Source: Actinomycetota bacterium (GTDB taxonomy: Bacteria; Actinomycetota; Thermoleophilia; Solirubrobacterales; Solirubrobacteraceae). From it: DNA of 64,000 bases. The stretch spans positions 1 to 64,000 of the forward strand of contig VAYS01000026.1 in the NCBI GenBank assembly GCA_005883215.1. Reading direction: 5' to 3'. This document shows, one piece after another, positions 1-64,000 of this stretch. The translations under genes and the position numbers were made by a program. A model generated the notes under the pieces. The model ran no database searches. It had not been told where the DNA came from and saw only the letters and a list, made by a program, of their open reading frames with translations. Position 1 is the stretch's first letter. Every line of letters starts with the position of its first letter.

Positions 1-254
1 CGCTCGCGGACCGCGACCAGCGCGGCTAGTAACGCTTCGTCGCCGCCCCGGTTGGCCCCGCCGCGACTGCCCGCGGCCGCGCCCGACTTCGTCCGAGGAC
101 GACTAGAGCGGGTGCCGGCCGAGCGCTTGGCGCCGGTGCGCTTGGCGCCCGAACGGGTGCCCGCCGACCGCGAGCTGGACTTCGAACGCGCCGAGGAGGC
201 GCGCTTGGTCGAACGGGCGCGCGACCCCTGGCCCTTCGTCTTCTCGTCGGCCAT
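1..254 (-). CDS. Basic Ala/Ser/Lys/Arg-rich protein, partial at the window edge
   Basis: The minus strand opens with ATG at 254-252 and reads MADEKTKGQGSRARS, then a run rich in KR, SR and TG pairs, and becomes more ordinary (GGDEALLAALVAVRE) where it leaves the window. The start lies only 6 bp after the stop of the AKR-rich gene at 261-971, so the two are probably co-transcribed. The low-complexity basic head resembles a histone-tail-like nucleic-acid-binding arm. The downstream domain is outside the window, so no function can be assigned. Confidence 0.6.
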   Translation of the reverse strand, partial: MADEKTKGQGSRARSTKRASSARSKSSSRSAGTRSGAKRTGAKRSAGTRSSRPRTKSGAAAGSRGGANRGGDEALLAALVAVRE

Positions 255-260
255 AGAGGC

Positions 261-971
261 CTAGCGCCGGGTCGACCGCGAACCGCCCGAGCGCGACGAC
301 GCAGAGCGTCGGGCCGTCGTGCGCCTAGCCGTCGTGCGCCTGGCGGGCGCGCGCTTGGCCGTCGTGCGCCTGGCGGTCGTGCGCTTGGCGGGCGCGCGCT
401 TGGCCGTGGAGCGCTTGGCCGTCGAGCGCGCGCCGCTCGTGCGCGAGGCGGTGCCGCGCCGCGCCGTCGAACGCGAGCCGGTCGAGCGCGCGGACCTCGA
501 GCGCGAGGAAGCCGAGCGCTTGGCGGGCGCGCGCTTGGCCGTCGAGCGCTTGGCCGTGGTGCGCTTGGCCCCGGTCGAACGGGAGCCGCTCGCGCGGGAG
601 GCACTGCCGCGCCGCGCCGTCGAACGCGAGCGCGTCGAACGCGAGCTGGTGCCCCGCTTGGCCGTCGAACGCGAGGTAGTGCTGCGCCCCGTGGTCGCGC
701 GCTTTGTGGTGGAGCGCTTGGCGGTGGTGCGCTTGGCCGGCGCGCGCTTGGCCGTCGTGCGCTTGGCCGTGGTGCGCTTGGCGGTTGACCGTGAGCCCCG
801 CGCACGCGAGCCCGTAGACCGGGATGCGCTGGAGCGCGAGCTCCGTGCGGTGGAGCGGCCCGAGCCCGAACGGGCGCTCGTGCTGCGTGTACTGCGACGT
901 GTCGTCGCACCCGATCGCGTACGCGAGCGACCGGAGCTCGACGAAGAACGGCGTGATCTCGGCTGCGGCAT
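261..971 (-). CDS. Histone-tail-like AKR-repeat protein (236 aa)
   Basis: The frame is built almost only of R, S, T, A, G, P and K. The middle and C-terminal parts carry many copies of AKRTTAKR, AKRSTAKR and APAKR blocks, alternating with SRSTARRG-type blocks. Such tails occur in bacterial histone H1-like and HU-extension proteins and bind DNA through charge; that role is inferred. The ATG at 971 follows an AGGAAGG-like ribosome site. The first 60 codons are ambiguous: another minus frame has G or C at essentially every third position and a more globular-looking translation. An all S/T/R/G/A/P protein would also produce that pattern, because its codons have C or G at position two. The gene is followed after 6 bp by a second basic protein. 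Confidence 0.5.
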   Translation of the reverse strand: MPQPRSRRSSSSSGRSRTRSGATTRRSTRSTSARSGSGRSTARSSRSSASRSTGSRARGSRSTAKRTTAKRTTAKRAPAKRTTAKRSTTKRATTGRSTTSRSTAKRGTSSRSTRSRSTARRGSASRASGSRSTGAKRTTAKRSTAKRAPAKRSASSRSRSARSTGSRSTARRGTASRTSGARSTAKRSTAKRAPAKRTTARRTTAKRAPARRTTARRTTARRSASSRSGGSRSTRR

Positions 972-1105
972 GGAACCTTCCTCTCTCGCGGACTCGACGT
1001 GGCGAGGCTACCGCAATGTCAGGACTGCAAGTCAAGCGCTAATGACATGCACGAACCGTTGCGGGCGCCGCGAGCGCGGTCCGACGCCGCAAACGAGCTC
1101 GCCGC

Positions 1106-2014
1106 TCACGACGGCAGCAGGTGCTCGAGGAGCGCCTTCTGGGCGTGACGGCGATTCTCGGCCTGGTCCCAGATGCGCTGACGTGGCCCGTAGAGAACCT
1201 CGGTGGTGATCTCCTCGCCGGGATGCGCGGGCAGGCAGTGAAGCGCGATCGCGTCGGCCGACGCCGCGGCCAGCAGGTCTTCGTCGACGCGGTAGGGGGC
1301 GAGGTCGCGCCGGCGCTGAGCGGCGGTCTGCTCGTCTCCCATGCTCACCCACACGTCGGTGTAGACCGCCTGCGCGCCGGCGACCGCCTCGCGTGGGTCG
1401 GCGACCAGCTCGGCGGTGCCGGTCTCGGGCGCGGGGCCGTCGATGTCGGCCAACGAATAGCCCGGCGGCGAGGCGATCACGACCTCGACGCCGGCCAGCT
1501 CTCCCAGGATGGCCAGCGAACGCGCGACGTTGTTGCCGTCGCCCACGTAGGCGACGCGCAGCCCCGGCAGGGAGCCGAACGTCTCGCGCAGGGTCAGCAG
1601 GTCGGCGAGCGCCTGGCAGGGGTGATGCAGCGCGGTGAGCATGTTGAACACCGGAATCGAGGCCCACCGGGCCAGCTCCTCGAGCACGTCGTGCTCCCCG
1701 GTGCGCACGCCAACGGCCTGCACCTGGCGCGAGAGGACCAGTGCCGTGTCGCGCACCGACTCGCCGCGCGAAAGCTGGAGCTCCTCGGCGCGCAGCGTGA
1801 CCGAGCTGCCACCGAGCTCGACGATGCCGGCCTCGAACGACAGGCGCGTGCGTGTAGAAGGTCGCTCGAACAGCAGCGCGACGATCGCGCCCTCGAGCGC
1901 GGACGAGGAACGCGGCGCCGACTTGAGCTCCAGCCCGCGCTCGAGCAGAGCCGAGAGGACCTCGGAGGTGAGCTCGCGTCCGGTGAGGAAGTGGCGGGCG
2001 TCCGTCTCGGTCAA
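1106..2014 (-). CDS. argF: Ornithine carbamoyltransferase
   Basis: This cytoplasmic enzyme transfers the carbamoyl group to ornithine, giving citrulline in arginine synthesis. At 302 residues it has the usual family length. The carbamoyl-phosphate motif FERPSTRTR is at residues 49-57, HPCQ at 131-134, the ornithine-loop SMG at 224-226 and HCLPA at 259-263. SMG and HCLPA favour ornithine over aspartate or putrescine transferases. The ATG start matches the family N-terminus. No other arginine gene lies beside it here, so it is either a lone gene or the end of an operon cut by rearrangement. Confidence 0.95.
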   Translation of the reverse strand: MTETDARHFLTGRELTSEVLSALLERGLELKSAPRSSSALEGAIVALLFERPSTRTRLSFEAGIVELGGSSVTLRAEELQLSRGESVRDTALVLSRQVQAVGVRTGEHDVLEELARWASIPVFNMLTALHHPCQALADLLTLRETFGSLPGLRVAYVGDGNNVARSLAILGELAGVEVVIASPPGYSLADIDGPAPETGTAELVADPREAVAGAQAVYTDVWVSMGDEQTAAQRRRDLAPYRVDEDLLAAASADAIALHCLPAHPGEEITTEVLYGPRQRIWDQAENRRHAQKALLEHLLPS

Positions 2015-2130
2015 GCGGGCAAGTGTAGGAGGGAGCTTGCATCCCGAGCCCTCGCCCGGCGAAGATGCGCCCGCCGTGTCGCCTGGCGCGGTGCCATCAG
2101 GTCAACGACTTGGGAGGAAACGCAAACCGA

Positions 2131-2559
2131 ATGAGGCGTCTACCGACACTCCCCGCCGTCCTGCTCCTCGCCCTCCTCGCCGGCTGCGGGTCGAGTTCGA
2201 GCTCTAACAAGACGAGCAGCACCTCCACCGGTACGCCCACCGCCGGGGGCGCGTCGACGTCCACCACGCCCGCGGCGGCGCCCAAGCCCTCGGGCGCGGC
2301 GGGCAAGACCGTCGTGGTCAAGATGAAGAACATCGCCTTCGCCCCGCAGACGGTCACGGTCAAGGTGGGGCAGCCGGTCAAGTGGGTCAACCAGGACGCC
2401 GTGGTCCACAACGTGACCGCCCAGAACGGCGCCAGCTTTCACTCCTCGGACTTCAACCAGGGAGGCACCTACACGTACACGCCCACCCAGGCGGGCACGA
2501 TCAGCTACGTGTGCACGATCCACCCGAACATGACGGCGACGCTCAAAGTCACCTCCTGA
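2131..2559 (+). CDS. Cupredoxin-fold copper lipoprotein
   Basis: The N-terminus has a lipoprotein signal ending in the lipobox LLAGC, then a Ser/Thr/Pro-rich linker to about residue 60 and a plastocyanin/azurin-like domain. Candidate type 1 copper ligands are the His of VVHNVT and the Cys, His and Met of YVCTIHPNM. The likely role is electron transfer or copper handling at the outer membrane face. The ATG at 2131 was preferred to an upstream in-frame start because GGGAGGAAA lies at 2112-2120 and the lipobox follows at the right distance. Its 3' end overlaps the convergent SnoaL-like gene by 11 bp. Confidence 0.88.
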   Translation: MRRLPTLPAVLLLALLAGCGSSSSSNKTSSTSTGTPTAGGASTSTTPAAAPKPSGAAGKTVVVKMKNIAFAPQTVTVKVGQPVKWVNQDAVVHNVTAQNGASFHSSDFNQGGTYTYTPTQAGTISYVCTIHPNMTATLKVTS

Positions 2560-3049
2560 ACAGCCCGAAGCCGCGGACGAGCAGCATCGCCCGCTCGCCG
2601 AGCGTCCCTCGGCGCGGGAGGACCCCCACCTGCACGGCCGCGTCGTAGGCGTCCAGGAACGCGCGGATGCGCCACAGACGTCCGCCCGGCTGATCGAGCT
2701 GGGCATAGAACAGGACGTGCATGTCGACGAAGCGCCGGCTGGGCGGTATCCCCTCGAGCACGCCGAGGTGGGTGCCCAACAGCCGGCACGGCGCGACCAC
2801 GTGGCGCCCGTCGCCGAGCCGCTCGCCCGTGCGCTGCAGACGCACATCCGGAAACGCCGCCCACAGCCGCTCGGCGTGCTCGCTCAGCTCGGCCAGGCCG
2901 TGGCGGGGATAGCCGGTGAACGGATCCTCGTAGTGCACGTCGGCGGTACACGCGGCGGCAAAGGCACCGGGATCGCGTCCGCTCCAGGCCGCCTCCCAGG
3001 CGTCGATCAGCGCGTCATGGTCGGCGGTGGCGTCCAGCTCGAGCGCCAT
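2549..3049 (-). CDS. SnoaL/NTF2-like protein
   Basis: This 166-residue protein begins MALELDATADHDALIDAW and has the polyketide-cyclase-like pattern VHYEDPFTGYPRHG near residue 40, an alpha+beta barrel fold that binds small hydrophobic ligands. The ATG lies 2 bp after the thiG stop, so it probably forms the last gene of the thiO-thiS-thiG transcript. A direct thiamine role is not established. Substrate and reaction are unknown; many family members are simple hydrolases, cyclases or binding proteins. Confidence 0.75.
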   Translation of the reverse strand: MALELDATADHDALIDAWEAAWSGRDPGAFAAACTADVHYEDPFTGYPRHGLAELSEHAERLWAAFPDVRLQRTGERLGDGRHVVAPCRLLGTHLGVLEGIPPSRRFVDMHVLFYAQLDQPGGRLWRIRAFLDAYDAAVQVGVLPRRGTLGERAMLLVRGFGLFRR

Positions 3050-3051
3050 CG

Positions 3052-5349
<2,298 letters not shown>

Positions 5350-5374
<25 letters not shown>

Positions 5375-5445
5375 GACCCGGATCAGGTAGTGACGGTCGG
5401 CGGCTTGCCTGCCGCCCTCTCAGCCCCGGGGGCTCCCGTGCGGAC
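5350..5445 (-). promoter_or_regulatory. TPP (THI-box) riboswitch
   Basis: On the minus strand the conserved TPP aptamer blocks appear in order: GGGAGCCCC, GGGGCTGAGAGG, a variable stem with GGCGGC pairing to GCCGCC, ACCTGATCCGGGT, and CATGCCGGCGAAGGGAG. They match the CUGAGA, ACCUGAUC and GCGAAGGGA signatures of the THI box. It precedes thiO, so thiamine pyrophosphate should repress thiO-thiS-thiG. The ATG of the last block is the only start available to thiO. Outer limits are approximate because the P1 pairing is not obvious. Confidence 0.92.
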
Positions 5446-5482
5446 CATGCTAGAGCAGGCGCGGCCCTGCCAGACTCAGGCC

Positions 5483-6184
5483 ATGGCCAGCGAGCCCGCC
5501 TCCGAGCGCGAGCGGCGCCGTCGGGCGCTGCGCAGCGCCCGTCTGTACCTGATCTGCCCGTGCGAACTGGGGCCCGAACGGCGTGCGCTGCCCGAGCTGC
5601 TGTCCGCCCTGATCGAGGCGGGGGTCGACGTGGTCCAGCTGCGCGACAAGGAGGCCGCCGATGAGCGTCTGCTCGCGGTCGCCCGCCAGGCGGCCGCGGC
5701 GGCGCGCGGCGCGGGCGCCCTGCTGGTGATAAACGATCGCCCCGAGCTGGCGCTGGCCGCCGGCGCCGACGGCGTGCACCTGGGCCAGGACGACCTGCCG
5801 GTGTCCGAGGCCCGGCGCATCGGGGGCGCGGACCTCGTGGTGGGGCTGTCCACCCACACCCCGGCGCAGGTGGACGAGGTCGGCGGGGCCGACTACATCG
5901 GCGTGGGGCCGGTGCACGCCACCCCGACCAAGCCGGGGCGGCCCGGAGTGGGGCTCGGCCTGGTCTCTCACGCGGCGCGCGTGGCCAGCTGCCCGTGGTT
6001 TGCCATCGGCGGCATCGACGCCGCCAACGTGGGGGCCGTGCTCGGCGCCGGGGCGCGGCGGGTGGCCGTCGTGCGCGCGATCGCCGCGGCGCCGGACCCG
6101 GTGGCGGCCGCGCGCGCGCTGCGGACCGCCATCGACCAATCGAGCGCCCATGGCACCCCGGCCCAGCCCGCCGCCCGCGCCTGA
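5483..6184 (+). CDS. thiE: Thiamine-phosphate synthase
   Basis: ThiE joins hydroxymethylpyrimidine pyrophosphate to thiazole phosphate. The TIM-barrel signatures are all present: VQLRDKE, INDRPELA, GVHLGQDDLP, STHTPAQ, GVGPVHATPTKPG and FAIGGIDAANV. The protein has 233 residues, with a short Arg-rich head before LYLICP. It is transcribed away from the riboswitch-controlled thiO operon, and no separate THI box is visible on the plus strand. The last 35 bp overlap the next gene. Confidence 0.95.
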   Translation: MASEPASERERRRRALRSARLYLICPCELGPERRALPELLSALIEAGVDVVQLRDKEAADERLLAVARQAAAAARGAGALLVINDRPELALAAGADGVHLGQDDLPVSEARRIGGADLVVGLSTHTPAQVDEVGGADYIGVGPVHATPTKPGRPGVGLGLVSHAARVASCPWFAIGGIDAANVGAVLGAGARRVAVVRAIAAAPDPVAAARALRTAIDQSSAHGTPAQPAARA

Positions 6185-6608
6185 GCGGCCGCCCCCCCGG
6201 GGCCGGGCGCGCGAAGACGAGATCCGGGCGGCGCTCGCCCCCCTCGAGCCCGGCGAGCGCCCGGGGGCGCTGATCGCGGCCACGGCGCTGGCCAGCGCCC
6301 TGGGGCTGGCCAACCTGATCGCCTACCTGGCCGGGGCCAAGATCGACGGCCGGGCACCGGGGCCGGCGGTGCTGGTGTTCTCCGCCGCCATGGCGCTGGC
6401 GGCGGTGGGGATGTGGCGGGTGCGCTACCTGGCGGTGCTGGGGTTTCAGATCTTCCTGGCGGCGAGCGTGGTCTTCTTCTGCCTGCTGCTGATCATCGCC
6501 GCCAACCTGGAGGCGGTGGCGGTGGCCGTGGCGGTGATCGTGGTCGAGGGCTGGCTGTTCTGGAAGCTCGTGCGGGTGCTGGGGCGCATGCAGGCGCCGC
6601 CGCGGTGA
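6150..6608 (+). CDS. Small integral membrane protein
   Basis: The ATG at 6150 lies inside the end of thiE. The 152-residue product has a Pro/Arg-rich cytoplasmic head and about four hydrophobic segments (LIAATALASALGLANLIAYL, a central segment, FQIFLAASVVFFCLLLIIAA, and a final one around VAVAVAVIVVEG). No catalytic motif is visible and the family is not recognised. The overlap suggests co-expression with thiE. It is followed by a strong terminator. Confidence 0.7.
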   Translation: MAPRPSPPPAPERPPPRGRAREDEIRAALAPLEPGERPGALIAATALASALGLANLIAYLAGAKIDGRAPGPAVLVFSAAMALAAVGMWRVRYLAVLGFQIFLAASVVFFCLLLIIAANLEAVAVAVAVIVVEGWLFWKLVRVLGRMQAPPR

Positions 6609-6631
6609 GCGCCGCACCGGCGCGGGCGAGA

Positions 6632-6666
6632 ACGGCCCCCGGCGAAAGCCGAGGGGCCATTTTTTG
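6632..6666 (+). terminator. Rho-independent terminator after the thiE operon
   Basis: An inverted repeat with arms GGCCCC...GGC, loop GAAA, and GCC...GGGGCC is followed directly by ATTTTTTG. It ends the thiE transcript before the dihydrolipoamide dehydrogenase gene. Confidence 0.9.
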
Positions 6667-6685
6667 CTTTTTGTAGGGTGCGGGC

Positions 6686-8059
6686 GTGGCCGAGAGCTCC
6701 TACGACTGTGTGGTGATCGGCTCCGGCCCGGGGGGATACGTGGCCGCCATCCGCGCCGCCCAGCTGGGGATGAGCACGGCGGTGGTCGAGCGCGACCGGG
6801 TGGGCGGACGGTGCCTGAACTACGCCTGCATCCCGGCCAAGGCGGTGCTGCGCAGCGCCGACGTGCTCAGCGAGGTGCGCGAGGCCGGGGACTTCGGGAT
6901 CCGCGTCGCCGAGCCCGAGGTCGACTTCGCCACCGTCGCCGCCCGCCGAGAGAAGGTGATCTCCACGCTGACCGGCGGCGTCTCGGGCCTGTTCAAGAAG
7001 GGCAACATCGAGGTGCTCGAGGGCCACGGGGCCCTGACCGGTCGCGGCAGCGTGCGGGTGGGCGAGGACGGCGAGGTCTCCGCGGGGGCGATCGTGCTCG
7101 CCACCGGCTCGGTCAAGCTGCCCATCCCGGGGGTGGAGTTCTCCGAGCGCGTGCTGGGCACCGAGGAGGTGTGGGCGCTGTCGGAGGCGCCGGCGCGCAT
7201 AGCGGTGGTGGGGGCGGGGGCCTCGGGCGCCGAGATCGCCTCCGCCTACGCCCGCCTGGGGACGGAGGTGATGCTGTTCGAGGCGCTGGACCGGGTGCTG
7301 CCCTCCGAGGACGCCGACATCTCCAAGGTGGCCGAGCGCCAGCTCGGGCGCCAGGGGATCGCCGTGCACACCTCGACCTTGGTTTCGGACGTCACGGCAC
7401 AAAAGAAGTCGGTCAAGTTCTCCTTCGGCGAGGAGACCGCCGAGGTCGACTACCTGGTGATCGCCGCCGGGCGCGCCCCCGACGTCGAGGGGTTGGGGCT
7501 GTCCGAGACGGGGGTCGAGCTCGACGACGGGGGCCAGGTGCGCGCCGACGGCGCCCAGCGCACGAGCGCGCGCGGCGTCTATGCCATCGGCGACCTGGTG
7601 GCTGGGCCCGCCCTGGCCCATAAGGCCTCGGACGAGGGGATCATCGCCGTCGAGGACGCCGTCGGGATGCGCACCCATCCACTGGCCTACATCGACATCC
7701 CGCGGGCCACCTTCTGCCAGCCCATGGTGGCGTCGTTCGGCCTCACCGAAGCCCAGGCCCGCGACCAGGGCCACGACGTCGCGGTGGGCAAGGTCTCCTA
7801 CGGCGCCGTCGGCGCGGGGATCGTCTACGGCGACCGCAGCGGGCTGATCAAGATCGTGGGCGAGCGCCGCTACGGCGAGCTGCTCGGCGGGCACATCGTC
7901 GGCTCCAAGGCGACCGAGCTGATCCAGGAGCTGGTCAACGTGCGCGCCCTGGAGGGGGGCTTCTCCGAGGTGGCGCGCTCGGTGCACGGGCACCCGACGC
8001 TGTCGGAGGCGGTGATGGAGGCGGCGCGGGCGGCCGACGGCTGGCTGATGCACGGCTAG
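6686..8059 (+). CDS. lpdA: Dihydrolipoamide dehydrogenase (E3)
   Basis: This FAD/NAD disulfide oxidoreductase reoxidises the lipoyl arm of 2-oxoacid dehydrogenase complexes. It shows the FAD motif VIGSGPGGYVAAIRAAQLG, the redox pair C43/C48 in GGRCLNYACIPAK, the NAD motif VVGAGASGAEIASAYARLG near residue 175, and the C-terminal HGHPTLSEA with the catalytic His/Glu. It starts with GTG. Its place ahead of E1 and E2 genes indicates a dedicated E3. Two small genes separate it from the E1 alpha gene. Confidence 0.95.
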   Translation: MAESSYDCVVIGSGPGGYVAAIRAAQLGMSTAVVERDRVGGRCLNYACIPAKAVLRSADVLSEVREAGDFGIRVAEPEVDFATVAARREKVISTLTGGVSGLFKKGNIEVLEGHGALTGRGSVRVGEDGEVSAGAIVLATGSVKLPIPGVEFSERVLGTEEVWALSEAPARIAVVGAGASGAEIASAYARLGTEVMLFEALDRVLPSEDADISKVAERQLGRQGIAVHTSTLVSDVTAQKKSVKFSFGEETAEVDYLVIAAGRAPDVEGLGLSETGVELDDGGQVRADGAQRTSARGVYAIGDLVAGPALAHKASDEGIIAVEDAVGMRTHPLAYIDIPRATFCQPMVASFGLTEAQARDQGHDVAVGKVSYGAVGAGIVYGDRSGLIKIVGERRYGELLGGHIVGSKATELIQELVNVRALEGGFSEVARSVHGHPTLSEAVMEAARAADGWLMHG

Positions 8060-8061
8060 CG

Positions 8062-8634
8062 ATGCCGCCCATCGCCACCTTCTACTTCGACCTGGCCAGC
8101 CCGATCGCCTACCTGGCGGCCGAGCGCGTGACCACCGTGCTCCCCGCCGCCGTCGACTGGCAGCCGGTGCTGGCGCGCGACCTGCCCGGAGCCGAGGACT
8201 TTCAGGCGTTCCGGTGCCGGGAGGAGGAGCTCGCCTTTCGCGAGCAGATCGAGCGGGCGGCGGCGCGCCAGGGCCTACAGCCGGTGGTGTGGCCGGAGGC
8301 GTTTCCCTTCGACAGCGAGCTGGCGGTGAGGGTCGCGCTCTATGCCCGCGGGCTGGGCAAGGTCGCCGCGTTCGCGCTAGCCGCGTTTCGCCAGGCGTTC
8401 GCCGCCGGGCGCTCGCTCGCCGACGAGGACAACGTCCTGGTCGCCGCCGCGGCGTGCGAGATGCATCCGCGGGCGGTGCTCGCCGGAGCCCATCAGCGCT
8501 CGCTGGCCGAGCGCCTGGGCGCCGCCACCGCCGAGGCCGCGCGCGCCGGGGTGACCGACGTGCCCGCGGTGGCCTTCGGCGGCGCGGTGCACGTGGGCGC
8601 CGACGCGCTGGAGCGCACGGCGGCGGCGGCGTGA
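8062..8634 (+). CDS. DsbA-family / 2-hydroxychromene-2-carboxylate isomerase-like protein
   Basis: The start FYFDLASPIAYLAAERV and the internal VVWPEAFPFDSELAVRVALYARGLG match the DsbA/HCCA-isomerase thioredoxin fold with a helical insertion, and the end TDVPAVAFGG contains the cis-proline loop. The CxxC pair is replaced by SPIA, as in glutathione-dependent isomerases rather than disulfide oxidases. The gene lies 2 bp after lpdA and overlaps the next by 4 bp, so it belongs to the same transcript. Its substrate here is unknown. Confidence 0.8.
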   Translation: MPPIATFYFDLASPIAYLAAERVTTVLPAAVDWQPVLARDLPGAEDFQAFRCREEELAFREQIERAAARQGLQPVVWPEAFPFDSELAVRVALYARGLGKVAAFALAAFRQAFAAGRSLADEDNVLVAAAACEMHPRAVLAGAHQRSLAERLGAATAEAARAGVTDVPAVAFGGAVHVGADALERTAAAA

Positions 8635-8891
8635 AAGCCAACCGGGTGTTTCGGCTGATCCGCCGGCGCGGCGGCTGGGCGCCGGCGCAGCTGGCCGAGC
8701 GTCACCGAGTCGACCACATCGAGGTGGTCGACATCGCCAGCGGCGAGGTGGTGCTGTTCTGGGACTGCGAGCCGCGCGAGGCCGCCCGCCGGGCCCGGGC
8801 GGTGCGGGCCGACCTGGCCAACCTCGACGAGGAGGAGTTCATCGCCGCCTGGAGCGCCGACCCCGAGCGCGAGCCGCCCCCGCGGATCTAG
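8631..8891 (+). CDS. Conserved small hypothetical protein (86 aa)
   Basis: The GTG start overlaps the preceding stop as GTGA. The sequence MKANRVFRLIRRRGGWAPAQ, then HIEVVDIASGEVVLFWD and EEEFIAAWSA, looks like a compact alpha/beta protein. The family is not recognised. The tight coupling between the isomerase-like gene and the E1 alpha gene suggests it is translated with them. The frame has strongly GC-biased third positions, which supports coding. Confidence 0.7.
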   Translation: MKANRVFRLIRRRGGWAPAQLAERHRVDHIEVVDIASGEVVLFWDCEPREAARRARAVRADLANLDEEEFIAAWSADPEREPPPRI

Positions 8892-8964
8892 GCCTTCGGC
8901 GGCGGGCGGAGGGGCGGGCGGCGGGGAAGGCCGGGCCCTGGCGTCCGAGCCCGGAGGGGAGGCG

Positions 8965-10272
8965 GTGCTGCGCTATCGTCGGTTCGAGATGGCCGAGCGG
9001 GTGGTTGCCCCGGAGGAGAGGACCGCCGCGCCCCTACCCGAGCCCGAGCGGGCGCGCGAGTGGCTGGCCACGATGATGCTGATCCGGCGCTTCGAGGAGC
9101 GCGCCGGCGAGATGTACGCCAAGGCCAAGGTCGGCGGCTTCCTGCATCTGGCGATCGGCGAGGAGGCGACGATCCTCGGCGCCGCGCGCGCCCTGCGCCC
9201 AGGCGACTACATGATCTCCACCTACCGCTCGCACGGACACGCGCTGGCCCGGGGCACGGCGCCCGAGGCGGTCATGGCCGAGCTGTTTGGTCGCGTGGAC
9301 GGCTGCTCGCGCGGGCGCGGCGGCTCGATGCACATGTTCGATCTCCAGCGGCGCTTCATGGGGGGCTACGGGATCGTGGGGGGCAACCTGCCGCTGGCGG
9401 CGGGCATGGGGATGGCGTGCGACTACCTGGGCACCGAGGACGCCGTCCTGTGTACGTTCGGCGACGGCGCCGCCAACCAGGGCACGTTCGGCGAGACCAT
9501 GAACCTGGCGGCGCTGTGGCGGTTGCCCGTGGTGTTCCTGGTGTCCAACAACCAGTTCGGGATGGGCACGGCGCTCGAGCGCCACTCGGCGGTCACCGAA
9601 CTGCACAAGCGGGGCGAGAGCTTCGGGGTGCCCGGCCTGCGCTGCGACGGGATGGACGTGGCCGACACGTTCACGGTCTGCGCGCAGGCGCTGGAGCGGT
9701 CGCGCTCCGAGCGCCAGCCGGTGCTGATCGAGGCCCGCACCTATCGCTTCCGGGGGCACTCGATGGCCGACCCCGAGGAGTACCGCACGCGCGAGCAGGT
9801 CGAGCAGTGGCGCGCGCGCGACCCGATCGTCTCCTTCGGCCAGCGCCTCTCCCGCGAGGGCGTGCTCGGCGAGGGCGAGCTGGCGCGGCTGGACGGCGAG
9901 GCGATCGAGCGCGTCGATCGCGCCGTGGACTTCGCCGACTCCTCCCCCTTCCCCGAGCCCCCCTCCCTCTACGACGACGTCTACGTGCTCGGCGACCAGG
10001 TGGGCGGCTGGTACTCGGTCGACGCCCGTACCCCCACCCCGCACCGGGGGGAGGACGAGCGGGCGATGCCCAGGCACCAGCTCCCGGGCGGCGCCGGCTA
10101 CGAGTCCGAGCACACGACCTCCACCGCCCGTCCGATCGGCGCCGTCCAGGGCCTGCCCGACGAGACCGACGCCGAGGAGAGCGACGCCGAGGAGACCGAC
10201 GCGGAAGGGGCCAACCCCGACCGCGCCCGCCCCGACCGCGCCCGCCCCGACCGCGCCGAGCGAGAAGGCTAG
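8965..10272 (+). CDS. pdhA: 2-oxoacid (pyruvate) dehydrogenase E1 component, alpha subunit
   Basis: The alpha subunit of the thiamine-diphosphate-dependent decarboxylase. The ThDP/Mg motif GDGAANQGTFGETMN and the active-site loop YRFRGHSMADPEEYR are clear. Residues after about 370 form an unusual hydrophilic tail with TDAEESDAEETDAEG and three RPDRA repeats. A GTG at 8965 follows GGAGG by 7 bp; the ATG at 8989 (MAERVV) is an alternative. E1 beta follows after 4 bp. Pyruvate is the likeliest substrate, but a branched-chain role cannot be excluded. Confidence 0.92.
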   Translation: MLRYRRFEMAERVVAPEERTAAPLPEPERAREWLATMMLIRRFEERAGEMYAKAKVGGFLHLAIGEEATILGAARALRPGDYMISTYRSHGHALARGTAPEAVMAELFGRVDGCSRGRGGSMHMFDLQRRFMGGYGIVGGNLPLAAGMGMACDYLGTEDAVLCTFGDGAANQGTFGETMNLAALWRLPVVFLVSNNQFGMGTALERHSAVTELHKRGESFGVPGLRCDGMDVADTFTVCAQALERSRSERQPVLIEARTYRFRGHSMADPEEYRTREQVEQWRARDPIVSFGQRLSREGVLGEGELARLDGEAIERVDRAVDFADSSPFPEPPSLYDDVYVLGDQVGGWYSVDARTPTPHRGEDERAMPRHQLPGGAGYESEHTTSTARPIGAVQGLPDETDAEESDAEETDAEGANPDRARPDRARPDRAEREG

Positions 10273-10276
10273 CTCC

Positions 10277-11263
10277 GTGGCTTCGGTCCGCTACCGCGAG
10301 GCCCTCAACCAGGCGCTACGCGAGGAGATGCACCGCGACGAGGCGGTGATGCTCATGGGCGAGGACATCGGCGTGTTCAACGGCGCCTTCAAGGTCACCC
10401 AGGGGTTGCTCGAGGAGTTCGGTGAGCGACGCGTGCGCGACACCCCGATCTCCGAGAACACGATCGTGGGCATGGGGGTGGGAGCGGCCATGACCGGCCT
10501 GCGGCCGGTGGTCGAGCTGATGACGGTCAACTTCTCGCTGCTGGCGCTCGATCAGATCGTCAACCACGCCGCCCACATCCGCTACATGTTCGGCGGCCAG
10601 GTCAAGGTGCCGCTGGTGGTGCGCATGCCCCAGGGCGCCGGCCACCAGTTGGGCCCCACCCACTCGCACTGCTTCGAGGCCATCTACCTGCACGTGCCGG
10701 GCCTGCTGGTCGCCGCGCCGTCGACCGCCGCCGACGCCAAGGGCCTGCTCAAGGCGGCCATCCGCGACGACAACCCGGTGATCTTCATCGAGCACGAGTA
10801 CCTGTACGGTCGGCGCGGCGAGGTGCCCGAAGACGACGACCACGTACAGCGCTTCGGCGAGGCGGCGATCCGCCGCGAGGGCTCGGACGTGACGATCGTC
10901 GGGGTCTCCCGCATGGCGCTGACCGCCGAGCAGGCGGCCGAGACCCTGGCCGACGAGCACGACCTGGCCGCCGAGGTGCTCGATCCACGCACGCTACGTC
11001 CCCTGGACCTGGACACGATCCTGCAGTCGGTGCACAAGACCAATCGCTGCGTGATCGTCGAGGAGGGCTGGCCCCACGGCGGCGTGGGCGCCAACCTGGC
11101 CGCGCTCGTCCAGGAGCAGGCCTTCGACTACCTCGACGCGCCGGTGGCGCGGGTCACCGGCGCCGACGTGCCGATGCCCTACTCCAAGCCACTGGAGGAG
11201 ATCGCCTACCCCCATGCGCCGCAGATCGTCCAGGCGGCGCTGGCCACCCTGCGCGATGTCTGA
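10277..11263 (+). CDS. pdhB: 2-oxoacid (pyruvate) dehydrogenase E1 component, beta subunit
   Basis: The 328-residue beta subunit begins with SVRYREALNQALREEM and contains MGEDIGVFNGAFKVTQGL, the central RMPQGAGHQLGPTHSH segment and the C-terminal transketolase domain with VIVEEGWPHGGVGA. It supplies the E1 active-site partner of the alpha subunit. The gene starts with GTG 4 bp after pdhA, and its last 8 bp overlap the E2 gene, so E1 alpha, E1 beta and E2 are translationally coupled. Confidence 0.94.
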   Translation: MASVRYREALNQALREEMHRDEAVMLMGEDIGVFNGAFKVTQGLLEEFGERRVRDTPISENTIVGMGVGAAMTGLRPVVELMTVNFSLLALDQIVNHAAHIRYMFGGQVKVPLVVRMPQGAGHQLGPTHSHCFEAIYLHVPGLLVAAPSTAADAKGLLKAAIRDDNPVIFIEHEYLYGRRGEVPEDDDHVQRFGEAAIRREGSDVTIVGVSRMALTAEQAAETLADEHDLAAEVLDPRTLRPLDLDTILQSVHKTNRCVIVEEGWPHGGVGANLAALVQEQAFDYLDAPVARVTGADVPMPYSKPLEEIAYPHAPQIVQAALATLRDV

Positions 11264-12530
11264 GGTGGTCATGCCCCGCCTGTCGGACTCCATGGAGGAG
11301 GGGACGATCCTGCGCTGGCTGAAGTCCGACGGCGACCCCGTGCGCCGCGGCGAGCCGCTGGTCGAGATCGAGACCGACAAGGCCAACATGACCTACGACG
11401 CCGATCAGGACGGCGAGGTCGAGATCATCGCCCAGGAGGGCCAGACGCTTGCGATCGGGCAGCCAATAGCGCGCATCCGCGCGCCGGGGGAGGGGTCGGC
11501 CGACCCCTCCGGCTCGGGGCGCGGCGGCATCACTTCCGGCCCGGCGCCGAGCGCGGTCGCCCAGGAGCCGGTGACCGCCCCGACCCCGGTCCGCAGCGAC
11601 GGGCGCGGGACGCCCGAGGCGAAGCGGATCAAGGCGTCGCCGATCGCCCGGCGCATCGCCGCCGAGCGCGGGGTGGACCTGCGCGCCCTCACCGGCACCG
11701 GGCCGGGGGGGCGGATCGTGCGGGCGGACGTTGAGGCGGCGGGGGCGTCGTCTGCCCCTGCCCAAGAAGAAGAGGCAAGGGCGCCCGCAGCCCCCGCCGC
11801 CCCAGCTCAGGTGCCCGGCGCGGGCGAGGTGGAGCGGGCCAAGGGGGAGGTCAGCTCCCAGGAGCTCACGCGCAGCCAGCAGGTGATCGCCCGCCGGATG
11901 GCCGAGTCCCGGGCCACGATCCCCGACTTCGTCCTGCACGCCGAGATCGACATGGAGGAGTGCCAGAGCCTGCGCGAGCAGCTCAAGCAGCTCGGCGCCG
12001 ACCAGCCGCCGCCCTCGTTCAACGACATGCTGGTCAAGGCGAGCGCGCTGGCGCTACGCGAGTTCCCACGGGTCAACGGCAGCTACCGCGACGGTCGCTT
12101 TGAGCTGCACTCGCGGGTCAACGTCGGCGTGGCGGTGGCCACCGAGGACGGCCTGACCGTCCCGGTGGTGTTAGACGCCGACCGCAAGTCGCTGGGCGAG
12201 ATCGCCCGCGCATCACGCGCGCTGGCCGAACGCGTGCGCACCGGCGTGATCACCCCGCCCGAGCTCTCGGGTGGGACGTTCACCGTCTCCAACCTGGGCA
12301 TGTTCGGGATCAAGCGCTTCAGCGCCGTGATCAACCCGCCCCAGGCGGCGATCCTGGCGGTCGGCGCGATCGAACCGCGCCCCGCCGTGCGCGACGGCGC
12401 GATCGAGGCCCGCCGGCTGATGGAGGTCACGCTGGCCTGCGATCACCGCATCCTCTACGGCGCCGAGGCGGCCCGCTTCCTGGCCCGTACGCGCGAGCTG
12501 CTCGAGCAGCCCCTGGCCCTGACGCTGTAG
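11256..12530 (+). CDS. pdhC: Dihydrolipoamide acyltransferase (E2)
   Basis: Domain order is one lipoyl domain (lysine in EIETDKANMTYDAD near residue 43), a Pro/Ala linker, a peripheral-subunit-binding domain (KASPIARRIAAERGVDL), a second linker and the catalytic core ending in LACDHRILYGAEAARFL. The catalytic motif is normally DHRxxDG; here the Asp is Tyr while the His is kept. The product is the core of the complex formed with E1 and lpdA. Its lipoyl lysine would be modified by LipB and LipA encoded nearby. Confidence 0.93.
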   Translation: MSEVVMPRLSDSMEEGTILRWLKSDGDPVRRGEPLVEIETDKANMTYDADQDGEVEIIAQEGQTLAIGQPIARIRAPGEGSADPSGSGRGGITSGPAPSAVAQEPVTAPTPVRSDGRGTPEAKRIKASPIARRIAAERGVDLRALTGTGPGGRIVRADVEAAGASSAPAQEEEARAPAAPAAPAQVPGAGEVERAKGEVSSQELTRSQQVIARRMAESRATIPDFVLHAEIDMEECQSLREQLKQLGADQPPPSFNDMLVKASALALREFPRVNGSYRDGRFELHSRVNVGVAVATEDGLTVPVVLDADRKSLGEIARASRALAERVRTGVITPPELSGGTFTVSNLGMFGIKRFSAVINPPQAAILAVGAIEPRPAVRDGAIEARRLMEVTLACDHRILYGAEAARFLARTRELLEQPLALTL

Positions 12531-12550
12531 CGCGGCCAGGCCGGGGACGC

Positions 12551-13165
12551 TCAGTGGCCGAGTTGGCCCACGGCGCCTCCGGCAGACTTGCCCGCGCCGC
12601 CGAGCGTCTGACCGGCGGACTGGGCCGCCTGCTGGACCGTCTGGCCGACCTGCGGGCTGACCCCGGAGATCGCGCCGCCGGCGGCCGTCCCCGCGCCGCC
12701 GAGCGCCTGTCCCACCTGGCCGCTGGGGCTACTGCCCGTCTGACCGGTGCCGGTGGAGGTCGAGCCCGGCGAGTGTGACTGGCCGGGGCCGGATCCCCCG
12801 CCCCCGCCCCCCCCGGAAGCCGAGGGGGTGCCGCCAGACGCCGGCCGGGGGCCGGGTGCTGATCGCGAAGCAGGACTCGAGCCGGCGCCGGCCGGGCCGG
12901 CCGACGCGGCGAGGCTCGCGACGCCGCCGGGGCGTCCGGCCGAGGACGGCGAGACGATCAAGGGCTTGGCCACGGTTCCGGCGTGGCCCGCCGAGATCTG
13001 GTGGGAGGCCACGGTCAGCGTGGGCCCGCTCGACGGCGGCTGGACCCCTGGCCAGCCGCTGCGAAACGCCACCACGGCGGAGGCGATGAGCAACGAGCAG
13101 GCGGCGGCGGCGACCAGCGAACTGCCGGCGCCCAGGCTGGCCAGCCATGCTCTGGTGCTCTGCAT
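12551..13165 (-). CDS. Membrane-anchored low-complexity Gly/Ser/Pro-rich protein
   Basis: One N-terminal hydrophobic segment (LVAAAACSLLIASAVVAF) follows a short basic head and would anchor or export the protein. The rest is Gly/Ser/Pro/Gln-rich: an eight-Gly run near residue 120, then GQTG, GQAL, GGAG and QTVQQAAQSAGQTLGG repeats. No enzymatic domain is visible. It may be a cell-envelope or surface protein; the family is not recognised. The long unbroken frame supports expression. Confidence 0.55.
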   Translation of the reverse strand: MQSTRAWLASLGAGSSLVAAAACSLLIASAVVAFRSGWPGVQPPSSGPTLTVASHQISAGHAGTVAKPLIVSPSSAGRPGGVASLAASAGPAGAGSSPASRSAPGPRPASGGTPSASGGGGGGGSGPGQSHSPGSTSTGTGQTGSSPSGQVGQALGGAGTAAGGAISGVSPQVGQTVQQAAQSAGQTLGGAGKSAGGAVGQLGH

Positions 13166-13247
13166 CTGGTGCTGGCATCGGCAGGCCCGGGGCCGTCCTT
13201 GAGCGCACTAAGCCTTCCCCGGGCCCTAAGCCCCGCTGGCCGGCGGC

Positions 13248-13835
13248 TCAGGGAAAGCCGTGGGGACCGAAATAGCGCGCGTTGGGCAACGGGTTGGGGT
13301 CGCGCGCTACGCCAGGGGGCCGCTGGGAGGTGTCCACGAACAGGCACAGCGCGCGCGCCGGGTCGCCCCCCGGGACACAGGTTCGATACAGGTCGCTGTC
13401 CAGGCGCCAGGTGTCGGCCCGGGCCAGGTTGCGGCGCACCGCGGCGGGCGCCTGGCCGAGCACGTAACGGCGCACGGCGCCCATCTGGGCCTGCATCGAT
13501 GCGCGCTCGTTGCGCAGGGCCGGGCGGTGCGCCAGGCCCAAGCCGACGAGGACGAGGCTCAACCCCAGCAGCAGGCCGGTGCCGGCGTAGTCGTCGGCCA
13601 CCACCCGGGGCAGGTCGCGCCTGCGCCGGCGCAGCAGCCGGCCCACCACCGGGGCGCCGATCGCCACCACGACCAGGTTGAGCAACAGCGACAGCAGCAG
13701 CGCCGCCACCGGGCCTGGCCCGTCGCCGGCCACCGGCAGCCGGTACAGCAGCGCCGCGTCGGCCAGCGCGAGCACGGCGAAGGCGGGCCACTGCCAGGCC
13801 CCGCGAAGCCGCCAGCGAAGCCGGCCAGGGCGCAT
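13248..13835 (-). CDS. Hypothetical membrane protein with exposed C-terminal domain
   Basis: A 195-residue protein with three hydrophobic stretches in the first 100 residues (WPAFAVLALADAALLYRL, VAALLLSLLLNLVVVAIGAPVV, GLLLGLSLVLVGLGLA), then a soluble part containing RRYVLGQAPAAVRRNLARADTWRLDSDLYRTCVPG. That layout resembles small actinobacterial inner-membrane proteins of unknown role. It is divergent from lipB with about 30 bp between starts, so the promoters must overlap. Confidence 0.65.
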   Translation of the reverse strand: MRPGRLRWRLRGAWQWPAFAVLALADAALLYRLPVAGDGPGPVAALLLSLLLNLVVVAIGAPVVGRLLRRRRRDLPRVVADDYAGTGLLLGLSLVLVGLGLAHRPALRNERASMQAQMGAVRRYVLGQAPAAVRRNLARADTWRLDSDLYRTCVPGGDPARALCLFVDTSQRPPGVARDPNPLPNARYFGPHGFP

Positions 13836-13867
13836 GGATTCGAGCGTACCGGGCGTATCCTCTTTTC

Positions 13868-14611
13868 ATGGGCCCAGGTACCGACGAGCTGTGGGTGTGC
13901 CAGCTGGGGACGCTCGAGTACCGCGAAGGGCTGGCCCTGCAGGAGCGCCTGCGCGCCGCCCGCCAGGCGGATGAGGTGCCCGACGTGCTGCTGTTGCTCG
14001 AGCACTGGCCCGTTTACACCCGCGGTCGCCGCTCGGAGCCGGGGGAGCTGCCGATGGGCGAGCAGTGGTACCGCGACCAGGGCATCGACGTGGTGGGCAC
14101 CGACCGCGGAGGAAGGGTCACCTACCACGGACCCGGACAGCTGGTCGGCTATCCGATCATGGGCATCGCCGACGTGGGCGCCTACCTGCGGACGATGGAG
14201 GCGGCGATCATCGCCGCCCTCGCCGAGGAGGGGATCACCGCCTCCCTGCGCGAGCGCCTGACCGGGGTCTGGGTGCAGGAGCGCAAGATCGCCTCGATCG
14301 GGGTCCACGTCTCGCGCGGGGTGACCACGCACGGCTTCGCGATCAACGTCTCCAACGACCTGCAGCCGTTCTCGTGGGTGGTGCCCTGCGGCCTGGAGGG
14401 TGTGCAGATGACCTCGATCACGCAGCTGACCGGCGACGGCGGGCGCCTGGCCTGCTTTAGAAAGCGCGTGGCGTTTCGGTTCGCCGCGGCGTTCGGCCGG
14501 CGCCAGCGTCTGGTCTCGCCTCGGCGCCTGGCCCGCGACGCGCCGGTCGCGCCCGGGGCGCGCGAGCCCCTGCCGGGCGCCCTGCCCGTCATGGCCGGCC
14601 GCGCTGGCTAG
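13868..14611 (+). CDS. lipB: Octanoyltransferase
   Basis: LipB transfers octanoate from acyl carrier protein to lipoyl domains. The family motif RGGRVTYHGPGQLVGYPI is at residues 80-97, the catalytic lysine is K140 in KIASIGVHV and the acyl-accepting cysteine is C174 in VVPCG. The length is slightly long because of an Arg/Ala/Pro-rich tail after about residue 205. It lies 9 bp before lipA and close to the dehydrogenase complex whose E2 it modifies. Confidence 0.95.
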   Translation: MGPGTDELWVCQLGTLEYREGLALQERLRAARQADEVPDVLLLLEHWPVYTRGRRSEPGELPMGEQWYRDQGIDVVGTDRGGRVTYHGPGQLVGYPIMGIADVGAYLRTMEAAIIAALAEEGITASLRERLTGVWVQERKIASIGVHVSRGVTTHGFAINVSNDLQPFSWVVPCGLEGVQMTSITQLTGDGGRLACFRKRVAFRFAAAFGRRQRLVSPRRLARDAPVAPGAREPLPGALPVMAGRAG

Positions 14612-14620
14612 GGTGAGCCG

Positions 14621-15610
14621 GTGAGCGAGAGCAGCCCTTCCCCGGCCCCCGCGCCCACCCGCTCGCGCGCCAATCCCGGCGGCATGGACGTAAGCCGGGT
14701 CCTGGGCGGCGACGTGCGTCCCCTGCGCGAGCGCAAGCCTCCGTGGTTCAAGGTCCGCGCTCCCGGCGGCCCGCGCTACCGCGAGCTTCACCGGCTCATC
14801 TCCTCGGAGAACCTGCACACGGTCTGTCAGGAGGCGGCGTGCCCCAACGTGGGCGAGTGCTGGGAGCGGGGCACGGCGACGTTCATGATCCTGGGGGACA
14901 CGTGCACGCGGCGCTGCGGCTTTTGCAACGTCAAGACGGGCAAGCCCACCTGGAACGACCCCCTGGAGCCGGCCCGCGTGGCGCGCTCGGTCGCCCGCAT
15001 GGGGCTGGGCCACGCGGTCATCACCTCGGTCGATCGCGACGACCTGCCCGACCTGGGGGCCTCGGCGTTCGTCGGCGTCATCCGCCAGATCCGCGCCCAG
15101 GCCCCTGGCTGCCGCGTCGAGGTGCTGACCCCCGACTTTCGCGGTCAGGAGATGCCGCTGGCCCGGGTCGTCGCCGAGCGCCCCGACGTGTTCAACCACA
15201 ACGTCGAGGTCGTGCCCCGCCTATACCCGGTCGCCCGCCGCGGCTCGGAGTTCCTGCGCTCCTGCCGCGTCCTGGCCAACGCCCTGGCCATGGGCCAGGG
15301 CGAGGTGGTCACCAAGTCCGGGCTGATGGTCGGTCTGGGGGAGACGCGCGACGAGGTGCTCGAGGCCTTCGCCCTGCTGCGCGAGCACGGCGTGCAGGTG
15401 CTGACCGTCGGCCAGTACCTGCGTCCCACCGCCCGGCACCTGCCGGTGGTGCGCTACTGGCACCCCGACGAGTTTCGGGCACTGGAGGAGGCGGCCTATG
15501 GCCTCGGCTTCGAGCACGTGGCCGCCGGCCCGCTGGTGCGCTCGAGCTATCACGCCGACGAGCACGTCGGGGGGTCAGCGCGCCGCGCCGCCGCGGGCGC
15601 GTCCGCCTAG
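14621..15610 (+). CDS. lipA: Lipoyl synthase
   Basis: A radical-SAM enzyme that inserts two sulfurs into the octanoyl group on lipoyl domains. The auxiliary iron-sulfur cluster motif CQEAACPNVGECW and the radical-SAM motif CTRRCGFCNV are intact, and the C-terminal VGQYLRPTARHLPV is typical. The 329-residue length is normal, with a short Pro-rich N-terminal extension. It follows lipB by 9 bp in a two-gene operon. Confidence 0.96.
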   Translation: MSESSPSPAPAPTRSRANPGGMDVSRVLGGDVRPLRERKPPWFKVRAPGGPRYRELHRLISSENLHTVCQEAACPNVGECWERGTATFMILGDTCTRRCGFCNVKTGKPTWNDPLEPARVARSVARMGLGHAVITSVDRDDLPDLGASAFVGVIRQIRAQAPGCRVEVLTPDFRGQEMPLARVVAERPDVFNHNVEVVPRLYPVARRGSEFLRSCRVLANALAMGQGEVVTKSGLMVGLGETRDEVLEAFALLREHGVQVLTVGQYLRPTARHLPVVRYWHPDEFRALEEAAYGLGFEHVAAGPLVRSSYHADEHVGGSARRAAAGASA

Positions 15611-15683
15611 CCTCCGCCTCCGATACCGGCCAGCCCGCATCGGCGAGTGGGGCGGGTGAGCCCGATTACGCTCCCCGCTCGCC

Positions 15684-16469
15684 GTGATCCCGCTCAAGGA
15701 CAACATCCCCACCGAGCGCTTTGCGCTGGTGACCGTCGCGCTGATCCTGGCCAACGTGGTGGTCTACCTGCTCTCGATCCGCCACGGGGGATCGCTGTGG
15801 AGCGGCCCTCCCAACGACGTGACCGTCCACTATGGGGCGATCCCCTACGAGTTCACCCATCCCGGCCGCCACTGCGGGCTCACCGCGCCCTTTGCCGGCG
15901 CTAGCCAGATCGCCTGCGAGGGGCAAGCGGGTGTCGCCGGCCACCCTGGTCCCCAGCCGCCCTTCTGGCAGACGGCGTTCACCTCGATGTTCATGCACGG
16001 AGGCCTGCTGCACCTGGCCGGCAACATGCTGTTCCTGTGGATCTTCGGCAACAACGTCGAGGACTCGATGGGCCGCTTGCGCTTCATCGCCTTCTACCTC
16101 CTCGGCGGGCTCGCCGCCCTGGCCGGCCAGGTCCTGATCGATCCCGGCTCGACCGTGCCCACCGTGGGGGCGTCGGGGGCGATCGCCGCCGTGCTCGGCG
16201 GCTACATCTGGCTCTATCCCCGGGCGCGGGTCCTGACGCTGATCTTCATCATCTTCTTCGTCACCGTGATCGAGCTGCCGGCCCTGGCGGTGCTCGGCCT
16301 GTGGTTCCTCGAGCAGCTGGCGTTCGCGTCCGCCGGTCAGGTAAGCCCCGCGGGCGGCGGGGGGATTGCCTACTTTGCCCACATCGGGGGCTTCCTGTTC
16401 GGCTTGGTTTTGATCCAGACGTTCGTCAAACGGCGCAAGACGGTGCCGCCTCCTCACCCGGTGTACTGA
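15684..16469 (+). CDS. Rhomboid-family intramembrane serine protease
   Basis: The frame starts with GTG and has six hydrophobic segments. The catalytic serine is S164 in [14 protein letters not shown] and the partner His is H233 in [10 protein letters not shown]. The conserved [18 protein letters not shown] loop is at about 110-127. Between the first two membrane segments lies an exported loop with two cysteines (GRHC, IACEG) that could form a disulfide. Substrates are unknown. It is followed after 4 bp by a small membrane-protein gene. Confidence 0.9.
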
Positions 16470-16473
16470 GGCG

Positions 16474-16656
16474 ATGCTGGCGCGCACCATCGTGCTGCTG
16501 GTGGCGATCCTGTTCATCGCCTTCTTTGCCGTTCTCACGCTGGGGGCGGTGGCCGAGCACGGGGTCAGCACTCCGGCGCTGGTGATATCGGTGGTGGTGC
16601 TTGCCCTGCTGGGATTCGGCATCCTGGGTGCGTTGCGCGGTCCGCCGGAGCCCTGA
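16474..16656 (+). CDS. Small membrane protein (60 aa)
   Basis: Two hydrophobic helices ([21 protein letters not shown] and [19 protein letters not shown]) separated by AEHGVST, ending in GPPEP. It starts 4 bp after the rhomboid gene, so it is probably co-translated and could act with it, although no function can be assigned. Its short length makes the call depend on spacing and composition. Confidence 0.6.
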
Positions 16657-16698
16657 GCCCGTAGGAGCCCCGAGCCACCGCCTCGATCCGTCTAGCCG

Positions 16699-17832
16699 AT
16701 GCCCCGCCGCTCCCCCCCTTCCATGACGCGCCCGACCGAGCCGGTCCACCGCTCGCCGTTTCTGGACATCGACCCGGTGCGCGCGAGCCGCCGCCTGGAG
16801 CTGGCCGCCCGTCGCCGTCGGCGCCGCCTGATCCGCCGCGGGCTGCTCTCCGTGCTGCTCGGCGTGGTGGCCGCGCTCGCGGTGGCCAAGGGCGTGACCA
16901 CCGACTGGGGCGGCGGCTCCTCGCCCTCCCACCCGGCGAGCTCGGGGGCGGGCGGGCGCGCGCCGGCGGCCCCCCGCCCCGCTCCCCACCAACCCGGGGT
17001 CCCGGCGACCCCCACGGCGGCCTACCCGGCGGCCCTGCCCGGCGGCGGACAGCCGCCGCTGGTGCTCCGGCTCGACGATCCCAACGACCCGGTCCACGTG
17101 CGCTTTCACGTGCCCCCGCGCGGCGGGCTGATGTTCAACCTGGATACCGGGCGCGTGCTGTGGCGGCGCAATCCGGTCCTGCCCGTGCCGATCGCCAGCC
17201 TGACCAAGATGATGACCGCGCTGCTCGTCGTGCGCAGCTCCCCGGCCAACGCGCCGGTGCGCATCACCACCCAGGCGGCCCACTACCAGGGCTCGGGCGT
17301 GGGGGTTCTGCCCCGCAACCGCGACGTTCGCCTGGAGACCCTGCTCTACGGGCTCATGCTCCCCTCGGGCAACGACGCCGCGATCGCGCTGGCCCAGCAC
17401 GTGGCCCGGAGCACCGGCGCCTTCATCGCCCGCATGAACCAGGGCGCCGCGGCGATGGGTTTGCGCTGCACGCGCTTTTTCTCGGTGGAGGGCCTCAGCG
17501 ACAAGGGCCGCTCGTGCGCCGCCGACCTCGCGGTGCTCGCCCGCGCCGACCTGGATCAGCCCCGCCTGGCCCACATCGCGCGCACCCGCAAGGTGGTCAA
17601 GCCGCTGGCGATCAAGGGCGGCAAGGTCTACATGTTCAACAACAACCCCCTGCTGATCAGGGGCTATCCGGGCGTCACAGGTCTGAAGACCGGCTATACC
17701 AACGCGGCCGGGCACTGCCTGGTGGCGACCGCGACGCGACACGGCGTGCGCCTGGGGGTGGTGCTGCTGCACTCCCCGGACACCGGCCGCCAGGCCCAGC
17801 AGCTGCTCAACCGCGGCTTTCGCGTTCCCTGA
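16699..17832 (+). CDS. D-alanyl-D-alanine carboxypeptidase (penicillin-binding, S11)
   Basis: It trims the terminal D-Ala of peptidoglycan stem peptides. The three active-site motifs are SLTK (167-170), SGN (223-225) and KTG (330-332). A membrane segment at about 48-66 follows an Arg-rich head, so it is an N-terminally anchored extracytoplasmic enzyme with a Pro/Ala-rich linker to about residue 110. The C-terminal anchoring domain of DacA/DacC is absent. An alternative ATG lies at 16723. Confidence 0.92.
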   Translation: MPRRSPPSMTRPTEPVHRSPFLDIDPVRASRRLELAARRRRRRLIRRGLLSVLLGVVAALAVAKGVTTDWGGGSSPSHPASSGAGGRAPAAPRPAPHQPGVPATPTAAYPAALPGGGQPPLVLRLDDPNDPVHVRFHVPPRGGLMFNLDTGRVLWRRNPVLPVPIASLTKMMTALLVVRSSPANAPVRITTQAAHYQGSGVGVLPRNRDVRLETLLYGLMLPSGNDAAIALAQHVARSTGAFIARMNQGAAAMGLRCTRFFSVEGLSDKGRSCAADLAVLARADLDQPRLAHIARTRKVVKPLAIKGGKVYMFNNNPLLIRGYPGVTGLKTGYTNAAGHCLVATATRHGVRLGVVLLHSPDTGRQAQQLLNRGFRVP

Positions 17833-17887
17833 GCGGCGCGATCCCGGTCGACTGGCTGGTCGGCCAGTTAGTAGGGTTCTCGCCCCC

Positions 17888-19183
17888 GTGGATCTCAACG
17901 ACACGCCCGAGCAGGCCGAGTACCGCGCCACCGTGCGCGAGTGGCTCGAGCGGCACCGCGCCGAGGCGCCGGTGCTCGAGGGCCCGGAGGCGATCACCGA
18001 CGAGCAGGAGCTGATAGCCGCCCGCCGCGCGTGGCAGGGCAAGCTCGCCGAGGGGGGCCTGGCCGGGGTCGCCTGGCCGCGCGAGTACGGCGGCCAGGGG
18101 CGGGGCCCGATCGAGCAGGTGATCGTCAACCAGGAGATCGGCCGGGCCGGCGTACCCGGGATCCTCGACGCGATCGGGGTGGGCATGCTCGGCCCCACGA
18201 TCATGGCCCACGGCAGCGAAGAGCACAAGGCGCGCTACCTCGGACCCATGCTCCACGGCGACGAGGTGTGGTGCCAGCTGTTCTCCGAGCCCGCCGCGGG
18301 CTCGGACCTGGCCGCGGTGCAGGCCCGCGCGCGCCAGCAGGAGGACGGCAGCTGGCGGCTGTCGGGCCAGAAGGTGTGGACCACCAACGCCCAGATCGCC
18401 TCCTTCGGCCTGCTGCTCGCGCGCACCGACCCCGACCTTCCCAAGCACAACGGCCTGACCATGTTCATCGTTCCCATGGACGCCGAGGGCGTGACCGTGC
18501 GCGGCCTGCGTCAGATCTCGGGGGAGGCCGAGTTCAACGAGGTCTTCTTCGACGACGTCCCCCTGTCGGCCGAGGCCCCGGTCGGCCCGGTGGGGGGAGG
18601 CTGGCGCACGGCGCTGACCACGCTGATGTTCGAACGGGTGACCATCGGGCTGGGCAGCGAGGGCCTGGGCTATCGCGCCGACCGTTTCGCGGCGGCGATC
18701 GCCTCGGACCCCGACGCCCGGCGCGATCCGGAGGTGCGCCGGCGCCTGGGCGAGCTCGCGAGCGAGCTGCTCGCCGTGCGCTTTACCGGGTACCGGACGC
18801 TCACCGCGCTGCAGCAGGGGCAGACCCCCGGGCCCGAGTCGGCGCTGGCCAAGGTCACGCTGGTCAACGCCGCGATCGAGGCTGGCGAGCTGGTGGCCGA
18901 CGTGCGCGGTCCCGAGGCCCTGGGCGAGGGTCCCTGGAGCTACATGATCTCGTTCCTGCCCGGCCTGAAGTCGGCCGGGGGAAGCGAGGAGATCCTGCGC
19001 AACACGGTGGGCGAGCGCGTGCTCGGGCTCCCCCCCGAGCCGCGGCTCGACAAGGGCATCCCGTTCTCCGAGCTGCGGGCGCGAGAGCGCCAGGCGGCCG
19101 GCGAGGCCGAGCCCGCCACCGCGACGCAGGGGAACGGGGCGGGCGCCGGCGCCGGCGACGCCGCCTCCGGGGCGCGGGCTTGA
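17888..19183 (+). CDS. Acyl-CoA dehydrogenase
   Basis: A full-length flavoprotein of the acyl-CoA dehydrogenase family. It has the N-terminal helical domain, FSEPAAGSDLAAVQARA for the flavin site, VWTTNAQIASFGLLLARTD in the beta domain, and GGSEEILRNTVGERVLGLP at the C-terminus. The Gly/Ala tail after residue 410 is extra. It starts with GTG, and its stop overlaps the TTG start of a second acyl-CoA dehydrogenase. Such pairs usually form heteromeric enzymes for steroid side-chain or branched acyl-CoA oxidation; the substrate is inferred only. Confidence 0.9.
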   Translation: MDLNDTPEQAEYRATVREWLERHRAEAPVLEGPEAITDEQELIAARRAWQGKLAEGGLAGVAWPREYGGQGRGPIEQVIVNQEIGRAGVPGILDAIGVGMLGPTIMAHGSEEHKARYLGPMLHGDEVWCQLFSEPAAGSDLAAVQARARQQEDGSWRLSGQKVWTTNAQIASFGLLLARTDPDLPKHNGLTMFIVPMDAEGVTVRGLRQISGEAEFNEVFFDDVPLSAEAPVGPVGGGWRTALTTLMFERVTIGLGSEGLGYRADRFAAAIASDPDARRDPEVRRRLGELASELLAVRFTGYRTLTALQQGQTPGPESALAKVTLVNAAIEAGELVADVRGPEALGEGPWSYMISFLPGLKSAGGSEEILRNTVGERVLGLPPEPRLDKGIPFSELRARERQAAGEAEPATATQGNGAGAGAGDAASGARA

Positions 19184-20391
19184 ACCTGGCTCTATCCGAG
19201 GAGCAGCGGCTCCTGCGCGAGGCCGCGCGCGGGACCCTGTCGCGCGTCCCCACCGTCGCCGCCGCCCGCGCCGCGCTCGACGGCGAGCCCACCCCCGACC
19301 TGTGGCCGGCGGCACGCGAGGCCGGCTGGCCGGGCCTGCTGATCGCCGAGCAACGGGGCGGCGCCGGCCTGGGCGCATTCGACGCCATGCTGGTCATGGA
19401 GGAGAGCGGCCGGGTCCTGGCCGACCCCCTGCTGCTGGGCCACCTTCCCGCCTCCGGCCTGCTCGACGCCGCGGCCGGCGCCCAGACGCCCGCGCTCGAG
19501 GCGCTGGCCACCGGGGAGCAGCGCGCCGCCTACCTGCCGGTGCGCCCGCCCGACGATGTCCAGGCGCAGTGGAGCGTCGACCCCCATGAGGGCCTGCGCC
19601 GCGGCGGCGCCCCGAGTCTCAGCGGCCGGGGCACCGAGGCGCGCGTGAGCGGACGGCTGTCGTGGGTGCCAGGCGCCCCGGGCGCCGACCTGCTCGTCGG
19701 CGTGGCCATCGACGCCGACGGCAAGCCGGCCGCCATCGCCGTCGAGGGCGCCGCCCGAGGAGCGTCGGTGAAGCCGGTGATGCGCTACGACGCCACCCGC
19801 TCGCTCGGCCACGTCGAGCTAACGGACGCGCCGGCTACCGTGCTCGACGCTCCCGCCGGGGAGGCGGCGGCGGCCTGGTTTTTGGCCCAGGCGCTGCTGG
19901 CGGCCGAGTCGGTGGGCGCCGTGCAGACCGCCCTGGACGTGTCGGTCGCCTACGCGCAGGAGCGCCACACCTTCGGGCGCCCGATCGGCTCCTACCAGGC
20001 GATCAAGCACGGGCTGACCGAGGTCCTGCGCCGGCTGGAGAACGCGCGCTCATTGCTCTACTACGCCGCCTGGGCGCGCCAGGACGCCCCCGATGAGTTC
20101 CCGCTGGCCGCCAGCGCCGCGCGGTCGGCCGCGGGACGCGCCCTGGACTTCGCCGCCCGGGAGATGATCTCCGTCCACGGTGGCATCGGCGCCACCTGGG
20201 AGCACGACGCACCGCTGTACTTCCGCCGCGCCCAGCTCTCGCGCCGCCTGATCGGCGGCACCGCCGACGCCAGCGAGCGGGTGGCGGCGGCGATGCTCGC
20301 CCGCGCCGACGCATCCGGCTCTCAGCCACCCGCCGACGAACAAGCGGGCACGGGCGAGGCCCACCCCGCCGAGGCGGCCCAGACGGTCTGA
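19180..20391 (+). CDS. Acyl-CoA dehydrogenase, partner subunit
   Basis: A TTG at 19180 overlaps the preceding stop (TTGA) and opens LNLALSEEQRLLREAARGTL. The fold continues through LIAEQRGGAGLGAFDAMLVMEE and the C-terminal SVAYAQERHTFGRPIGSYQAIKH and MISVHGGIGATWEHDAPLYFRRA. The beta domain is poorly conserved and lacks the usual flavin-binding pattern, as expected for the second subunit of alpha2beta2 acyl-CoA dehydrogenases. An acidic/Gln-rich tail ends the protein. Translational coupling supports a complex with the product of 17888-19183. Confidence 0.88.
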   Translation: MNLALSEEQRLLREAARGTLSRVPTVAAARAALDGEPTPDLWPAAREAGWPGLLIAEQRGGAGLGAFDAMLVMEESGRVLADPLLLGHLPASGLLDAAAGAQTPALEALATGEQRAAYLPVRPPDDVQAQWSVDPHEGLRRGGAPSLSGRGTEARVSGRLSWVPGAPGADLLVGVAIDADGKPAAIAVEGAARGASVKPVMRYDATRSLGHVELTDAPATVLDAPAGEAAAAWFLAQALLAAESVGAVQTALDVSVAYAQERHTFGRPIGSYQAIKHGLTEVLRRLENARSLLYYAAWARQDAPDEFPLAASAARSAAGRALDFAAREMISVHGGIGATWEHDAPLYFRRAQLSRRLIGGTADASERVAAAMLARADASGSQPPADEQAGTGEAHPAEAAQTV

Positions 20392-20416
20392 GTCCTGGCG
20401 CGGGCGCCTGGCCGCG

Positions 20417-21808
20417 CTAGCGGCCGGCGCGAGCGGCGCTCACCACGCGGCGCTGGGGCACGACCTCGGCGGCGAAACGCAGCGTGCCGGCGGCGCGGTA
20501 GACCGAGATCGGCCCCACGGTGGGATCCCCGGAGGCGAGGAAGCCGAAGCTTCCGAGGATCCCGTGGCGGACGCGCACGCCGAGCAGCGCCGAGGCGGCG
20601 CCGGCGCGCGAGCCGCCGCCGCGGGCGACCGCGTCGAGCAGCACCCCGAGGGCCTGCCCGGCGTAGGGGGCAAACGGCTCGACCGGTCGCGGCGCCACCT
20701 GACGCGCGAGCCTTCGCTCGAGCGTGCGCCCCGCCCCGGTGAGATGGGCCGGATCGCGACCGGGCAGGCTCACGAACATGCCGCGCGCGGCGCGGCCGGC
20801 GAGCTTGATCGTCGACTGTTGGGCAAATCCATCCGGCGCCAGCAGCCTGACCGGGCCGGCGTTGGGGCCGAGCACGGCGACCTTGTCGCGGATCAGGCGC
20901 CCCCCGTTCTCCTCGATCAGGCCGGCCAGCACGACCGCGTCGGGGTGCCGGCGCTTGACCCCGCGCAGCAGCCGCCGGTAGCCGCGGGCCTTGGGGTCCC
21001 AGGCGCGAAAGCCCACCACGCGGGCGCCCAGCGCGCGACTGGCCCCCCGGAACGTGCGCGCCTGCCCGAGGCTGGTGGGGTCCTTGGCCGCGTAGAGGAC
21101 GAACGGACGCCGGACCCGGCGGCGGCGGGCAAAGGTGGCCAGCCCGGCCCCCTGGTAGGCGTCGTTGGGAACCACGCGCGCGTAGGTGCGCCGGCCGCTG
21201 GGATACAGGCCACGGGGCTGGCCCGCCGGACACCCGGGGGACGCCAGGGTCAGACACACCAGGGTGTTGCCCGGCGAGACCATCGCCGTGGCGCTGCGGT
21301 TCAGCACCGGGATGATGAGCGCGGCGCACCCCGAGTTGTAGGTGCCCACCACGCCCAGGACGGAGGGATTGCCGGCGTAGGCGCCCGCGTTGGCGGTGCA
21401 CTGGGCCGGGTCCCAGGCCCCGGTCGAGGCGAGCGCGTCGTTGCAGGCCTGGTAGCCGACCGGCGTCGGCCCGGCCCGCCAGGCGCGATCGGCGAGCACC
21501 AGCCGGATCGCCGCCACCATCTGGCGCGAACGCTCCTGGGAGCCTCCCACCATCGGCAGGTCGGAGACCACCACCGCGGCCGGCGATCCCGATCCCCCGT
21601 ACTCGACGGGGCCGCAGCTCGGGGAGGCCACCCCGGAGAACGCGGAGGCCGGAGCCGCGGGCGCCGGAGAGGCACCCGCCTGCCCGACCGCCAGGGCGGC
21701 AGCGGCGACCATAGCCCCCGTCGTCCACACCCGCGCACCGCCGATGCTCACCCGCGCGCCCGCGACCGTGCCGGCGCTCGCTCTGCCATGGTGCCGGCGC
21801 CGGAGCAC
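20417..21808 (-). CDS. Periplasmic-binding-type (LivJ-like) ligand-binding protein
   Basis: An N-terminal hydrophobic export signal (MVAAAALAVGQAGASPAP) is followed by a type I binding-protein fold: VVVSDLPMVGGSQERSRQM, VLGVVGTYNSGCAALIIPVLN, TYARVVPNDAYQGAGLATFA and FVLYAAKDPTSLGQ. These match branched-chain-amino-acid-type receptors. No permease or ATPase genes are adjacent, so it may serve a remote transporter or act as a sensor domain. It starts with GTG 9 bp after the GNAT gene, and the two are probably co-transcribed. Confidence 0.78.
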   Translation of the reverse strand: MLRRRHHGRASAGTVAGARVSIGGARVWTTGAMVAAAALAVGQAGASPAPAAPASAFSGVASPSCGPVEYGGSGSPAAVVVSDLPMVGGSQERSRQMVAAIRLVLADRAWRAGPTPVGYQACNDALASTGAWDPAQCTANAGAYAGNPSVLGVVGTYNSGCAALIIPVLNRSATAMVSPGNTLVCLTLASPGCPAGQPRGLYPSGRRTYARVVPNDAYQGAGLATFARRRRVRRPFVLYAAKDPTSLGQARTFRGASRALGARVVGFRAWDPKARGYRRLLRGVKRRHPDAVVLAGLIEENGGRLIRDKVAVLGPNAGPVRLLAPDGFAQQSTIKLAGRAARGMFVSLPGRDPAHLTGAGRTLERRLARQVAPRPVEPFAPYAGQALGVLLDAVARGGGSRAGAASALLGVRVRHGILGSFGFLASGDPTVGPISVYRAAGTLRFAAEVVPQRRVVSAARAGR

Positions 21809-21817
21809 CGCCGGATC

Positions 21818-22372
21818 CTAGCCTCGGGTCCGGTGCTCACCGTTGGCCGCGGACGCCTCGGGCGGGCCGGGGTGTCCGTAGAAGACTTCAAACGCGGGCA
21901 CCAGCCCGTGGCGCTCATAGAAGCGATGGGCGTCGCGGTTGGACCTCGCCGCGGTCACCGTGAGCTCGCTCAGGCCCAGCTGCGCCATCCCCTCTCGCAC
22001 GGCGCCCATGAGCGCCGTGCCCACGCCGCTGCCGCGCTCCTCCTCGGCCACCGCCAGCGTCTGCAGCTCGGCGATGCGATCACCGCTGGCCCAAGAGGCG
22101 TGGCCGAGCACCACGGTGACGAAGGCGTAGCCGACCGGGCGCCCGCCGCGCTCGGCGAGCACCACGAAGGTGTCGGGCTCCCGTATCCAGCGCTCGTACT
22201 TGACCAGCCTTCGCCGCCAGGACTCGTCGATGTCGCGCTTGGGGGAAGGGCCGATGCGGGGCGTGATACGGGCGTGGTGGACCTGAAGCGACTTCCACAG
22301 CGGCTCGAGCAGCCTCAGCTCGTCCGCATTCGCCCGGCGCGTCGTCACAACATCTTCGCCCCCGCTTGTCAT
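21818..22372 (-). CDS. GNAT-family N-acetyltransferase
   Basis: The acetyl-CoA-binding region reads LQTLAVAEEERGSGVGTALMGAVREG near residue 115, with TVTAARSNRDAHRFYERHGLVPA towards the end, the usual GNAT motifs A and B. The ATG at 22372 (MTSGGEDVVTTRRA) gives 184 residues; a start 27 bp upstream is possible. The acceptor is unknown. The gene lies just upstream of the LivJ-like gene on the same strand. Confidence 0.85.
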   Translation of the reverse strand: MTSGGEDVVTTRRANADELRLLEPLWKSLQVHHARITPRIGPSPKRDIDESWRRRLVKYERWIREPDTFVVLAERGGRPVGYAFVTVVLGHASWASGDRIAELQTLAVAEEERGSGVGTALMGAVREGMAQLGLSELTVTAARSNRDAHRFYERHGLVPAFEVFYGHPGPPEASAANGEHRTRG

Positions 22373-22501
22373 CACCCGAAGACTAGGCCCGGCTTCCACG
22401 AGGTTGGTCTTCCCGTCTCGGCTGAACTCGCCGAGTCAGTGAAATGCCTGATCGCAACCCCCGTTGCGCCACAACACGGTTAATGTGTTTTGATCTCGGG
22501 C

Positions 22502-23653
22502 ATGTCGCAATCCGTGAGCGGGGGCCTGAAGACGAAAGCTTGGGGGGCGTGTGGGCTTTGGCTTGGCGTGCTCCTGTCGCTGCTGCTCGCGAGCAGCGCC
22601 GGCGCGGCGCAGCCACCGGTGGGCCTTGGGACGGCGAGCAGCTTCGCCGTCCTTGCAGGCTCGACCGTCACGAACACAGGTCCAAGCGTGGTCAACGGCG
22701 ATCTCGGGGTCAGTCCCGGCACCGCGGTGACGGGGTTTCCGCCCGGAACGGTCAACGGGACGATCCACGCGGCGGACGCGGTCGCGGCCCAGGCCCAGAC
22801 CGACACGACGACCGCCTACAACGACGCCGCCGGACGAACCCCGGCCGTCAGCGTGTCCGGGGACCTCGGCGGATCGACACTCACGCCTGGCGTCTACAAG
22901 GCCTCGTCCTCGCTGGGGCTGACGGGAGACGTCACGCTCGACGCCCAGGGCGACCCGAACGCCGTCTTCATCTTCCAGGTCGGCTCGACGCTGACGACGG
23001 CGTCGAGCAGCCGCGTGCTCCTCATCAACGGCGCCAACGCCTGCAACGTCTTCTGGCAGATCGGCAGTTCCGCGACCCTGGGGACAAATACCTCGTTCAA
23101 GGGCACGATCCTCGCCCTCACATCCATCACGCTGAACACGGGCGCCACAGTGGACGGCAGGACGCTGGCGCGAAACGGCGCCGTCACAATGGACACCAAC
23201 ACGATCACCAGAGGGAGCTGCCCGACCCTGCCTCCCGGCAGCACTCCCGGCAGCACTCCCGGCGCCACTCCTCCCGGCGCCACACCGCCGGGCACCACAC
23301 CGCCGGGCGCCACGCTTCCCGTCGCCATCGGCACGGCCATCTTGGCCACCATGCCGCCGCAGAGGCCCAATCGCTGCATCGGGGGCTTCCGGGCCGTGGT
23401 GACCGGCCTGCGCATCAGGCGGGTTGCCTTCTCGCTCGACGGCCGAAGCATCGCCACCCGGAGCAGGTCGCCGTTCACCGTTTCGGTGCGCAGCCTGTCC
23501 GGGGTTCACCGGCTCACCGCCCGGGTCACGTTCACGGACGCGACCCGCCCCGCGAACCTCAGGCTGAGATACCGAGCGTGCGGAGCTGCCAGGAGAAGGG
23601 TGCCTACCCGACGCCCGCGCCGGCCTCGCCGACCTTCCGGGTTCACGGGGTAA
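22502..23653 (+). CDS. DUF3494 ice-binding-like secreted protein
   Basis: After a signal peptide (LWLGVLLSLLLASSAGAA) comes the DUF3494 beta-solenoid fold: LGTASSFAVLAGSTVTNTG, VVNGDLGVSPGTAVTGFPPG, GDLGGSTLTPGVYKAS, FIFQVGSTLTTASSS and GTNTSFKGTILALTSI. This fold is shared by ice-binding proteins but also by adhesins of non-polar bacteria. Residues about 240-280 are a PGSTPGATPPG repeat linker, and a C-terminal beta-type domain ends in an Arg/Pro-rich tail. No sorting signal is visible. The ATG at 22502 lacks a strong ribosome site. Confidence 0.85.
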   Translation: MSQSVSGGLKTKAWGACGLWLGVLLSLLLASSAGAAQPPVGLGTASSFAVLAGSTVTNTGPSVVNGDLGVSPGTAVTGFPPGTVNGTIHAADAVAAQAQTDTTTAYNDAAGRTPAVSVSGDLGGSTLTPGVYKASSSLGLTGDVTLDAQGDPNAVFIFQVGSTLTTASSSRVLLINGANACNVFWQIGSSATLGTNTSFKGTILALTSITLNTGATVDGRTLARNGAVTMDTNTITRGSCPTLPPGSTPGSTPGATPPGATPPGTTPPGATLPVAIGTAILATMPPQRPNRCIGGFRAVVTGLRIRRVAFSLDGRSIATRSRSPFTVSVRSLSGVHRLTARVTFTDATRPANLRLRYRACGAARRRVPTRRPRRPRRPSGFTG

Positions 23654-23865
23654 GCCCAACGCAATCCTCGCGCCGTGCTATACGCGATCGCGGTCGCGGC
23701 GGTCGCGTTGCCAGCTGGAGCCGCCCGGTAGGGGCGGCGCCAGGTGGGCGCTGGCACGACCGGAGTCTCCGGGGCGGACCGGCCCGAAAGCCCAGCTACG
23801 AGCGGCGATCTCGCGCACCACAACAAGCCCCACGACGGCACCGGCGGGCGCCCAGCCGCGCCATC

Positions 23866-24597
23866 ATGGACCACCCTGTGCGCCTTGCCAGCGGACTCGC
23901 CACAGCGCTGTTGCTCGGCGCAACCGGCGCGGCAATAGCAGCACCCTCACGGCAACGCGCTAGTCGACCAGCGCCGAAAGGGACTCAGGCGCTCGCGATG
24001 CTTAACCACGCCACGGAGGCGTTCTCAAGCCCAAACCGTGGCTCCAGGCCAATAATGGTGGTGAGCAACACGCGACCAATCACGGGCGGGCAGACCGTGC
24101 TTCCGGTGATCGCTCACGCCACCGACCGGCGCGGCGCAGCCTGGCTAAGAGTGCTCCTTCCAGGCAGACCTAACAGCCACACAGGCTGGATCTCGACCCG
24201 CTCAACAACACCGGCGGTCACCAGGTGGCACATCGTCATCCGGATTTCAACGCGAACGGTGACGGCCATTCGCGACGGCCGCCCACTACGCACCTTCAGG
24301 GTAGTGGTCGGCCAGCCATCAACCCCGACGCCGTTAGGGCGCTTCTTCGTCGAGGAAACCGTGAAGCTAGACCACCAGGAAGCCGGCGCGCCGTATGCGC
24401 TGGCGCTCAGCGCCCGCTCGAACGTGTTGCAGGAATTCGCTGGCGGCCCGGGCCAGATCGCCCTTCACGGCACAAACAACATCGGCGGCGTCCTGGGCAC
24501 CGCCGCCTCCCACGGATGCATCCGCTTAGACACCCAAGCCATCACCTGGCTGGCAACCCGCATCGGACCCGGCAGGCCGGTCACCATCACGCAGTGA
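23866..24597 (+). CDS. L,D-transpeptidase (YkuD family)
   Basis: The catalytic motif HGTNNIGGVLGTAASHGCIRL, with C218 as nucleophile, identifies an enzyme that forms 3-3 peptidoglycan cross-links or attaches proteins to the wall. An N-terminal signal (ASGLATALLLGATGAAIAAP) exports it, and residues 40-115 form an SH3-like segment ending in GWIS. The coding sequence is visibly less GC-rich than its neighbours, with more AT-ending codons, which may indicate recent acquisition. About 210 bp with no gene separate it from the DUF3494 gene. Confidence 0.9.
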   Translation: MDHPVRLASGLATALLLGATGAAIAAPSRQRASRPAPKGTQALAMLNHATEAFSSPNRGSRPIMVVSNTRPITGGQTVLPVIAHATDRRGAAWLRVLLPGRPNSHTGWISTRSTTPAVTRWHIVIRISTRTVTAIRDGRPLRTFRVVVGQPSTPTPLGRFFVEETVKLDHQEAGAPYALALSARSNVLQEFAGGPGQIALHGTNNIGGVLGTAASHGCIRLDTQAITWLATRIGPGRPVTITQ

Positions 24598-24639
24598 GGA
24601 AGCCCGGTCCGGGTACCTCTGGCTTGGGGATGTGACGCA

Positions 24640-24886
24640 TCAGCAGCGGTCGAGTCGGCGTCCGCTCTCCTTCTCGGGCGGGGTGTAGTTGAGCTCGTAG
24701 TAGCGGCACGAAGGTCAAATGGCGTGCGACGAAGCCCTCCTTGACGGTCCCGAACTGCGGCTCGTTCGTCTCCACGTCGACGTAAACGCCTTGCAGCTTT
24801 CCGATCTTCTCGCCGTTGCGGTCCACGAGCATCTTGTCGTGCCATTCACCGACGTTCCACTCGGCATCTTGCTGGTGCTCGGTCAT
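24640..24886 (-). pseudogene. PRC-barrel domain gene with internal deletion and frameshift
   Basis: The 5' part reads KMLVDRNGEKIGKLQGVYVD and TVKEGFVARHLTFVPL, a PRC-barrel core. After VPL the same frame loses sense, but the neighbouring frame gives YYELNYTPPEKESGRRLDRC then a stop at 24640, which looks like the usual C-terminus of these proteins. The middle segment that normally joins the two parts is missing. A deletion with a frame change has therefore probably inactivated the gene; without it the frame would run on to 24587. Confidence 0.6.
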
Positions 24887-24959
24887 CGTCTCGTCGCTCC
24901 TCGCCCCCTCCGTGACCTTGCGTAGCCGGGCGGTCTCTCCCGACCTCGCCGAGGAGCGC

Positions 24960-25672
24960 TCACCCCAGGACCGGCAAAGAGCGGTCGTGCGACAGCCTGG
25001 TCAGCGTGCGCTGCATGGTGGAGGTGACCACCCGATAGCCGTCGTCGGTGTCCGCCCGGGGGCCGAGGCGCTTCTTCAGGTCGATCGGCTTGAGCACCCG
25101 GATGGAGATCTTGGCCGGTATCGGGAAGCGCAGCGGCAAGTCGAGGATCGTGACGCCCACCGGCGGGCCGAGGACGGGCGGCAGCACCTTCAGCCGCAGC
25201 AGGCGATCCAGGCGCAGCCCGCGGGCCAGGCGGCGCCCGCGCCCCAGGAACAGCGCCGTCTCCTGTCCCCCGATGGCGACCACGGGCACGATCGGGACGC
25301 GGTGGCGCAGCGCGAGCTCCACGAAGCCGGTCCGATGGGCGAAGTCGATGTCGCCCGACTCCCACGACGGCCGGTAGGTCTCGTGATCGCCACCGGGATA
25401 GACCAGCAGGGCGGCGTCGCGGCGCAGGGCGCGCGACATGTTGGTCGGCGAGGCCGGGACGGTTCCGTAGCGCTGCACGAGGGTCCGGAGTCCGGCGAAC
25501 TTGAACACCAGGTCGTGGGCCAGCTGGTAAAAGCGCCGCTGCGCTCCGAAGCGGTCGTAGAACGCCTGGGCGAACACGAAGCTGTCGGCGATCCAGGTCC
25601 CCCCGGAATGGTTTCCCACCAGCTCAGATAGGCCTCCAGCCAGCTGCGCGGGCTGTCGACGTTTTGCGCCAT
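24960..25672 (-). pseudogene. Lysophospholipid acyltransferase-like gene, N-terminally deleted and frameshifted
   Basis: The frame carries the acyltransferase motif LVGNHSGGTWIAD (NHx4D type), LVYPGGDHETYRPSW and PIVPVVAIGGQETALFLGRG, as in LPLAT/diacylglycerol acyltransferases of actinobacteria. Upstream there is no sensible N-terminus in that frame. The adjacent frame starts with ATG at 25672, MAQNVDSPRSWLEAYLS, 9 bp after the hydrolase gene, exactly where the start should be. About 50-80 residues between the two pieces are missing. A GTG just before GNHSGG could still start a shortened product. Confidence 0.6.
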
Positions 25673-25681
25673 AGGGGTGCT

Positions 25682-26842
25682 CTACCCGTCTGACCGGCCA
25701 AAGAACTCGGCAATCGCCGCGTGCGTCTCGCGCGGGCGCTCGAGCTGGGGCACGTGACCGCATTCGAGCTCGACATGCCGGGCGGTGGGCAGCGCCTCGC
25801 TGACGTGGCGGGCAAACGCGATCGGCACGAGCCGGTCGTGGCGCCCCCACACGAACAGCGCGGGCACCCGCAGCATGCGCAGGCGCGGCCAGAACCCGTG
25901 TTCGCCCTCGGGTTCTTCGAGGTAGATCTGGCGCGCGGCGGCGTAGAAAGCGGCGCGGCCGCGGGGAGTCGTATAGGCGCGCAGGAACTCGTCCACCCCG
26001 GCGGCGGTCCATCCTCCGTGGGCGCCCGGGATCATGCGCCGGACCACCCCCTCGACGGCGCCCCGGGGCGCCACCTGCAGCAAGCCAAGCTCCGGACGCA
26101 CGACGCGCAACAAGCTCGCCCAGTTGCGCTCGCGACGCCAGGCCAGCGAGGAGGACAGCAGCGCGAGCCGGCACACGCGCTCGGGGTGCTCGAGCCCGAC
26201 CTCCAGGGCCACCCGGCCACCCATGCTGTTGCCGACCACGTGGGCGGACTCGAGCCCCAACGCGTCCAACGACGCCACCACCGAGCGGGCGAAGAAGCGG
26301 GCGTCGTAGGGGGCTCCCAGCGGCTTGTCTGAGTCCCCGAAGCCCGGGAGGTCGAGCGCGATCACCCGAAACCGGCCCGCCAGGGCGGCCACCGTGGTCA
26401 GGAAGGAGATCTTGGTGCCCCCCAGCCCGTGGAGGGCCACCACCGGATCGCCGGTCCCCGCTTGCAGCATCGACAGCGTCCCCACGTCCGTGGCCAGGGA
26501 TCGAAACTCGAGCCGACCGGGCCGGCGGTCCCCGCTCGTGGCCGCCAGCAGGCCCACCCCGAGGTGAAGGTTGCGTCGCACCGTCAGGCGGCGGGCGCGA
26601 AACGCGCTCATGCCGCCCCGTAGGTCCTCGGCGATGCGTGCCCAGGTGGCCGCATCGGCGCTGAGCAGGGCGTCGGGTTGGCCGTTGGCCCGTACCAGGC
26701 GCGCCGCGTCGAGATCGACGAGCACGTCCCAGGATTCCTCCTCGCCGACCTCCAGCCGGATGCGGGCGCCCGGCGTAGCGTCGAGCACCGAGGGGTCGTA
26801 GCGATCGACCAAGGTCCGAAGCGCGGTCGGCGGGACGGACAT
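25682..26842 (-). CDS. SCP2-like sterol-binding domain fused to an alpha/beta hydrolase
   Basis: Residues about 20-100 (RIRLEVGEEESWDVLVDLDAARL, ALLSADAATWARIAEDLRGG) match the SCP-2 sterol/lipid carrier fold. Residues 110-386 form an alpha/beta hydrolase with oxyanion LHGLGGTKISF, nucleophile S206 in GNSMGG, the acid in WGRHDRLVP and His in LECGHVPQLERP. The fusion suggests a lipid ester or lipid-linked substrate delivered by the SCP2 part. It is followed 9 bp later by the decayed acyltransferase, so it once headed a lipid operon. Confidence 0.85.
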   Translation of the reverse strand: MSVPPTALRTLVDRYDPSVLDATPGARIRLEVGEEESWDVLVDLDAARLVRANGQPDALLSADAATWARIAEDLRGGMSAFRARRLTVRRNLHLGVGLLAATSGDRRPGRLEFRSLATDVGTLSMLQAGTGDPVVALHGLGGTKISFLTTVAALAGRFRVIALDLPGFGDSDKPLGAPYDARFFARSVVASLDALGLESAHVVGNSMGGRVALEVGLEHPERVCRLALLSSSLAWRRERNWASLLRVVRPELGLLQVAPRGAVEGVVRRMIPGAHGGWTAAGVDEFLRAYTTPRGRAAFYAAARQIYLEEPEGEHGFWPRLRMLRVPALFVWGRHDRLVPIAFARHVSEALPTARHVELECGHVPQLERPRETHAAIAEFFGRSDG

Positions 26843-26940
26843 CAGGACCTCGAGTATGGTGCGGCCTCCGCCGGGGCAGCCTCGGCGAGGAGCCCGGGCC
26901 GCGTCGGCCCCACGGCTAGCCCACCGCCGCTGGAGGACGC

Positions 26941-27330
26941 ATGGACAAGACGCCGGTCAACCCCTGGAGCTGGCAAGACCAGTTCGGGTTCTCGCAGGCC
27001 TGGAGGGTCGACGGCGCCCAGTCGGCGATGTTCGCCTCCGGCCAGGTGGCGATGTCCGCCGAGGGCCAGGTGGTGGGCGAAGGCGACTTCGAGACCCAGG
27101 CCCGTCAGGCGTTCGAGAATCTTCAGACCGTGCTCCAACAGGCTGGCGCCTCCCTGGACGCCGTGGTCAAGCTCACGGTGTATCTAACCGACATCACCAA
27201 GCTCCGGGACTACACGCGCATCAAGGCCGAGTTCATGACCGGGAACCCGCCGGCCTCGACCGCGATCGGAGTCGCCGCGCTCGCGCTTCCCCAGTTGATG
27301 ATCGAGATCGAGGCGATCGCGCTTCTCTAG
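26941..27330 (+). CDS. RidA/YjgF-family protein
   Basis: The 129-residue sequence has the RidA pattern ASGQVAMSAEGQVVGEGDF, AFENLQTVLQQAGASLDAVVKLTVYLTD and MIEIEAIALL. In catalytic RidA enamine deaminases an arginine occurs in the PARS motif; here the site reads PPASTAIGV, with no arginine, so deaminase activity is doubtful. It stands alone between divergent or convergent genes. Confidence 0.88.
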   Translation: MDKTPVNPWSWQDQFGFSQAWRVDGAQSAMFASGQVAMSAEGQVVGEGDFETQARQAFENLQTVLQQAGASLDAVVKLTVYLTDITKLRDYTRIKAEFMTGNPPASTAIGVAALALPQLMIEIEAIALL

Positions 27331-27347
27331 CCGATACACGTTCGCCC

Positions 27348-28175
27348 TCAGTCGGTCACGGCGGCCATCCGCCGCGCCGCCCAGGCGGCGAGCCGCGGAG
27401 ACAGGCGCTTGAGCGCGTAGGCGGTCCAGGACTCGATCGTGATCGGCGCCACCGAGCGGTTGCGGGCCACCGCCTTGAGGATGTTCTGGGCCACCCGGTC
27501 GGGCCCGTAGTTGCGCCTCTGATACAGGGACACCAGGCGCTCACGGGCCTCGGGGTTCTCCAGTGCGCCGCGCGCCCGGGCGGCGCGGGTGATCGGCGTG
27601 TTGATGATCCCCGGGCAGATCGCGGTCACCCCGATGCCGTGCGGGCGCAGCTCCTCGCGCAACGCCTCGCTGAGCCCGAGCACGGCGAACTTGGTGGCCG
27701 AATAGGCCACCAGCGCGGGGCTGGCGTGAAAGCCGGCCATCGAGGAGACGTTGGCCACGTGTCCGCCGGTGCCCCGCTCGACCATGGGCGGGACGAAGAA
27801 GTGGCACCCGTGCACGACCCCCATCAGGTTGATGGCCACGATCCAGTCCCAGTCGGAGAGCTCGGTGTCCAGCAGACCAGCGCCCAGCCCCACGCCGGCG
27901 TTGTTGACCAGCAGGTGGACCGCGCCGGCCTGGGCGTGGACGGCCTCGGCAAAGGAGCGCATCTGTTCGCGATCGGCTACGTCGACCGGGCGGGCGATGA
28001 CGTCGCGTCCCAGGGCGCGGGCGGCGGCCTCCACCTCCTCCAGGCCGACCCGGTTTACGTCGCAGATCGCCAGGTCGGCGCCCCGGCGGGCCGACAGCAG
28101 CGCGGTCTCGCGGCCGATGCCGCTGCCCGCGCCGGTCACCAGGACCGTCCGTCCGTGAAGCTGTGAGGTGTCCAT
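27348..28175 (-). CDS. Short-chain dehydrogenase/reductase
   Basis: A classical 275-residue SDR: NAD(P) motif TGAGSGIG at about 15-22, NNAGVG, catalytic Ser in NVSSMAG and YSATK with the Tyr/Lys pair. Asp in ICDVNR after the second beta strand favours NAD over NADP. Substrate unknown. It is divergent from the acyl-CoA dehydrogenase at 28196 with only 20 bp between starts, suggesting coordinated expression in lipid or steroid oxidation. Confidence 0.9.
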   Translation of the reverse strand: MDTSQLHGRTVLVTGAGSGIGRETALLSARRGADLAICDVNRVGLEEVEAAARALGRDVIARPVDVADREQMRSFAEAVHAQAGAVHLLVNNAGVGLGAGLLDTELSDWDWIVAINLMGVVHGCHFFVPPMVERGTGGHVANVSSMAGFHASPALVAYSATKFAVLGLSEALREELRPHGIGVTAICPGIINTPITRAARARGALENPEARERLVSLYQRRNYGPDRVAQNILKAVARNRSVAPITIESWTAYALKRLSPRLAAWAARRMAAVTD

Positions 28176-28195
28176 CGGCTCGCCGAGGGCAATAT

Positions 28196-29389
28196 ATGGT
28201 TGGCCGGGTGTCCACCGCCGCCGCCCCCGCCGCCCTCTCGCTGATCCCCTCTCAGGAGGAGACGCTCCTGCGCGAGGCGGTGAGCGGCATCTGCCGCCAG
28301 TTCGGCCGCGAGTACATGCAGCAAAAGCGCGACTCCGGCGGGCCGCCCAGCGAGCTGTGGGAGGCGCTGGCCAGCCGGGGCTACATGGGCGTCAACATCC
28401 CCGAGGAATACGACGGCGGCGGCCTGGGGATGGCCGCCCTGTCGGCCGTCGGCGAGGAGATCGCCGCCGCCGGCTGCGCCCTGCTGCTGATCGTCGTATC
28501 GCCGGCGATCGTGGGCAGCATCCTGGTCCGCCACGGCACCCCCGAGCAGAAGGAGCGCTGGCTGCGGGGCATCGGCGCCGGCACGACCAAGGTGGCGTTC
28601 GCCATCACCGAAGCCGACGCCGGTACCAACTCCCACAACCTCGCCACGTCGCTGCGCCGCGACGACGGGCGCTTCCTCCTCAACGGGCAGAAGACGTTCA
28701 TCTCCGGCGTCGAGGACGCCGACGCGGTGTGCGTGGTGGCGCGCACCCGGACGTCCGACGGAGGGCTCGGCCTTCCCTCGCTGGCGATCGTCGACGTCGA
28801 CGCCCCGGGGTTCACCCGCCAGCAGATTCCGATGGCGGTGCGCGGCGCCGACAAGCAGTGGACGCTGTTCTTCGACGACGTCGAGCTCGAGGAGGAGCGG
28901 CTGGTCGGCGGCGAGAACGGCGGCCTGGGCGTGGTCTTCGACGGGCTCAACCCGGAGCGCATAATGGGCGCCTCGATCTCCACCGGGATCGGTCGCCTGG
29001 CGCTCGAACGCGGCGCCGCCTACGCGCGCGAGCGCCGGGTCTGGGGCCAGCCGATCGGGGCCCACCAGGGCGTCGCCCACCCCCTCGCCGAAGCCAAGAT
29101 CGAGCTCGAGCTGGCCCGCCTCATGACCCAGAAGGCGGCCGCGCTCTACGACGCCGGCGCGCCGGGGGCGGGCGAGGCGGCCAACATGGCCAAGTACGCC
29201 GCGGCCGAGGCGGGCATCCACTGCGTGGACCGGGCGATCCAGGCCCACGGGGGCAACGGCTTCGCGCTGGAGTACGGGCTGAGCGACCTGTGGTGGGGCG
29301 TGCGTGTGGCGCGCACCGCTCCGGTGTCGCGCGAGATGGTCCTCAACTACGTGGCCGAGCACTCGCTCGGCCTGCCCAAGTCCTACTGA
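28196..29389 (+). CDS. Acyl-CoA dehydrogenase
   Basis: A complete acyl-CoA dehydrogenase: NIPEEYDGGGLGMAALSAVGEE, FAITEADAGTNSHNLAT, KTFISGVEDADAVCVVARTR, YARERRVWGQPIGAHQGVAHPL and QAHGGNGFALEYGLSDLWW. The ATG at 28196 has GAGGGC just upstream; a GTG at 28208 is the alternative start. It is divergent from the SDR. Its 3' end overlaps the convergent sortase gene by 7 bp. Confidence 0.9.
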   Translation: MVGRVSTAAAPAALSLIPSQEETLLREAVSGICRQFGREYMQQKRDSGGPPSELWEALASRGYMGVNIPEEYDGGGLGMAALSAVGEEIAAAGCALLLIVVSPAIVGSILVRHGTPEQKERWLRGIGAGTTKVAFAITEADAGTNSHNLATSLRRDDGRFLLNGQKTFISGVEDADAVCVVARTRTSDGGLGLPSLAIVDVDAPGFTRQQIPMAVRGADKQWTLFFDDVELEEERLVGGENGGLGVVFDGLNPERIMGASISTGIGRLALERGAAYARERRVWGQPIGAHQGVAHPLAEAKIELELARLMTQKAAALYDAGAPGAGEAANMAKYAAAEAGIHCVDRAIQAHGGNGFALEYGLSDLWWGVRVARTAPVSREMVLNYVAEHSLGLPKSY

Positions 29390-30456
29390 CGGGCGTCCTG
29401 CTCAGGGGATAGGGGCCGCTGGCGCGACCCGGGCTCATCGTCGCCGCGCCCCCGCCGCACGCCCAGGAAGCCCCATACCGCCAGGAGGGCGAGCCCCACC
29501 ACGCCGAGCACCCCGCCCCCCACCACCGCCACCGGCTCCAGCGCGCCCCACGGCCCGGGTCCGGCGATCGGAGGCTCCCGCGCAGGGAGCCGAGCGGGGG
29601 TGCCGCCGGCCGCCGGTGGGCCGCCGGGCGGGGCCGCTGCCGGGCTGGCCGGAAGCGGGGGCGGGGCGGGCAGCTCGGCGATCTGGGCATGGGCGCGGGC
29701 CAGCGCCTGCGCGCTCGGTCGGATATCGATCAGCCGGGCGTAGACCAGGATGCGCTGGGTGGCGCTGTAAAGCGGGTGGCAGGCGGTCAGCACCAGCCGG
29801 TCATAGCCGGCGAAGTCGAACGCCGAGCGATAGCCGGCCGGCACGATCACCCGCCGCTCGACCGCGTAGGTGAAGCTCCCGTAGGGCGCGTCGAGGCTCA
29901 GGCGGTTCCCGCCCCGCAGGTCGTCCAGGTGCCGAAACGGCGCCAGGTAGGTGGTGCGGTGGCCGGCGATCGCCACCGTCCCCGTCTCGCCGGGCAGCGG
30001 CGTCTGGCTGTAGTGGGCCGGGCCCCTGCGCAGGCTCGCGGCGCCGGAGCCCTGAACGACCACGTAGCTCAGATGCAGCCGGCCGATGCGGATGCGGGCG
30101 AGGGCGTGGCCGGGTCGGGTGCTGGCGTTTTCGGTCCGGGCGAAGTAGCGCAGCGTGGCGCGCAGGCGCGTGCGCTGGTCGCGGATCGCGCGCACCTGGC
30201 CGGGCACGACGGCGAGGGTCCGGCGCTCGAGCGCGGCCAGCTCCGAGCGCAGGTGGCGCTGGTCGCGGGCGGCCAGGAACGAGGTGATCGGCTCCTTCCA
30301 CAACAGCGTGATCGCCGTCTCGGCCAGCAGCAGGGCGCCGAGGGCGAACATCGCGCTGGACAGCCGGCGTAGCCACCGTGCCCGGCGAGCCCCTGGCTCC
30401 GGCGCCGGGTCGGGCGGGCGCTGGCGAGGCCGCTCTGCCACTGGCGGCCCCGCCAT
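29383..30456 (-). CDS. Class E-like sortase
   Basis: A transpeptidase that attaches exported proteins to the cell wall. The catalytic triad is H166 in AIAGHRTTY, C226 in VLTACHPLYSATQ and R235. An N-terminal membrane segment (33-53) follows a Pro/Arg-rich head, and the sortase domain spans about 120-250. Beyond it lies a Pro/Ala-rich region and a second membrane helix with an RRGRGDDEP tail, an unusual C-terminal extension. The gene sits 17 bp downstream of a gene encoding an LAHTG sorting signal. Confidence 0.88.
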   Translation of the reverse strand: MAGPPVAERPRQRPPDPAPEPGARRARWLRRLSSAMFALGALLLAETAITLLWKEPITSFLAARDQRHLRSELAALERRTLAVVPGQVRAIRDQRTRLRATLRYFARTENASTRPGHALARIRIGRLHLSYVVVQGSGAASLRRGPAHYSQTPLPGETGTVAIAGHRTTYLAPFRHLDDLRGGNRLSLDAPYGSFTYAVERRVIVPAGYRSAFDFAGYDRLVLTACHPLYSATQRILVYARLIDIRPSAQALARAHAQIAELPAPPPLPASPAAAPPGGPPAAGGTPARLPAREPPIAGPGPWGALEPVAVVGGGVLGVVGLALLAVWGFLGVRRGRGDDEPGSRQRPLSPEQDARQ

Positions 30457-30473
30457 CTGCGCAAGCCCGGCGA

Positions 30474-30803
30474 CTAGGCCAGCGTGCCAGCCGACGCGCG
30501 TCGCCGCACGACGACCGCCCCGCCGATGAGCCCGGCTCCGAGCAGGCCCAGGATCCAGACCTCAAAACCGGTGTGGGCGAGGTTGCTGCCCCGGCCGACC
30601 AGCGTGGCCGACTGCCCAACGTGCTTGAGGCACTGGGCGGTCGACAGACGCTTGCCGTTGATCTTGATGGTCTGGTTCTGGCAGTCCTGGCGGGTCACGG
30701 TGGACTTCGCCGCCAGCGCCGGGACGGCGGCCACGAACACCAGCGCAACCGCGACCGCCCCGAGCGCTAGGGCGCGCCGCGCGACTGAACGACCTGAGGT
30801 CAT
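30474..30803 (-). CDS. Cell-wall-sorted surface protein with LAHTG signal
   Basis: A 109-residue exported protein: signal peptide to VPALAA, a short domain with two cysteines (QDCQNQ, AQCLKH) that may form a disulfide, then LAHTG at 75-79, a hydrophobic helix (VWILGLLGAGLIGGAVVV) and RRRASAG. That is the classic sorting-signal order, and LAxTG is the motif known for class E sortases. The adjacent sortase is its likely enzyme. The mature part is only about 40 residues. Confidence 0.85.
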   Translation of the reverse strand: MTSGRSVARRALALGAVAVALVFVAAVPALAAKSTVTRQDCQNQTIKINGKRLSTAQCLKHVGQSATLVGRGSNLAHTGFEVWILGLLGAGLIGGAVVVRRRASAGTLA

Positions 30804-30907
30804 AGGCCCTCCTCCGAGGATCGGGGACGCGGCGAACCTACCACGAGGGCCGTTGCCTCACTTCGGCGGGTAGCGCCGAAGCCAGCGAGCGCCGGGACAC
30901 CGCCGAC

Positions 30908-31453
30908 TCATCGAGGGCCCCCTAGTAACTGCTCGAGCGCAAACGTAAGCACGCGACGGCGGGTTCGCCGGTCCAGGCCCTGGACGAACGTGCCCTCGGC
31001 CGTCGCCCGAAAGCTTTGGACCGCGACGGGCAGGTCCGCCTCCGATACGTGCCCTCGCAGGGCGTTGGAGAGCATCCGCGAGAGCAGACCGTCGAGGCGC
31101 GCGACGAAGTCGGCGACAACCGCGGAGCTGAGCGCGCGCTCGGTCATCGCCCCTCTCAGGCCCGAGAGCGCTTGGAACTGGTCGATGAACCACAGCACCC
31201 GTTCGATCTCGCCCACCCGCTTCGACGGCTTGCGGGCGGCGATCTCCCGGAGCATCCGCTCGAGCGTCGCGACGAACAGCTCGTCCTTGGAGGGGAAGTA
31301 CCAGTAGATCGCGTTCTGCGCCACTCCGAGCTCGCGGGCGATCGCCGCCACCGAGAGCGCCGGATAGCCGCCCTCGCGCAGCCTCCGCTCGGCGACGGCC
31401 AGGATCTCGTCCATCTTCTCGTCGCGGCTCTCGGCGGGGCGCGTCCTCGGCAT
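30908..31453 (-). CDS. TetR-family transcriptional regulator
   Basis: The N-terminal helix-turn-helix is typical: ILAVAERRLREGGYPALSV, AIARELGVAQNAIYWYFPSKDELF. The C-terminal ligand domain is about 120 residues. It is divergent from the Ddn-like gene at 31519, and the shared spacer holds two near-identical 17-bp palindromes, so it most likely represses itself and that gene. The inducer is unknown. Confidence 0.9.
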   Translation of the reverse strand: MPRTRPAESRDEKMDEILAVAERRLREGGYPALSVAAIARELGVAQNAIYWYFPSKDELFVATLERMLREIAARKPSKRVGEIERVLWFIDQFQALSGLRGAMTERALSSAVVADFVARLDGLLSRMLSNALRGHVSEADLPVAVQSFRATAEGTFVQGLDRRTRRRVLTFALEQLLGGPR

Positions 31454-31456
31454 CGG

Positions 31457-31505
31457 CTTGACAGCCTCTCAAGAAAAGGTCTATTGTGCTTGAGACCCTC
31501 TCAAG
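31457..31505 (+). promoter_or_regulatory. Promoter with paired TetR-type operators
   Basis: Two palindromes are visible: CTTGACAGCCTCTCAAG (31457-31473, one mismatch between arms) and CTTGAGACCCTCTCAAG (31489-31505, perfect 7-bp arms). Between and within them lies a promoter for the plus strand: TTGACA at 31458-31463, an 18-bp spacer and TATTGT at 31482-31487. One operator covers the -35 box and the other the start region, a strong repressor layout. Confidence 0.75.
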
Positions 31506-31518
31506 GCTAGCCCTCGAC

Positions 31519-32019
31519 ATGACGCTCTCCCGCTTCCTGAAGTCCCTGACCCGGTTTCGCCGCGTCCAGCCCCGAGTCGGGCGCCTGCACGCCGCGCTCC
31601 TACAGCGCAGCGGCGGGCGCCTGCGGCGCTCGCGCCTGCTCGCCGGCGGCCAACCGGTGCTGGCGCTGAGCACCATCGGGCGTCGCTCCGGAGCTTTGCG
31701 CTCGACGGTCCTGGCCTATGTCCGGCACGGGGATGCCTGGGCGGTGGGGGCTCTCAACCTGGGCAGCGACCGACACCCGGCCTGGTGCCTGAACCTCCGC
31801 GCCGAACCCCGCGCCTGGATCGACGTCGATGGAGAGCGCAAGGCGGTGAGCGCACGCGAGGCCACCGGCGAGGAGGCCGAGCGGCTGTGGGGGGCGTTCG
31901 TCGAGCGGCTGCCGGCGATCGCCGAGTCGCGGGGGCTAGCCAAGCGCCAGGTACCGATGGTGGTGCTCGAGTCGCGCGGCGGCGCAGACGATCCGAGCGC
32001 CCGCCTGGGAATGCCATAG
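31519..32019 (+). CDS. Deazaflavin (F420)-dependent nitroreductase / quinone reductase, Ddn family
   Basis: The 166-residue product matches the DUF385/Ddn fold: LALSTIGRRSGALRSTVLAYVRHGDAWAVGALNLGS, HPAWCLNLRAEPRAWIDVDGE and RQVPMVVLE. Family members bind coenzyme F420 and reduce quinones or nitro compounds. The ATG at 31519 was chosen over an upstream in-frame start because it follows the second operator. Control by the divergent TetR is likely. Confidence 0.85.
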   Translation: MTLSRFLKSLTRFRRVQPRVGRLHAALLQRSGGRLRRSRLLAGGQPVLALSTIGRRSGALRSTVLAYVRHGDAWAVGALNLGSDRHPAWCLNLRAEPRAWIDVDGERKAVSAREATGEEAERLWGAFVERLPAIAESRGLAKRQVPMVVLESRGGADDPSARLGMP

Positions 32020-32045
32020 CACTGCTATTTAGATAGTGCTACTAT
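32018..32045 (+). promoter_or_regulatory. AT-rich operator/promoter before the TetR-P450 operon
   Basis: In a very GC-rich setting this 28-bp stretch holds AGCACT...AGTGCT (32018-32040) and the overlapping perfect palindrome ATAGT-GCT-ACTAT (32033-32045). TACTAT at 32040-32045 is a plausible -10 element, 9 bp before the TetR ATG. Autoregulation by that TetR protein is inferred. Confidence 0.55.
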
Positions 32046-32054
32046 CGCTCGTCC

Positions 32055-32726
32055 ATGGCGAGCCGGCGGCGACTCACCCGGGAGGAGAAGAAGGCGCAAA
32101 CGCGCGCCCGACTCCTGCGTGCGGCTGACCACGTCTTCGCCGAGCGGGGGTTCTTTGCCGCCTCGGTGGATGAGATCGCCGAGCGCGCCGGCTTCACGAT
32201 GGGGGCGGTCTACTCGAACTTCGAAAGCAAGGGAGACCTCTTCCTGGCGCTGTTCGAAGAGCACCTGGTCGGTCAGATACGCGGCTACCTCGAGCTGTTC
32301 GAGGCCGGCGAGACCGTCGAAGACCAGTCCCGGGCGGGGGCTGACCGCTGGATGCTCTACCTGCGCGAGCATCCAGACTACTTCCCGGTATTTCTCGAAT
32401 TCGCCGCCTACGCGGCGCGCGAGCCGCGCATGCGCGACGCGTTGGCCGGGCGGCTGGCGGCATTTCGCCAAGCCTTCGCCGGGATGGTCACACGCGGGGC
32501 GGCCGACCTTGGGCTCGAGCTGCCTTCCGAGGTGGCCGACCAGCTGGGCATCGTCATCAACGCGCTAGGCAACGGGTTGGCCCTGGAGAAGCTGGCCAAC
32601 CCCGACGGCGTGCCGGACGACCTCTTCGGCTCGTTCATGGCGTTGCTCTTTCGGTCCCTGGCCAGCTATGCGCAGCGGCCCGAGCTCGACCTGTCCGCGG
32701 CGTCAAGCGAGACGGAGTCGCGGTGA
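32055..32726 (+). CDS. TetR-family transcriptional regulator
   Basis: The DNA-binding head reads RLLRAADHVFAERGFFAASVDEIAERAGFTMGAVYSNF, with ESKGDLFLAL after it, and the C-terminal domain is all helical. Its stop overlaps the GTG of the P450 gene (GTGA), so regulator and enzyme are translated together. The palindromic AT-rich stretch just upstream is the likely operator. Confidence 0.9.
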   Translation: MASRRRLTREEKKAQTRARLLRAADHVFAERGFFAASVDEIAERAGFTMGAVYSNFESKGDLFLALFEEHLVGQIRGYLELFEAGETVEDQSRAGADRWMLYLREHPDYFPVFLEFAAYAAREPRMRDALAGRLAAFRQAFAGMVTRGAADLGLELPSEVADQLGIVINALGNGLALEKLANPDGVPDDLFGSFMALLFRSLASYAQRPELDLSAASSETESR

Positions 32727-34096
32727 CGCTCCCCCCCGGCCCCCGGCTTCCCCCGCTCGCTCAGACGCTCGACTGGGTGTTTCGACCCACCCGCTTCATG
32801 TCGCGCTGTCAGCAGCGCTACGGCGACTTCTTCACGGTTCGCCTGCTCGGGCTGGGTGCCTCCGGCTCGGTGCCGGCCGTATTCATCTGCGACCCGGTCG
32901 CGGTCAAGGCAATCTTCACCGCCGACCCGGCGCTGGCCCCCGCGGGCGCCGGTCGGGAGGCCATGGAGCCGATGTTCGGTGCGCGCTCGGTGCTGTTGAT
33001 CGACGGCCCCGAGCACATGCGCCAGCGCAAGCTGATGCTCCCCCCGTTCCACGGCGAGCGCCTGGCCCGCTACGCGGAGCTGATCGGCGAGATCGCCGGC
33101 CAGGAGGTCTCGCGCTGGCCGCGACGGAGCGCGTTTCGGCTCCAGGAGCGGATGCAGTCGATCACGCTCGAGGTGATCCTGCGGGTCGTCTTCGGCCTGG
33201 ACGAGGGGGAGCGGCGCGACCTCGTTCGCGCCCGCATCAAGGCGCTGCTCGAGATTGTCGCCAACCCGCTCTCCGAGCTCTTCGCCGGCCTGCCCGAGCG
33301 CGTCGGCCCGGTCAACCTCCGCGCGCCATTCCTCAAGGCCCGGGACGCCGCCGACGCCGTCCTCTACGAGGAGATCTCGTCGCGGCGTGTCGAGCCCGGA
33401 CTCGAGCAGCGCGACGACATCCTCTCGCTGCTGCTCCAAGCCCGCGACGAGAAGGGCGAGACCATGACCGACCGCGAGCTGCGGGACCAGCTCGTGACCC
33501 TCTTGCTCGCGGGCCACGAGACGACGGCCACGGCACTGGCCTGGGCGCTGGATCAACTGCTGCGCCGCCCGGACGCATTAAAGCGCTCGGTCGTCGAGGC
33601 CCGTGGCGATGAAGCCGAGCACCCGTACCTCGAAGCCGTCATCAAGGAGACGCTGCGGATGCGTCCACCGATACCGATCGTCGACCGTCGTCTGGCCGCC
33701 AGTTTCGACTTCGACGGCGTGCGGCTTCCCGCCGGCACGATCGTCGCTCCCTGCATCTACCTCATCCACCACCACCCGCGGGTCTACCCGGAACCCCACG
33801 CCTTTCGCCCCGAGCGCTTCCTCGACGCCGCCCCCGACGGCTACGCCTGGCTGCCGTTCGGTGGAGGCGTGCGACGCTGCCTGGGCGCAAGCTTCGCCCT
33901 GCTCGAGATGCGCCGCGTGCTCCAGACCGTTCTCGCCCGCGTCGAGCTCGAGCCCGCTCGCGCGCGCCCGGAGGCAATCCGCCGCCGCGCGATCGTCCTG
34001 GCCCCGCGGCGGGGCATGCCCGTGCGCGTCAAGGCAGAGGGGCGTCGCCTCCCGGCTCCTCGTCCGCCCGCCACCACAGCGAGCGCTCGGGCCTGA
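32723..34096 (+). CDS. Cytochrome P450
   Basis: A 457-residue haem monooxygenase: proline-rich head PPGPRLPPLAQTLDWV, I-helix LLLAGHETTATALAW, ExxR in KETLRMRPP, PERF and the haem loop FGGGVRRCLGASFALLEM with the axial Cys. The PPGP head and AGHETT motif resemble class-A-like bacterial P450s related to CYP110/CYP135. No ferredoxin or reductase gene is adjacent. The substrate is unknown. F420-type enzymes lie on both sides. Confidence 0.92.
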   Translation: MTLPPGPRLPPLAQTLDWVFRPTRFMSRCQQRYGDFFTVRLLGLGASGSVPAVFICDPVAVKAIFTADPALAPAGAGREAMEPMFGARSVLLIDGPEHMRQRKLMLPPFHGERLARYAELIGEIAGQEVSRWPRRSAFRLQERMQSITLEVILRVVFGLDEGERRDLVRARIKALLEIVANPLSELFAGLPERVGPVNLRAPFLKARDAADAVLYEEISSRRVEPGLEQRDDILSLLLQARDEKGETMTDRELRDQLVTLLLAGHETTATALAWALDQLLRRPDALKRSVVEARGDEAEHPYLEAVIKETLRMRPPIPIVDRRLAASFDFDGVRLPAGTIVAPCIYLIHHHPRVYPEPHAFRPERFLDAAPDGYAWLPFGGGVRRCLGASFALLEMRRVLQTVLARVELEPARARPEAIRRRAIVLAPRRGMPVRVKAEGRRLPAPRPPATTASARA

Positions 34097-34463
34097 ATCG
34101 CAGCAGCGGCCCCGGCGGTCGGCGCTGGCGGTAGGGCTCATAGCGCGCCGCGAGGGCGGCCATGCCCGCCGGCGCCTTAGCGGGTTCGAGCAGGTCGACG
34201 ACGCCGAGCAGCTGCACCCAGGCGAGCTGGCCCCAATCGTCGGCGTAGCGGTCGATGCACAGCGCCGCCCGGGGTCGGTGGCGTAGGTAGCGCAGGCGGG
34301 CGGGCTCGGGGGTGCGCTTGGGTTTGTCGTCTACGGCGCTCCACACCGCGCCCTCGGCGACAGCGAAGGTAACGGGCAGGACGCGCGGATGCTCAGCGTC
34401 GTCGAGGAAAGCCAGCCGCGCGACGCGCTGCTCGTCGAGCAGGTCCCGCGCCCAAGAGGGCAG
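34029..34463 (-). CDS. PPOX-class F420-dependent protein (start unresolved)
   Basis: The split-barrel core reads RVARLAFLDDAEHPRVLPVT, then AVWSAVDDKPKR, ALCIDRYADDWGQLAWVQ and a C-terminal SLWWRA, as in Rv0121-type PPOX proteins that may bind F420. The only ATG or GTG in frame is GTG at 34346, which would delete the first two strands. The homologous reading continues upstream to a stop near 34499 without a normal start. The CTG at 34463 is used as a placeholder. Its 3' end overlaps the P450 gene by 68 bp. Confidence 0.6.
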   Translation of the reverse strand: MPSWARDLLDEQRVARLAFLDDAEHPRVLPVTFAVAEGAVWSAVDDKPKRTPEPARLRYLRHRPRAALCIDRYADDWGQLAWVQLLGVVDLLEPAKAPAGMAALAARYEPYRQRRPPGPLLRFRPERSLWWRADEEPGGDAPLP

Positions 34464-34520
34464 CTCATCTATCGTGGCCGCACCGATCGAGTCAGCCTAG
34501 AGCGACAGCGAGGAGGAGCG

Positions 34521-35381
34521 ATGGAGGTTGGAATCGGGTTGCCGGCCACGATCCCCGGCGTGGAGCGAGACCAGTTGCTGGAGTGGGCGCGCCGCGCCGA
34601 GGCTCGCGGCTTCTCCAGCCTGGGCGTGATCGATCGCATCGTCTATCCCAACTACGAGCCGCTGATCGCGCTCGCGGGGGCCGCAGCGGTGACCGAGCGG
34701 ATCCGCCTGACCACCGCGATCCTGATCGCCCCCTATCGCGTCAACGGGGCGTTGGTGGCCAAGCAGGCGGCCACGCTTCACCACCTGTCCCAGGGCCGCC
34801 TGGTGCTGGGCACCGCGATCGGCGCGCGCGAGGACGACTACGAGGCCTCGGGGGTGGACATCCACACCCGGGGCAAGCGCTTTGAGGAGATGCTCAACCT
34901 GTGGCGGCGCGTATGGGCGGGCGAGGAGTTCGGGACGGCGGGCGGGATCGGACCCCAGCCCCCCGGCGGTGGTCCCACGCTGATTCTCGGCGGCACGGTC
35001 GATGCCGCCTTTGAGCGGGCGGCCCGGTTTGGCGAGGGTTGGATCCAGGGGGGAGGCTCACCCGACCAATTCAAGGAGGGCGTGGCCAAGCTGGACGCGG
35101 CGTGGCGCTCGGCTGGGCGCGAGGGCGAGCCCCGCAAGATGGCACTCGCCTACTTCTCCCTCGGCGCGGACGCCGAGCAGGCGGCCGACCGCTACCTGCA
35201 CGACTACTACGCCTTCCTCGGCGAGATCGCCGACATGATCGCCGGCAGCGCGGCCACCGACGCGGACACCGTCAAGCAGTACGTCGACGCTTTCGCGCAG
35301 GCGGGCTGTGACGAGTTGATCTTCTTCCCCAGCAGCGCCGATCCCGAGCAGGTCGATCTGCTGGCGGACGCGGTCAAGTGA
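34521..35381 (+). CDS. LLM-class F420-dependent oxidoreductase
   Basis: A luciferase-like (bacterial TIM barrel) protein of 286 residues: VGIGLPATIPGVERDQLLEWARRAE, SLGVIDRIVYPNYEPLIALAGAA, LHHLSQGRLVLGTAIGARE and TLILGGTVDAAFERAARFGEGW. Actinobacterial members usually use F420H2. AGGAGGAG lies 4-5 bp before the ATG. It is divergent from the PPOX-type gene, and together with the Ddn-like gene it makes a local cluster of F420-type enzymes. Confidence 0.88.
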   Translation: MEVGIGLPATIPGVERDQLLEWARRAEARGFSSLGVIDRIVYPNYEPLIALAGAAAVTERIRLTTAILIAPYRVNGALVAKQAATLHHLSQGRLVLGTAIGAREDDYEASGVDIHTRGKRFEEMLNLWRRVWAGEEFGTAGGIGPQPPGGGPTLILGGTVDAAFERAARFGEGWIQGGGSPDQFKEGVAKLDAAWRSAGREGEPRKMALAYFSLGADAEQAADRYLHDYYAFLGEIADMIAGSAATDADTVKQYVDAFAQAGCDELIFFPSSADPEQVDLLADAVK

Positions 35382-35406
35382 CGTCGACGGTCAGAGCCCG
35401 TCTCGC

Positions 35407-35922
35407 TCACCTCGGTGTGGGGAGCCCTTCGTACAGGGAGCGCCGGCCTTCGCGCGCGCCGTAGTAGACGAGCGCGAATGCCGACGCCGGGTCGGCCCAC
35501 CACACGCCAGCCCAGGCATTGAGCACGAGCCCGACCAGCAGGGTGGCCGCGAGCATCCCGTCGATCATGGTCACCCGTGCCTCAGTCTGGAGGACGAGAT
35601 TTCCCAGCCTGCTCCCCGTGCGGCCCTTCGCCGCCGCCAGGGTGAACATCGCACCCGCCGTCAGCGCGAGCCAAATGATGCCGGCGAGCGACTGGCGCGG
35701 GTGCGCGCCGGTGGTCAGGACGTAGGTCGACTGGACCAAGATGTAGGCGGCGAGCAGGAGGAAGGCCACGCCGATCGCCCGCAGCGCTCGTCGTTCGCGC
35801 TCGAGCGCGGCCAGGCCCCGTAGCTGCCAGACGACGACCAGCGAGGCGAGGATCTCGATCAGCGAGTCGAGCCCGAACCCGGCGAGCGCGACCGAACCGG
35901 CCGAGACGGCCGCCGCCAGCAC
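35407..35922 (-). CDS. Cation diffusion facilitator-like transporter, N-terminally truncated
   Basis: The translation AGSVALAGFGLDSLIEILASLVVVW, later ARVTMIDGMLAATLLVGLVLN and WWADPASAFALVYYGAREG match CDF metal transporters, including the Asp pairs of the transport site. Homology continues upstream of the GTG start in the same frame (LWLEYATLGWNVVGSAV) back to an in-frame TGA near 35982, with no usable start before it. The gene has therefore lost its first helix start and may be non-functional. The usual cytoplasmic C-terminal domain is also absent. Confidence 0.6.
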   Translation of the reverse strand: MLAAAVSAGSVALAGFGLDSLIEILASLVVVWQLRGLAALERERRALRAIGVAFLLLAAYILVQSTYVLTTGAHPRQSLAGIIWLALTAGAMFTLAAAKGRTGSRLGNLVLQTEARVTMIDGMLAATLLVGLVLNAWAGVWWADPASAFALVYYGAREGRRSLYEGLPTPR

Positions 35923-36055
35923 GACGGCCGAGCCGACGACGTTCCAGCCGAGCGTCGCGTACTCCAGCCAAAGCCCGCGTCAGCGCAGATGGGCTGCGCG
36001 CGGGCGATCAGGCAGCAGCATGGCGCGAAGCGCCGCTCATCGAGTAGGCAGGCGC

Positions 36056-37267
36056 TCAGCGCGAGGCGACCGGACAGCGACGTCCCGCCGGGCGCCGTCG
36101 GCGTGCGGGCCGCCGCCTGGCCGAGGTGCAGGCCCCCGGGCAGCGGCGACGGGACACCTTGCGCCCGGTCCGGCAGCCAGGGCGAACCACCGGGTGACAG
36201 CCGCGCCCGGGTGCAAGCGGCGACGCCCGGCGTCTGGGCATGGTGGTTCCGTCTGGCATCGGGAAGCCCAGCTCGTCGTAGAAGAAGATGTTGAGGTTGA
36301 CGCAGCCGGCGTAATTGATGTCCTTGATCCAGTTGGTGACGGCTTGGGTGGTGGAACGCGCCTTGGGCAGGCTGCCGGCGTGGTGCCAGAAGCGCGACAC
36401 GAAGTTCTGGTCCCCCTCGGCCTGGGCCACCTGCATCATCAGCGACGCCCAGAAGTCGGTCCCTCCGTACATGCCAGGCGACCTGTTCATCGCCAGGGTC
36501 TGCGCGAAGGTCTGGCTCGACGCCTCGTACTCCCCGGCGAGCGCGACGACCTGGGCCCTGAACGTCTCAAATGGAGTGCCGGGGTCGGAGATCGAGCCCA
36601 TCTTGAACGGCGCTCCCGGCACGCCGGCGGCGTCCATCGAGCGAAAGCGCATCCACACGGCAAATCCGGTCACCACCGGGTCCTGGTCGGGGGCGTGGAA
36701 CTTCAGCTGGCGGTCCCAGAACCAGAAGCTGCGACCGAACTCATAGAAGGCGATCTGGGAGTGGAGGCCGTGCTGAGCGAGCTGTTGGTAGGCGTCCTCG
36801 AAATAGTGGGCGTCGAACTCGGTCCCCGTCTCGCCCGGATAGGTGCACCCGGCTCCGCAGGTCGTCCCCGCCGGCACCTCGGCGACCTCGTCGCGCCCGT
36901 GCAGCGAGTAGACCGGCTTGGGCGTGCCTCCGGTGGTGGTGCGGTAGTACTGCCATGCCCGGTCAAAGGCCGAGACCATCTTCTGCATGACCCTTGGATC
37001 GCGCGGCACCGAGGGATCGACCAGGACAGCCACGTACCGGCCCTGCCATGGAACCAGTGTGTCCTTGCAGGGCTGCGCGCATTTGTCGGTGGGGAACTGC
37101 GTGAACTGGACCGGCGAGAGCTTTTTGACCTGGTCGCGGGCGGCCGTCTGGGCCGGATGCCTTGGTCCGTCCGAAGCGCGGGCGAGGCCGGGCGCGATGC
37201 CAGTCACGACGAGGACGCTGCAGAGCGCGATCAGGACCGCCCAAGATGGCCGTTTCCTCCGCGGCAT
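36056..37267 (-). CDS. Secreted protein of unknown function, about 400 aa
   Basis: A signal peptide (WAVLIALCSVLVVTGIAPGLARA) follows MPRRKRPS. The mature part contains RYVAVLVDPSVPRDPRVMQKM, AGTTCGAGCTYPGETGTEF, HSQIAFYEFGRSFWFWDRQLKF and NYAGCVNLNIFFYDELGFPMP. Several cysteine pairs suggest disulfides. The EFGRSFWFW helix recalls the zinc helix of metalloproteases but lacks the HExxH histidines, so protease activity is not supported. The last 60 residues are Arg/Cys/Pro-rich and differ strongly in composition; they could be a tail or a frameshift product. Confidence 0.65.
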   Translation of the reverse strand: MPRRKRPSWAVLIALCSVLVVTGIAPGLARASDGPRHPAQTAARDQVKKLSPVQFTQFPTDKCAQPCKDTLVPWQGRYVAVLVDPSVPRDPRVMQKMVSAFDRAWQYYRTTTGGTPKPVYSLHGRDEVAEVPAGTTCGAGCTYPGETGTEFDAHYFEDAYQQLAQHGLHSQIAFYEFGRSFWFWDRQLKFHAPDQDPVVTGFAVWMRFRSMDAAGVPGAPFKMGSISDPGTPFETFRAQVVALAGEYEASSQTFAQTLAMNRSPGMYGGTDFWASLMMQVAQAEGDQNFVSRFWHHAGSLPKARSTTQAVTNWIKDINYAGCVNLNIFFYDELGFPMPDGTTMPRRRASPLAPGRGCHPVVRPGCRTGRKVSRRRCPGACTSARRRPARRRRPAGRRCPVASR

Positions 37268-37570
37268 GGACGGCCAGTATCTCGCTGGCGCGCCCATTTG
37301 CAAGCGTCGGCGCAAGCCGGGTGCGTGTCCTGCCGGCTGGGGTCTAGCTGCCTACCCGCCCGGGGGCGCGGGTTGATGGCGCAAAAGTCGGCGCTGACCG
37401 AGTAATCGTCGGCGGTTGGGGGCCGGTGGTGTCCGCGTGACCGTGGTGATGAGAGTTACGGTGCACCGAGGAGCCGCTCGAGCGCGGGATCGGGGAACCT
37501 CGTGCGTTGTGCTCCCGGCGGCGGAACGTCAGGGACGAAGCCGGACGGATGACGATGTCGTTCTGTGCCC
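37268..37570. other. Intergenic stretch without a recognised gene
   Basis: About 300 bp between two secreted-protein genes on the minus strand. The open frames here are short shadows with no ribosome site or recognisable domain, and no clear hairpin-plus-T terminator is visible. It presumably holds the promoter of the gene at 36056-37267. Confidence 0.4.
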
Positions 37571-38089
37571 TTAGCGGCGTTTCGCTCGCCTGCGGGCGCT
37601 CCAGCTGAGCCGCCCCGTGCCGCCTTCGGTGAAGCGATTCTTCTGGGTCACGCCCTGGTTCGACACCCGGTGGATGTCGATGTGCAGGCTCCACTGGCCA
37701 CCCGAGCGCTGGAACTTCCCGGTGCCTCCCGTCGCCTGGCAGCTCCACTCTTCCGCGCCGTCCGGAAGCGGGACGGTGCCGTTGCCGGTGCAGGCCCCGA
37801 TGAGCACATCGCCGCGCGGATCCACGATCACCATGCTGGCGTGGACCACGAGGGTCCTCGGGGTCGGACGCTCGATCCAGCCAGCCACGTGGGTGGTGAT
37901 CTTGCCGAAGGGATTTGCGCGCCCCTTCCACAGCTCGCGGAGCTCGCCCGTCTGGATGTTTACGACGTTCGTGCCGGCGCCTCTGTACGTGAACTTGCGG
38001 AGGGCGGACGTCCCATGAGGGACGCCCGCCGCGGTGGCGGTCGAAACTCCGAGGGCGAGCGCTAAGACAACCGCCAGGCGACCCTTCAC
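37571..38089 (-). CDS. Small secreted protein, beta-barrel-like
   Basis: Starting at the GTG (38089), the product has a signal peptide (LAVVLALALGVSTATAAG) and a mature domain of alternating beta-type segments: FTYRGAGTNVVNIQTGELRELWKG, TTHVAGWIER, VHASMVIVDPRGDVLIG and CQATGGTGKFQRSGGQWSLHIDI. The repeated TG/GTG turns resemble allene-oxide-cyclase-like small barrels, a tentative comparison. It ends in a basic tail ARRRAKRR. An upstream ATG at 38173 would add 28 residues before the signal. Confidence 0.6.
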   Translation of the reverse strand: MKGRLAVVLALALGVSTATAAGVPHGTSALRKFTYRGAGTNVVNIQTGELRELWKGRANPFGKITTHVAGWIERPTPRTLVVHASMVIVDPRGDVLIGACTGNGTVPLPDGAEEWSCQATGGTGKFQRSGGQWSLHIDIHRVSNQGVTQKNRFTEGGTGRLSWSARRRAKRR

Positions 38090-38216
38090 GTCACCATTAT
38101 CGGACCCAGGCTGCTCGGCGCAAGCGCTGGCCGTGGCACTGGCCGTGGCACCGAGCAACATCGACGCGCGCACGACGGTCTAGATGATGTCGTCGCGGCG
38201 CTAGGATCGCGCTGGC

Positions 38217-38645
38217 GTGTCGCGGATAGCTCGCGTTTGTCTCGCCGTGCTGGTGGCAGTCGCTGTTTTCGGCGCTGGCGCCGCAGGCTGCGCCTCAGCT
38301 CGGGATCGCACGGTCACCGAGTCGGCGAACGGCAAGACGATCCGCCTCGCCGTCGGGAAGGTGGTGGCGATCGAGCTGCGCGAGACTCCCGGCACTGGCT
38401 ATGCCTGGCGAACCACGACCAAGCCGAAGCCGAGGATCCTGCGATTGCTCTCGGCCCGGTTCGTGCCGGATGCGCATCCACCGGGAGTCGTCGGCTTCGG
38501 GGGAACGGCCATATGGCGATACCGCGGAAAGCGCCCGGGGCGCACGTCGACGGTGATCAAGCTGTTCCCACCCGGAGTGGGCAGACGGGCGGTCCGGACA
38601 TTCCGACTCACGGTGATCGCCCGTCGTCCTAGGAATAAGGCATAG
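38217..38645 (+). CDS. Chagasin-type (I42) cysteine protease inhibitor lipoprotein
   Basis: The lipoprotein signal ends in GAAGC. The inhibitor fold shows the loop LRETPGTGYAWR (chagasin NPTTGY-type) and GFGGTAIWRYRGKRPG (GxGG and RPW-type loops). Such proteins block papain-like proteases. The gene starts with GTG and lies immediately before the first tRNA-Ala fragment, so it is probably the last chromosomal gene outside the islets. Confidence 0.8.
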   Translation: MSRIARVCLAVLVAVAVFGAGAAGCASARDRTVTESANGKTIRLAVGKVVAIELRETPGTGYAWRTTTKPKPRILRLLSARFVPDAHPPGVVGFGGTAIWRYRGKRPGRTSTVIKLFPPGVGRRAVRTFRLTVIARRPRNKA

Positions 38646-38671
38646 CTGCCCTCTCGTGTCCCGAGTGGTAG

Positions 38672-38713
38672 TGGAGCCAGCCGGAATCGAACCGGCGACC
38701 TCCTGCTTGCAAA
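38672..38713 (-). repeat. 3' fragment of tRNA-Ala(UGC), att-site copy
   Basis: The 42 nt are identical to 45013-45054 of the intact tRNA-Ala gene and run from the encoded CCA end through the T arm to the anticodon loop, where identity stops at TTTGCAA. The anticodon loop is a common crossover site for tyrosine recombinases, so this is the expected remnant of an attachment site. It is the left limit of the islet region. Confidence 0.85.
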
Positions 38714-38815
38714 TTGAGCTGGGGCAGTTTCCAGATCGTTTCCACGTCGTCTAGTCCCTTCCGGTCGAGCACTCGGCCTTGCCCGATTAGACGCCGCGCT
38801 CGGCGCACCCCGGAT
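38714..38815 (-). pseudogene. Probable integrase 3'-end relic
   Basis: Immediately right of the tRNA fragment, the minus strand can be read as QGRVLDRKGLDDVETIWK, continuing into LPQLNLQ across the att core without a stop. The ET(I/F)WK tail recurs in the relic at 42074-42121 and near 39690. Integrase genes of tRNA-targeting elements usually end next to attP in this orientation. The assignment is inferred from position and the repeated tail; no catalytic residues remain. Confidence 0.4.
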
Positions 38816-38838
38816 CCCGCTCAGCGATCATTGCGGCG

Positions 38839-39579
38839 ATGCTCCGTTCCGGCCAGCCGATCCAGCGCAGCGCCGCCCTTGTCGTCCCGCTGGCGATCCT
38901 CGTCGGCGGTGCCGTCGGCTGCGGGGGATCAGCGGGGGCTGGCCAGCGCGCCCGCAGCAGTAAGACGACCGCCGCGGGGCAGGTGGCGAAATCGGGGGCG
39001 ACAAGCGCAAAGCCGGCCTCGCAGGACGCAACGGCCAGGGTGGATGCGTCCTCGGACGCAGCGCTGGCGGCGAACCCATCGCTGATCGCGCCGGGAGCGC
39101 CGTCAGACGCCGAGATCCGGCGAGAGATCAAGGAGGCTCGCAAGGCGGGAATCGCTCTGCCGTCCGGGGACACGGCCGCGTCCTTCCAGAACTCGGCCTC
39201 CGGCAGCGCGGTCGCTGCCAGAGGCGCCGTGCCGGGCGGGGCTGAAATACCCGGTGCGATCTGGAATCCCCGCTTCCAGCCGATTGCGGACTGGATCGTT
39301 CCCGTTCTGCAGTGGGCTCATATGCACGGTTGGACGGGAACCGTCACGAGTGGCTATCGGACTTACGCCGAGCAAGCCTTGCTCAACGCGGCCGGCAGGT
39401 TCAGCGCTCCGGCCGGGTACAGCAATCACGAGTTCACCAGCTATCCCGGCGGGGCGGTGGATGTGACAAATCCGTCGCAGCTGCTGAGCGTGCTCACCGG
39501 CTACCCCGGTCCTCAGAAGCTCGTGGGGGGAGTTCTGGGGCCGGTCGACCCCGAGCATTTCTCCGCCACCGGCCGCTAG
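38839..39579 (+). CDS. M15/VanY-type D-Ala-D-Ala carboxypeptidase-like lipoprotein
   Basis: The head has a signal ending in VGGAVGCGG, followed by a Ser/Ala/Thr-rich linker to about residue 130. The catalytic domain shows TVTSGYRTYAEQALLNAAG, YSNHEFTSYPGGAVDVTNPS (zinc His and Asp) and DPEHFS (third zinc ligand), the M15 peptidase pattern. It would act on peptidoglycan or be a binding variant. It lies inside the left islet and is cargo-like. Confidence 0.78.
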   Translation: MLRSGQPIQRSAALVVPLAILVGGAVGCGGSAGAGQRARSSKTTAAGQVAKSGATSAKPASQDATARVDASSDAALAANPSLIAPGAPSDAEIRREIKEARKAGIALPSGDTAASFQNSASGSAVAARGAVPGGAEIPGAIWNPRFQPIADWIVPVLQWAHMHGWTGTVTSGYRTYAEQALLNAAGRFSAPAGYSNHEFTSYPGGAVDVTNPSQLLSVLTGYPGPQKLVGGVLGPVDPEHFSATGR

Positions 39580-40260
39580 CCGCGCCCCTCTTGCGGTTGC
39601 CACTGGCTGCCAAACGCCGGGCTAGCCGGGGCGAAGCCGCTCGACGGCCACATCTGTCTTGCCCCGGTTGCTGCCGCTGGTTTCCAAATCGTTTCCGGGC
39701 TTGAGCGCCCTCGCTTTGGCCCAAGCATCAGCGGCGTCCACTATGCGCTTTCCCACCAGCGGAAGGGACTGTACGGAGAGGTAGGGTGCTGCTAGCGGTG
39801 TCGGTGCCTGGTGCGAAGGACGCACAGCGCTTTGATCACCTGGCTGCGTGCGTAGCCACCTGTGGGGGATCAAGGTTCACATCGGCGCCGACGTTTGGGG
39901 TTGGTAGGGGAGTTGATGTCGGCGTTGGAGTTGGCATGCGCCGGCGGCGACACGGTGCTCGAAGCGCTCGGTGGGCCAGCGACGGTGTAGTGGAAAGTCA
40001 TCGTGGCGCCCTGCCGTCGGTGCTGGTCGCGGTCACCGCTAACGCGCGGACTCTGCCATGGGGCGCCCGTCCGGTCGCTCTCTGCTGTAAAACGGGGCAT
40101 ACGCGCCCGGCCCTGCGACTCGACTGGTAGCTGAGCTGCGTCCGTGCACCATAGCCAGCCGCCGTGAGCGTCAACGATCAGATATGGCTGCCGTGCGCGC
40201 CGCGGCGATGTCAGACTGGGTGTTGACGTACACCGAGGATATTGGTAGGTAGGGGCCGCA
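39580..40260. other. Gene-poor stretch with a third ETIWK relic and short repeats
   Basis: No convincing gene is seen in 680 bp. On the minus strand around 39666-39720 the sequence reads SPETIWKPAAATG, close to the other two integrase-like tails, and the nucleotides TTTCCAAATCGTTTCC at 39681-39696 recur with one difference at 38728-38743. GGTTGCCACTGG at 39595 and GGTTGCTGCCGCTGG at 39666 resemble repeats at 41985-42009 and 42067-42080. No tRNA fragment is found beside this copy. Confidence 0.45.
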
Positions 40261-41883
40261 ATGCTGCGTGCTGCTCATCATCTGTCCCGCATGAGGGCGC
40301 GGCTGCTGTTGTCCTGCACCGCGGTCATGGCCCTGTGCGCCGTGGGCATGTTTGGGCCAACGGGATCGCCATTGATGACAGTGGCGAGCGCCCGGCCGCT
40401 CATTAGTGCCCCTCCCCAAATGCTCAACCAGGCCCGCCAGCCGTGCGTCTTGTACAGCTGCGCCACAAACCCGCGGCTCCATCTCGACTACCAGCGCTCG
40501 CTACCCGGTGCTCGTTACTGCCAGCTGTATCCCTGCAGCCCCCCGATGGATCTGGTGCCCAACAACGGCTTTGACGACAACCTCTTCCCGCTTAATCCCG
40601 ACTGGGCGTACTTCGTTGAGACCGGGCAGCCTCCCGATGCGAACCGACTCTGTAACGAGTTTAAGTATGTGGGGGGATCCCCGTTAGGCTCGCCCCCGTG
40701 CACGAGCCAGCCGGTTGACCGCGACGGGGCTGGGGGAGCGACCAATCGTATTTGTGCCAGAGGCCGCAAGCCCCACTCCGCTTACCACGGCCATGTCAAC
40801 TTTGAGCCCGCGACTTACGAGGGAAGCCTCGCCTGGGACACTCACTCAAACTCTGTCTACGACGATGACGATTACGGCCTGCAACTTCACACCGTCAACG
40901 CCCATGGCGCTACCGCTGCCAATCCACCCGGCACGATCCATCTCGAGTTCAACTCCGATGAGACGATCGACAACTTCGACAATAGCCCGTGGTGGAAAAG
41001 GTTCCATAGCGCGGTTGACGGGAGCGATGCCAGGGCTCGGCAGGTCATCGACGGGCATCTGGCGGAGGTCACTGGCCTGGTGGGGCTCGACACGGCTCAC
41101 ACTCCGGCGGCGGAGTCCCATCCGGTGTATGCGATGGCCATCCGGACCTTCCGTAAGGTGGCCACCTCGGGCGTGCTGGCCGGCAAGGACCAGTGGTCGT
41201 TCTTCGCGCGAAGCTGGGGCGACGAAGGCTACTGCAGCCAGCACAACCACACGCTTCCGCCCGGCCGGCTGACCGTGCGGATTCCCTGGCTTGTAGGCAG
41301 GCGCGGGACCAGCGCTGTGCCCGAGCCCGCGAGCGGCGTGAAGATCGTAGGAATCGACGACGTTTGGCGTACCGTCAGCTCGGGCGTGACGGAGATCTCC
41401 GTGCTCAAGGGCGAAGGCGTGCTGCTCACGTTCGATCTCTCGGCCCCCACGTCCAAGCATCCTCTCTACTTCGGCACGATCGGCCTTCAGTGGACGTTCG
41501 CGCCACCGCCAACCAGTCGATCGACCGCGGCCAGCGCTCCACCTGTGACCCCGCGCAATAGCGCACGAGCGGCCCGGAGCAGGAAGAACCCGGACATCGA
41601 GGTGCAGGTCGAGCGCCTGTGGAAGCGCCTGCCGCAAAGAGTGCGCTCAACCGCGCGCGCGTTGCTACGCCGTCCGCGACTCACATTGCCCAAGCGACGG
41701 CTGAGGCCGCGCATGATCGAACCGCCGCTCTCCCCACAGCGCGCGATGGATGCGTTTGTCGCCCCTCGGCTCGACCCGCGCGTGATCGCCCGAAGCACGG
41801 CACAAGGTCGGGCTCTCTGTCGCGCGTACAAGAACCGCGTGCCAGGTTACCCGGGCATATGCCCACATGCGCGCCGCAAATAG
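40261..41883 (+). CDS. Large secreted protein of unknown function (540 aa)
   Basis: An N-terminal export segment (LLLSCTAVMALCAVGMFG) is followed by Cys-containing segments (PCVLYSCATNP, YCQLYPCSPP), a beta-rich domain (YHGHVNFEPATYEGSLAWDT, GTIHLEFNSDETIDNFD, YCSQHNHTLPPGRLTVRIPW) and a long basic C-terminal tail. The family is not recognised. Codons use A and T at third positions more often than neighbouring genes do, which fits a transferred gene. It fills most of the left islet. An internal ATG at 40291 is an alternative start. Confidence 0.65.
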   Translation: MLRAAHHLSRMRARLLLSCTAVMALCAVGMFGPTGSPLMTVASARPLISAPPQMLNQARQPCVLYSCATNPRLHLDYQRSLPGARYCQLYPCSPPMDLVPNNGFDDNLFPLNPDWAYFVETGQPPDANRLCNEFKYVGGSPLGSPPCTSQPVDRDGAGGATNRICARGRKPHSAYHGHVNFEPATYEGSLAWDTHSNSVYDDDDYGLQLHTVNAHGATAANPPGTIHLEFNSDETIDNFDNSPWWKRFHSAVDGSDARARQVIDGHLAEVTGLVGLDTAHTPAAESHPVYAMAIRTFRKVATSGVLAGKDQWSFFARSWGDEGYCSQHNHTLPPGRLTVRIPWLVGRRGTSAVPEPASGVKIVGIDDVWRTVSSGVTEISVLKGEGVLLTFDLSAPTSKHPLYFGTIGLQWTFAPPPTSRSTAASAPPVTPRNSARAARSRKNPDIEVQVERLWKRLPQRVRSTARALLRRPRLTLPKRRLRPRMIEPPLSPQRAMDAFVAPRLDPRVIARSTAQGRALCRAYKNRVPGYPGICPHARRK

Positions 41884-41929
41884 GACGAAGGCCACCCCGG
41901 CTGGCGTCAGCAGCAGGGTCGTCGGCGGA

Positions 41930-41971
41930 TGGAGCCAGCCGGAATCGAACCGGTGACCTCCTGCTTGCAAA
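41930..41971 (-). repeat. 3' fragment of tRNA-Ala(UGC), second att-site copy
   Basis: The same 42 nt as at 38672-38713 with a single change (GGTGACC for GGCGACC), again ending at the anticodon loop. It lies between the two islets, so it is the right end of one and the left end of the other. The flanking sequence beyond the loop is unrelated to the tRNA 5' half. Confidence 0.85.
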
Positions 41972-41984
41972 ACGGGTAGGGAAC

Positions 41985-42080
41985 GTTGCCGCTGGTTGCC
42001 GCTAGTTGCTATCGGCCGGCATTCCGGTGCTTTTCCACACCGATCGCGCTCGTGGGTTTGCGGCTCGTTGCCACTAGCAG
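41985..42080. repeat. Short direct repeats near the att core
   Basis: GTTGCCGCT-GGTTGCCGCT-AGTTGC at 41985-42009 and CGTTGCCACTAGCAG at 42067-42081 are iterated variants of GTTGCCRCT. Similar units occur near 39595 and 39666. Clustered short repeats beside a recombination core are typical of integrase arm-binding sites; that reading is inference. Confidence 0.45.
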
Positions 42081-42121
42081 GTTCCAGATCGTTTCCAGAA
42101 CGTTTCGTCGATGACCCTCAC
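42074..42121 (-). pseudogene. Probable integrase C-terminal relic
   Basis: The minus strand reads VRVIDETFWKRSGTC then a TAG stop at 42074-42076, about 100 bp from the tRNA fragment. It overlaps the stop of the dehydrogenase gene, so its upstream part has been replaced. The tail matches the ETIWK relics at the other copies. A complete tyrosine recombinase would need about 350 more codons, and none are present. Confidence 0.45.
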
Positions 42122-42981
42122 GTCCGCTTTCTGAGCAGCTCGACGACCGCGCCGATGTCGGCGTCCGCCCACCCTTGGGCGGACGCTTCCTCGAAGCACT
42201 GCTTCACGACGTCGGCGAGCGGCAGCAGTACCCCGTGCGACCGGGCGAGGTCCCCGGCCAACCGGACGTCCTTGGCCCCGAGCGTCGTCGTGAACCAGCC
42301 GTCATGGTCGCCCGAGACGATGTCGTCGAGCCGGTTATGCAGCGCGGGAGCGACGAGTGGCAGCTGACCAAAGTAGTCGCGGATGAGCTCGTCGGGCAGC
42401 CCCACCGCCTGAGCCGTCGCCACGGTCTCAGCGAGGGTGGCGATCCCGGACATGAGCAGGTAATTGGAGAGCAGCTTGAGCGTCGTCGCCACGCTCGCGT
42501 CCTCGCCTACGTAGACATGACGTCCCGCCTCGACGAGCACGCTGTAGGCCGGCGCCAGCCGATCGTAGAGATCGCGGGGACCACCGATCAGGTACCCGGC
42601 TGCGCCCGAGACGACAGCTGTCGGTGAGCCGAGGATCGGCGACGCGAGCAGACGTCCTCCGACCGCCTCGGAGAGATCCGCCGTGGTGTCTGGGGACACA
42701 GTGCTCGCGTCGATAAGAACGCCGTCGCCGAGGCCGGCAGCCACTCCGTCCGGAGCCGTGACGACGCCGCGCACGGCAGCGTCGTCCGCGAGCGAGGTGA
42801 ATGTCGCCTCGGTTTCCTCAGCCGCCGCAGTAGGAGTCGCCGCTTCTCGGGCGCCCTTGGCGACGAGATCGTCGGCCTTGTGAGGGGTCCGGTTCCATAC
42901 GACGACTTCATGACCGCCGCTGAGCAGGCGCTCGGCGACTGCGTGGCCCATTCTTCCCATCCCCAGCACGGCAAGGCGCAT
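42118..42981 (-). CDS. NAD(P)-dependent beta-hydroxyacid dehydrogenase / imine reductase-like protein
   Basis: A 287-residue protein with Rossmann motif LAVLGMGRMGHAVAERLLSGGHEVVVWNRTP (Arg after the strand favours NADP), the substrate loop IDASTVSPDTTADLSEAVGG and the all-helical half with TTLKLLSNYLLMSGIATLAE, where the lysine aligns with the catalytic Lys of the family. It belongs to the 3-hydroxyisobutyrate dehydrogenase / GLYR superfamily. It is cargo of the right islet. Substrate unknown. Confidence 0.85.
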   Translation of the reverse strand: MRLAVLGMGRMGHAVAERLLSGGHEVVVWNRTPHKADDLVAKGAREAATPTAAAEETEATFTSLADDAAVRGVVTAPDGVAAGLGDGVLIDASTVSPDTTADLSEAVGGRLLASPILGSPTAVVSGAAGYLIGGPRDLYDRLAPAYSVLVEAGRHVYVGEDASVATTLKLLSNYLLMSGIATLAETVATAQAVGLPDELIRDYFGQLPLVAPALHNRLDDIVSGDHDGWFTTTLGAKDVRLAGDLARSHGVLLPLADVVKQCFEEASAQGWADADIGAVVELLRKRT

Positions 42982-43012
42982 CGTCAGGCTCGTTCACCTG
43001 GTCGCATTGGCC

Positions 43013-43654
43013 TCATCGCTCGTCGCGCTGGGTGGTATCTGCATAGATCGCGAGCCAGGCAGTGCGTGCGAGCTGTCTCGAGAACGCTGGGTCGTGTCGC
43101 GGGGCGCGGGCGCGGACGTGCTCGGCGACGCTGCGCTCCACCGACCAGACCACGATGAACGCGGTGGAGCGTGGGTCGACCTCGGGCGCGACGCGACCGC
43201 TGCGCTGCTCCGCCTCGAGCTGCCCTCGCATGTATTCGGCGTACCCGTCGAGGCGCTGGCGCCAGAACGCCGCGACCGCTTCGTCGTAGCCCGCGACCTC
43301 CGCCACCGCGCCAAGGACCGCGGCGTGGCGCCTGTAGATCCGGGTCATGCGCAACATCACCTCGGCCAGCGGTCCGGTTCCACCCGAGTGGTCGTGCTCC
43401 CACCAGTCGTCCGACGCCGCAAACAGCTCGTCTGTGGCCCGCGCCGCCAGTCGGATCAAGAGGTCTGACTTGTCGCTGAACTGGACGTAGAAGGTGGAGC
43501 GCGCCACACCGGCCGCGCTCGCGATCGACTCCACGGCGAGCTCGGTGAATCGGCGGCCGTCACGCAACAGCGATTCGGTCGCCTCGAGCACACGGAGTTC
43601 CGCCGCGGCGCGGCGCTCGCGGTGCCCAGATGGGGGGCGGGTGACGCTTGACAT
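43013..43654 (-). CDS. TetR-family transcriptional regulator
   Basis: The HTH reads VLEATESLLRDGRRFTELAVESIASAAGVARSTFYVQFSDKSDLL. The ATG at 43654 (MSSVTRPPSG) lies 31 bp from the divergent P450 start. The C-terminal ligand domain is normal length. The shared spacer contains a perfect palindrome at 43678-43692, so it probably represses the P450 gene and its own. Confidence 0.88.
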   Translation of the reverse strand: MSSVTRPPSGHRERRAAAELRVLEATESLLRDGRRFTELAVESIASAAGVARSTFYVQFSDKSDLLIRLAARATDELFAASDDWWEHDHSGGTGPLAEVMLRMTRIYRRHAAVLGAVAEVAGYDEAVAAFWRQRLDGYAEYMRGQLEAEQRSGRVAPEVDPRSTAFIVVWSVERSVAEHVRARAPRHDPAFSRQLARTAWLAIYADTTQRDER

Positions 43655-43692
43655 CTTCCCTTGGCCGTACATACTGTCGGACATAGTGTCCG
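43648..43692 (+). promoter_or_regulatory. P450 promoter with overlapping TetR-type operator
   Basis: TTGACA at 43648-43653 and CATACT at 43670-43675 (16-bp spacer) form a good -35/-10 pair on the plus strand. The perfect palindrome CGGACA-TAG-TGTCCG at 43678-43692 covers the expected transcript start and contains the P450 GTG at 43686. A bound repressor would block initiation, and the mRNA would be leaderless or nearly so. Confidence 0.65.
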
Positions 43693-44957
43693 AAGGCAAG
43701 CTGGGTGTCCGGACGGCGCCGGTCGATCTGTCTGCGCACAGCTTCTGGGAGCAGCCCCAGGCCGCGCGCGAGCGTGCGTTCGCGCGGCTCCGGGCAGACG
43801 CCCCGGTCTCCTGGCAAGACCAGCCCGAGAGTCCGCTCGTGCCGACCGAAGGGCTGACGGGCGGATACTGGGCGGTGGTGCGCCACGCCGACGTGCGGGC
43901 GATCTCGCGCGACCCGAAGACCTTCTGCTCGGGCCGCGGGGTGATGTTCGAGGATGCGCCGCAGGAGTTCCTCGACGCTACACAGTCGTTTCTGCCGATG
44001 GACGATCCCCAGCACGCCAAGCTCCGGGGGCTCGTCCAGAAGGCGTTCGCACCGCGCCATGTGCGCACGCTCGAGGACGGCATCCGCGCCGACGCGCGCG
44101 TGATCGTCGACCAGCTCGAGGCCGGCGCCACCGGTGATTTCGTCGAGCGGGTGGCCAAGCGCCTACCCCTGATGACGATCATGCGCATGCTCGGGGCGCC
44201 CGAGGCCGACCACGAGCGCCTCGTGGCGCATGCGGACACGCTGGTCTCCTGGAACGACGCCGAGCTCCTCGCCGGGCGCGAGCCCCTAGCGGTGATCGGC
44301 GAGGCGATCGCCGCTCTCCACGAGGCCGCCACCGCGATCGCCGCCGATCGGCGCCGGCACCCGGCCGGCGACCTGGTCACCGCACTGGTCGGCACCGAGG
44401 TGGACGGGGCGCGGCTGACCGACTTTGAGATCGCCTCCTTCTTCGTCCTGCTCTCGGTCGCCGGCAACGACACGACGCGCCACACCACATCCCGGGCGAT
44501 CAGGGCACTGTGCGACTTCCCCGACCAGCGAGTGGCGCTCCTGGACGACATCGAGGGACGCCTCGATACCGCCGTCGAGGAGTTCGTCCGCTGGGCCTCC
44601 CCGGTGATGACCTTCCGCCGCACGGCCACCCGCGACGCAGAGATCGCGGGCCAACCGGTCACCGAGGGCGACAAGGTGGTGCTCTTCTACCCCTCGGCGA
44701 ACCGCGACGAGGCCGCTTTCCCGGAGCCCGATCGCTTCGACGTCATCCGCGATCCCAATCCCCACGTCGGCTTCGGTGGTGGCGGGCCGCACTACTGCAT
44801 TGGGGCAGCGATCGCCCGCGCCCAGCTGAAGGCGCTCTTCACCGAGCTCCTGAGTGCCTTCCCGCAGCTCGAGGTCGGCGAGCCGCGCTACCTGGTGGGC
44901 AACTTCGTCAACGCCATCTCGGCGATGCCCATGGACGCCGGACCGCGGCGCAACTGA
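43686..44957 (+). CDS. Cytochrome P450
   Basis: A 423-residue P450 resembling actinobacterial CYP124/125/142-type enzymes that hydroxylate sterol or lipid side chains: head DLSAHSFWEQPQAARERAFARLR, FLPMDDPQHAKLRGLVQKAFAP, I-helix VLLSVAGNDTTRHTTSRAI, FRRTATRDAEIAGQPV and haem loop HVGFGGGGPHYCIGAAIARAQL. The GTG at 43686 lies inside the palindrome, 11 bp after the -10 box. It is the last gene before the tRNA-Ala target and cargo of the right islet. The substrate class is inferred from family resemblance. Confidence 0.9.
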   Translation: MSEGKLGVRTAPVDLSAHSFWEQPQAARERAFARLRADAPVSWQDQPESPLVPTEGLTGGYWAVVRHADVRAISRDPKTFCSGRGVMFEDAPQEFLDATQSFLPMDDPQHAKLRGLVQKAFAPRHVRTLEDGIRADARVIVDQLEAGATGDFVERVAKRLPLMTIMRMLGAPEADHERLVAHADTLVSWNDAELLAGREPLAVIGEAIAALHEAATAIAADRRRHPAGDLVTALVGTEVDGARLTDFEIASFFVLLSVAGNDTTRHTTSRAIRALCDFPDQRVALLDDIEGRLDTAVEEFVRWASPVMTFRRTATRDAEIAGQPVTEGDKVVLFYPSANRDEAAFPEPDRFDVIRDPNPHVGFGGGGPHYCIGAAIARAQLKALFTELLSAFPQLEVGEPRYLVGNFVNAISAMPMDAGPRRN

Positions 44958-44987
44958 GTCTTGTCGGACAGGCGGCCGGCGCCGGGA

Positions 44988-45008
44988 TGGCGCCAGCCGG
45001 GATCGAAC
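44988..45008 (-). repeat. Imperfect copy of the tRNA-Ala 3' end
   Basis: Just outside the intact tRNA, 21 nt (TGGCGCCAGCCGGGATCGAA plus C) match the last 21 nt of the tRNA gene at 45013-45033 in 19 positions. On the minus strand it gives a T-loop-like GTTCGATCC and an acceptor ending in CCA. It is probably an eroded earlier attachment-site copy. Confidence 0.6.
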
Positions 45009-45012
45009 TCGA

Positions 45013-45085
45013 TGGAGCCAGCCGGAATCGAACCGGCGACCTCCTGCTTGCAAAGCAGGCGCTCTCCCAACTGAGCTATGGCCCC
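45013..45085 (-). tRNA. tRNA-Ala (anticodon UGC)
   Basis: On the minus strand the 73 nt fold as a full cloverleaf: acceptor GGGGCCA paired with TGGCTCC, D arm with AGCTCAGTTGGGAGAGC, anticodon stem CCTGC/GCAGG with loop TTTGCAA, and T arm CCGGTTCGATTCCGG. CCA is encoded. The anticodon TGC reads alanine codons. It is the intact target whose 3' half is repeated at 41930 and 38672. Confidence 0.97.
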
Positions 45086-45124
45086 TCTATATCGAGTGTA
45101 GGCCCGAGCGCAGCTCGGGCGAGG

Positions 45125-46267
45125 CTAGCTGCGCCTACCGTCGTAGAGGTCGGAGTCCCCTCGGGCGATCAGGTCCTCGAGCTTGTCGTCGGGACGTAGC
45201 GCCGCGAGCCCGATCCTGATCGAGCCGACCAGGTTGCGCTGGGCGAGGGCGTCCTGAATGTCGGCCACGCGCCGGCGCGCCGTGCTGAGCGTGGTGTTGG
45301 TAAAGCCGCACAGGAACTCGTCGCCGCCAATCCGGACCACGAGGTCGTAGGTGCGAACCTGTGATTTGATCGCGTCGGCGAGAGCCTTCAGCAGATCGTC
45401 GCCGGCGGCGTGTCCCCCGTTGTCGTTGACCTGTTGCAGGCCGTCGACGCCGATGAACGCGAGCACGAACGGCTCGTTCGAGCCGGTCGCGCGGTCGATC
45501 TCGCGCTGCAGGGCGACCTTGCCCAGACCGTGTAGATGGACGCCGGTGAGATCAGCGAGATGAGCCCGGTGAAGGTCGATGCGGGCCTGGCGCCGATCGT
45601 CGGCGGCACGCGCCCGGTCGGCGGCGGCCTTCTCGCGATCCGTGGCCGCGCGGGCACGGTCGGCCGCAGCTTGGCTCCGGGTCCTGGCCAGCGATTTCTG
45701 CAGAGCCAAGATGGTCCCGTCTGGATGTCCGTCCGCCTCCCCGATCGCGGCCGCTCTGCGCTTTGCGGCGTCGTCGCGGGCCTCGGCCGCGCGGTCGCGG
45801 GCCGCCGCGGTCAGATCCCTAAGCCGGGCCATGTCGTCGCGCCGGGCGGCGGATCGTGCGCGTTCCAGGGCGCTGACGACGCGGCTCGTGGCGGCGATCT
45901 CTCGATCGCGTGAGGCGGCGGCGCGCTCCTCCCGCGATTCGTCATAGGCCCTCTGCGCGGAGGGCGTCGGCCGGGCGGTGACGTGATCTCGGTCGGCGGC
46001 CGCCTGATCGCGATCGGACGCGCGCTGATCGGCGTCGGCGCTCGCCTGGTCGGCGTAGGCGGAGGCCTCGTCGGCCTCCGAGCTGTCGCTATCGCCGTCG
46101 GAGGTCGTCTGATCGCTGTCCGAGTAGGTCTGGTCGAGGTCCGCGAGCGTCTGGGCAACCTCTTCGGCCGTCTGAGGCTCGGCAAGGGGATTGCCGTCGA
46201 CGCGCCCGTCGCCGTCGCGTTGATCGCGCGGGGACTCGGTGCCGCGGCCGTCCCTCGAGGCGCTCAC
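45125..46267 (-). CDS. Diguanylate cyclase with long Ala/Asp/Arg repeat region
   Basis: The C-terminal GGDEF domain (about 225-380) has the active-site loop RIGGDEFLCGF and an inhibitory I-site RTYD five residues before it, so c-di-GMP synthesis with product feedback is likely. The first 220 residues are soluble and made of SDSDQTTSDGDSD, ADQASADADQRASDRDQAAADRD and RARAATDREKAAADRARAADD repeats, probably a long helical or coiled-coil rod. No membrane segment or sensor domain is visible. Confidence 0.88.
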   Translation of the reverse strand: MSASRDGRGTESPRDQRDGDGRVDGNPLAEPQTAEEVAQTLADLDQTYSDSDQTTSDGDSDSSEADEASAYADQASADADQRASDRDQAAADRDHVTARPTPSAQRAYDESREERAAASRDREIAATSRVVSALERARSAARRDDMARLRDLTAAARDRAAEARDDAAKRRAAAIGEADGHPDGTILALQKSLARTRSQAAADRARAATDREKAAADRARAADDRRQARIDLHRAHLADLTGVHLHGLGKVALQREIDRATGSNEPFVLAFIGVDGLQQVNDNGGHAAGDDLLKALADAIKSQVRTYDLVVRIGGDEFLCGFTNTTLSTARRRVADIQDALAQRNLVGSIRIGLAALRPDDKLEDLIARGDSDLYDGRRS

Positions 46268-46500
46268 CGCGCCGGCCCGTCCCTAGCGCTAGCGCGGCAG
46301 CCCGAGGAATTGGACCTGCCTGAGGGCGCTGCTATCGACCGACTGGGACATCCCGCGGCGGGCACCAGAACCTCCGGATCGCCCTGCGTGTCAGCAAAGC
46401 TCGGAAGTCAAGTCGTGCTGCCTGTCCGTGCGGGGCAGACCTCAGGCCAATGCCCTCCATTGCCAAGGCTAGCACCCGACGAGCGGCGCGGCCGATGTCT

Positions 46501-46911
46501 TCAGCCACGCGATGGGGATGGGTGGCCGGGCAGCTCGTCCTCGTCGAGAAGATCGGTGGGCCCGAGGACGAACACCTCGCACAGGAGGTCGGGGTTCTGC
46601 TGGCCTCCGCTCATGAACCCGATCACCCGGCGCCCGGTGGCGCGTTCGACTACGGCGACGAAGCGCTCGCGCATGACCTCCTGGAACTCGATCCGCTGGG
46701 CGACCACCGTATGGTCGCGCCCGCCCTCGAGCAGGGTCTGCTCGACCCGCGAGAGCCCCCCGCGCAAGATGCATACGACCAGGTCGTCGTGGTAGTAGGA
46801 CTTCGCCCGGGTCGGGCCACGACCGTAGAAGTTCTTCAGCAACGCGACGATGCCGTCGGAGATCGCCGTGAGCACGTCGCCATGTGTGCCCTGGGTGGGT
46901 GGTTCGCTCAA
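46501..46911 (-). CDS. DUF2294 family protein
   Basis: The sequence ISDGIVALLKNFYGRGPTRAKSYYHDDLVVCILRGGLSRVEQTLLEGG, then RIEFQEVMRERFVAVVERATGRRVIGFMSG, is characteristic of the DUF2294 family found in many Gram-positive bacteria. Its biochemical role is not known. It has 136 residues with an acidic tail. About 230 bp with no gene separate it from the GGDEF gene upstream. Confidence 0.85.
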   Translation of the reverse strand: MSEPPTQGTHGDVLTAISDGIVALLKNFYGRGPTRAKSYYHDDLVVCILRGGLSRVEQTLLEGGRDHTVVAQRIEFQEVMRERFVAVVERATGRRVIGFMSGGQQNPDLLCEVFVLGPTDLLDEDELPGHPSPSRG

Positions 46912-46966
46912 GCCGGCCCCGGCTCCCGCTAGCGGGCGGAGACTGTGTCAGCCTAGCCGGAAGCGA

Positions 46967-47803
46967 CTACTTGTCGAAGTCGAAGTCGCGCGGGGGGCGC
47001 TGCTCGAACCAAAGCCGATCGTGCTCTGGCGTCTCCTGGAGGAATTCCGGGGTCTCCTCGAGGACGTCTTCGCCCTCGCCTTCTTCGTGCTCGGCGTCGC
47101 CCGGAGGCGGCGGTGGGTGGGGCGGCTGCTCGCCACCCGCCTCGGCGGGGGGCTCGTCTGCGGACTCGGGCTCGACGTGGGCGGGGGGAGGCGGCGGCTC
47201 GGCGGGGTGCGGGGTAGCCGGCGCAGCGGCGGGCGGTGGAGTCTGGGAGGCTGGAGGCTCGGCGGGGGCCGGCGGAGGCGGGGGGGCCGGCGCCGGCGCC
47301 TGGGGTGGGTAGGACGAGGCCGCGTCAGCGGCCTCCTGATAGTGGCCCGCCTCGACGTCGTACTCGACCGTCTCGGGACCAACCTGGCCCATCCCGGGGT
47401 CGGCTGCCGGCGGCTCGGCGGCGGGCGCGTGCTCGGCGGGCTCGCCAAAGCTCTCCTGGCCGGGGATCGGCTCGGGGGGGGCCACCGCCTCCTCGGGCCA
47501 GGGCTCCTCCTCGGGGGTGGCCGCCGGATGCAGGAGGGTCTCCGCGTCGCCGGGGGGAGCCTGCTCGAGTCCCTCGACGGGGACCGGGGCGCCCCCCGCA
47601 TCGTCCGTAAGCGCTGCGGGCGGATATGGCTCGGCCTCGGCCTGGGTCCCGCCGTTCTCGCCGGCGGGTGGGGGTGTCCCCTCGATCGGGGTTCGCACGG
47701 GCCCCAGCGCCTCGCGCTCCTGCCGGGCGATCTCGGTCGCGTCCGCACCCCGCCGCCGCTTGAGCTCCAGGTGCTCGCGGATGGCGTCGTCGAGCTGTCC
47801 CAT
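46967..47803 (-). CDS. Conserved protein with structured ends and a Pro/Glu/Ala-rich middle
   Basis: The N-terminus MGQLDDAIREHLELKRRRGA is a basic amphipathic helix, and the C-terminus LQETPEHDRLWFEQRPPRDF ends in DFDK. The 200 residues between are low-complexity Pro/Ala/Glu. Structured ends with a disordered linker suggest a scaffold or adaptor whose two ends bind partners; that is inference. The gene lies 12 bp downstream of the membrane GGDEF gene and may be co-transcribed with it. Confidence 0.7.
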   Translation of the reverse strand: MGQLDDAIREHLELKRRRGADATEIARQEREALGPVRTPIEGTPPPAGENGGTQAEAEPYPPAALTDDAGGAPVPVEGLEQAPPGDAETLLHPAATPEEEPWPEEAVAPPEPIPGQESFGEPAEHAPAAEPPAADPGMGQVGPETVEYDVEAGHYQEAADAASSYPPQAPAPAPPPPPAPAEPPASQTPPPAAAPATPHPAEPPPPPAHVEPESADEPPAEAGGEQPPHPPPPPGDAEHEEGEGEDVLEETPEFLQETPEHDRLWFEQRPPRDFDFDK

Positions 47804-47815
47804 CGCGGCCTTAGC

Positions 47816-49729
47816 CTACTGCGCGCGTACGGTCTTGTTCTTGCCTGCCCGCTTGGCGCGGTATAGCGCGGCGTCGGCGGCGGCGACCAGCTCGCGCGGG
47901 CTGGCGCCGGCGTCGTCCAGTGAGGACACGCCCAGGCTCGCCGTCACGTCTATGGTGCCCTCCTGCTCGAGCAGGGGCAGGGAGAGCCCTTCGATGCCCT
48001 CACGCACGCGCTCGGCCAGGTGGTAGGCGCCCTCGAGGTCGGTCTGGGGCAGGACGACGGCCAGCTCCTCTCCGCCGTAGCGCGCGGGGGCGTCGATCTC
48101 GCGCGAGTACTCGCGCACGATGCGCGCCACCTCCTGGAGGACCAGGTCTCCCTGCTGGTGGCCGTAGTCGTCGTTGATCCGCTTGAAGTTGTCGATGTCG
48201 AGCATGATCAGGCTGACCGGCTGCCCAAAGCGCCGCGAGCGTTCGACCTCGCTGTCCAGGGCCTCCTGAAAGCGGCGGTGGTTGAACAGCCCGGTGAGCT
48301 CGTCAGTCACCGCCTGTCGCTGGACGACCTCGTGCAGGGAGACGTTCTCGATCGATACCCCGGCCTGTGCGGCCAGGTAGTGGAACAGCTCCCGCTCGGC
48401 CTCGCTGAAGTCGCGGTCGGCGCGGGCCACCGAGATCAGGCCGAGCACCCGTCCATCGCCCGCGGGTCGGTCTCCGTCGCCCTCGGAGTCCCCGGCGCGC
48501 AGCGGATAGGCCAGCGCCCACGTCTTGCTCGTGGCGGCACGCGCCAGTTCCCGCGTCTGCAGGGCGTCTGCCTCGGCCTGGGCCAGGGCGTCGCGGAACG
48601 GGTCGAGGTCCCCCAGCCGGGCGCGTTCCTGGAGGGGCTCGCCGGAGCCGGCGCGCGCCGTCGCCCGTCCCCCGGCCGCCTGCACCCCCTCCACGGCGGT
48701 GCGCAGCACCAGCTCGAGCAGCGCGTCGCGGTCGAGGTTTGAGGCAAATGCTTGGCCGATGCGCTGGAGCGCCTGCTGCAGGCGTGCCCGCTGCTCGCGC
48801 AGCTCGTCCAGGCGCGACTCGAGCTGGCCGGACATCTTGTTGAACTCGTCGCCGAGCTCGGCGAACTCGTCGCGTCCGCTCACCGGGACGCTGGTCGAGA
48901 AATCGCCGGTGCCCAGCCGCCGGGCGGCGTCGAGGAAGCGGGCGATCTGCCCTTGCAGGCTGCGCGAGACCAGGACAGCGAAGGCAAAGGCGATGATGAA
49001 GAAGCCGGCCAGGATGGCGGCGGCGAGCTCGCGGCTGGCCGACACGTTGGACGCGGTCGAGCGGCGGTCAGAGAGCAGGATCACCCGCAGCGGCTGGCCG
49101 CCGAAGCCCGAGGCGGTAAACGACGCCAAGCGCCAGGGCCGCCCCATGAGGGTGGTATTGCCGACCAGCGGCAGGGAGGCCACGTTGGAGATCGCCACCG
49201 TCGAAGCGAGCAGGCCGTTGCCCGCCCGCAGGACCACCTGGACGTCCTGGCGCTGGGGGTCCTGCGTCTTGGCCTGCACGGCCCGGACGAAGCTCGCGGC
49301 CGAGGTCACCGAGACCTGTAGCTCGCCCAGCGGTCGTCGGCGCTGATCCACCAGCTGGCGAATCGCGGGGGCCGTCGCCGTGCGGTCGCCGGAGTCGGCC
49401 ACCACCCGGCCGCCGCGCGTGACCACCACGCGGCGGGCGCCCAGCGCCGGGACCAGGTGCTTTACCCGGCGGCGCACGACGCCGGCGTCCTTGCGCGCCA
49501 GGGCCGACGCCAGCCCGGGGTCGCGGCCCAGCCGGTTAAGCACCGCCATCGCGCTGTCGGCGTCCTGCAGGTAGACGTTGGACGCCACCCGCAGCTTGGC
49601 CGCCACCGCCGCGTCTGACTTGCCGCTCTCGCTGTCGGAGATCAGGCGAAACAGGACGAACGCCACCGAGATCATCGGGACGATCACGATGAGCACGAAG
49701 AACAGGGTCAGGCGGTTGCGAAAGCTCAT
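47816..49729 (-). CDS. Membrane diguanylate cyclase (extracellular sensor-HAMP-GAF-GGDEF)
   Basis: Order: first membrane helix (RLTLFFVLIVIVPMISVAFVL), an extracytoplasmic sensor to about residue 240, second helix (AAAILAGFFIIAFAFAVLV), a HAMP linker (RFLDAARRLGTGDFSTSVPV), a GAF-like domain and the GGDEF domain from about 490. The active site is YGGEEL, with I-site REID five residues earlier, and NFKRINDDYGHQQGD is intact. It should make c-di-GMP in response to an external signal. The ATG at 49729 (MSFRNRL) fits the first helix. Confidence 0.92.
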   Translation of the reverse strand: MSFRNRLTLFFVLIVIVPMISVAFVLFRLISDSESGKSDAAVAAKLRVASNVYLQDADSAMAVLNRLGRDPGLASALARKDAGVVRRRVKHLVPALGARRVVVTRGGRVVADSGDRTATAPAIRQLVDQRRRPLGELQVSVTSAASFVRAVQAKTQDPQRQDVQVVLRAGNGLLASTVAISNVASLPLVGNTTLMGRPWRLASFTASGFGGQPLRVILLSDRRSTASNVSASRELAAAILAGFFIIAFAFAVLVSRSLQGQIARFLDAARRLGTGDFSTSVPVSGRDEFAELGDEFNKMSGQLESRLDELREQRARLQQALQRIGQAFASNLDRDALLELVLRTAVEGVQAAGGRATARAGSGEPLQERARLGDLDPFRDALAQAEADALQTRELARAATSKTWALAYPLRAGDSEGDGDRPAGDGRVLGLISVARADRDFSEAERELFHYLAAQAGVSIENVSLHEVVQRQAVTDELTGLFNHRRFQEALDSEVERSRRFGQPVSLIMLDIDNFKRINDDYGHQQGDLVLQEVARIVREYSREIDAPARYGGEELAVVLPQTDLEGAYHLAERVREGIEGLSLPLLEQEGTIDVTASLGVSSLDDAGASPRELVAAADAALYRAKRAGKNKTVRAQ

Positions 49730-49868
49730 CCGGTCAAGGCCGGCGGCCAGAGGGAGTCGATCTGAGCGTAGTCCTCGGGGGCGACCTTCCACGCCGGTGC
49801 GCGATTGCCTGCGCTCTAGACTTCTGGGTCGGCGCGGCCGCAGCAGGTCAGATTGCGGCCGGGTTCCC

Positions 49869-49941
49869 GGGGCTATAGCTCAGTTGGGAGAGCGCCTGGA
49901 TCGCACCCAGGAGGTCGGGGGTTCGAGTCCCCCTAGCTCCA
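49869..49941 (+). tRNA. tRNA-Ala (anticodon CGC)
   Basis: A complete 73-nt cloverleaf with acceptor GGGGCTA/TAGCTCC, D arm AGCTCAGTTGGGAGAGC, anticodon stem CCTGG/CCAGG with loop ATCGCAC, T arm GGGGGTTCGAGTCCCCC and encoded CCA. It is a different isoacceptor from the one at 45013 and shows no nearby duplicates. Confidence 0.96.
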
Positions 49942-49950
49942 TCGGAAGGG

Positions 49951-49973
49951 GCCCGCTAGAGCGGGTCTTTTTC
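49951..49973 (+). terminator. Rho-independent terminator after tRNA-Ala(CGC)
   Basis: CCCGC-TAGA-GCGGG is followed by TCTTTTTC, a short strong hairpin with a U tract, 10 bp after the tRNA 3' end. Confidence 0.9.
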
Positions 49974-50071
49974 GTGGGCGAGTGGGGCGGGATGGGCGCA
50001 TGGCGTAGTCGGGCGGGCTTGGAGGGCGGCCGGGTCCCCGACTCTCGGGGCCCGGGGTCGTGTCATCGAGG

Positions 50072-50719
50072 TCAGGCCTTGGTGCCGGTGGCGTTGGCGA
50101 GCCCGTGCCATGCGGTCTGGGTGATGGTTTCGACCAAGGTGGCGCGTGGTACGTCACGATGCTCAAGCCACCACAGCGCGAGACCGGTCATGGCCGAACG
50201 TAGTACCTCGGCGACGGGTTCGAGCATCGCTGGCCCGAGGCGAAGCGCGGGCTCGGCGGCGAGCAGGCCCGTGACGGCCGACCGCGCTGTGGCGCGCATG
50301 CCGGCATGGAAGGCGCGAATCTCGGGGTCGCCGGTGACGTCTTGAAAGAGCATCGCCCAGGCGAACGGGTTGGTCTCCACATAGGCAAACCAGGCATCTG
50401 CCACGGCGGCGACACGGCCTGGCAGGGACGCTTGGACGGTCATGCCCTCGGCGAGGGTGCGGAGCAACTCGTCTCGGTGGGTGGCCAGCAGCTGCAGGTA
50501 GAGGTCTCTCTTCGACCCGAAGTGGCGGTAGACGATCACCTTGGTTACCCCCGCGCGCTCGGCCACTTCGTCTAGGGAAACCTGGTCATACCCCCGCTGA
50601 GCGAATTGCTCGGAGGCCGCCCTGATCAGCGTCTCGCGCCGCTGGGCCGCCGGAAGTCGCTGGCGCACCCGGCGCTCGGTCTTCGGCCTCCGCCGGCTGG
50701 CGGTTGCTATGTCACTCAT
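50072..50719 (-). CDS. TetR-family transcriptional regulator
   Basis: HTH: RETLIRAASEQFAQRGYDQVSLDEVAERAGVTKVIVYRHFGSKRDLYL, preceded by a basic arm (RRRPKTERRVRQRL). The ATG at 50719 lies inside a GTCAC...GTGAC palindrome that also overlaps the divergent cupin promoter. Autoregulation and repression of the cupin gene are likely. Confidence 0.9.
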   Translation of the reverse strand: MSDIATASRRRPKTERRVRQRLPAAQRRETLIRAASEQFAQRGYDQVSLDEVAERAGVTKVIVYRHFGSKRDLYLQLLATHRDELLRTLAEGMTVQASLPGRVAAVADAWFAYVETNPFAWAMLFQDVTGDPEIRAFHAGMRATARSAVTGLLAAEPALRLGPAMLEPVAEVLRSAMTGLALWWLEHRDVPRATLVETITQTAWHGLANATGTKA

Positions 50720-50733
50720 GGGTGACTTATACT
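50704..50733 (+). promoter_or_regulatory. Cupin-gene promoter with embedded operator
   Basis: TTGCTA at 50704-50709 and TATACT at 50728-50733 (18-bp spacer) form a plus-strand promoter. The spacer holds GTCAC-TCATGG-GTGAC at 50711-50726, an inverted repeat with 5-bp arms that also covers the TetR start codon. This places the TetR operator in the centre of the cupin promoter. Confidence 0.6.
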
Positions 50734-50758
50734 ACACCGCCCGATGGAAGGGAGCGGC

Positions 50759-51259
50759 ATGCCAGTACTTGTTCACGATCCGGTCCGTCGCCAGCGTCTT
50801 GCGTTTTCGCGAGAAGGCGATGTTCTGCACGCGGAGGTGTATGCGGATCCGGGCGGCGATGTTCCGTCGCACTATCACCCATCGCAGGAGGAGCGGTTTG
50901 AGGTTCTTGCCGGGCATGTGCGATTCGACGTAGGCGGAAGGCGGATCGAGGGGGGACCGGGAACGCGCGTCCTTGCACCGCCGGGTGCGAAGCACGCGTT
51001 TCGCAATATCGGCAAGGTCGAGGCGCACCTGCGGGTTGAGGTCAAGCCCGCGCTCCAGCTACAGGGCTTTCTCGAAGAGGCCGCGGCGCTCGCCCGAGCG
51101 CGGCGCTACACCCGCCGCGGTCTACCCAGGCGACCGGGCGCGGTCATCGAGCTCGCCAACCTGATGGTTCGCTACGCGGACACCACGGTCATGGCGTTTC
51201 CGCCGCCGGTCATCCAGCGGCTAGTGCTTGCCCGCCTGGCGCGGCCGGGACGCAGGTGA
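50759..51259 (+). CDS. Cupin-domain protein
   Basis: The metal-binding cupin motif appears as SHYHPSQEERFEVLAGHVRFDVGG, with PGTRVLAPPGAKHAFRN as the second motif. GAAGGGAG lies just before the ATG at 50759; an ATG at 50744 is the alternative. The C-terminal part (ELANLMVRYADTTVMAFPPPVIQRLVLARL) is helical. Divergent TetR control suggests an inducible small-molecule enzyme; the substrate is unknown. Confidence 0.8.
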   Translation: MPVLVHDPVRRQRLAFSREGDVLHAEVYADPGGDVPSHYHPSQEERFEVLAGHVRFDVGGRRIEGGPGTRVLAPPGAKHAFRNIGKVEAHLRVEVKPALQLQGFLEEAAALARARRYTRRGLPRRPGAVIELANLMVRYADTTVMAFPPPVIQRLVLARLARPGRR

Positions 51260-51311
51260 TCGTGACACGGCTAGGAGGCGGCGCTCTGCATCTCCGCGGC
51301 TTGCGCCGCGC

Positions 51312-52526
51312 TCAGGGGCTGTGGGATCCGGCGCCCGTCGTGTCGGTCGAGCCGCTCGTGTCGATGCCCGACGTCTGGGGCCCGTTCGAGCCGCTGGTGT
51401 CGGTCGACTCACCGCCCGACGACTGCCCCCCGCTCGAGCCCTCCGTCGTGGACTGGCCCCCCGACGACGAGGACGGCAGGACGTCCACCGAGGCTTGTGT
51501 CGAGCGTCCGGTCCCGTGGTCGGTGACCGTCGCGCTGTAGGTCCCGGTGACAACGTTGTTGGTATTGGCGAAAGTGTGGCTCCCGCTGCCGTCGCCACCG
51601 ACGTCGATCGTGTAGTGCTCGAGGACTCCGTCCGGGCGGGTGAGCTCGACCGATGCGGTTGAGCTCGGGGTAAAGCCCGAGATGCTGAGCGTGAAGTTGT
51701 CGCCCCGATGCCCCGGGTTGGGCGAGAACGAGGCGCTGAGGTTCTGCGCAGTGCCCCCTGGCGTCGGCGCGCCTGCCGCCGTTCCGCTGTACGGCCCGTC
51801 GCTTCCGTCCAGGCCGGGAGTCCGGGGGAAGAGCTCGCCGGTGGCTGGGTCGTAGAGCTGAAAGACGTTGATGATCGTCGTCGATTGGTGGATGACGGTG
51901 ATGTTCGTGGTGGAGAACCCCCTCCACAGCGGGCCGACGTAGCGAGGCTGGCTGAGCAGCTCGGGGGGCGTCAGCGGATTGCCGCAGTAGCACTTGACTA
52001 CCGGGCTGCCGTACTTGTCGACGAACACCGCGGTGCCGGCCTCCAGCACCGACTGGATCGAGGTCGCCGTGCCGTTGTCGTAGCCGTGGTTGGTCACGCG
52101 CGTGTCGGTGCGTAGCAGCACCGCCGTGAGTCCAGAGACGTAGGAGCGGATCTGGGTCCTCTGAATGCCGAGTGTCGAGGCCCAGGCCCGAGCCTTGTCG
52201 GGGTTGTGCTCGAGGTAGTCGACCAGCTTGACCGCGTTGCAGCTGCGATGGTCGCGGGTGCCGCCGTAGAGGCCGGGGAGGTTGGCGCGGTAGGTCGACG
52301 GCCCTCCGCTCGAGCTGGCGGCGGCGGGGGGCGGCGTGATGCCGTGCCTGTCCGCGCCGACGGGCGGGGAGAAGGGGTTCGCCGTCGCCATCGCCACCGG
52401 CTCGGCGCGCACCTCGCTGGGCCCAACGACGCCGCCATGGGATGACGAGTGCCCGCCGCAAGCCGCGACGGTTAACACCGCCGTCGCCCCGACGGCGATC
52501 GTGCAGGCTGTGCGCTTGGCGTCCAT
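51312..52526 (-). CDS. DUF6777-type lipoprotein with Ig-like and Ser/Gly tail
   Basis: The lipobox (VAACGG) follows MDAKRTACTIAVGATAVLTV. The first domain contains RSCNAVKLVDYLEHNPDKARAW, IRSYVSGLTAVLLRTDTRVTN and VVKCYCGNPLTPPELL, characteristic of DUF6777 proteins of actinobacteria. A beta domain (FSPNPGHRGDNFTLSISGFTPS) resembles an Ig-like fold, and the C-terminus is SSGGQSTTEGSSGGQ-type low complexity. AGGAGG sits just before the ATG. Surface location is likely; function unknown. Confidence 0.78.
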   Translation of the reverse strand: MDAKRTACTIAVGATAVLTVAACGGHSSSHGGVVGPSEVRAEPVAMATANPFSPPVGADRHGITPPPAAASSSGGPSTYRANLPGLYGGTRDHRSCNAVKLVDYLEHNPDKARAWASTLGIQRTQIRSYVSGLTAVLLRTDTRVTNHGYDNGTATSIQSVLEAGTAVFVDKYGSPVVKCYCGNPLTPPELLSQPRYVGPLWRGFSTTNITVIHQSTTIINVFQLYDPATGELFPRTPGLDGSDGPYSGTAAGAPTPGGTAQNLSASFSPNPGHRGDNFTLSISGFTPSSTASVELTRPDGVLEHYTIDVGGDGSGSHTFANTNNVVTGTYSATVTDHGTGRSTQASVDVLPSSSSGGQSTTEGSSGGQSSGGESTDTSGSNGPQTSGIDTSGSTDTTGAGSHSP

Positions 52527-52695
52527 GCCCTCCTGGGCGACTATACGCCGGAAGGCGGCCCTCACGACCGGCGTCGCTTGCCAATGGGCCCCAGACGCAG
52601 TTTGTGCTCAAGCGCAGCCAAACCGGCCGGGGACAGTCCTAAAGGCGCAGACCTCGCCGGCCCAAAACCAGCTACCCGCCGAGGACGGCTCCCGT

Positions 52696-52989
52696 CTAGG
52701 TCGCCGCTGGAGCCGGATCCTCCCGGACGATTACGGTGTCGGCGACCTTGATGATCTCGTCGACCGGCAGGTCAGCGGCGCCGGCGTGGGTGCGGATCGC
52801 CTCGGGGCTCGAGGCCTGGTAGACACAGACGGTGCCCACCGATCCGCCGTCCTCCTGCAGGACGTAGCTGCGGATCCAGCGGACGTCGTCGGGCATCTTC
52901 TCGCCCTCGGCAGTCGAGCGCTCAGCGGCCCGCTCGAGCTCATCCGGTGATCGCCAGCCGCTGCGTCGTAGGATCACGTAGGTATCCAT
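52696..52989 (-). CDS. DUF4242 family protein
   Basis: A 97-residue ferredoxin-fold-like protein: TYVILRRSGWRSPDELERA, RWIRSYVLQEDGGSVGTVCVYQASSPEAIRTHA and IIKVADTVIV. DUF4242 proteins include a nickel-binding protein of Streptomyces; metal binding here is not proven. GAGGAGG lies upstream, and a GTG one codon earlier is an equivalent start. Confidence 0.85.
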   Translation of the reverse strand: MDTYVILRRSGWRSPDELERAAERSTAEGEKMPDDVRWIRSYVLQEDGGSVGTVCVYQASSPEAIRTHAGAADLPVDEIIKVADTVIVREDPAPAAT

Positions 52990-53115
52990 CACGGCCTCCT
53001 CGGCCTCGTTTGCGTCGTTCGTTCTAACGCCCGCCGCTCCACGGCGTCAAGCCCAGTTCTCGACCGAGGTACAGTGCAGCCGGTGACTGAGCGGCCCCAC
53101 GGATGGTGCTAGCAG

Positions 53116-54519
53116 GTGAGCAGCGCGTCGACTAGGTCCTCGCTGGACTCCGCGGCGCTGGCCGAGCTCGCGGGCCAATTTCAAGGACAGCTGGTTCGAC
53201 CGGGCGAGCCCAGCTACGACGAGCACAGACGCGTGTGGAATGGGTCGGTCGACCGCTCTCCGGAGCTGATCGCCCGCTGCGCCACCGTCTCGGACGTGAT
53301 CGCCGCGGTTCGGTGCGCGCGCCAGACCGGCCTCGAGGCCGCCGTCCGCGGCGGTGGTCACAGCTTCCCCGGGCTCTCCAGCTGCGACGGGGGGATCGTC
53401 ATCGACCTGGGGCAGATGAAGACCATCCGCGTGGACCCCGACGCCCGCCACGCGAGCGCCCAGGCGGGGGTGCTGCTCGGGGAACTCGACGCCCAGACGC
53501 AGGCCTTCGGGCTGGCCGTGCCAGCCGGCATCGTCACCCACACGGGCCTCGCCGGACTTACGCTCGGCGGCGGGATCGGCTGGCTTCAGCGCAGATACGG
53601 GTTGACCATCGACCAGTTGCTGGCGGTCGAGTTGATCACCGCCGAGGGCGAGCTCGTCCGGGCGAGCGAGAGCGAGAACGCGGATCTCTTCTGGGGGATT
53701 CGCGGCGCGGGCGCGAACTTCGGCGTGGTGACGAGCTTCGAGTTCCGCCTCAACCCCCTCGGGCCCACCGTGCTGGCCGGGCCGATCGTGTGGGCCACCG
53801 AGGACTCGCCCAAGCTGATGCGCTTCTATCGCGAGTGGGCCGCCGAGGCCCCCGAGGAGCTGACGACGATCGTGGTGCATCGTCAAGCCCCGGCCATACC
53901 GGCCGTACCCCCCGAGCTTCACCGCCGGCCCGTGGTGATGGTCGGGTGCTGCTACGCGGGGGCCGTCGAGGAGGGGGAGAAGGTGATCGCGCCGCTCAGG
54001 CGCTTCGGTGCGCCATTGCTCGATCTCTGCGCACCCAAGCCGTTCCTCGTCCACCAGGCGATGTTCGACCCCACCTTCCCGCACGGGCGCTGGTACTACT
54101 TCCGCTCGCGAGACGTGGCCGAGCTCACCGACGAGGTGATCGATATCGCGGTCGAGCATGCGCTGCGTATCGACTCGCCCCACTCGGGGTTCCCGATCTT
54201 CCAGCTCGGCGGCGCAATCGCCGCGGTGGGCCAAGACGAGACGGCCTTCACCGGTCGCAGCGCCGGATTCACCATCAACATCAACGGGATCGCCGAGAGC
54301 GAGGAGGACTTCGATCGCCAACGCGAATGGGTGCGCGGACTCTCGGCGGAGCTCGAGCCGCATCAGAGCGGCGTCTACGTCAACTTCCTCATGGATGAGG
54401 GGGAGAAGCGCGTCCGGGATGCCTACGGCGTCGAAAAGTACGAACGCCTCAGGGCGCTCAAACGCAAATACGACCCCGACAACTTCTTCCACCTCAACCA
54501 GAACATCCCGCCGAGCTGA
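53116..54519 (+). CDS. FAD-linked (BBE/PCMH-type) oxidoreductase
   Basis: A 467-residue flavoprotein: VRGGGHSFPGLSSCDGGIVIDL (His for covalent FAD), GLTLGGGIGWLQRRYGLTIDQLL, FWGIRGAGANFGVVTSFEF and the C-terminal BBE segment RLRALKRKYDPDNFFHLNQNI. The position where bicovalent relatives have cysteine is glycine here, so FAD is probably attached only through His. Such enzymes oxidise sugars, alkaloids or nicotine-like amines. It starts with GTG; no regulator is adjacent. Confidence 0.9.
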   Translation: MSSASTRSSLDSAALAELAGQFQGQLVRPGEPSYDEHRRVWNGSVDRSPELIARCATVSDVIAAVRCARQTGLEAAVRGGGHSFPGLSSCDGGIVIDLGQMKTIRVDPDARHASAQAGVLLGELDAQTQAFGLAVPAGIVTHTGLAGLTLGGGIGWLQRRYGLTIDQLLAVELITAEGELVRASESENADLFWGIRGAGANFGVVTSFEFRLNPLGPTVLAGPIVWATEDSPKLMRFYREWAAEAPEELTTIVVHRQAPAIPAVPPELHRRPVVMVGCCYAGAVEEGEKVIAPLRRFGAPLLDLCAPKPFLVHQAMFDPTFPHGRWYYFRSRDVAELTDEVIDIAVEHALRIDSPHSGFPIFQLGGAIAAVGQDETAFTGRSAGFTININGIAESEEDFDRQREWVRGLSAELEPHQSGVYVNFLMDEGEKRVRDAYGVEKYERLRALKRKYDPDNFFHLNQNIPPS

Positions 54520-54619
54520 ACCGCCAGGGCCGGGGCGCCATGCCGGCTCGCCGGCCGTGCGCAAGCATCGCCGGCAATCGGCTATCGAGCGCCAGCGCGC
54601 TGCCAACCAGGAGGACCGC

Positions 54620-55024
54620 ATGACCGACATCCGTAAAGACCGCGCAGCCCTGTTCCGCAACCTGCAGAGCCCCGATACCCAGTCGCAGTTCTGGGCCCGG
54701 GTGGCAGACGACGTCGACTGGACGGTCTACGGCACCCACCCCCTGGCCGGGACCTACCGCAACAAGCAGGAGTTCCGGGACGCGACCTTCGGCCGGCTGT
54801 CTGGCGTGCTCGTGGGCGGGGTAAGGCTCGAGCTGCAGCACCTGTTCATCGACGGCGACACCACCATCGTGGAGCTGCGGTCGACCTCGACTACCGCGGA
54901 GGGGGCGGCATTTGCCAACACCTACTGCTGGGTCTGCCGCTTCGAAGGCGAGACGATCGTGGAGGTGCGGGCATACCTGGATTCGCTGATGGTGGCCTAC
55001 ACGATCCTGCGTAACGAGAAGTGA
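54620..55024 (+). CDS. NTF2/SnoaL-like protein
   Basis: 134 residues with FWARVADDVDWTVYGTHPLAGTYRNKQEF and TTIVELRSTSTTAEGAAFANTYCWVCRFEGETIVEVRAYLDS, the usual ketosteroid-isomerase-like cone fold. GGAGG lies 5 bp before the ATG. The ligand is unknown; the gene follows the BBE oxidoreductase by 100 bp on the same strand. Confidence 0.85.
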   Translation: MTDIRKDRAALFRNLQSPDTQSQFWARVADDVDWTVYGTHPLAGTYRNKQEFRDATFGRLSGVLVGGVRLELQHLFIDGDTTIVELRSTSTTAEGAAFANTYCWVCRFEGETIVEVRAYLDSLMVAYTILRNEK

Positions 55025-55066
55025 CCGGCGTTTCAGCCGGGCCCGGCCGGCGGGTAGACCCCTGCC

Positions 55067-56311
55067 ATGGAGGTGGAGGTCGACTTCTCCGGTGGATGGC
55101 CGCTCGCCGGCGATCTTCGGGCCCCGGAGGCCGCACTCGCGGCGACCGAGCTCGAGGCGGTACTAGGCGCCAGCGGAGGCGCGGGGGCAGAGATCCTCCT
55201 CTCCCACCGCGAGGGCGCGGGCGACGGGTTCCGGCGCCAGGTTGCGCCGGGCCAGCTGCGGCTCGAGGGGGACTCGCCGCGCGGCCTGCTCTGCGGCGCC
55301 TACGCCACGCTCGAGGAGCTCGGCGCGCGCTGGGACTGGCCGGGGCAAGACGCCAGCCCGGGCCGCGTTCGGGCGCGGCTGGCGGCCCGCCGCGAGGACG
55401 CGCCGGCGCTCGAGGGCCGCTGCCTGGTGCTCGGCGAGCGCGCGCTGCTGGAGGAGGCCGACGACTGGATCGTGTGGGCGGCGCGCAGGCGACTGAACGC
55501 GATCTTCGTGCACGTGAGCACGCGGCCTGACCCGGCGGGAGCCGCGCCGGAGGCGTTGTGGCGGCAGTGCAGGGATCGGGCGGCGGCCCTGGCGCGCGAG
55601 CGCGGGGTGGCGATCGAGCACGGCGGCCATCTGCTGCCCGAGCTGCTGTCGACCGAGGACCTGCGCGCGATGGCCAAGGGAGGCGCACCGAGCCGGGAGG
55701 GCCTGGGCATCCTGGAGGAGCACGTCCGCGCGCATCCGGAGGCCGACGTAGTGCACCTCTGGGGGGCCGACCTGCCCGCTGGCGGGGGAGGCGGCCAGGC
55801 GGCCTCGGAGGCCGCCCTGCGCACGGCAAACGCGGTGGCCGAGGTGGTGGAGGGGGTGAGTCCGAGGGCCCAGGTGGCCTACCTCGCCTACCACGACACC
55901 GAGGATGTCCCGCGGGGAGTGGCGCCGCGGCCCAACGTCTGCCTGGTGTTTGCCCCCCGCGAGCGCTGCTATGAGCACGCCCTCACCGACCCGGGCTGCC
56001 GGCGCAACGCTCGCCACCGCGAGCTGTTTTGCGCCCAGGTCGAGCACTTCGCGGCAGCCGGGGCCGCGCCGGCTCGCGTGTTTGAGTATTGGTTTGACGC
56101 CATCCTCTTTGCCGGCGGAGTTCCAGACCTCACGCAGACGATGGCGAGAGACCTGGCCTTCTACCACCAGGCGGGTGCCCACACCGTGCAGATGCTGATG
56201 ACCGGACACGGCCGCTCGCCCCGCCCCCATCCCAATCTGCCGGCGTTCGCTCGCTTGGCCTGGAGCCCGCAGCCGCGCGCCGGCCCTACGTGCGCGCACC
56301 CCCCGACCTAA
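55067..56311 (+). CDS. DUF4838-type glycoside-hydrolase-like protein
   Basis: The N-terminal part has a GH-associated alpha/beta domain (RGLLCGAYATLEELGARWDWPG), then a barrel-like region with RLNAIFVHVSTR, GVAIEHGGHLLPELL and VVHLWGADLP. The C-terminal NVCLVFAPRERCYEHALTDPGC and VFEYWFDAILFAGG match DUF4838 proteins. These are thought to act on glycans, but the catalytic residues are undefined. The end (NLPAFARLAWSPQPRAGP) is shorter than in relatives. No signal peptide is visible, which is unusual. Confidence 0.75.
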   Translation: MEVEVDFSGGWPLAGDLRAPEAALAATELEAVLGASGGAGAEILLSHREGAGDGFRRQVAPGQLRLEGDSPRGLLCGAYATLEELGARWDWPGQDASPGRVRARLAARREDAPALEGRCLVLGERALLEEADDWIVWAARRRLNAIFVHVSTRPDPAGAAPEALWRQCRDRAAALARERGVAIEHGGHLLPELLSTEDLRAMAKGGAPSREGLGILEEHVRAHPEADVVHLWGADLPAGGGGGQAASEAALRTANAVAEVVEGVSPRAQVAYLAYHDTEDVPRGVAPRPNVCLVFAPRERCYEHALTDPGCRRNARHRELFCAQVEHFAAAGAAPARVFEYWFDAILFAGGVPDLTQTMARDLAFYHQAGAHTVQMLMTGHGRSPRPHPNLPAFARLAWSPQPRAGPTCAHPPT

Positions 56312-56320
56312 GATCCGGGT

Positions 56321-56581
56321 ATGGCATCCGTCCGGGTACGGGGTCCGCTAAGGCAGCTCGCGGGCGGCCGCTCAGACCACCAGCTATCCGGCGCCACCGT
56401 CGTCGAGCTGTTGCGCGAGCTCGAGCGCGCGCACCCGGCGGTGGACGGCTGGATCCTCGATGAACGGGGGCTGATTCGCCGGCACATCAACGTGTTCGTC
56501 AACGGCGAGCGCGGCGGAGAGGCCACGGCGGTTGACCCCGATGACCGGATCGAGGTGCTCCCCGCGATTTCGGGAGGATGA
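56321..56581 (+). CDS. MoaD/ThiS-family ubiquitin-like protein
   Basis: An 86-residue beta-grasp protein: VRVRGPLRQLAGGRSDHQLSG, TVVELLRELERAHPAVDGWI, RRHINVFVNGERGG and the end RIEVLPAISGG, with the terminal GG needed for activation and sulfur transfer. No MoaE or ThiG partner is adjacent; the next gene, 7 bp on, encodes a BNR-repeat protein. It may donate sulfur to a pathway elsewhere or act as a protein modifier. Confidence 0.88.
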   Translation: MASVRVRGPLRQLAGGRSDHQLSGATVVELLRELERAHPAVDGWILDERGLIRRHINVFVNGERGGEATAVDPDDRIEVLPAISGG

Positions 56582-56588
56582 AGGGCCG

Positions 56589-57656
56589 ATGACCGAGCTC
56601 ATCCTGGGAACCAAGAAGGGCCTGTTCGTCCTCGAGGGCGAGCCCGGCGGGGAGTTCGCCGTGAAGGCGCGGGCTTTCGCCGGGGAGCCGGTCGAGTACG
56701 CCATGCGCCATCCGCGCAGCGGGCGGATGTTCGCCTCGGTCACCTCGCCGTTCTACGGGCCAAAGATCTGGTACGCAGATGACCCCGCCGGCGAGTGGAG
56801 CCAGGCCGACGGCGTGGCGCTGCCCGAGGGCGGCGACGCGGCGCTCGAGCGGATCTGGCTGATCGTTGCCGGCGAGGAGGAGAATCGCCTATACGCGGGG
56901 GGCGATCCGGGCGTGCTCTTCGAGAGCGCCGACGGGGGCGCCAGCTGGGAGCTCAACCGCGCCCTGTGGGAGCATCCGACGCGGGGATCGTGGGAGCCCG
57001 GGGGCGGCGGGCTGTGCCTGCACTCGATCGCCCCCTGGCCGGACGATCCCGAGCGGCTGGCGCTCGCTATCTCCGCCGCCGGGGTCTGGCTCACCGAGGA
57101 TCGGGGCGGGTCCTGGCGACAGGGCAACGACGGCCTCCTCGCCCGCTACGCGCCCGACGAGGCGCCGGAGGACTCGAGCGCGCTCTGCGTACACCACCTG
57201 GAGCGGGCGCCGAGGCAGCCGGAGCGGATGTTCATGCAGTTCCACGGCGGCGTCTACCGCTCCGACGACGGCGGCGAGAGCTGGGCGGATATCGGCGCCG
57301 GCCTGCCCTCGGACTTCGGCTTCCCGCTGATGGTCGACCCCGCGGATCCCGACAGCGCCTATGTCATTCCGCTCAAAGCGGACACCGACCGGGTCACGCC
57401 CGAGGGGCAGGTGCGGGTCTATGAGACCCGCGACGCCGGCGCGACCTGGTCCGAGCGCGGCGACGGACTCCCGCAGCACGATGCCTACCTGACCGTCCTG
57501 CGGCTGGCCTTCGACCGGGCTGGCGAGGGCTCGGACCTCGAGCTCTACTTCGGCACCACCTCCGGAGAGGTGTTCGCCAGCGGCGATGCGGGCGCCAGCT
57601 GGGCGAGCGCAGCCTCGCGTCTGCCGCCGGTGTACTCGCTCGCCGCCGCCGACTGA
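56589..57656 (+). CDS. BNR/sialidase-like beta-propeller protein
   Basis: 355 residues with repeated Asp-box-like units: SADGGASWELN, TEDRGGSWRQG, SDDGGESWADI, TRDAGATWSER and SGDAGASWASA, consistent with a six-bladed propeller. The start MTELILGTKKGLFVLEGE is typical of cytoplasmic exo-alpha-sialidase-like proteins in actinobacteria. The catalytic Arg/Tyr set of true sialidases cannot be identified. It is translated just after the MoaD-like gene. Confidence 0.85.
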   Translation: MTELILGTKKGLFVLEGEPGGEFAVKARAFAGEPVEYAMRHPRSGRMFASVTSPFYGPKIWYADDPAGEWSQADGVALPEGGDAALERIWLIVAGEEENRLYAGGDPGVLFESADGGASWELNRALWEHPTRGSWEPGGGGLCLHSIAPWPDDPERLALAISAAGVWLTEDRGGSWRQGNDGLLARYAPDEAPEDSSALCVHHLERAPRQPERMFMQFHGGVYRSDDGGESWADIGAGLPSDFGFPLMVDPADPDSAYVIPLKADTDRVTPEGQVRVYETRDAGATWSERGDGLPQHDAYLTVLRLAFDRAGEGSDLELYFGTTSGEVFASGDAGASWASAASRLPPVYSLAAAD

Positions 57657-57694
57657 CGCCGCCGGCCGCCCAGGAGTGCCCAGGAACTGCCCGG

Positions 57695-58111
57695 CTAGGC
57701 GAGCTCGAAGTCGCCGAAGTCAAACCCGGGCGCGACCACGCACGCCACCAGGGACCAATCCGCCAGCGCGGAGCCGGTCGCCGGCCTAGCCCACTGCCAG
57801 CTGCCGCCGGGGACGAGCACCTGCAGCTCCTCGCCGGCGCCCGGCTCGGGGCCCAAGCGGTGCTCGCGCCCGCCGAAGTTCAGGAGCATAGGGGCACCCG
57901 CGTGATAGAGCCAGAGCTCATCCCCCTGGACCCGATGACGCGCCGAGCGCACCCCGGCCGGCAGCAGGTAGAGGGCCGACGTGGCCAGCGCGCGGGGATC
58001 CGACCAGCCCGGCGGCGTGACGGCGATCGCCGACCGATAGGTCTCCCGATAGAAGCCTCCCTCGGGATGGGGCTCGAGGCCCCACACCTCGGCTGCCCTA
58101 CCGGCGTCCAT
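57695..58111 (-). CDS. DUF985 / cupin_5 protein
   Basis: 138 residues with LEPHPEGGFYRETYRS, TSALYLLPAGVRSARHRVQGDELWLYHAG and VPGGSWQWARP, a single-domain cupin of the DUF985 group. Some plant and bacterial relatives are sugar epimerase-like, but no activity is established. Convergent with the BNR gene, 38 bp away. Confidence 0.88.
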   Translation of the reverse strand: MDAGRAAEVWGLEPHPEGGFYRETYRSAIAVTPPGWSDPRALATSALYLLPAGVRSARHRVQGDELWLYHAGAPMLLNFGGREHRLGPEPGAGEELQVLVPGGSWQWARPATGSALADWSLVACVVAPGFDFGDFELA

Positions 58112-58153
58112 GGGCCCATCATGGCAGCGCGCCTGGGACGAGCGCCCGCCGTC

Positions 58154-59893
58154 CTAGCCGAAGGTGAAGGCGTAGCCCGAGACGTCGGGATCGAAGCGCA
58201 AGGCGAGGCGATGAGCCTGGGCGCCGGGCAAGGAAACCAACGTGTACAGCCGTTCGCCGCGCACGGTCAGCGCACCGTCGTGCACGTCGGGACCCGCCTG
58301 CCGAGCGCCGATGGGTCGACCGTCGAGGAGCACACGAACCCGGCGAGGCCGATTGCCCGCTGAGCTCAGCACGAGGTACACGTTGCGGGCCGTCACCTGG
58401 GCGTCGATGCCCGCGCCCGCGACGGCCGTGGCCGACTCGCCGGTGATCCGCCACATCCCCGAGTAAGCGAACCGGCTCGGCGCCAGGCGGCGCGGCGGCG
58501 CCTTGAAGCGATGCAGCCCCGGCTTCGGGGGCCCGGGCGACCAGCGCTCCGCCCGCGCAGCTCCCAGATACGTCTCCGGCGTGGCCTGGGCCGACGGGGT
58601 CACCGCCCCGTTTGGTCGGGCCCCGGGCCCCAGCCGCGCGCCATCGGCGGCCAGCAGGGCCCGGATGGCGCTCTCGGTGCCGGCGTAGTCGCCTTCGCCA
58701 ACTTGCGTGTGGCGAACCTGGCCCCGGGCGTCGACCAGGTACTCCGAGGGCCACGCCTCGTTGCCCCAGGCCTGCCAGGTGGCGAGCTCGTTGTCCTGCA
58801 CGACGGGGTAGCGCACGCCCAGCCGGCGGATCGCGTCGGCCACGTTGCCGGCGTCTTGCTCGAAGGAGAACTCGGGCGAGTGCACCCCGACGACGGTCAG
58901 GCCAAGCGGGCGGTAGCGCGCGTCCCAGGCCTCCAGGTAGGGAAGCGTGCGCAGGCAGTTGATGCAGGTGTAGGTCCAGAAGTCGATCAGCACCACGCGG
59001 CCGCGCAGGGCGGCCAGCGCCAGCGGGGCGCCCCCGGGGGTGTTGAACCACCGTTGGGTGTTGGCGAAGTCCGGCGCTGCCCCCAGCTCCGGCAGCGCCG
59101 AAGCTCCTCCCCCGCCATCGGCCGAGCGCGTCGCTCGCTCCTGGGCGACGGCAAAGCGCGATCGCGGGCGAAGCTCGGTCAGCCGGTGCGCGACGCTCCT
59201 CGAGCGCTCGAGCGCCGCGGTCAGGCTCACGTCGGGCAGGTGGGTGGCGATCTGCTGGTCGAGGCGCACGTCGAGCTTGGTCGCCATCACCACCGCGGTG
59301 AGCACCATCACGGCGGCGAGCGCCCGCTGCACGCCGGGGCCTCGCCCACCGGCGCGGATGGCGTCCAGCAGGCGCCGCCCGCCCAGCCCCAGCGCGAGCA
59401 GCGCCGCTCCGGTTCCGATCGCAAAGGCGATCCCCACCACCACGGCACCGCTCGACGCGGCGCCGACCGAGATCACCGCGGCCAGGATCGGCCCCGCACA
59501 CGGCGTGTAGACGAAGCCCAGCGCGCCGCCCACCGCCAGCCCCGAGGCCAGGCCGGTCCCCCGCCCCCGGGGCCCTAGGCGCCCGACCGCAGACAGACCG
59601 GCCTCGAGGCGGTCACCCAGCGCCGGGACGGCCATTGCGACGCCGAAGGCCACCAGCGCCGCCACCGCCACATAGCGCAACGCGTTCGCCCCCAGCCCCA
59701 CTCCGCTGGCCACGCTGGACAGCCCGACGATGGTCACCGCGAAGGTCACCACCAGCCCGATTGCCACCCCGATGGGGCGACGCCGACCTCCGCTTCCCGC
59801 CGCCGACAGCAGCGCCGGAAGCACCGGCAGCACGCACGGGCTCAGTGCCGTCCCGGCCCCGGCCAGTAGAGCGAACGCGATCAGGAGGAGCAT
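58154..59893 (-). CDS. dipZ: DipZ-type protein: CcdA membrane domain fused to thioredoxin domain
   Basis: Six membrane helices with the CcdA cysteine motifs SPCVLPVLPAL and TPCAGPILAA (residues 1-215) carry reducing power across the membrane. A linker leads to a TlpA-like thioredoxin domain with FWTYTCINCLRTLPYLEAW and the cis-Pro in AWPSEYLVD. The last 150 residues are a beta-type domain as in mycobacterial DipZ. The expected role is disulfide reduction outside the membrane. No cytochrome-maturation genes are adjacent. Confidence 0.92.
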   Translation of the reverse strand: MLLLIAFALLAGAGTALSPCVLPVLPALLSAAGSGGRRRPIGVAIGLVVTFAVTIVGLSSVASGVGLGANALRYVAVAALVAFGVAMAVPALGDRLEAGLSAVGRLGPRGRGTGLASGLAVGGALGFVYTPCAGPILAAVISVGAASSGAVVVGIAFAIGTGAALLALGLGGRRLLDAIRAGGRGPGVQRALAAVMVLTAVVMATKLDVRLDQQIATHLPDVSLTAALERSRSVAHRLTELRPRSRFAVAQERATRSADGGGGASALPELGAAPDFANTQRWFNTPGGAPLALAALRGRVVLIDFWTYTCINCLRTLPYLEAWDARYRPLGLTVVGVHSPEFSFEQDAGNVADAIRRLGVRYPVVQDNELATWQAWGNEAWPSEYLVDARGQVRHTQVGEGDYAGTESAIRALLAADGARLGPGARPNGAVTPSAQATPETYLGAARAERWSPGPPKPGLHRFKAPPRRLAPSRFAYSGMWRITGESATAVAGAGIDAQVTARNVYLVLSSAGNRPRRVRVLLDGRPIGARQAGPDVHDGALTVRGERLYTLVSLPGAQAHRLALRFDPDVSGYAFTFG

Positions 59894-59966
59894 CGTGGCG
59901 TCCGCAAGCTAGAACCCCCCAGTTGGGTTCCCATTAGGGATGGGAGACGCCGGCCCGGACGGGTGC

Positions 59967-60701
59967 TCAGGCTCCGTCGGGAAGCCAGGCGGCGGGCAAC
60001 TCGATGGGGACGGGCCCCGGGAACTGCGGCAGCAGGCGCAGGGAGTGCTGGCCGCTGGGACGGCCTTCGATCAGCGAACGCAGCTGCGGGAACTCGAGCA
60101 GGATCCGGATCGAGCCGGCGAGCTGAAAGTCGGCGGGGTTGCCCTCCTCGGCGCCGACGACCCCCCTGTCGATGTAGCCGTCCACTCGCCCGAGCGTGGC
60201 CGGCAACTCGTGCAGGTCGCGGCGCACGGCGTCATCGGTCGCGCCGGAGACCCGAGCAAAGCGGCGGGCGACGGGCAGGTTGAGCGTGCCCATCAGCCCC
60301 GGCGCGGGCATCCCGGACAGCTCTCCCAGCCATCGTCTCACCGCCGGCTGACCCTCGGCGGCCCACCGAAATAGCCGCCGGGGGATCTCCTGCAGCTCGC
60401 GCTCTCCCCAGAACTCGGCCTCCTCGACCGCCGCCCGGCGCTCGGGGTCAGCCGGAAACAGCGGGGGGTGGGGCTTGAGCTGCTCGAGGAAGCGCGCGAT
60501 CCGCAGCGAGCCCTGGACGCGCTTGCCGTCGAGCTTCAGGGCCGGGACCGTGCCGCCGCGGAACCCGACGGCCCGCAACATCACCGGGTGCATCCCGGGC
60601 AGCAGATTGGTCACCTGGGTGGCGATGCCCTTGCGCTCCAGCATCAGCCGGACCGCGTGCCCAGGGTTGGAGACCGCCAGGGAGTAGAGCCGCGCCTGCA
60701 C
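59967..60701 (-). CDS. Glutathione S-transferase-like protein
   Basis: The thioredoxin-like N-terminus reads LYSLAVSNPGHAVRLMLERKGI, GTVPALKLDGKRVQGSLRIARFLEQL (the VPAL cis-Pro and SxxI motifs), followed by a helical domain to residue 244. Actinobacteria usually lack glutathione, so the thiol partner could be mycothiol, or the fold may be used for something else. It lies between dipZ and ligD on the same strand. Confidence 0.82.
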   Translation of the reverse strand: MQARLYSLAVSNPGHAVRLMLERKGIATQVTNLLPGMHPVMLRAVGFRGGTVPALKLDGKRVQGSLRIARFLEQLKPHPPLFPADPERRAAVEEAEFWGERELQEIPRRLFRWAAEGQPAVRRWLGELSGMPAPGLMGTLNLPVARRFARVSGATDDAVRRDLHELPATLGRVDGYIDRGVVGAEEGNPADFQLAGSIRILLEFPQLRSLIEGRPSGQHSLRLLPQFPGPVPIELPAAWLPDGA

Positions 60702-60724
60702 GAGCTCAACCTACCGTGGCCGGC

Positions 60725-63433
60725 TCAGAGCTCGGGCAGTTCCTGGCGCAGCTTGGCGACGTCGGCGAACAGGTCGCCGTCGCGCGCGACCCGCCTCAGC
60801 ACCTGCGCGATGTCGAATGCCAGGTACTCGGGGTCACCCTTGGCGCGAGCGCGCTTGACCTCGTCCCACGTCACCGGCGTCGAGACCATGGGCCGCTCGC
60901 GCGCGCGCACCGAGTAGGCGCAGACCGTGGTCTTGTGCCCGTCGTTCTGACTCCAGTCCACCAGCACCCGCCCGCGACGCACGTTCTTGGTCATGCGCGA
61001 AACGACGAGGTCGCTCATCTGCTGCTCGAGCAGCTCGGCCACGCTACGGGCAAATGGCTTGGTCTGGGCGTAGGTCACGCCCTTGGTATTGAGCGGGACG
61101 TAGACCTGCAAGCCCTTGGAGCCGGAGGTCTTGGCGAAGCAGCGCCGCCCCAGCTCCTCGAACAGGCCGCGGAGAACGAGTCCCACCTCGCAGCACTCGA
61201 CAATCGTGGCCGGCTCGCCCGGATCGAGGTCGAACACGATCACCGTCGGGCGCTCGATCGCCCCGGCGAGTGAGAGCGAGGTATGGAGCTCGAGGTCGGC
61301 CAGGTTGCCCAGCCACACCAGAGTGGAGAGATCCTGGGCCAGGCAGTAGTCGATCTTGCCCCGCTTGCGCCCGCTGGGGACCTCCACCGTGGACACCCAG
61401 TCGGGGCGATGGCTCGGACATTGCTTCTCGTAGAAGAAATGACCTTCGACGCCGTCGGGGTAGCGCTTGAGGGTCAGTGGCCGGTCGCGCAGGTGGGGCA
61501 GCAGCGACGGCGCGATTCGGGCGTAGTAGTCGATCAGGTCTCCCTTGGTGAACCCGGTCGCCGGAAAGAGCACCTTGTCGCGGTTGGAGATCTTCAGGCG
61601 GCGGCGCTGGACCTCGAGCTCGGCGGCGCCGCCGGGCAGCTCGCGCGCCCGCTCCAGGATCCCGGGGCCCGCCGCGGCGGTCTTGGCGGCCCGCCCACGC
61701 GTTCCCGAGGACCGCCTCGTGGCGCCGCCGGCCTTGGTCGCCTTGGCCTTGTTCGCCTTGGCCTTGGCGGGCTTGGCCTTGGCGGGCTTGGCCTTGGTCG
61801 CCTTGGCCGACCTCGAGCGGGTCTCGGCGCCCCCCCTCTTGGTCGCTTTGGCGCGAGACGTGGCGCGGTCGCTCGCGGCGCCCTTGGACCTCGCGGAGCC
61901 CGCGCGGCGGCGCGCGGCGCCCCCCGACTTCCCCGACGGTCCGCGCCCGCCAGAAGCGCCAGAGCCGGGGTCGGCCACCGCCAGGCGGTCTTCGCGGATG
62001 ACCTCGGCGGGGTCCTTGTCGAAGCGCAGACCCTTATAGGAGGGCGCCCGCAGGATGCCGGCACGCGTCCACTCGGAGAACTCGACCTCGGCGACCAGCT
62101 CGGGGTCGCAGAAGACCGCGTTGCGCGGCGCCCCCCGTCCGCCAAACGGGCTGGTGTCGCGCTCGAGCTGGCCCAGTCGCTGCCCCAGGTCGGAGAGGGT
62201 GGCGTCGGTAAAGCCGGTCCCCACCCGTCCGGCGAAGCGCAGCTCGCCGTCGTCGTAGTAGCCGACCAGCAGCGCCCCGATCCGCGCCCGCCGCCGCCCC
62301 TCGCCCGGCAGCCAGCCTCCGATCACGAACTCCTGCCGGCGCGTGTTCTTGACCTTGATCCAGCACGTGCTGCGCCGGCCCGCCTCGTACAGCGAGTCCA
62401 GCCGCTTGGCCACCAGCCCCTCCAGCCCCTGGGCGGCGCTCGCCTCGAGCAGGACGGCGCCGTCTCCTTGATGGGACTCGGGGGTCTTCCACGCCGGACC
62501 GTCGAGCGCCAACCGCTCCAGCTCCCGGCGCCGCCGGGTATAGGGAAGCTCGGTGAGCGAGCGCCCGTCCAGGAAGGGCAGGTCAAACGCCATGAACACG
62601 GCCGGGAGCTCGCTCGCGCGACGACGCACGGCGCTCTCGGAGGCCACGTGCATGCGCTCCTGCAGGCGCTCGAAGCTCGGGCGCCCCTGGTCGTCGAAGG
62701 CCACGATCTCGCCGTCGAGCACGGCGGTGCGCGACCCCAGAGCGCGGTTGAGGCGGCGCACCTCGGGATACTGGCCGGTGATGTCGCGCCCGGTGCGCGA
62801 GCGTATGCGCAGATGGCCGGGCTCGGAGTAGACCAGGGCGCGGATGCCGTCCCACTTGATCTCAAACGCCCAGCGACCGTCGTCGCGAGGGAGCGGGCCG
62901 GGGCGGGCGAGCATCGGCCGCAGCTGCTCGGGCAGGGCCTCGCGGTCGGGATCGACCGCCGGGTCCATGCGGTGGATCATCCAGTCCTTGGCCTCCCGAC
63001 CGGCGCGAAACAGCGCGTAGCGGCCGCTCACGCGCTCCCCGGCGAAGGTGAGCACGATCTTCTCCGGCTCCCACTTCTCACACTCGTAGGTTCCGCGGTC
63101 CCACACGGTCATCGTCCCCGCGCCGTACTGCCCGGCGGGGATCTCGCCCTCGAAGTCCAGGTACTCGAGCGGATGGTCCTCGGTGCGGATCGCCTTGCGG
63201 TTGGTCTCGGGGGCGTCGGGGATGCCGTTGGGCACCGCCCACGAGGCGAGCACCCCGTCGCGCTCGAGGCGCAGGTCCCAGTGCAGGCGGGTGGCGCTGT
63301 GTTCCTGGATCACGAACCGGGGCTTGGTCGCGCGCCGACGCCGCCCCGCCCGACCCTTCTGGGCGGCGCCCGGCTCGGAGGTCTCGGCGAAGTCGCGCTT
63401 GGCGCGGTAGCTGCGCAGCTGGGAGGACGCCAT
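60725..63433 (-). CDS. ligD: Multifunctional ATP-dependent DNA ligase LigD (PE-LIG-POL order)
   Basis: A non-homologous end-joining enzyme. Phosphoesterase domain at about 38-155 ([19 protein letters not shown]), ligase domain from 170 with adenylated K193 in [11 protein letters not shown] and the OB-fold part to about 480, and primase-polymerase domain at about 610-902 ([41 protein letters not shown]). Between ligase and polymerase is a [18 protein letters not shown] linker of about 100 residues. Mycobacterial LigD has the order POL-PE-LIG, so this arrangement differs. No ku gene is in the window. Confidence 0.94.
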
Positions 63434-63490
63434 CGCTCTGCCGGACGCTACCCGGGCGCCCCCGGCGCCAGCCGGGCGGCCCCGCGCCGC

Positions 63491-63802
63491 TCAGGAGGCG
63501 GCGGCCTCCGCGGTGGCGCTGGGCGCTGGGTGGGTGCGGGCCCACTCGACGATCGCCTTGGAGCCGTCGACGACCTCCCCGTCGTCCAGCTCCAGGGCGG
63601 GAACCCAGCTGTTGCCGGTGAGCTCCTTGACCCGCCGGCGCCCGCTGGTCTGGTTCAGCGCGTCGGGCAGCAGGCCCAACCCATAGGACTTGATCACCTG
63701 GGGATCGTGCCCCGCCGAGCGCAGCGCGCGGTAGGCGTTGCCGCAGGGGTGCCCCCCGGGGCGGGGGGACCGAAACGTTCCGTAGCACACATAGAGCTTC
63801 AA
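63491..63802 (-). CDS. Small GST N-terminal / glutaredoxin-like protein
   Basis: 103 residues: [31 protein letters not shown], then [24 protein letters not shown], the beta-alpha-beta with cis-Pro and SxxI motifs of GST N-domains but without a helical C-domain. The cysteine in HPCGNA could be redox active. Its start overlaps the end of the methyltransferase gene (ATGA), suggesting co-translation. Confidence 0.85.
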
Positions 63803-64000
63803 CTGGCAGCCTCCTCTGGCGGAGCCGCGCCGACCGACTGGCCCAGCCGGGCGCTCATCACCTCGATCGCCTGCGGATTGTCGTCGATCAGCACGAAACG
63901 GCGTCCCAGCTGGCGACAGACGGCGCCCAAGGTCCCCGAGCCGGCGAAGAAGTCAAGGCACCAGCCTCCGGGCCTCGAGGAGGCGGCCACCATTCGCCGC
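63799..64000 (-). CDS. DNA methyltransferase, 3' end only
   Basis: The visible C-terminal part reads GGWCLDFFAGSGTLGAVCRQLGRRF, then IDDNPQAIEVMSARL, which is the FxGxGT S-adenosylmethionine motif of N4-cytosine/N6-adenine methyltransferases whose catalytic block precedes this motif (beta class). The reading frame is open to the window edge, so the DPPY-type catalytic motif would be outside. Whether it is an orphan or restriction-linked enzyme cannot be seen. Confidence 0.8.
   Translation of the reverse strand, partial: RRMVAASSRPGGWCLDFFAGSGTLGAVCRQLGRRFVLIDDNPQAIEVMSARLGQSVGAAPPEEAAS

Follow-up and report, generated by a model that had tools for sequence, protein, structure and literature searches.

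How did two partial copies of a tRNA-Ala gene come to lie behind the intact gene, each closing off a short stretch of cargo genes that holds no recombinase gene, and could such stretches move? The window, by which we mean the entire 64,000-nt stretch of DNA analysed, comes from contig C22 of a draft genome of 3.29 Mb, which has 54 contigs and a completeness of 92.9%. It contains one intact tRNA-Ala(TGC) gene as called by ARAGORN, around which the following features are arranged.

45013..45085, minus strand: intact tRNA-Ala(UGC) gene (ARAGORN, anticodon TGC; Rfam RF00005, 73.9 bits)
45013..45054, minus strand: 42-nt core within the intact tRNA gene, from the anticodon loop to the 3' end
41930..41971, minus strand: displaced tRNA-Ala 3' half, 41/42 identical, at the border of islets 1 and 2
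38672..38713, minus strand: displaced tRNA-Ala 3' half, 42/42 identical, at the outer border of islet 2
within 44988..45012, minus strand: degenerate second copy of the tRNA 3' end (22 nt, 19/22), directly 3' of the intact tRNA
46967..47803, minus strand: gene for a 278-aa protein, conserved 5' neighbour of tRNA-Ala across the order; a synteny marker, not cargo

A sequence-only reading of this DNA had described two direct copies of the last 42 nt of the tRNA gene, each cut at the anticodon loop, and that description was borne out, exactly at 38672 and with one mismatch at 41930. Both displaced halves are in direct orientation downstream of the tRNA 3' end, and their identity to the tRNA stops at TTTGCAA, that is, at the first base of the anticodon loop. 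Genome-wide E-values were 2e-15 for the outer fragment (38672-38713) and 4e-14 for the inner one (41930-41971), and the genome yielded no further fragments of tRNA-Ala(UGC), the remaining matches being full-length or isoacceptor tRNAs. The lone mismatch (G to A on the tRNA strand) disrupts a T-stem pair, as expected for a copy free of selection as a tRNA. The intact gene would be the attachment site as regenerated by the youngest integration.

The locus was compared at the level of family and order in 232 genomes, none of the same genus. The core pattern was present in 156 of them, and in more than one copy in about 40 (a hand count that leaves out matches to other tRNA-Ala isoacceptors). At 26 of the 31 loci with an intact gene, a homologue of the 278-aa protein lies 5' of tRNA-Ala, on the same strand in all but one (the count includes the window, and one locus was counted twice); thus most represent the same chromosomal locus, and two of the five loci lacking the homologue are on contigs that end within 340 nt. 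A GGDEF neighbour was also tried as a locus marker and dropped as too widespread.

Delimiting islets only on contigs that carry a fragment together with the tRNA (or an inner fragment), we obtained 25 on tRNA-Ala genes of 20 genomes, window included, ranging from 1.8 to 49 kb. In all 25 the fragment is direct and lies 3' of the tRNA or of an inner fragment. One (G025) sits on a tRNA-Ala(CGC) gene with the equivalent cut, and another genome (G146) holds a stack of four islets of 49, 3.9, 5.7 and 1.9 kb. Compared with the tRNA, 40 distinct fragments from the window and its relatives show an identity of 0.93 for the first core base; the two preceding bases have 0.55 and 0.65, and the values are lower still further out. 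This shared cut, the conserved 5' neighbourhood and the differing cargo strongly support the successive integrations and repeatedly used site that had been proposed: in about 20 related genomes the tRNA-Ala gene is a hotspot of accretion by tyrosine integrases. Among these family- and order-level genomes, in which the same genus is not represented, this exact locus did not turn up in an empty state, nor did the genomes all share one gene order, the pattern that would speak against integration.

A tyrosine integrase gene was found in 10 of the 25 islets (frameshifted in G157:C37 and G149:C163, and a fragment in one other) and was absent from 15, both window islets included. This count bears on the idea that no integration took place at all and that the fragments arose by tandem duplication of the tRNA gene and later decay. 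They are indeed direct repeats, and the relic at 44988-45012 is a short tandem copy of the tRNA 3' end, but the presence of integrases in the equivalent islets, and the termination of fragments here and in relatives at one anticodon-loop base, kilobases apart, leave this explanation barely credible. It is also very improbable that the metagenome assembly joined unrelated pieces at 42-nt repeats. The fragmented and incomplete state of the draft (54 contigs, 92.9%) would allow such an error, but a 42-nt repeat falls short of the longer k-mers that assemblers usually apply, three repeat blocks of a locus-confined class (below) are clustered together, and independent assemblies contain the same structure, among them some that are a single contig or have very long contigs (G134, G060, G178, G025).

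The fragments divide the region 3' of the tRNA into two islets with the following contents.

41972..45012, no strand: islet 1, 3041 bp, without a recombinase
43683..44957, plus strand: cytochrome P450 (PF00067), islet 1
43013..43690, minus strand: TetR-type regulator (PF00440), islet 1, divergent from the P450 gene
42118..42981, minus strand: 3-hydroxyisobutyrate-dehydrogenase-like reductase (PF03446, PF14833), islet 1
38714..41929, no strand: islet 2 (outer), 3216 bp, without a recombinase; probably islets 2b (38714-39594) and 2a (39595-41929)
40261..41883, plus strand: 540-aa protein with a hydrophobic N-terminus, probably exported, islet 2
38839..39579, plus strand: candidate VanY/M15-like D-Ala-D-Ala carboxypeptidase, islet 2

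That the islets lack an integrase, as the sequence-only reading held, was upheld: no tyrosine integrase was detected in them by Pfam or NCBIfam, and no remnant of one by HMM search with filters off or by tblastn with the relatives' integrases. Nor do they contain transfer or phage genes by which they could be assigned to one ICE, IME or phage. In tetranucleotide composition it is the outer islet that stands apart from the remainder of the window (z up to 5.9), and in both islets only about 50 nt separate the last cargo gene from the next core. The 540-aa protein matches no known family and has a single homologue in the order (G202, 48%). The VanY/M15-like candidate conserves the motif SNHE..PGGAVDV..DPEHF, with a Pfam VanY match (E=0.006) below the cut-off. 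AlphaFold models of the VanY-like and 540-aa proteins, built from two-sequence alignments, had mean pLDDT values of 35 and 30 and were uninformative.

Next to the fragments are short repeats, which the sequence-only reading did not mention.

41985..42107, plus strand: putative arm-type repeat block of islet 1, with GTTGCC twice, GTTGCT, GTTGCC, GGTTCC and GTTTCC
38727..38743, plus strand: putative arm-type repeat GTTTCCAGATCGTTTCC of islet 2, 13 nt after the outer core
39595..39696, plus strand: third putative arm block, GTTGCC ... GTTTCCAAATCGTTTCC, no core adjoining; candidate hidden border dividing islet 2

A block of such repeats (GTTTCCAGATCGTTTCC, GTTGCC) stands to the right of each fragment, with its first copy exactly 13 nt past the core in both islets. 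Four matches to the 18-mer arm repeat were observed in the window, against 0.03 expected, and the rest of the genome gave one two-mismatch match only, on another contig; within the genome the GTTTCC double repeat is practically confined to the tRNA-Ala locus. From their position and repetition we read these repeats as putative arm-type sites, most likely those of a tyrosine integrase. Each window islet has cores at both ends and one recognisable arm block, on the fragment side.

The third block has no tRNA core beside it, yet it copies the layout of islet 1, with GTTGCC followed by the GTTTCC pair 84 nt further on (95 nt in islet 1), and the core position predicted from it is exactly where the VanY-like gene ends. 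The outer islet thus probably consists of two fused islets, which would make a third integration unit at the locus, in the proposed order tRNA - islet 1 - core - islet 2a - (lost core) - islet 2b - core - chromosome. The stacking described in the sequence-only reading stands, while its count of two islets should probably be three. That the outer 3.2-kb islet is a single unit after all, its block at 39595-39696 being an internal arm or a chance repeat and the integrations numbering only two, we hold to be possible rather than probable; the missing core argues for it, and the mirrored layout and the coincidence of the expected core with the gene end argue against it. The GTTTCC block, which reads GNDLET on the minus strand, was also considered as what is left of the end of a former integrase gene, but this view has only short open stretches behind it.

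The locus is best explained, with a probability that we put at about three in four, by successive anticodon-loop integrations of tyrosine-integrase elements followed by loss of the integrase, leaving non-autonomous islets that resemble CIMEs. Tyrosine integrases would cross over at the anticodon loop of the tRNA-Ala(UGC) gene, each integration making the tRNA whole again with the 3' half brought by the element and moving the older 3' half downstream. At least two and probably three such integrations, by integrases of one arm-site class, would have taken place here, after which the integrase would have been lost and the units would have kept their cargo genes, cores and one arm block. The islets would then most likely be remnants of small integrase-bearing elements. 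Islets in relatives that bear an integrase include small ones (1.8 and 2.5 kb), and together with the frameshifted integrase genes they make stages of decay visible; where the integrase gene is open, it starts near the fragment (G140, G155, G001) or ends against the tRNA (G002). Stacked islets, which start at a fragment and are presumably older, lack an integrase more often (6 of 7) than islets adjoining the tRNA (9 of 18), which fits decay with age but is only a hint, not significant at these small numbers. Against such a history count the lack of an empty allele and of genes linking the islets to an ICE, IME or phage, and two observations more: no integrase remnant survives in the window islets, and deletion would have had to produce the roughly 50-nt distance from cargo to core twice.

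The last two observations would suit a different origin, in which the islets are true satellites that never had an integrase and depend, in trans, for integration as well as excision on the one encoded by an autonomous element sharing their arm class; all three arm blocks in the window are of one class. Further support comes from the repeats flanking cores in relatives, which fall into class X (GATCAAGCA type), class Y (TTTGGGCAG..CTGCCCAAA), class Z (AGGCACT..AGTGCC) and class T (TGGAAGC), besides the class of the window; with several repeat classes at one core, several integrase specificities seem to share one crossover. In class Y the gap from core to arm is fixed at 92-94 nt in five islets from two species (G146, G151), all without an integrase on the available sequence, which for several class Y islets breaks off at the end of a contig. 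Class T arms occur at both ends of two small integrase-less islets, again from two species (G132, G134). One genome (G157) holds a 23.5-kb integrase-less islet flanked on either side by class Z arms, as well as a class Z islet whose integrase is frameshifted.

Nonetheless we judge the satellite origin unlikely. Besides the more frequent lack of an integrase in stacked islets (a small sample) and the single recognisable arm per window islet, no cognate integrase appeared where it might be expected. The sequence-only reading had suggested searching this genome for an integrase associated with the 42-nt core, and none cognate to the window arm class was found in it, at 92.9% completeness (the missing part or a neighbouring cell could hold one); nor was one found at the tRNA-Ala target across about 85,000 species or IMG/VR, where the core-plus-arm pattern gave two matches, in unrelated bacteria, and none, respectively. 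The cargo homologues that we followed are not between tRNA-Ala cores either: the VanY-like homologue (G157) is in an ordinary context without tRNA core or arms, and the 540-aa homologue (G202) lies where a contig begins, with no core. A window-type arm in the latter genome (C120, near a contig end) showed no link to that homologue. Whether remnants or satellites, the window islets could hypothetically be mobilised in trans, which would need a tRNA-Ala(UGC)-specific integrase recombining the outer sites.

Integration followed by integrase loss also agrees with what is known elsewhere. Accretion and subsequent module loss giving rise to CIMEs has been described (PMC5704250), and like CIMEs the window islets are stacked on one attachment site, have cores at both ends and lack integration and transfer genes; they differ in having no recognisable link to an ICE or IME, one arm block each, and units of 1-3 kb. 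In Dehalococcoides, ssrA islands form a tandem array in which 15 without an integration module were read as possible CIMEs (PMC3146451); these too lie in tandem behind one RNA gene, with direct repeats of its 3' end, but use a serine recombinase and ssrA, whereas here the recombinases of relatives are tyrosine recombinases and the site is the tRNA-Ala anticodon loop. Among the tDNA islands of Islander, 2083 of 3919 have the anticodon-loop sublocation (PMC4383910, citing Williams 2002), with an intact tRNA and a displaced 3' fragment as seen here. The window islets have the direct downstream fragment starting at the anticodon loop but no integrase inside, and would escape Islander because it requires an integrase per island. 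The cassette-like array invoked in the sequence-only reading is an analogy only: no dedicated recombinase came to light, and the islet borders, viewed without a dedicated attC model, showed no attC-like inverted repeat. CALINs (PMC11389934) are likewise arrays of small recombinase-less cargo units that could be served in trans, but the borders here are 42-nt tRNA halves, accompanied in relatives by tyrosine integrases of phage or island type. The type of structure is thus already known, from CIMEs and from tandem tDNA and ssrA islands; new are the arm repeats at 13 nt and the third, coreless block.

The cargo of relatives is varied. It includes candidate defence genes: an NYN/HEC-09 protein with an HNH nuclease (G132), HEC-09 (G134) and PDC-M34A/B (G178). 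One islet encodes a GH20 glycosidase and a histidine-kinase-like protein (G146), and reading of the proteins suggests a TetR/SDR catabolic set (G146) and a molybdenum-hydroxylase operon (G025). Unrelated cargo among integrase-less islets fits a hotspot rather than a fixed gene cluster. The hotspot is documented here in a little-studied bacterial order, and since most of its islets lack an integrase they would be overlooked by island finders that depend on an integrase. Because arm classes recur, mobilisation in trans becomes testable, with integrase-less islets of the same classes as ready substrates. A long shot, in our estimation, is that the tRNA-Ala half serves across the order as a shared attachment site for integrase-less cassettes with metabolic, cell-wall and candidate defence genes, which a few arm-specific tyrosine integrases would insert and shuffle in trans; if true, this would be a tRNA-based counterpart of the cassette array.

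The search for a cognate integrase with the arm pattern, over the 232 genomes of the order, also returned candidates that were set aside. Matches of the GTTTCCAGAACGTTGCC type in one genus (L100-L106) mostly mark a conserved gene start and are not att sites. Matches behind tRNA-Val, tRNA-Ala(GGC) and tRNA-Thr (G059, G064, G065, G087, G101) are leads only, with no convincing tRNA fragment and no integrase on the available sequence. One match (G149:C163) falls within a tRNA-Ala(UGC) islet, where the frameshifted integrase gene ends, but the other repeats there read TTGGCA and fit the window class poorly. In the genome of the window itself, the other elements use other targets: an integrase gene lies beside tRNA-Gly(GCC), and tRNA-Arg(CCT) carries an 11.9-kb element built like the tRNA-Ala islets, with a 42-nt core of the same kind and an integrase gene that is open, which counts in favour of the integration reading.

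Immediately adjoining the intact tRNA-Ala(UGC) lies a second, degenerate copy of its T-arm/acceptor 3' end (44988-45012, 19/22 match), possibly the remnant of an additional, since-deleted islet or a local tandem duplication. The 540-aa protein encoded in islet 2 (40261-41883, +) has a single homologue among the 232 genomes of the order, at 48%, in a genome (G202) from a different family; it received no family assignment and no relative with a solved structure was found.

Stacking was seen again in G146 (C5:300000-399999; L122-L126), where a single tRNA-Ala(UGC) bears four islets representing at least two arm classes (short repeats near the cores, presumed tyrosine-integrase arm sites); an integrase is present in the inner 49-kb islet and absent from the three outer ones. 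Integrase-less islets elsewhere carry candidate defence genes:

L132, 5608-7634: HEC-09/NYN and HNH
L133, 9956-12534: HEC-09
L159, 5863-9661: PDC-M34A/B

In genome G151 the class Y arm element (TTTGGGCAG..CTGCCCAAA) occurs five times, on contigs (L155, L156, L158, L196, L197) that lack an integrase; in four cases a tRNA-Ala core lies 92-94 nt away. In other genera, window-type or similar GGAAACGATTTGGAAAC repeats lie ~75 nt behind tRNA-Val, tRNA-Ala(GGC) and tRNA-Thr, with neither integrase nor tRNA fragment close by:

L097, 6888
L098, 7199
L099, 7253
L108, 488

The window's own genome also contains an 11.9-kb element at tRNA-Arg(CCT) (C42:1220-13168; L093), in which the second copy of the 42-nt core is 100% identical and the integrase gene ends ~10 nt from the tRNA.
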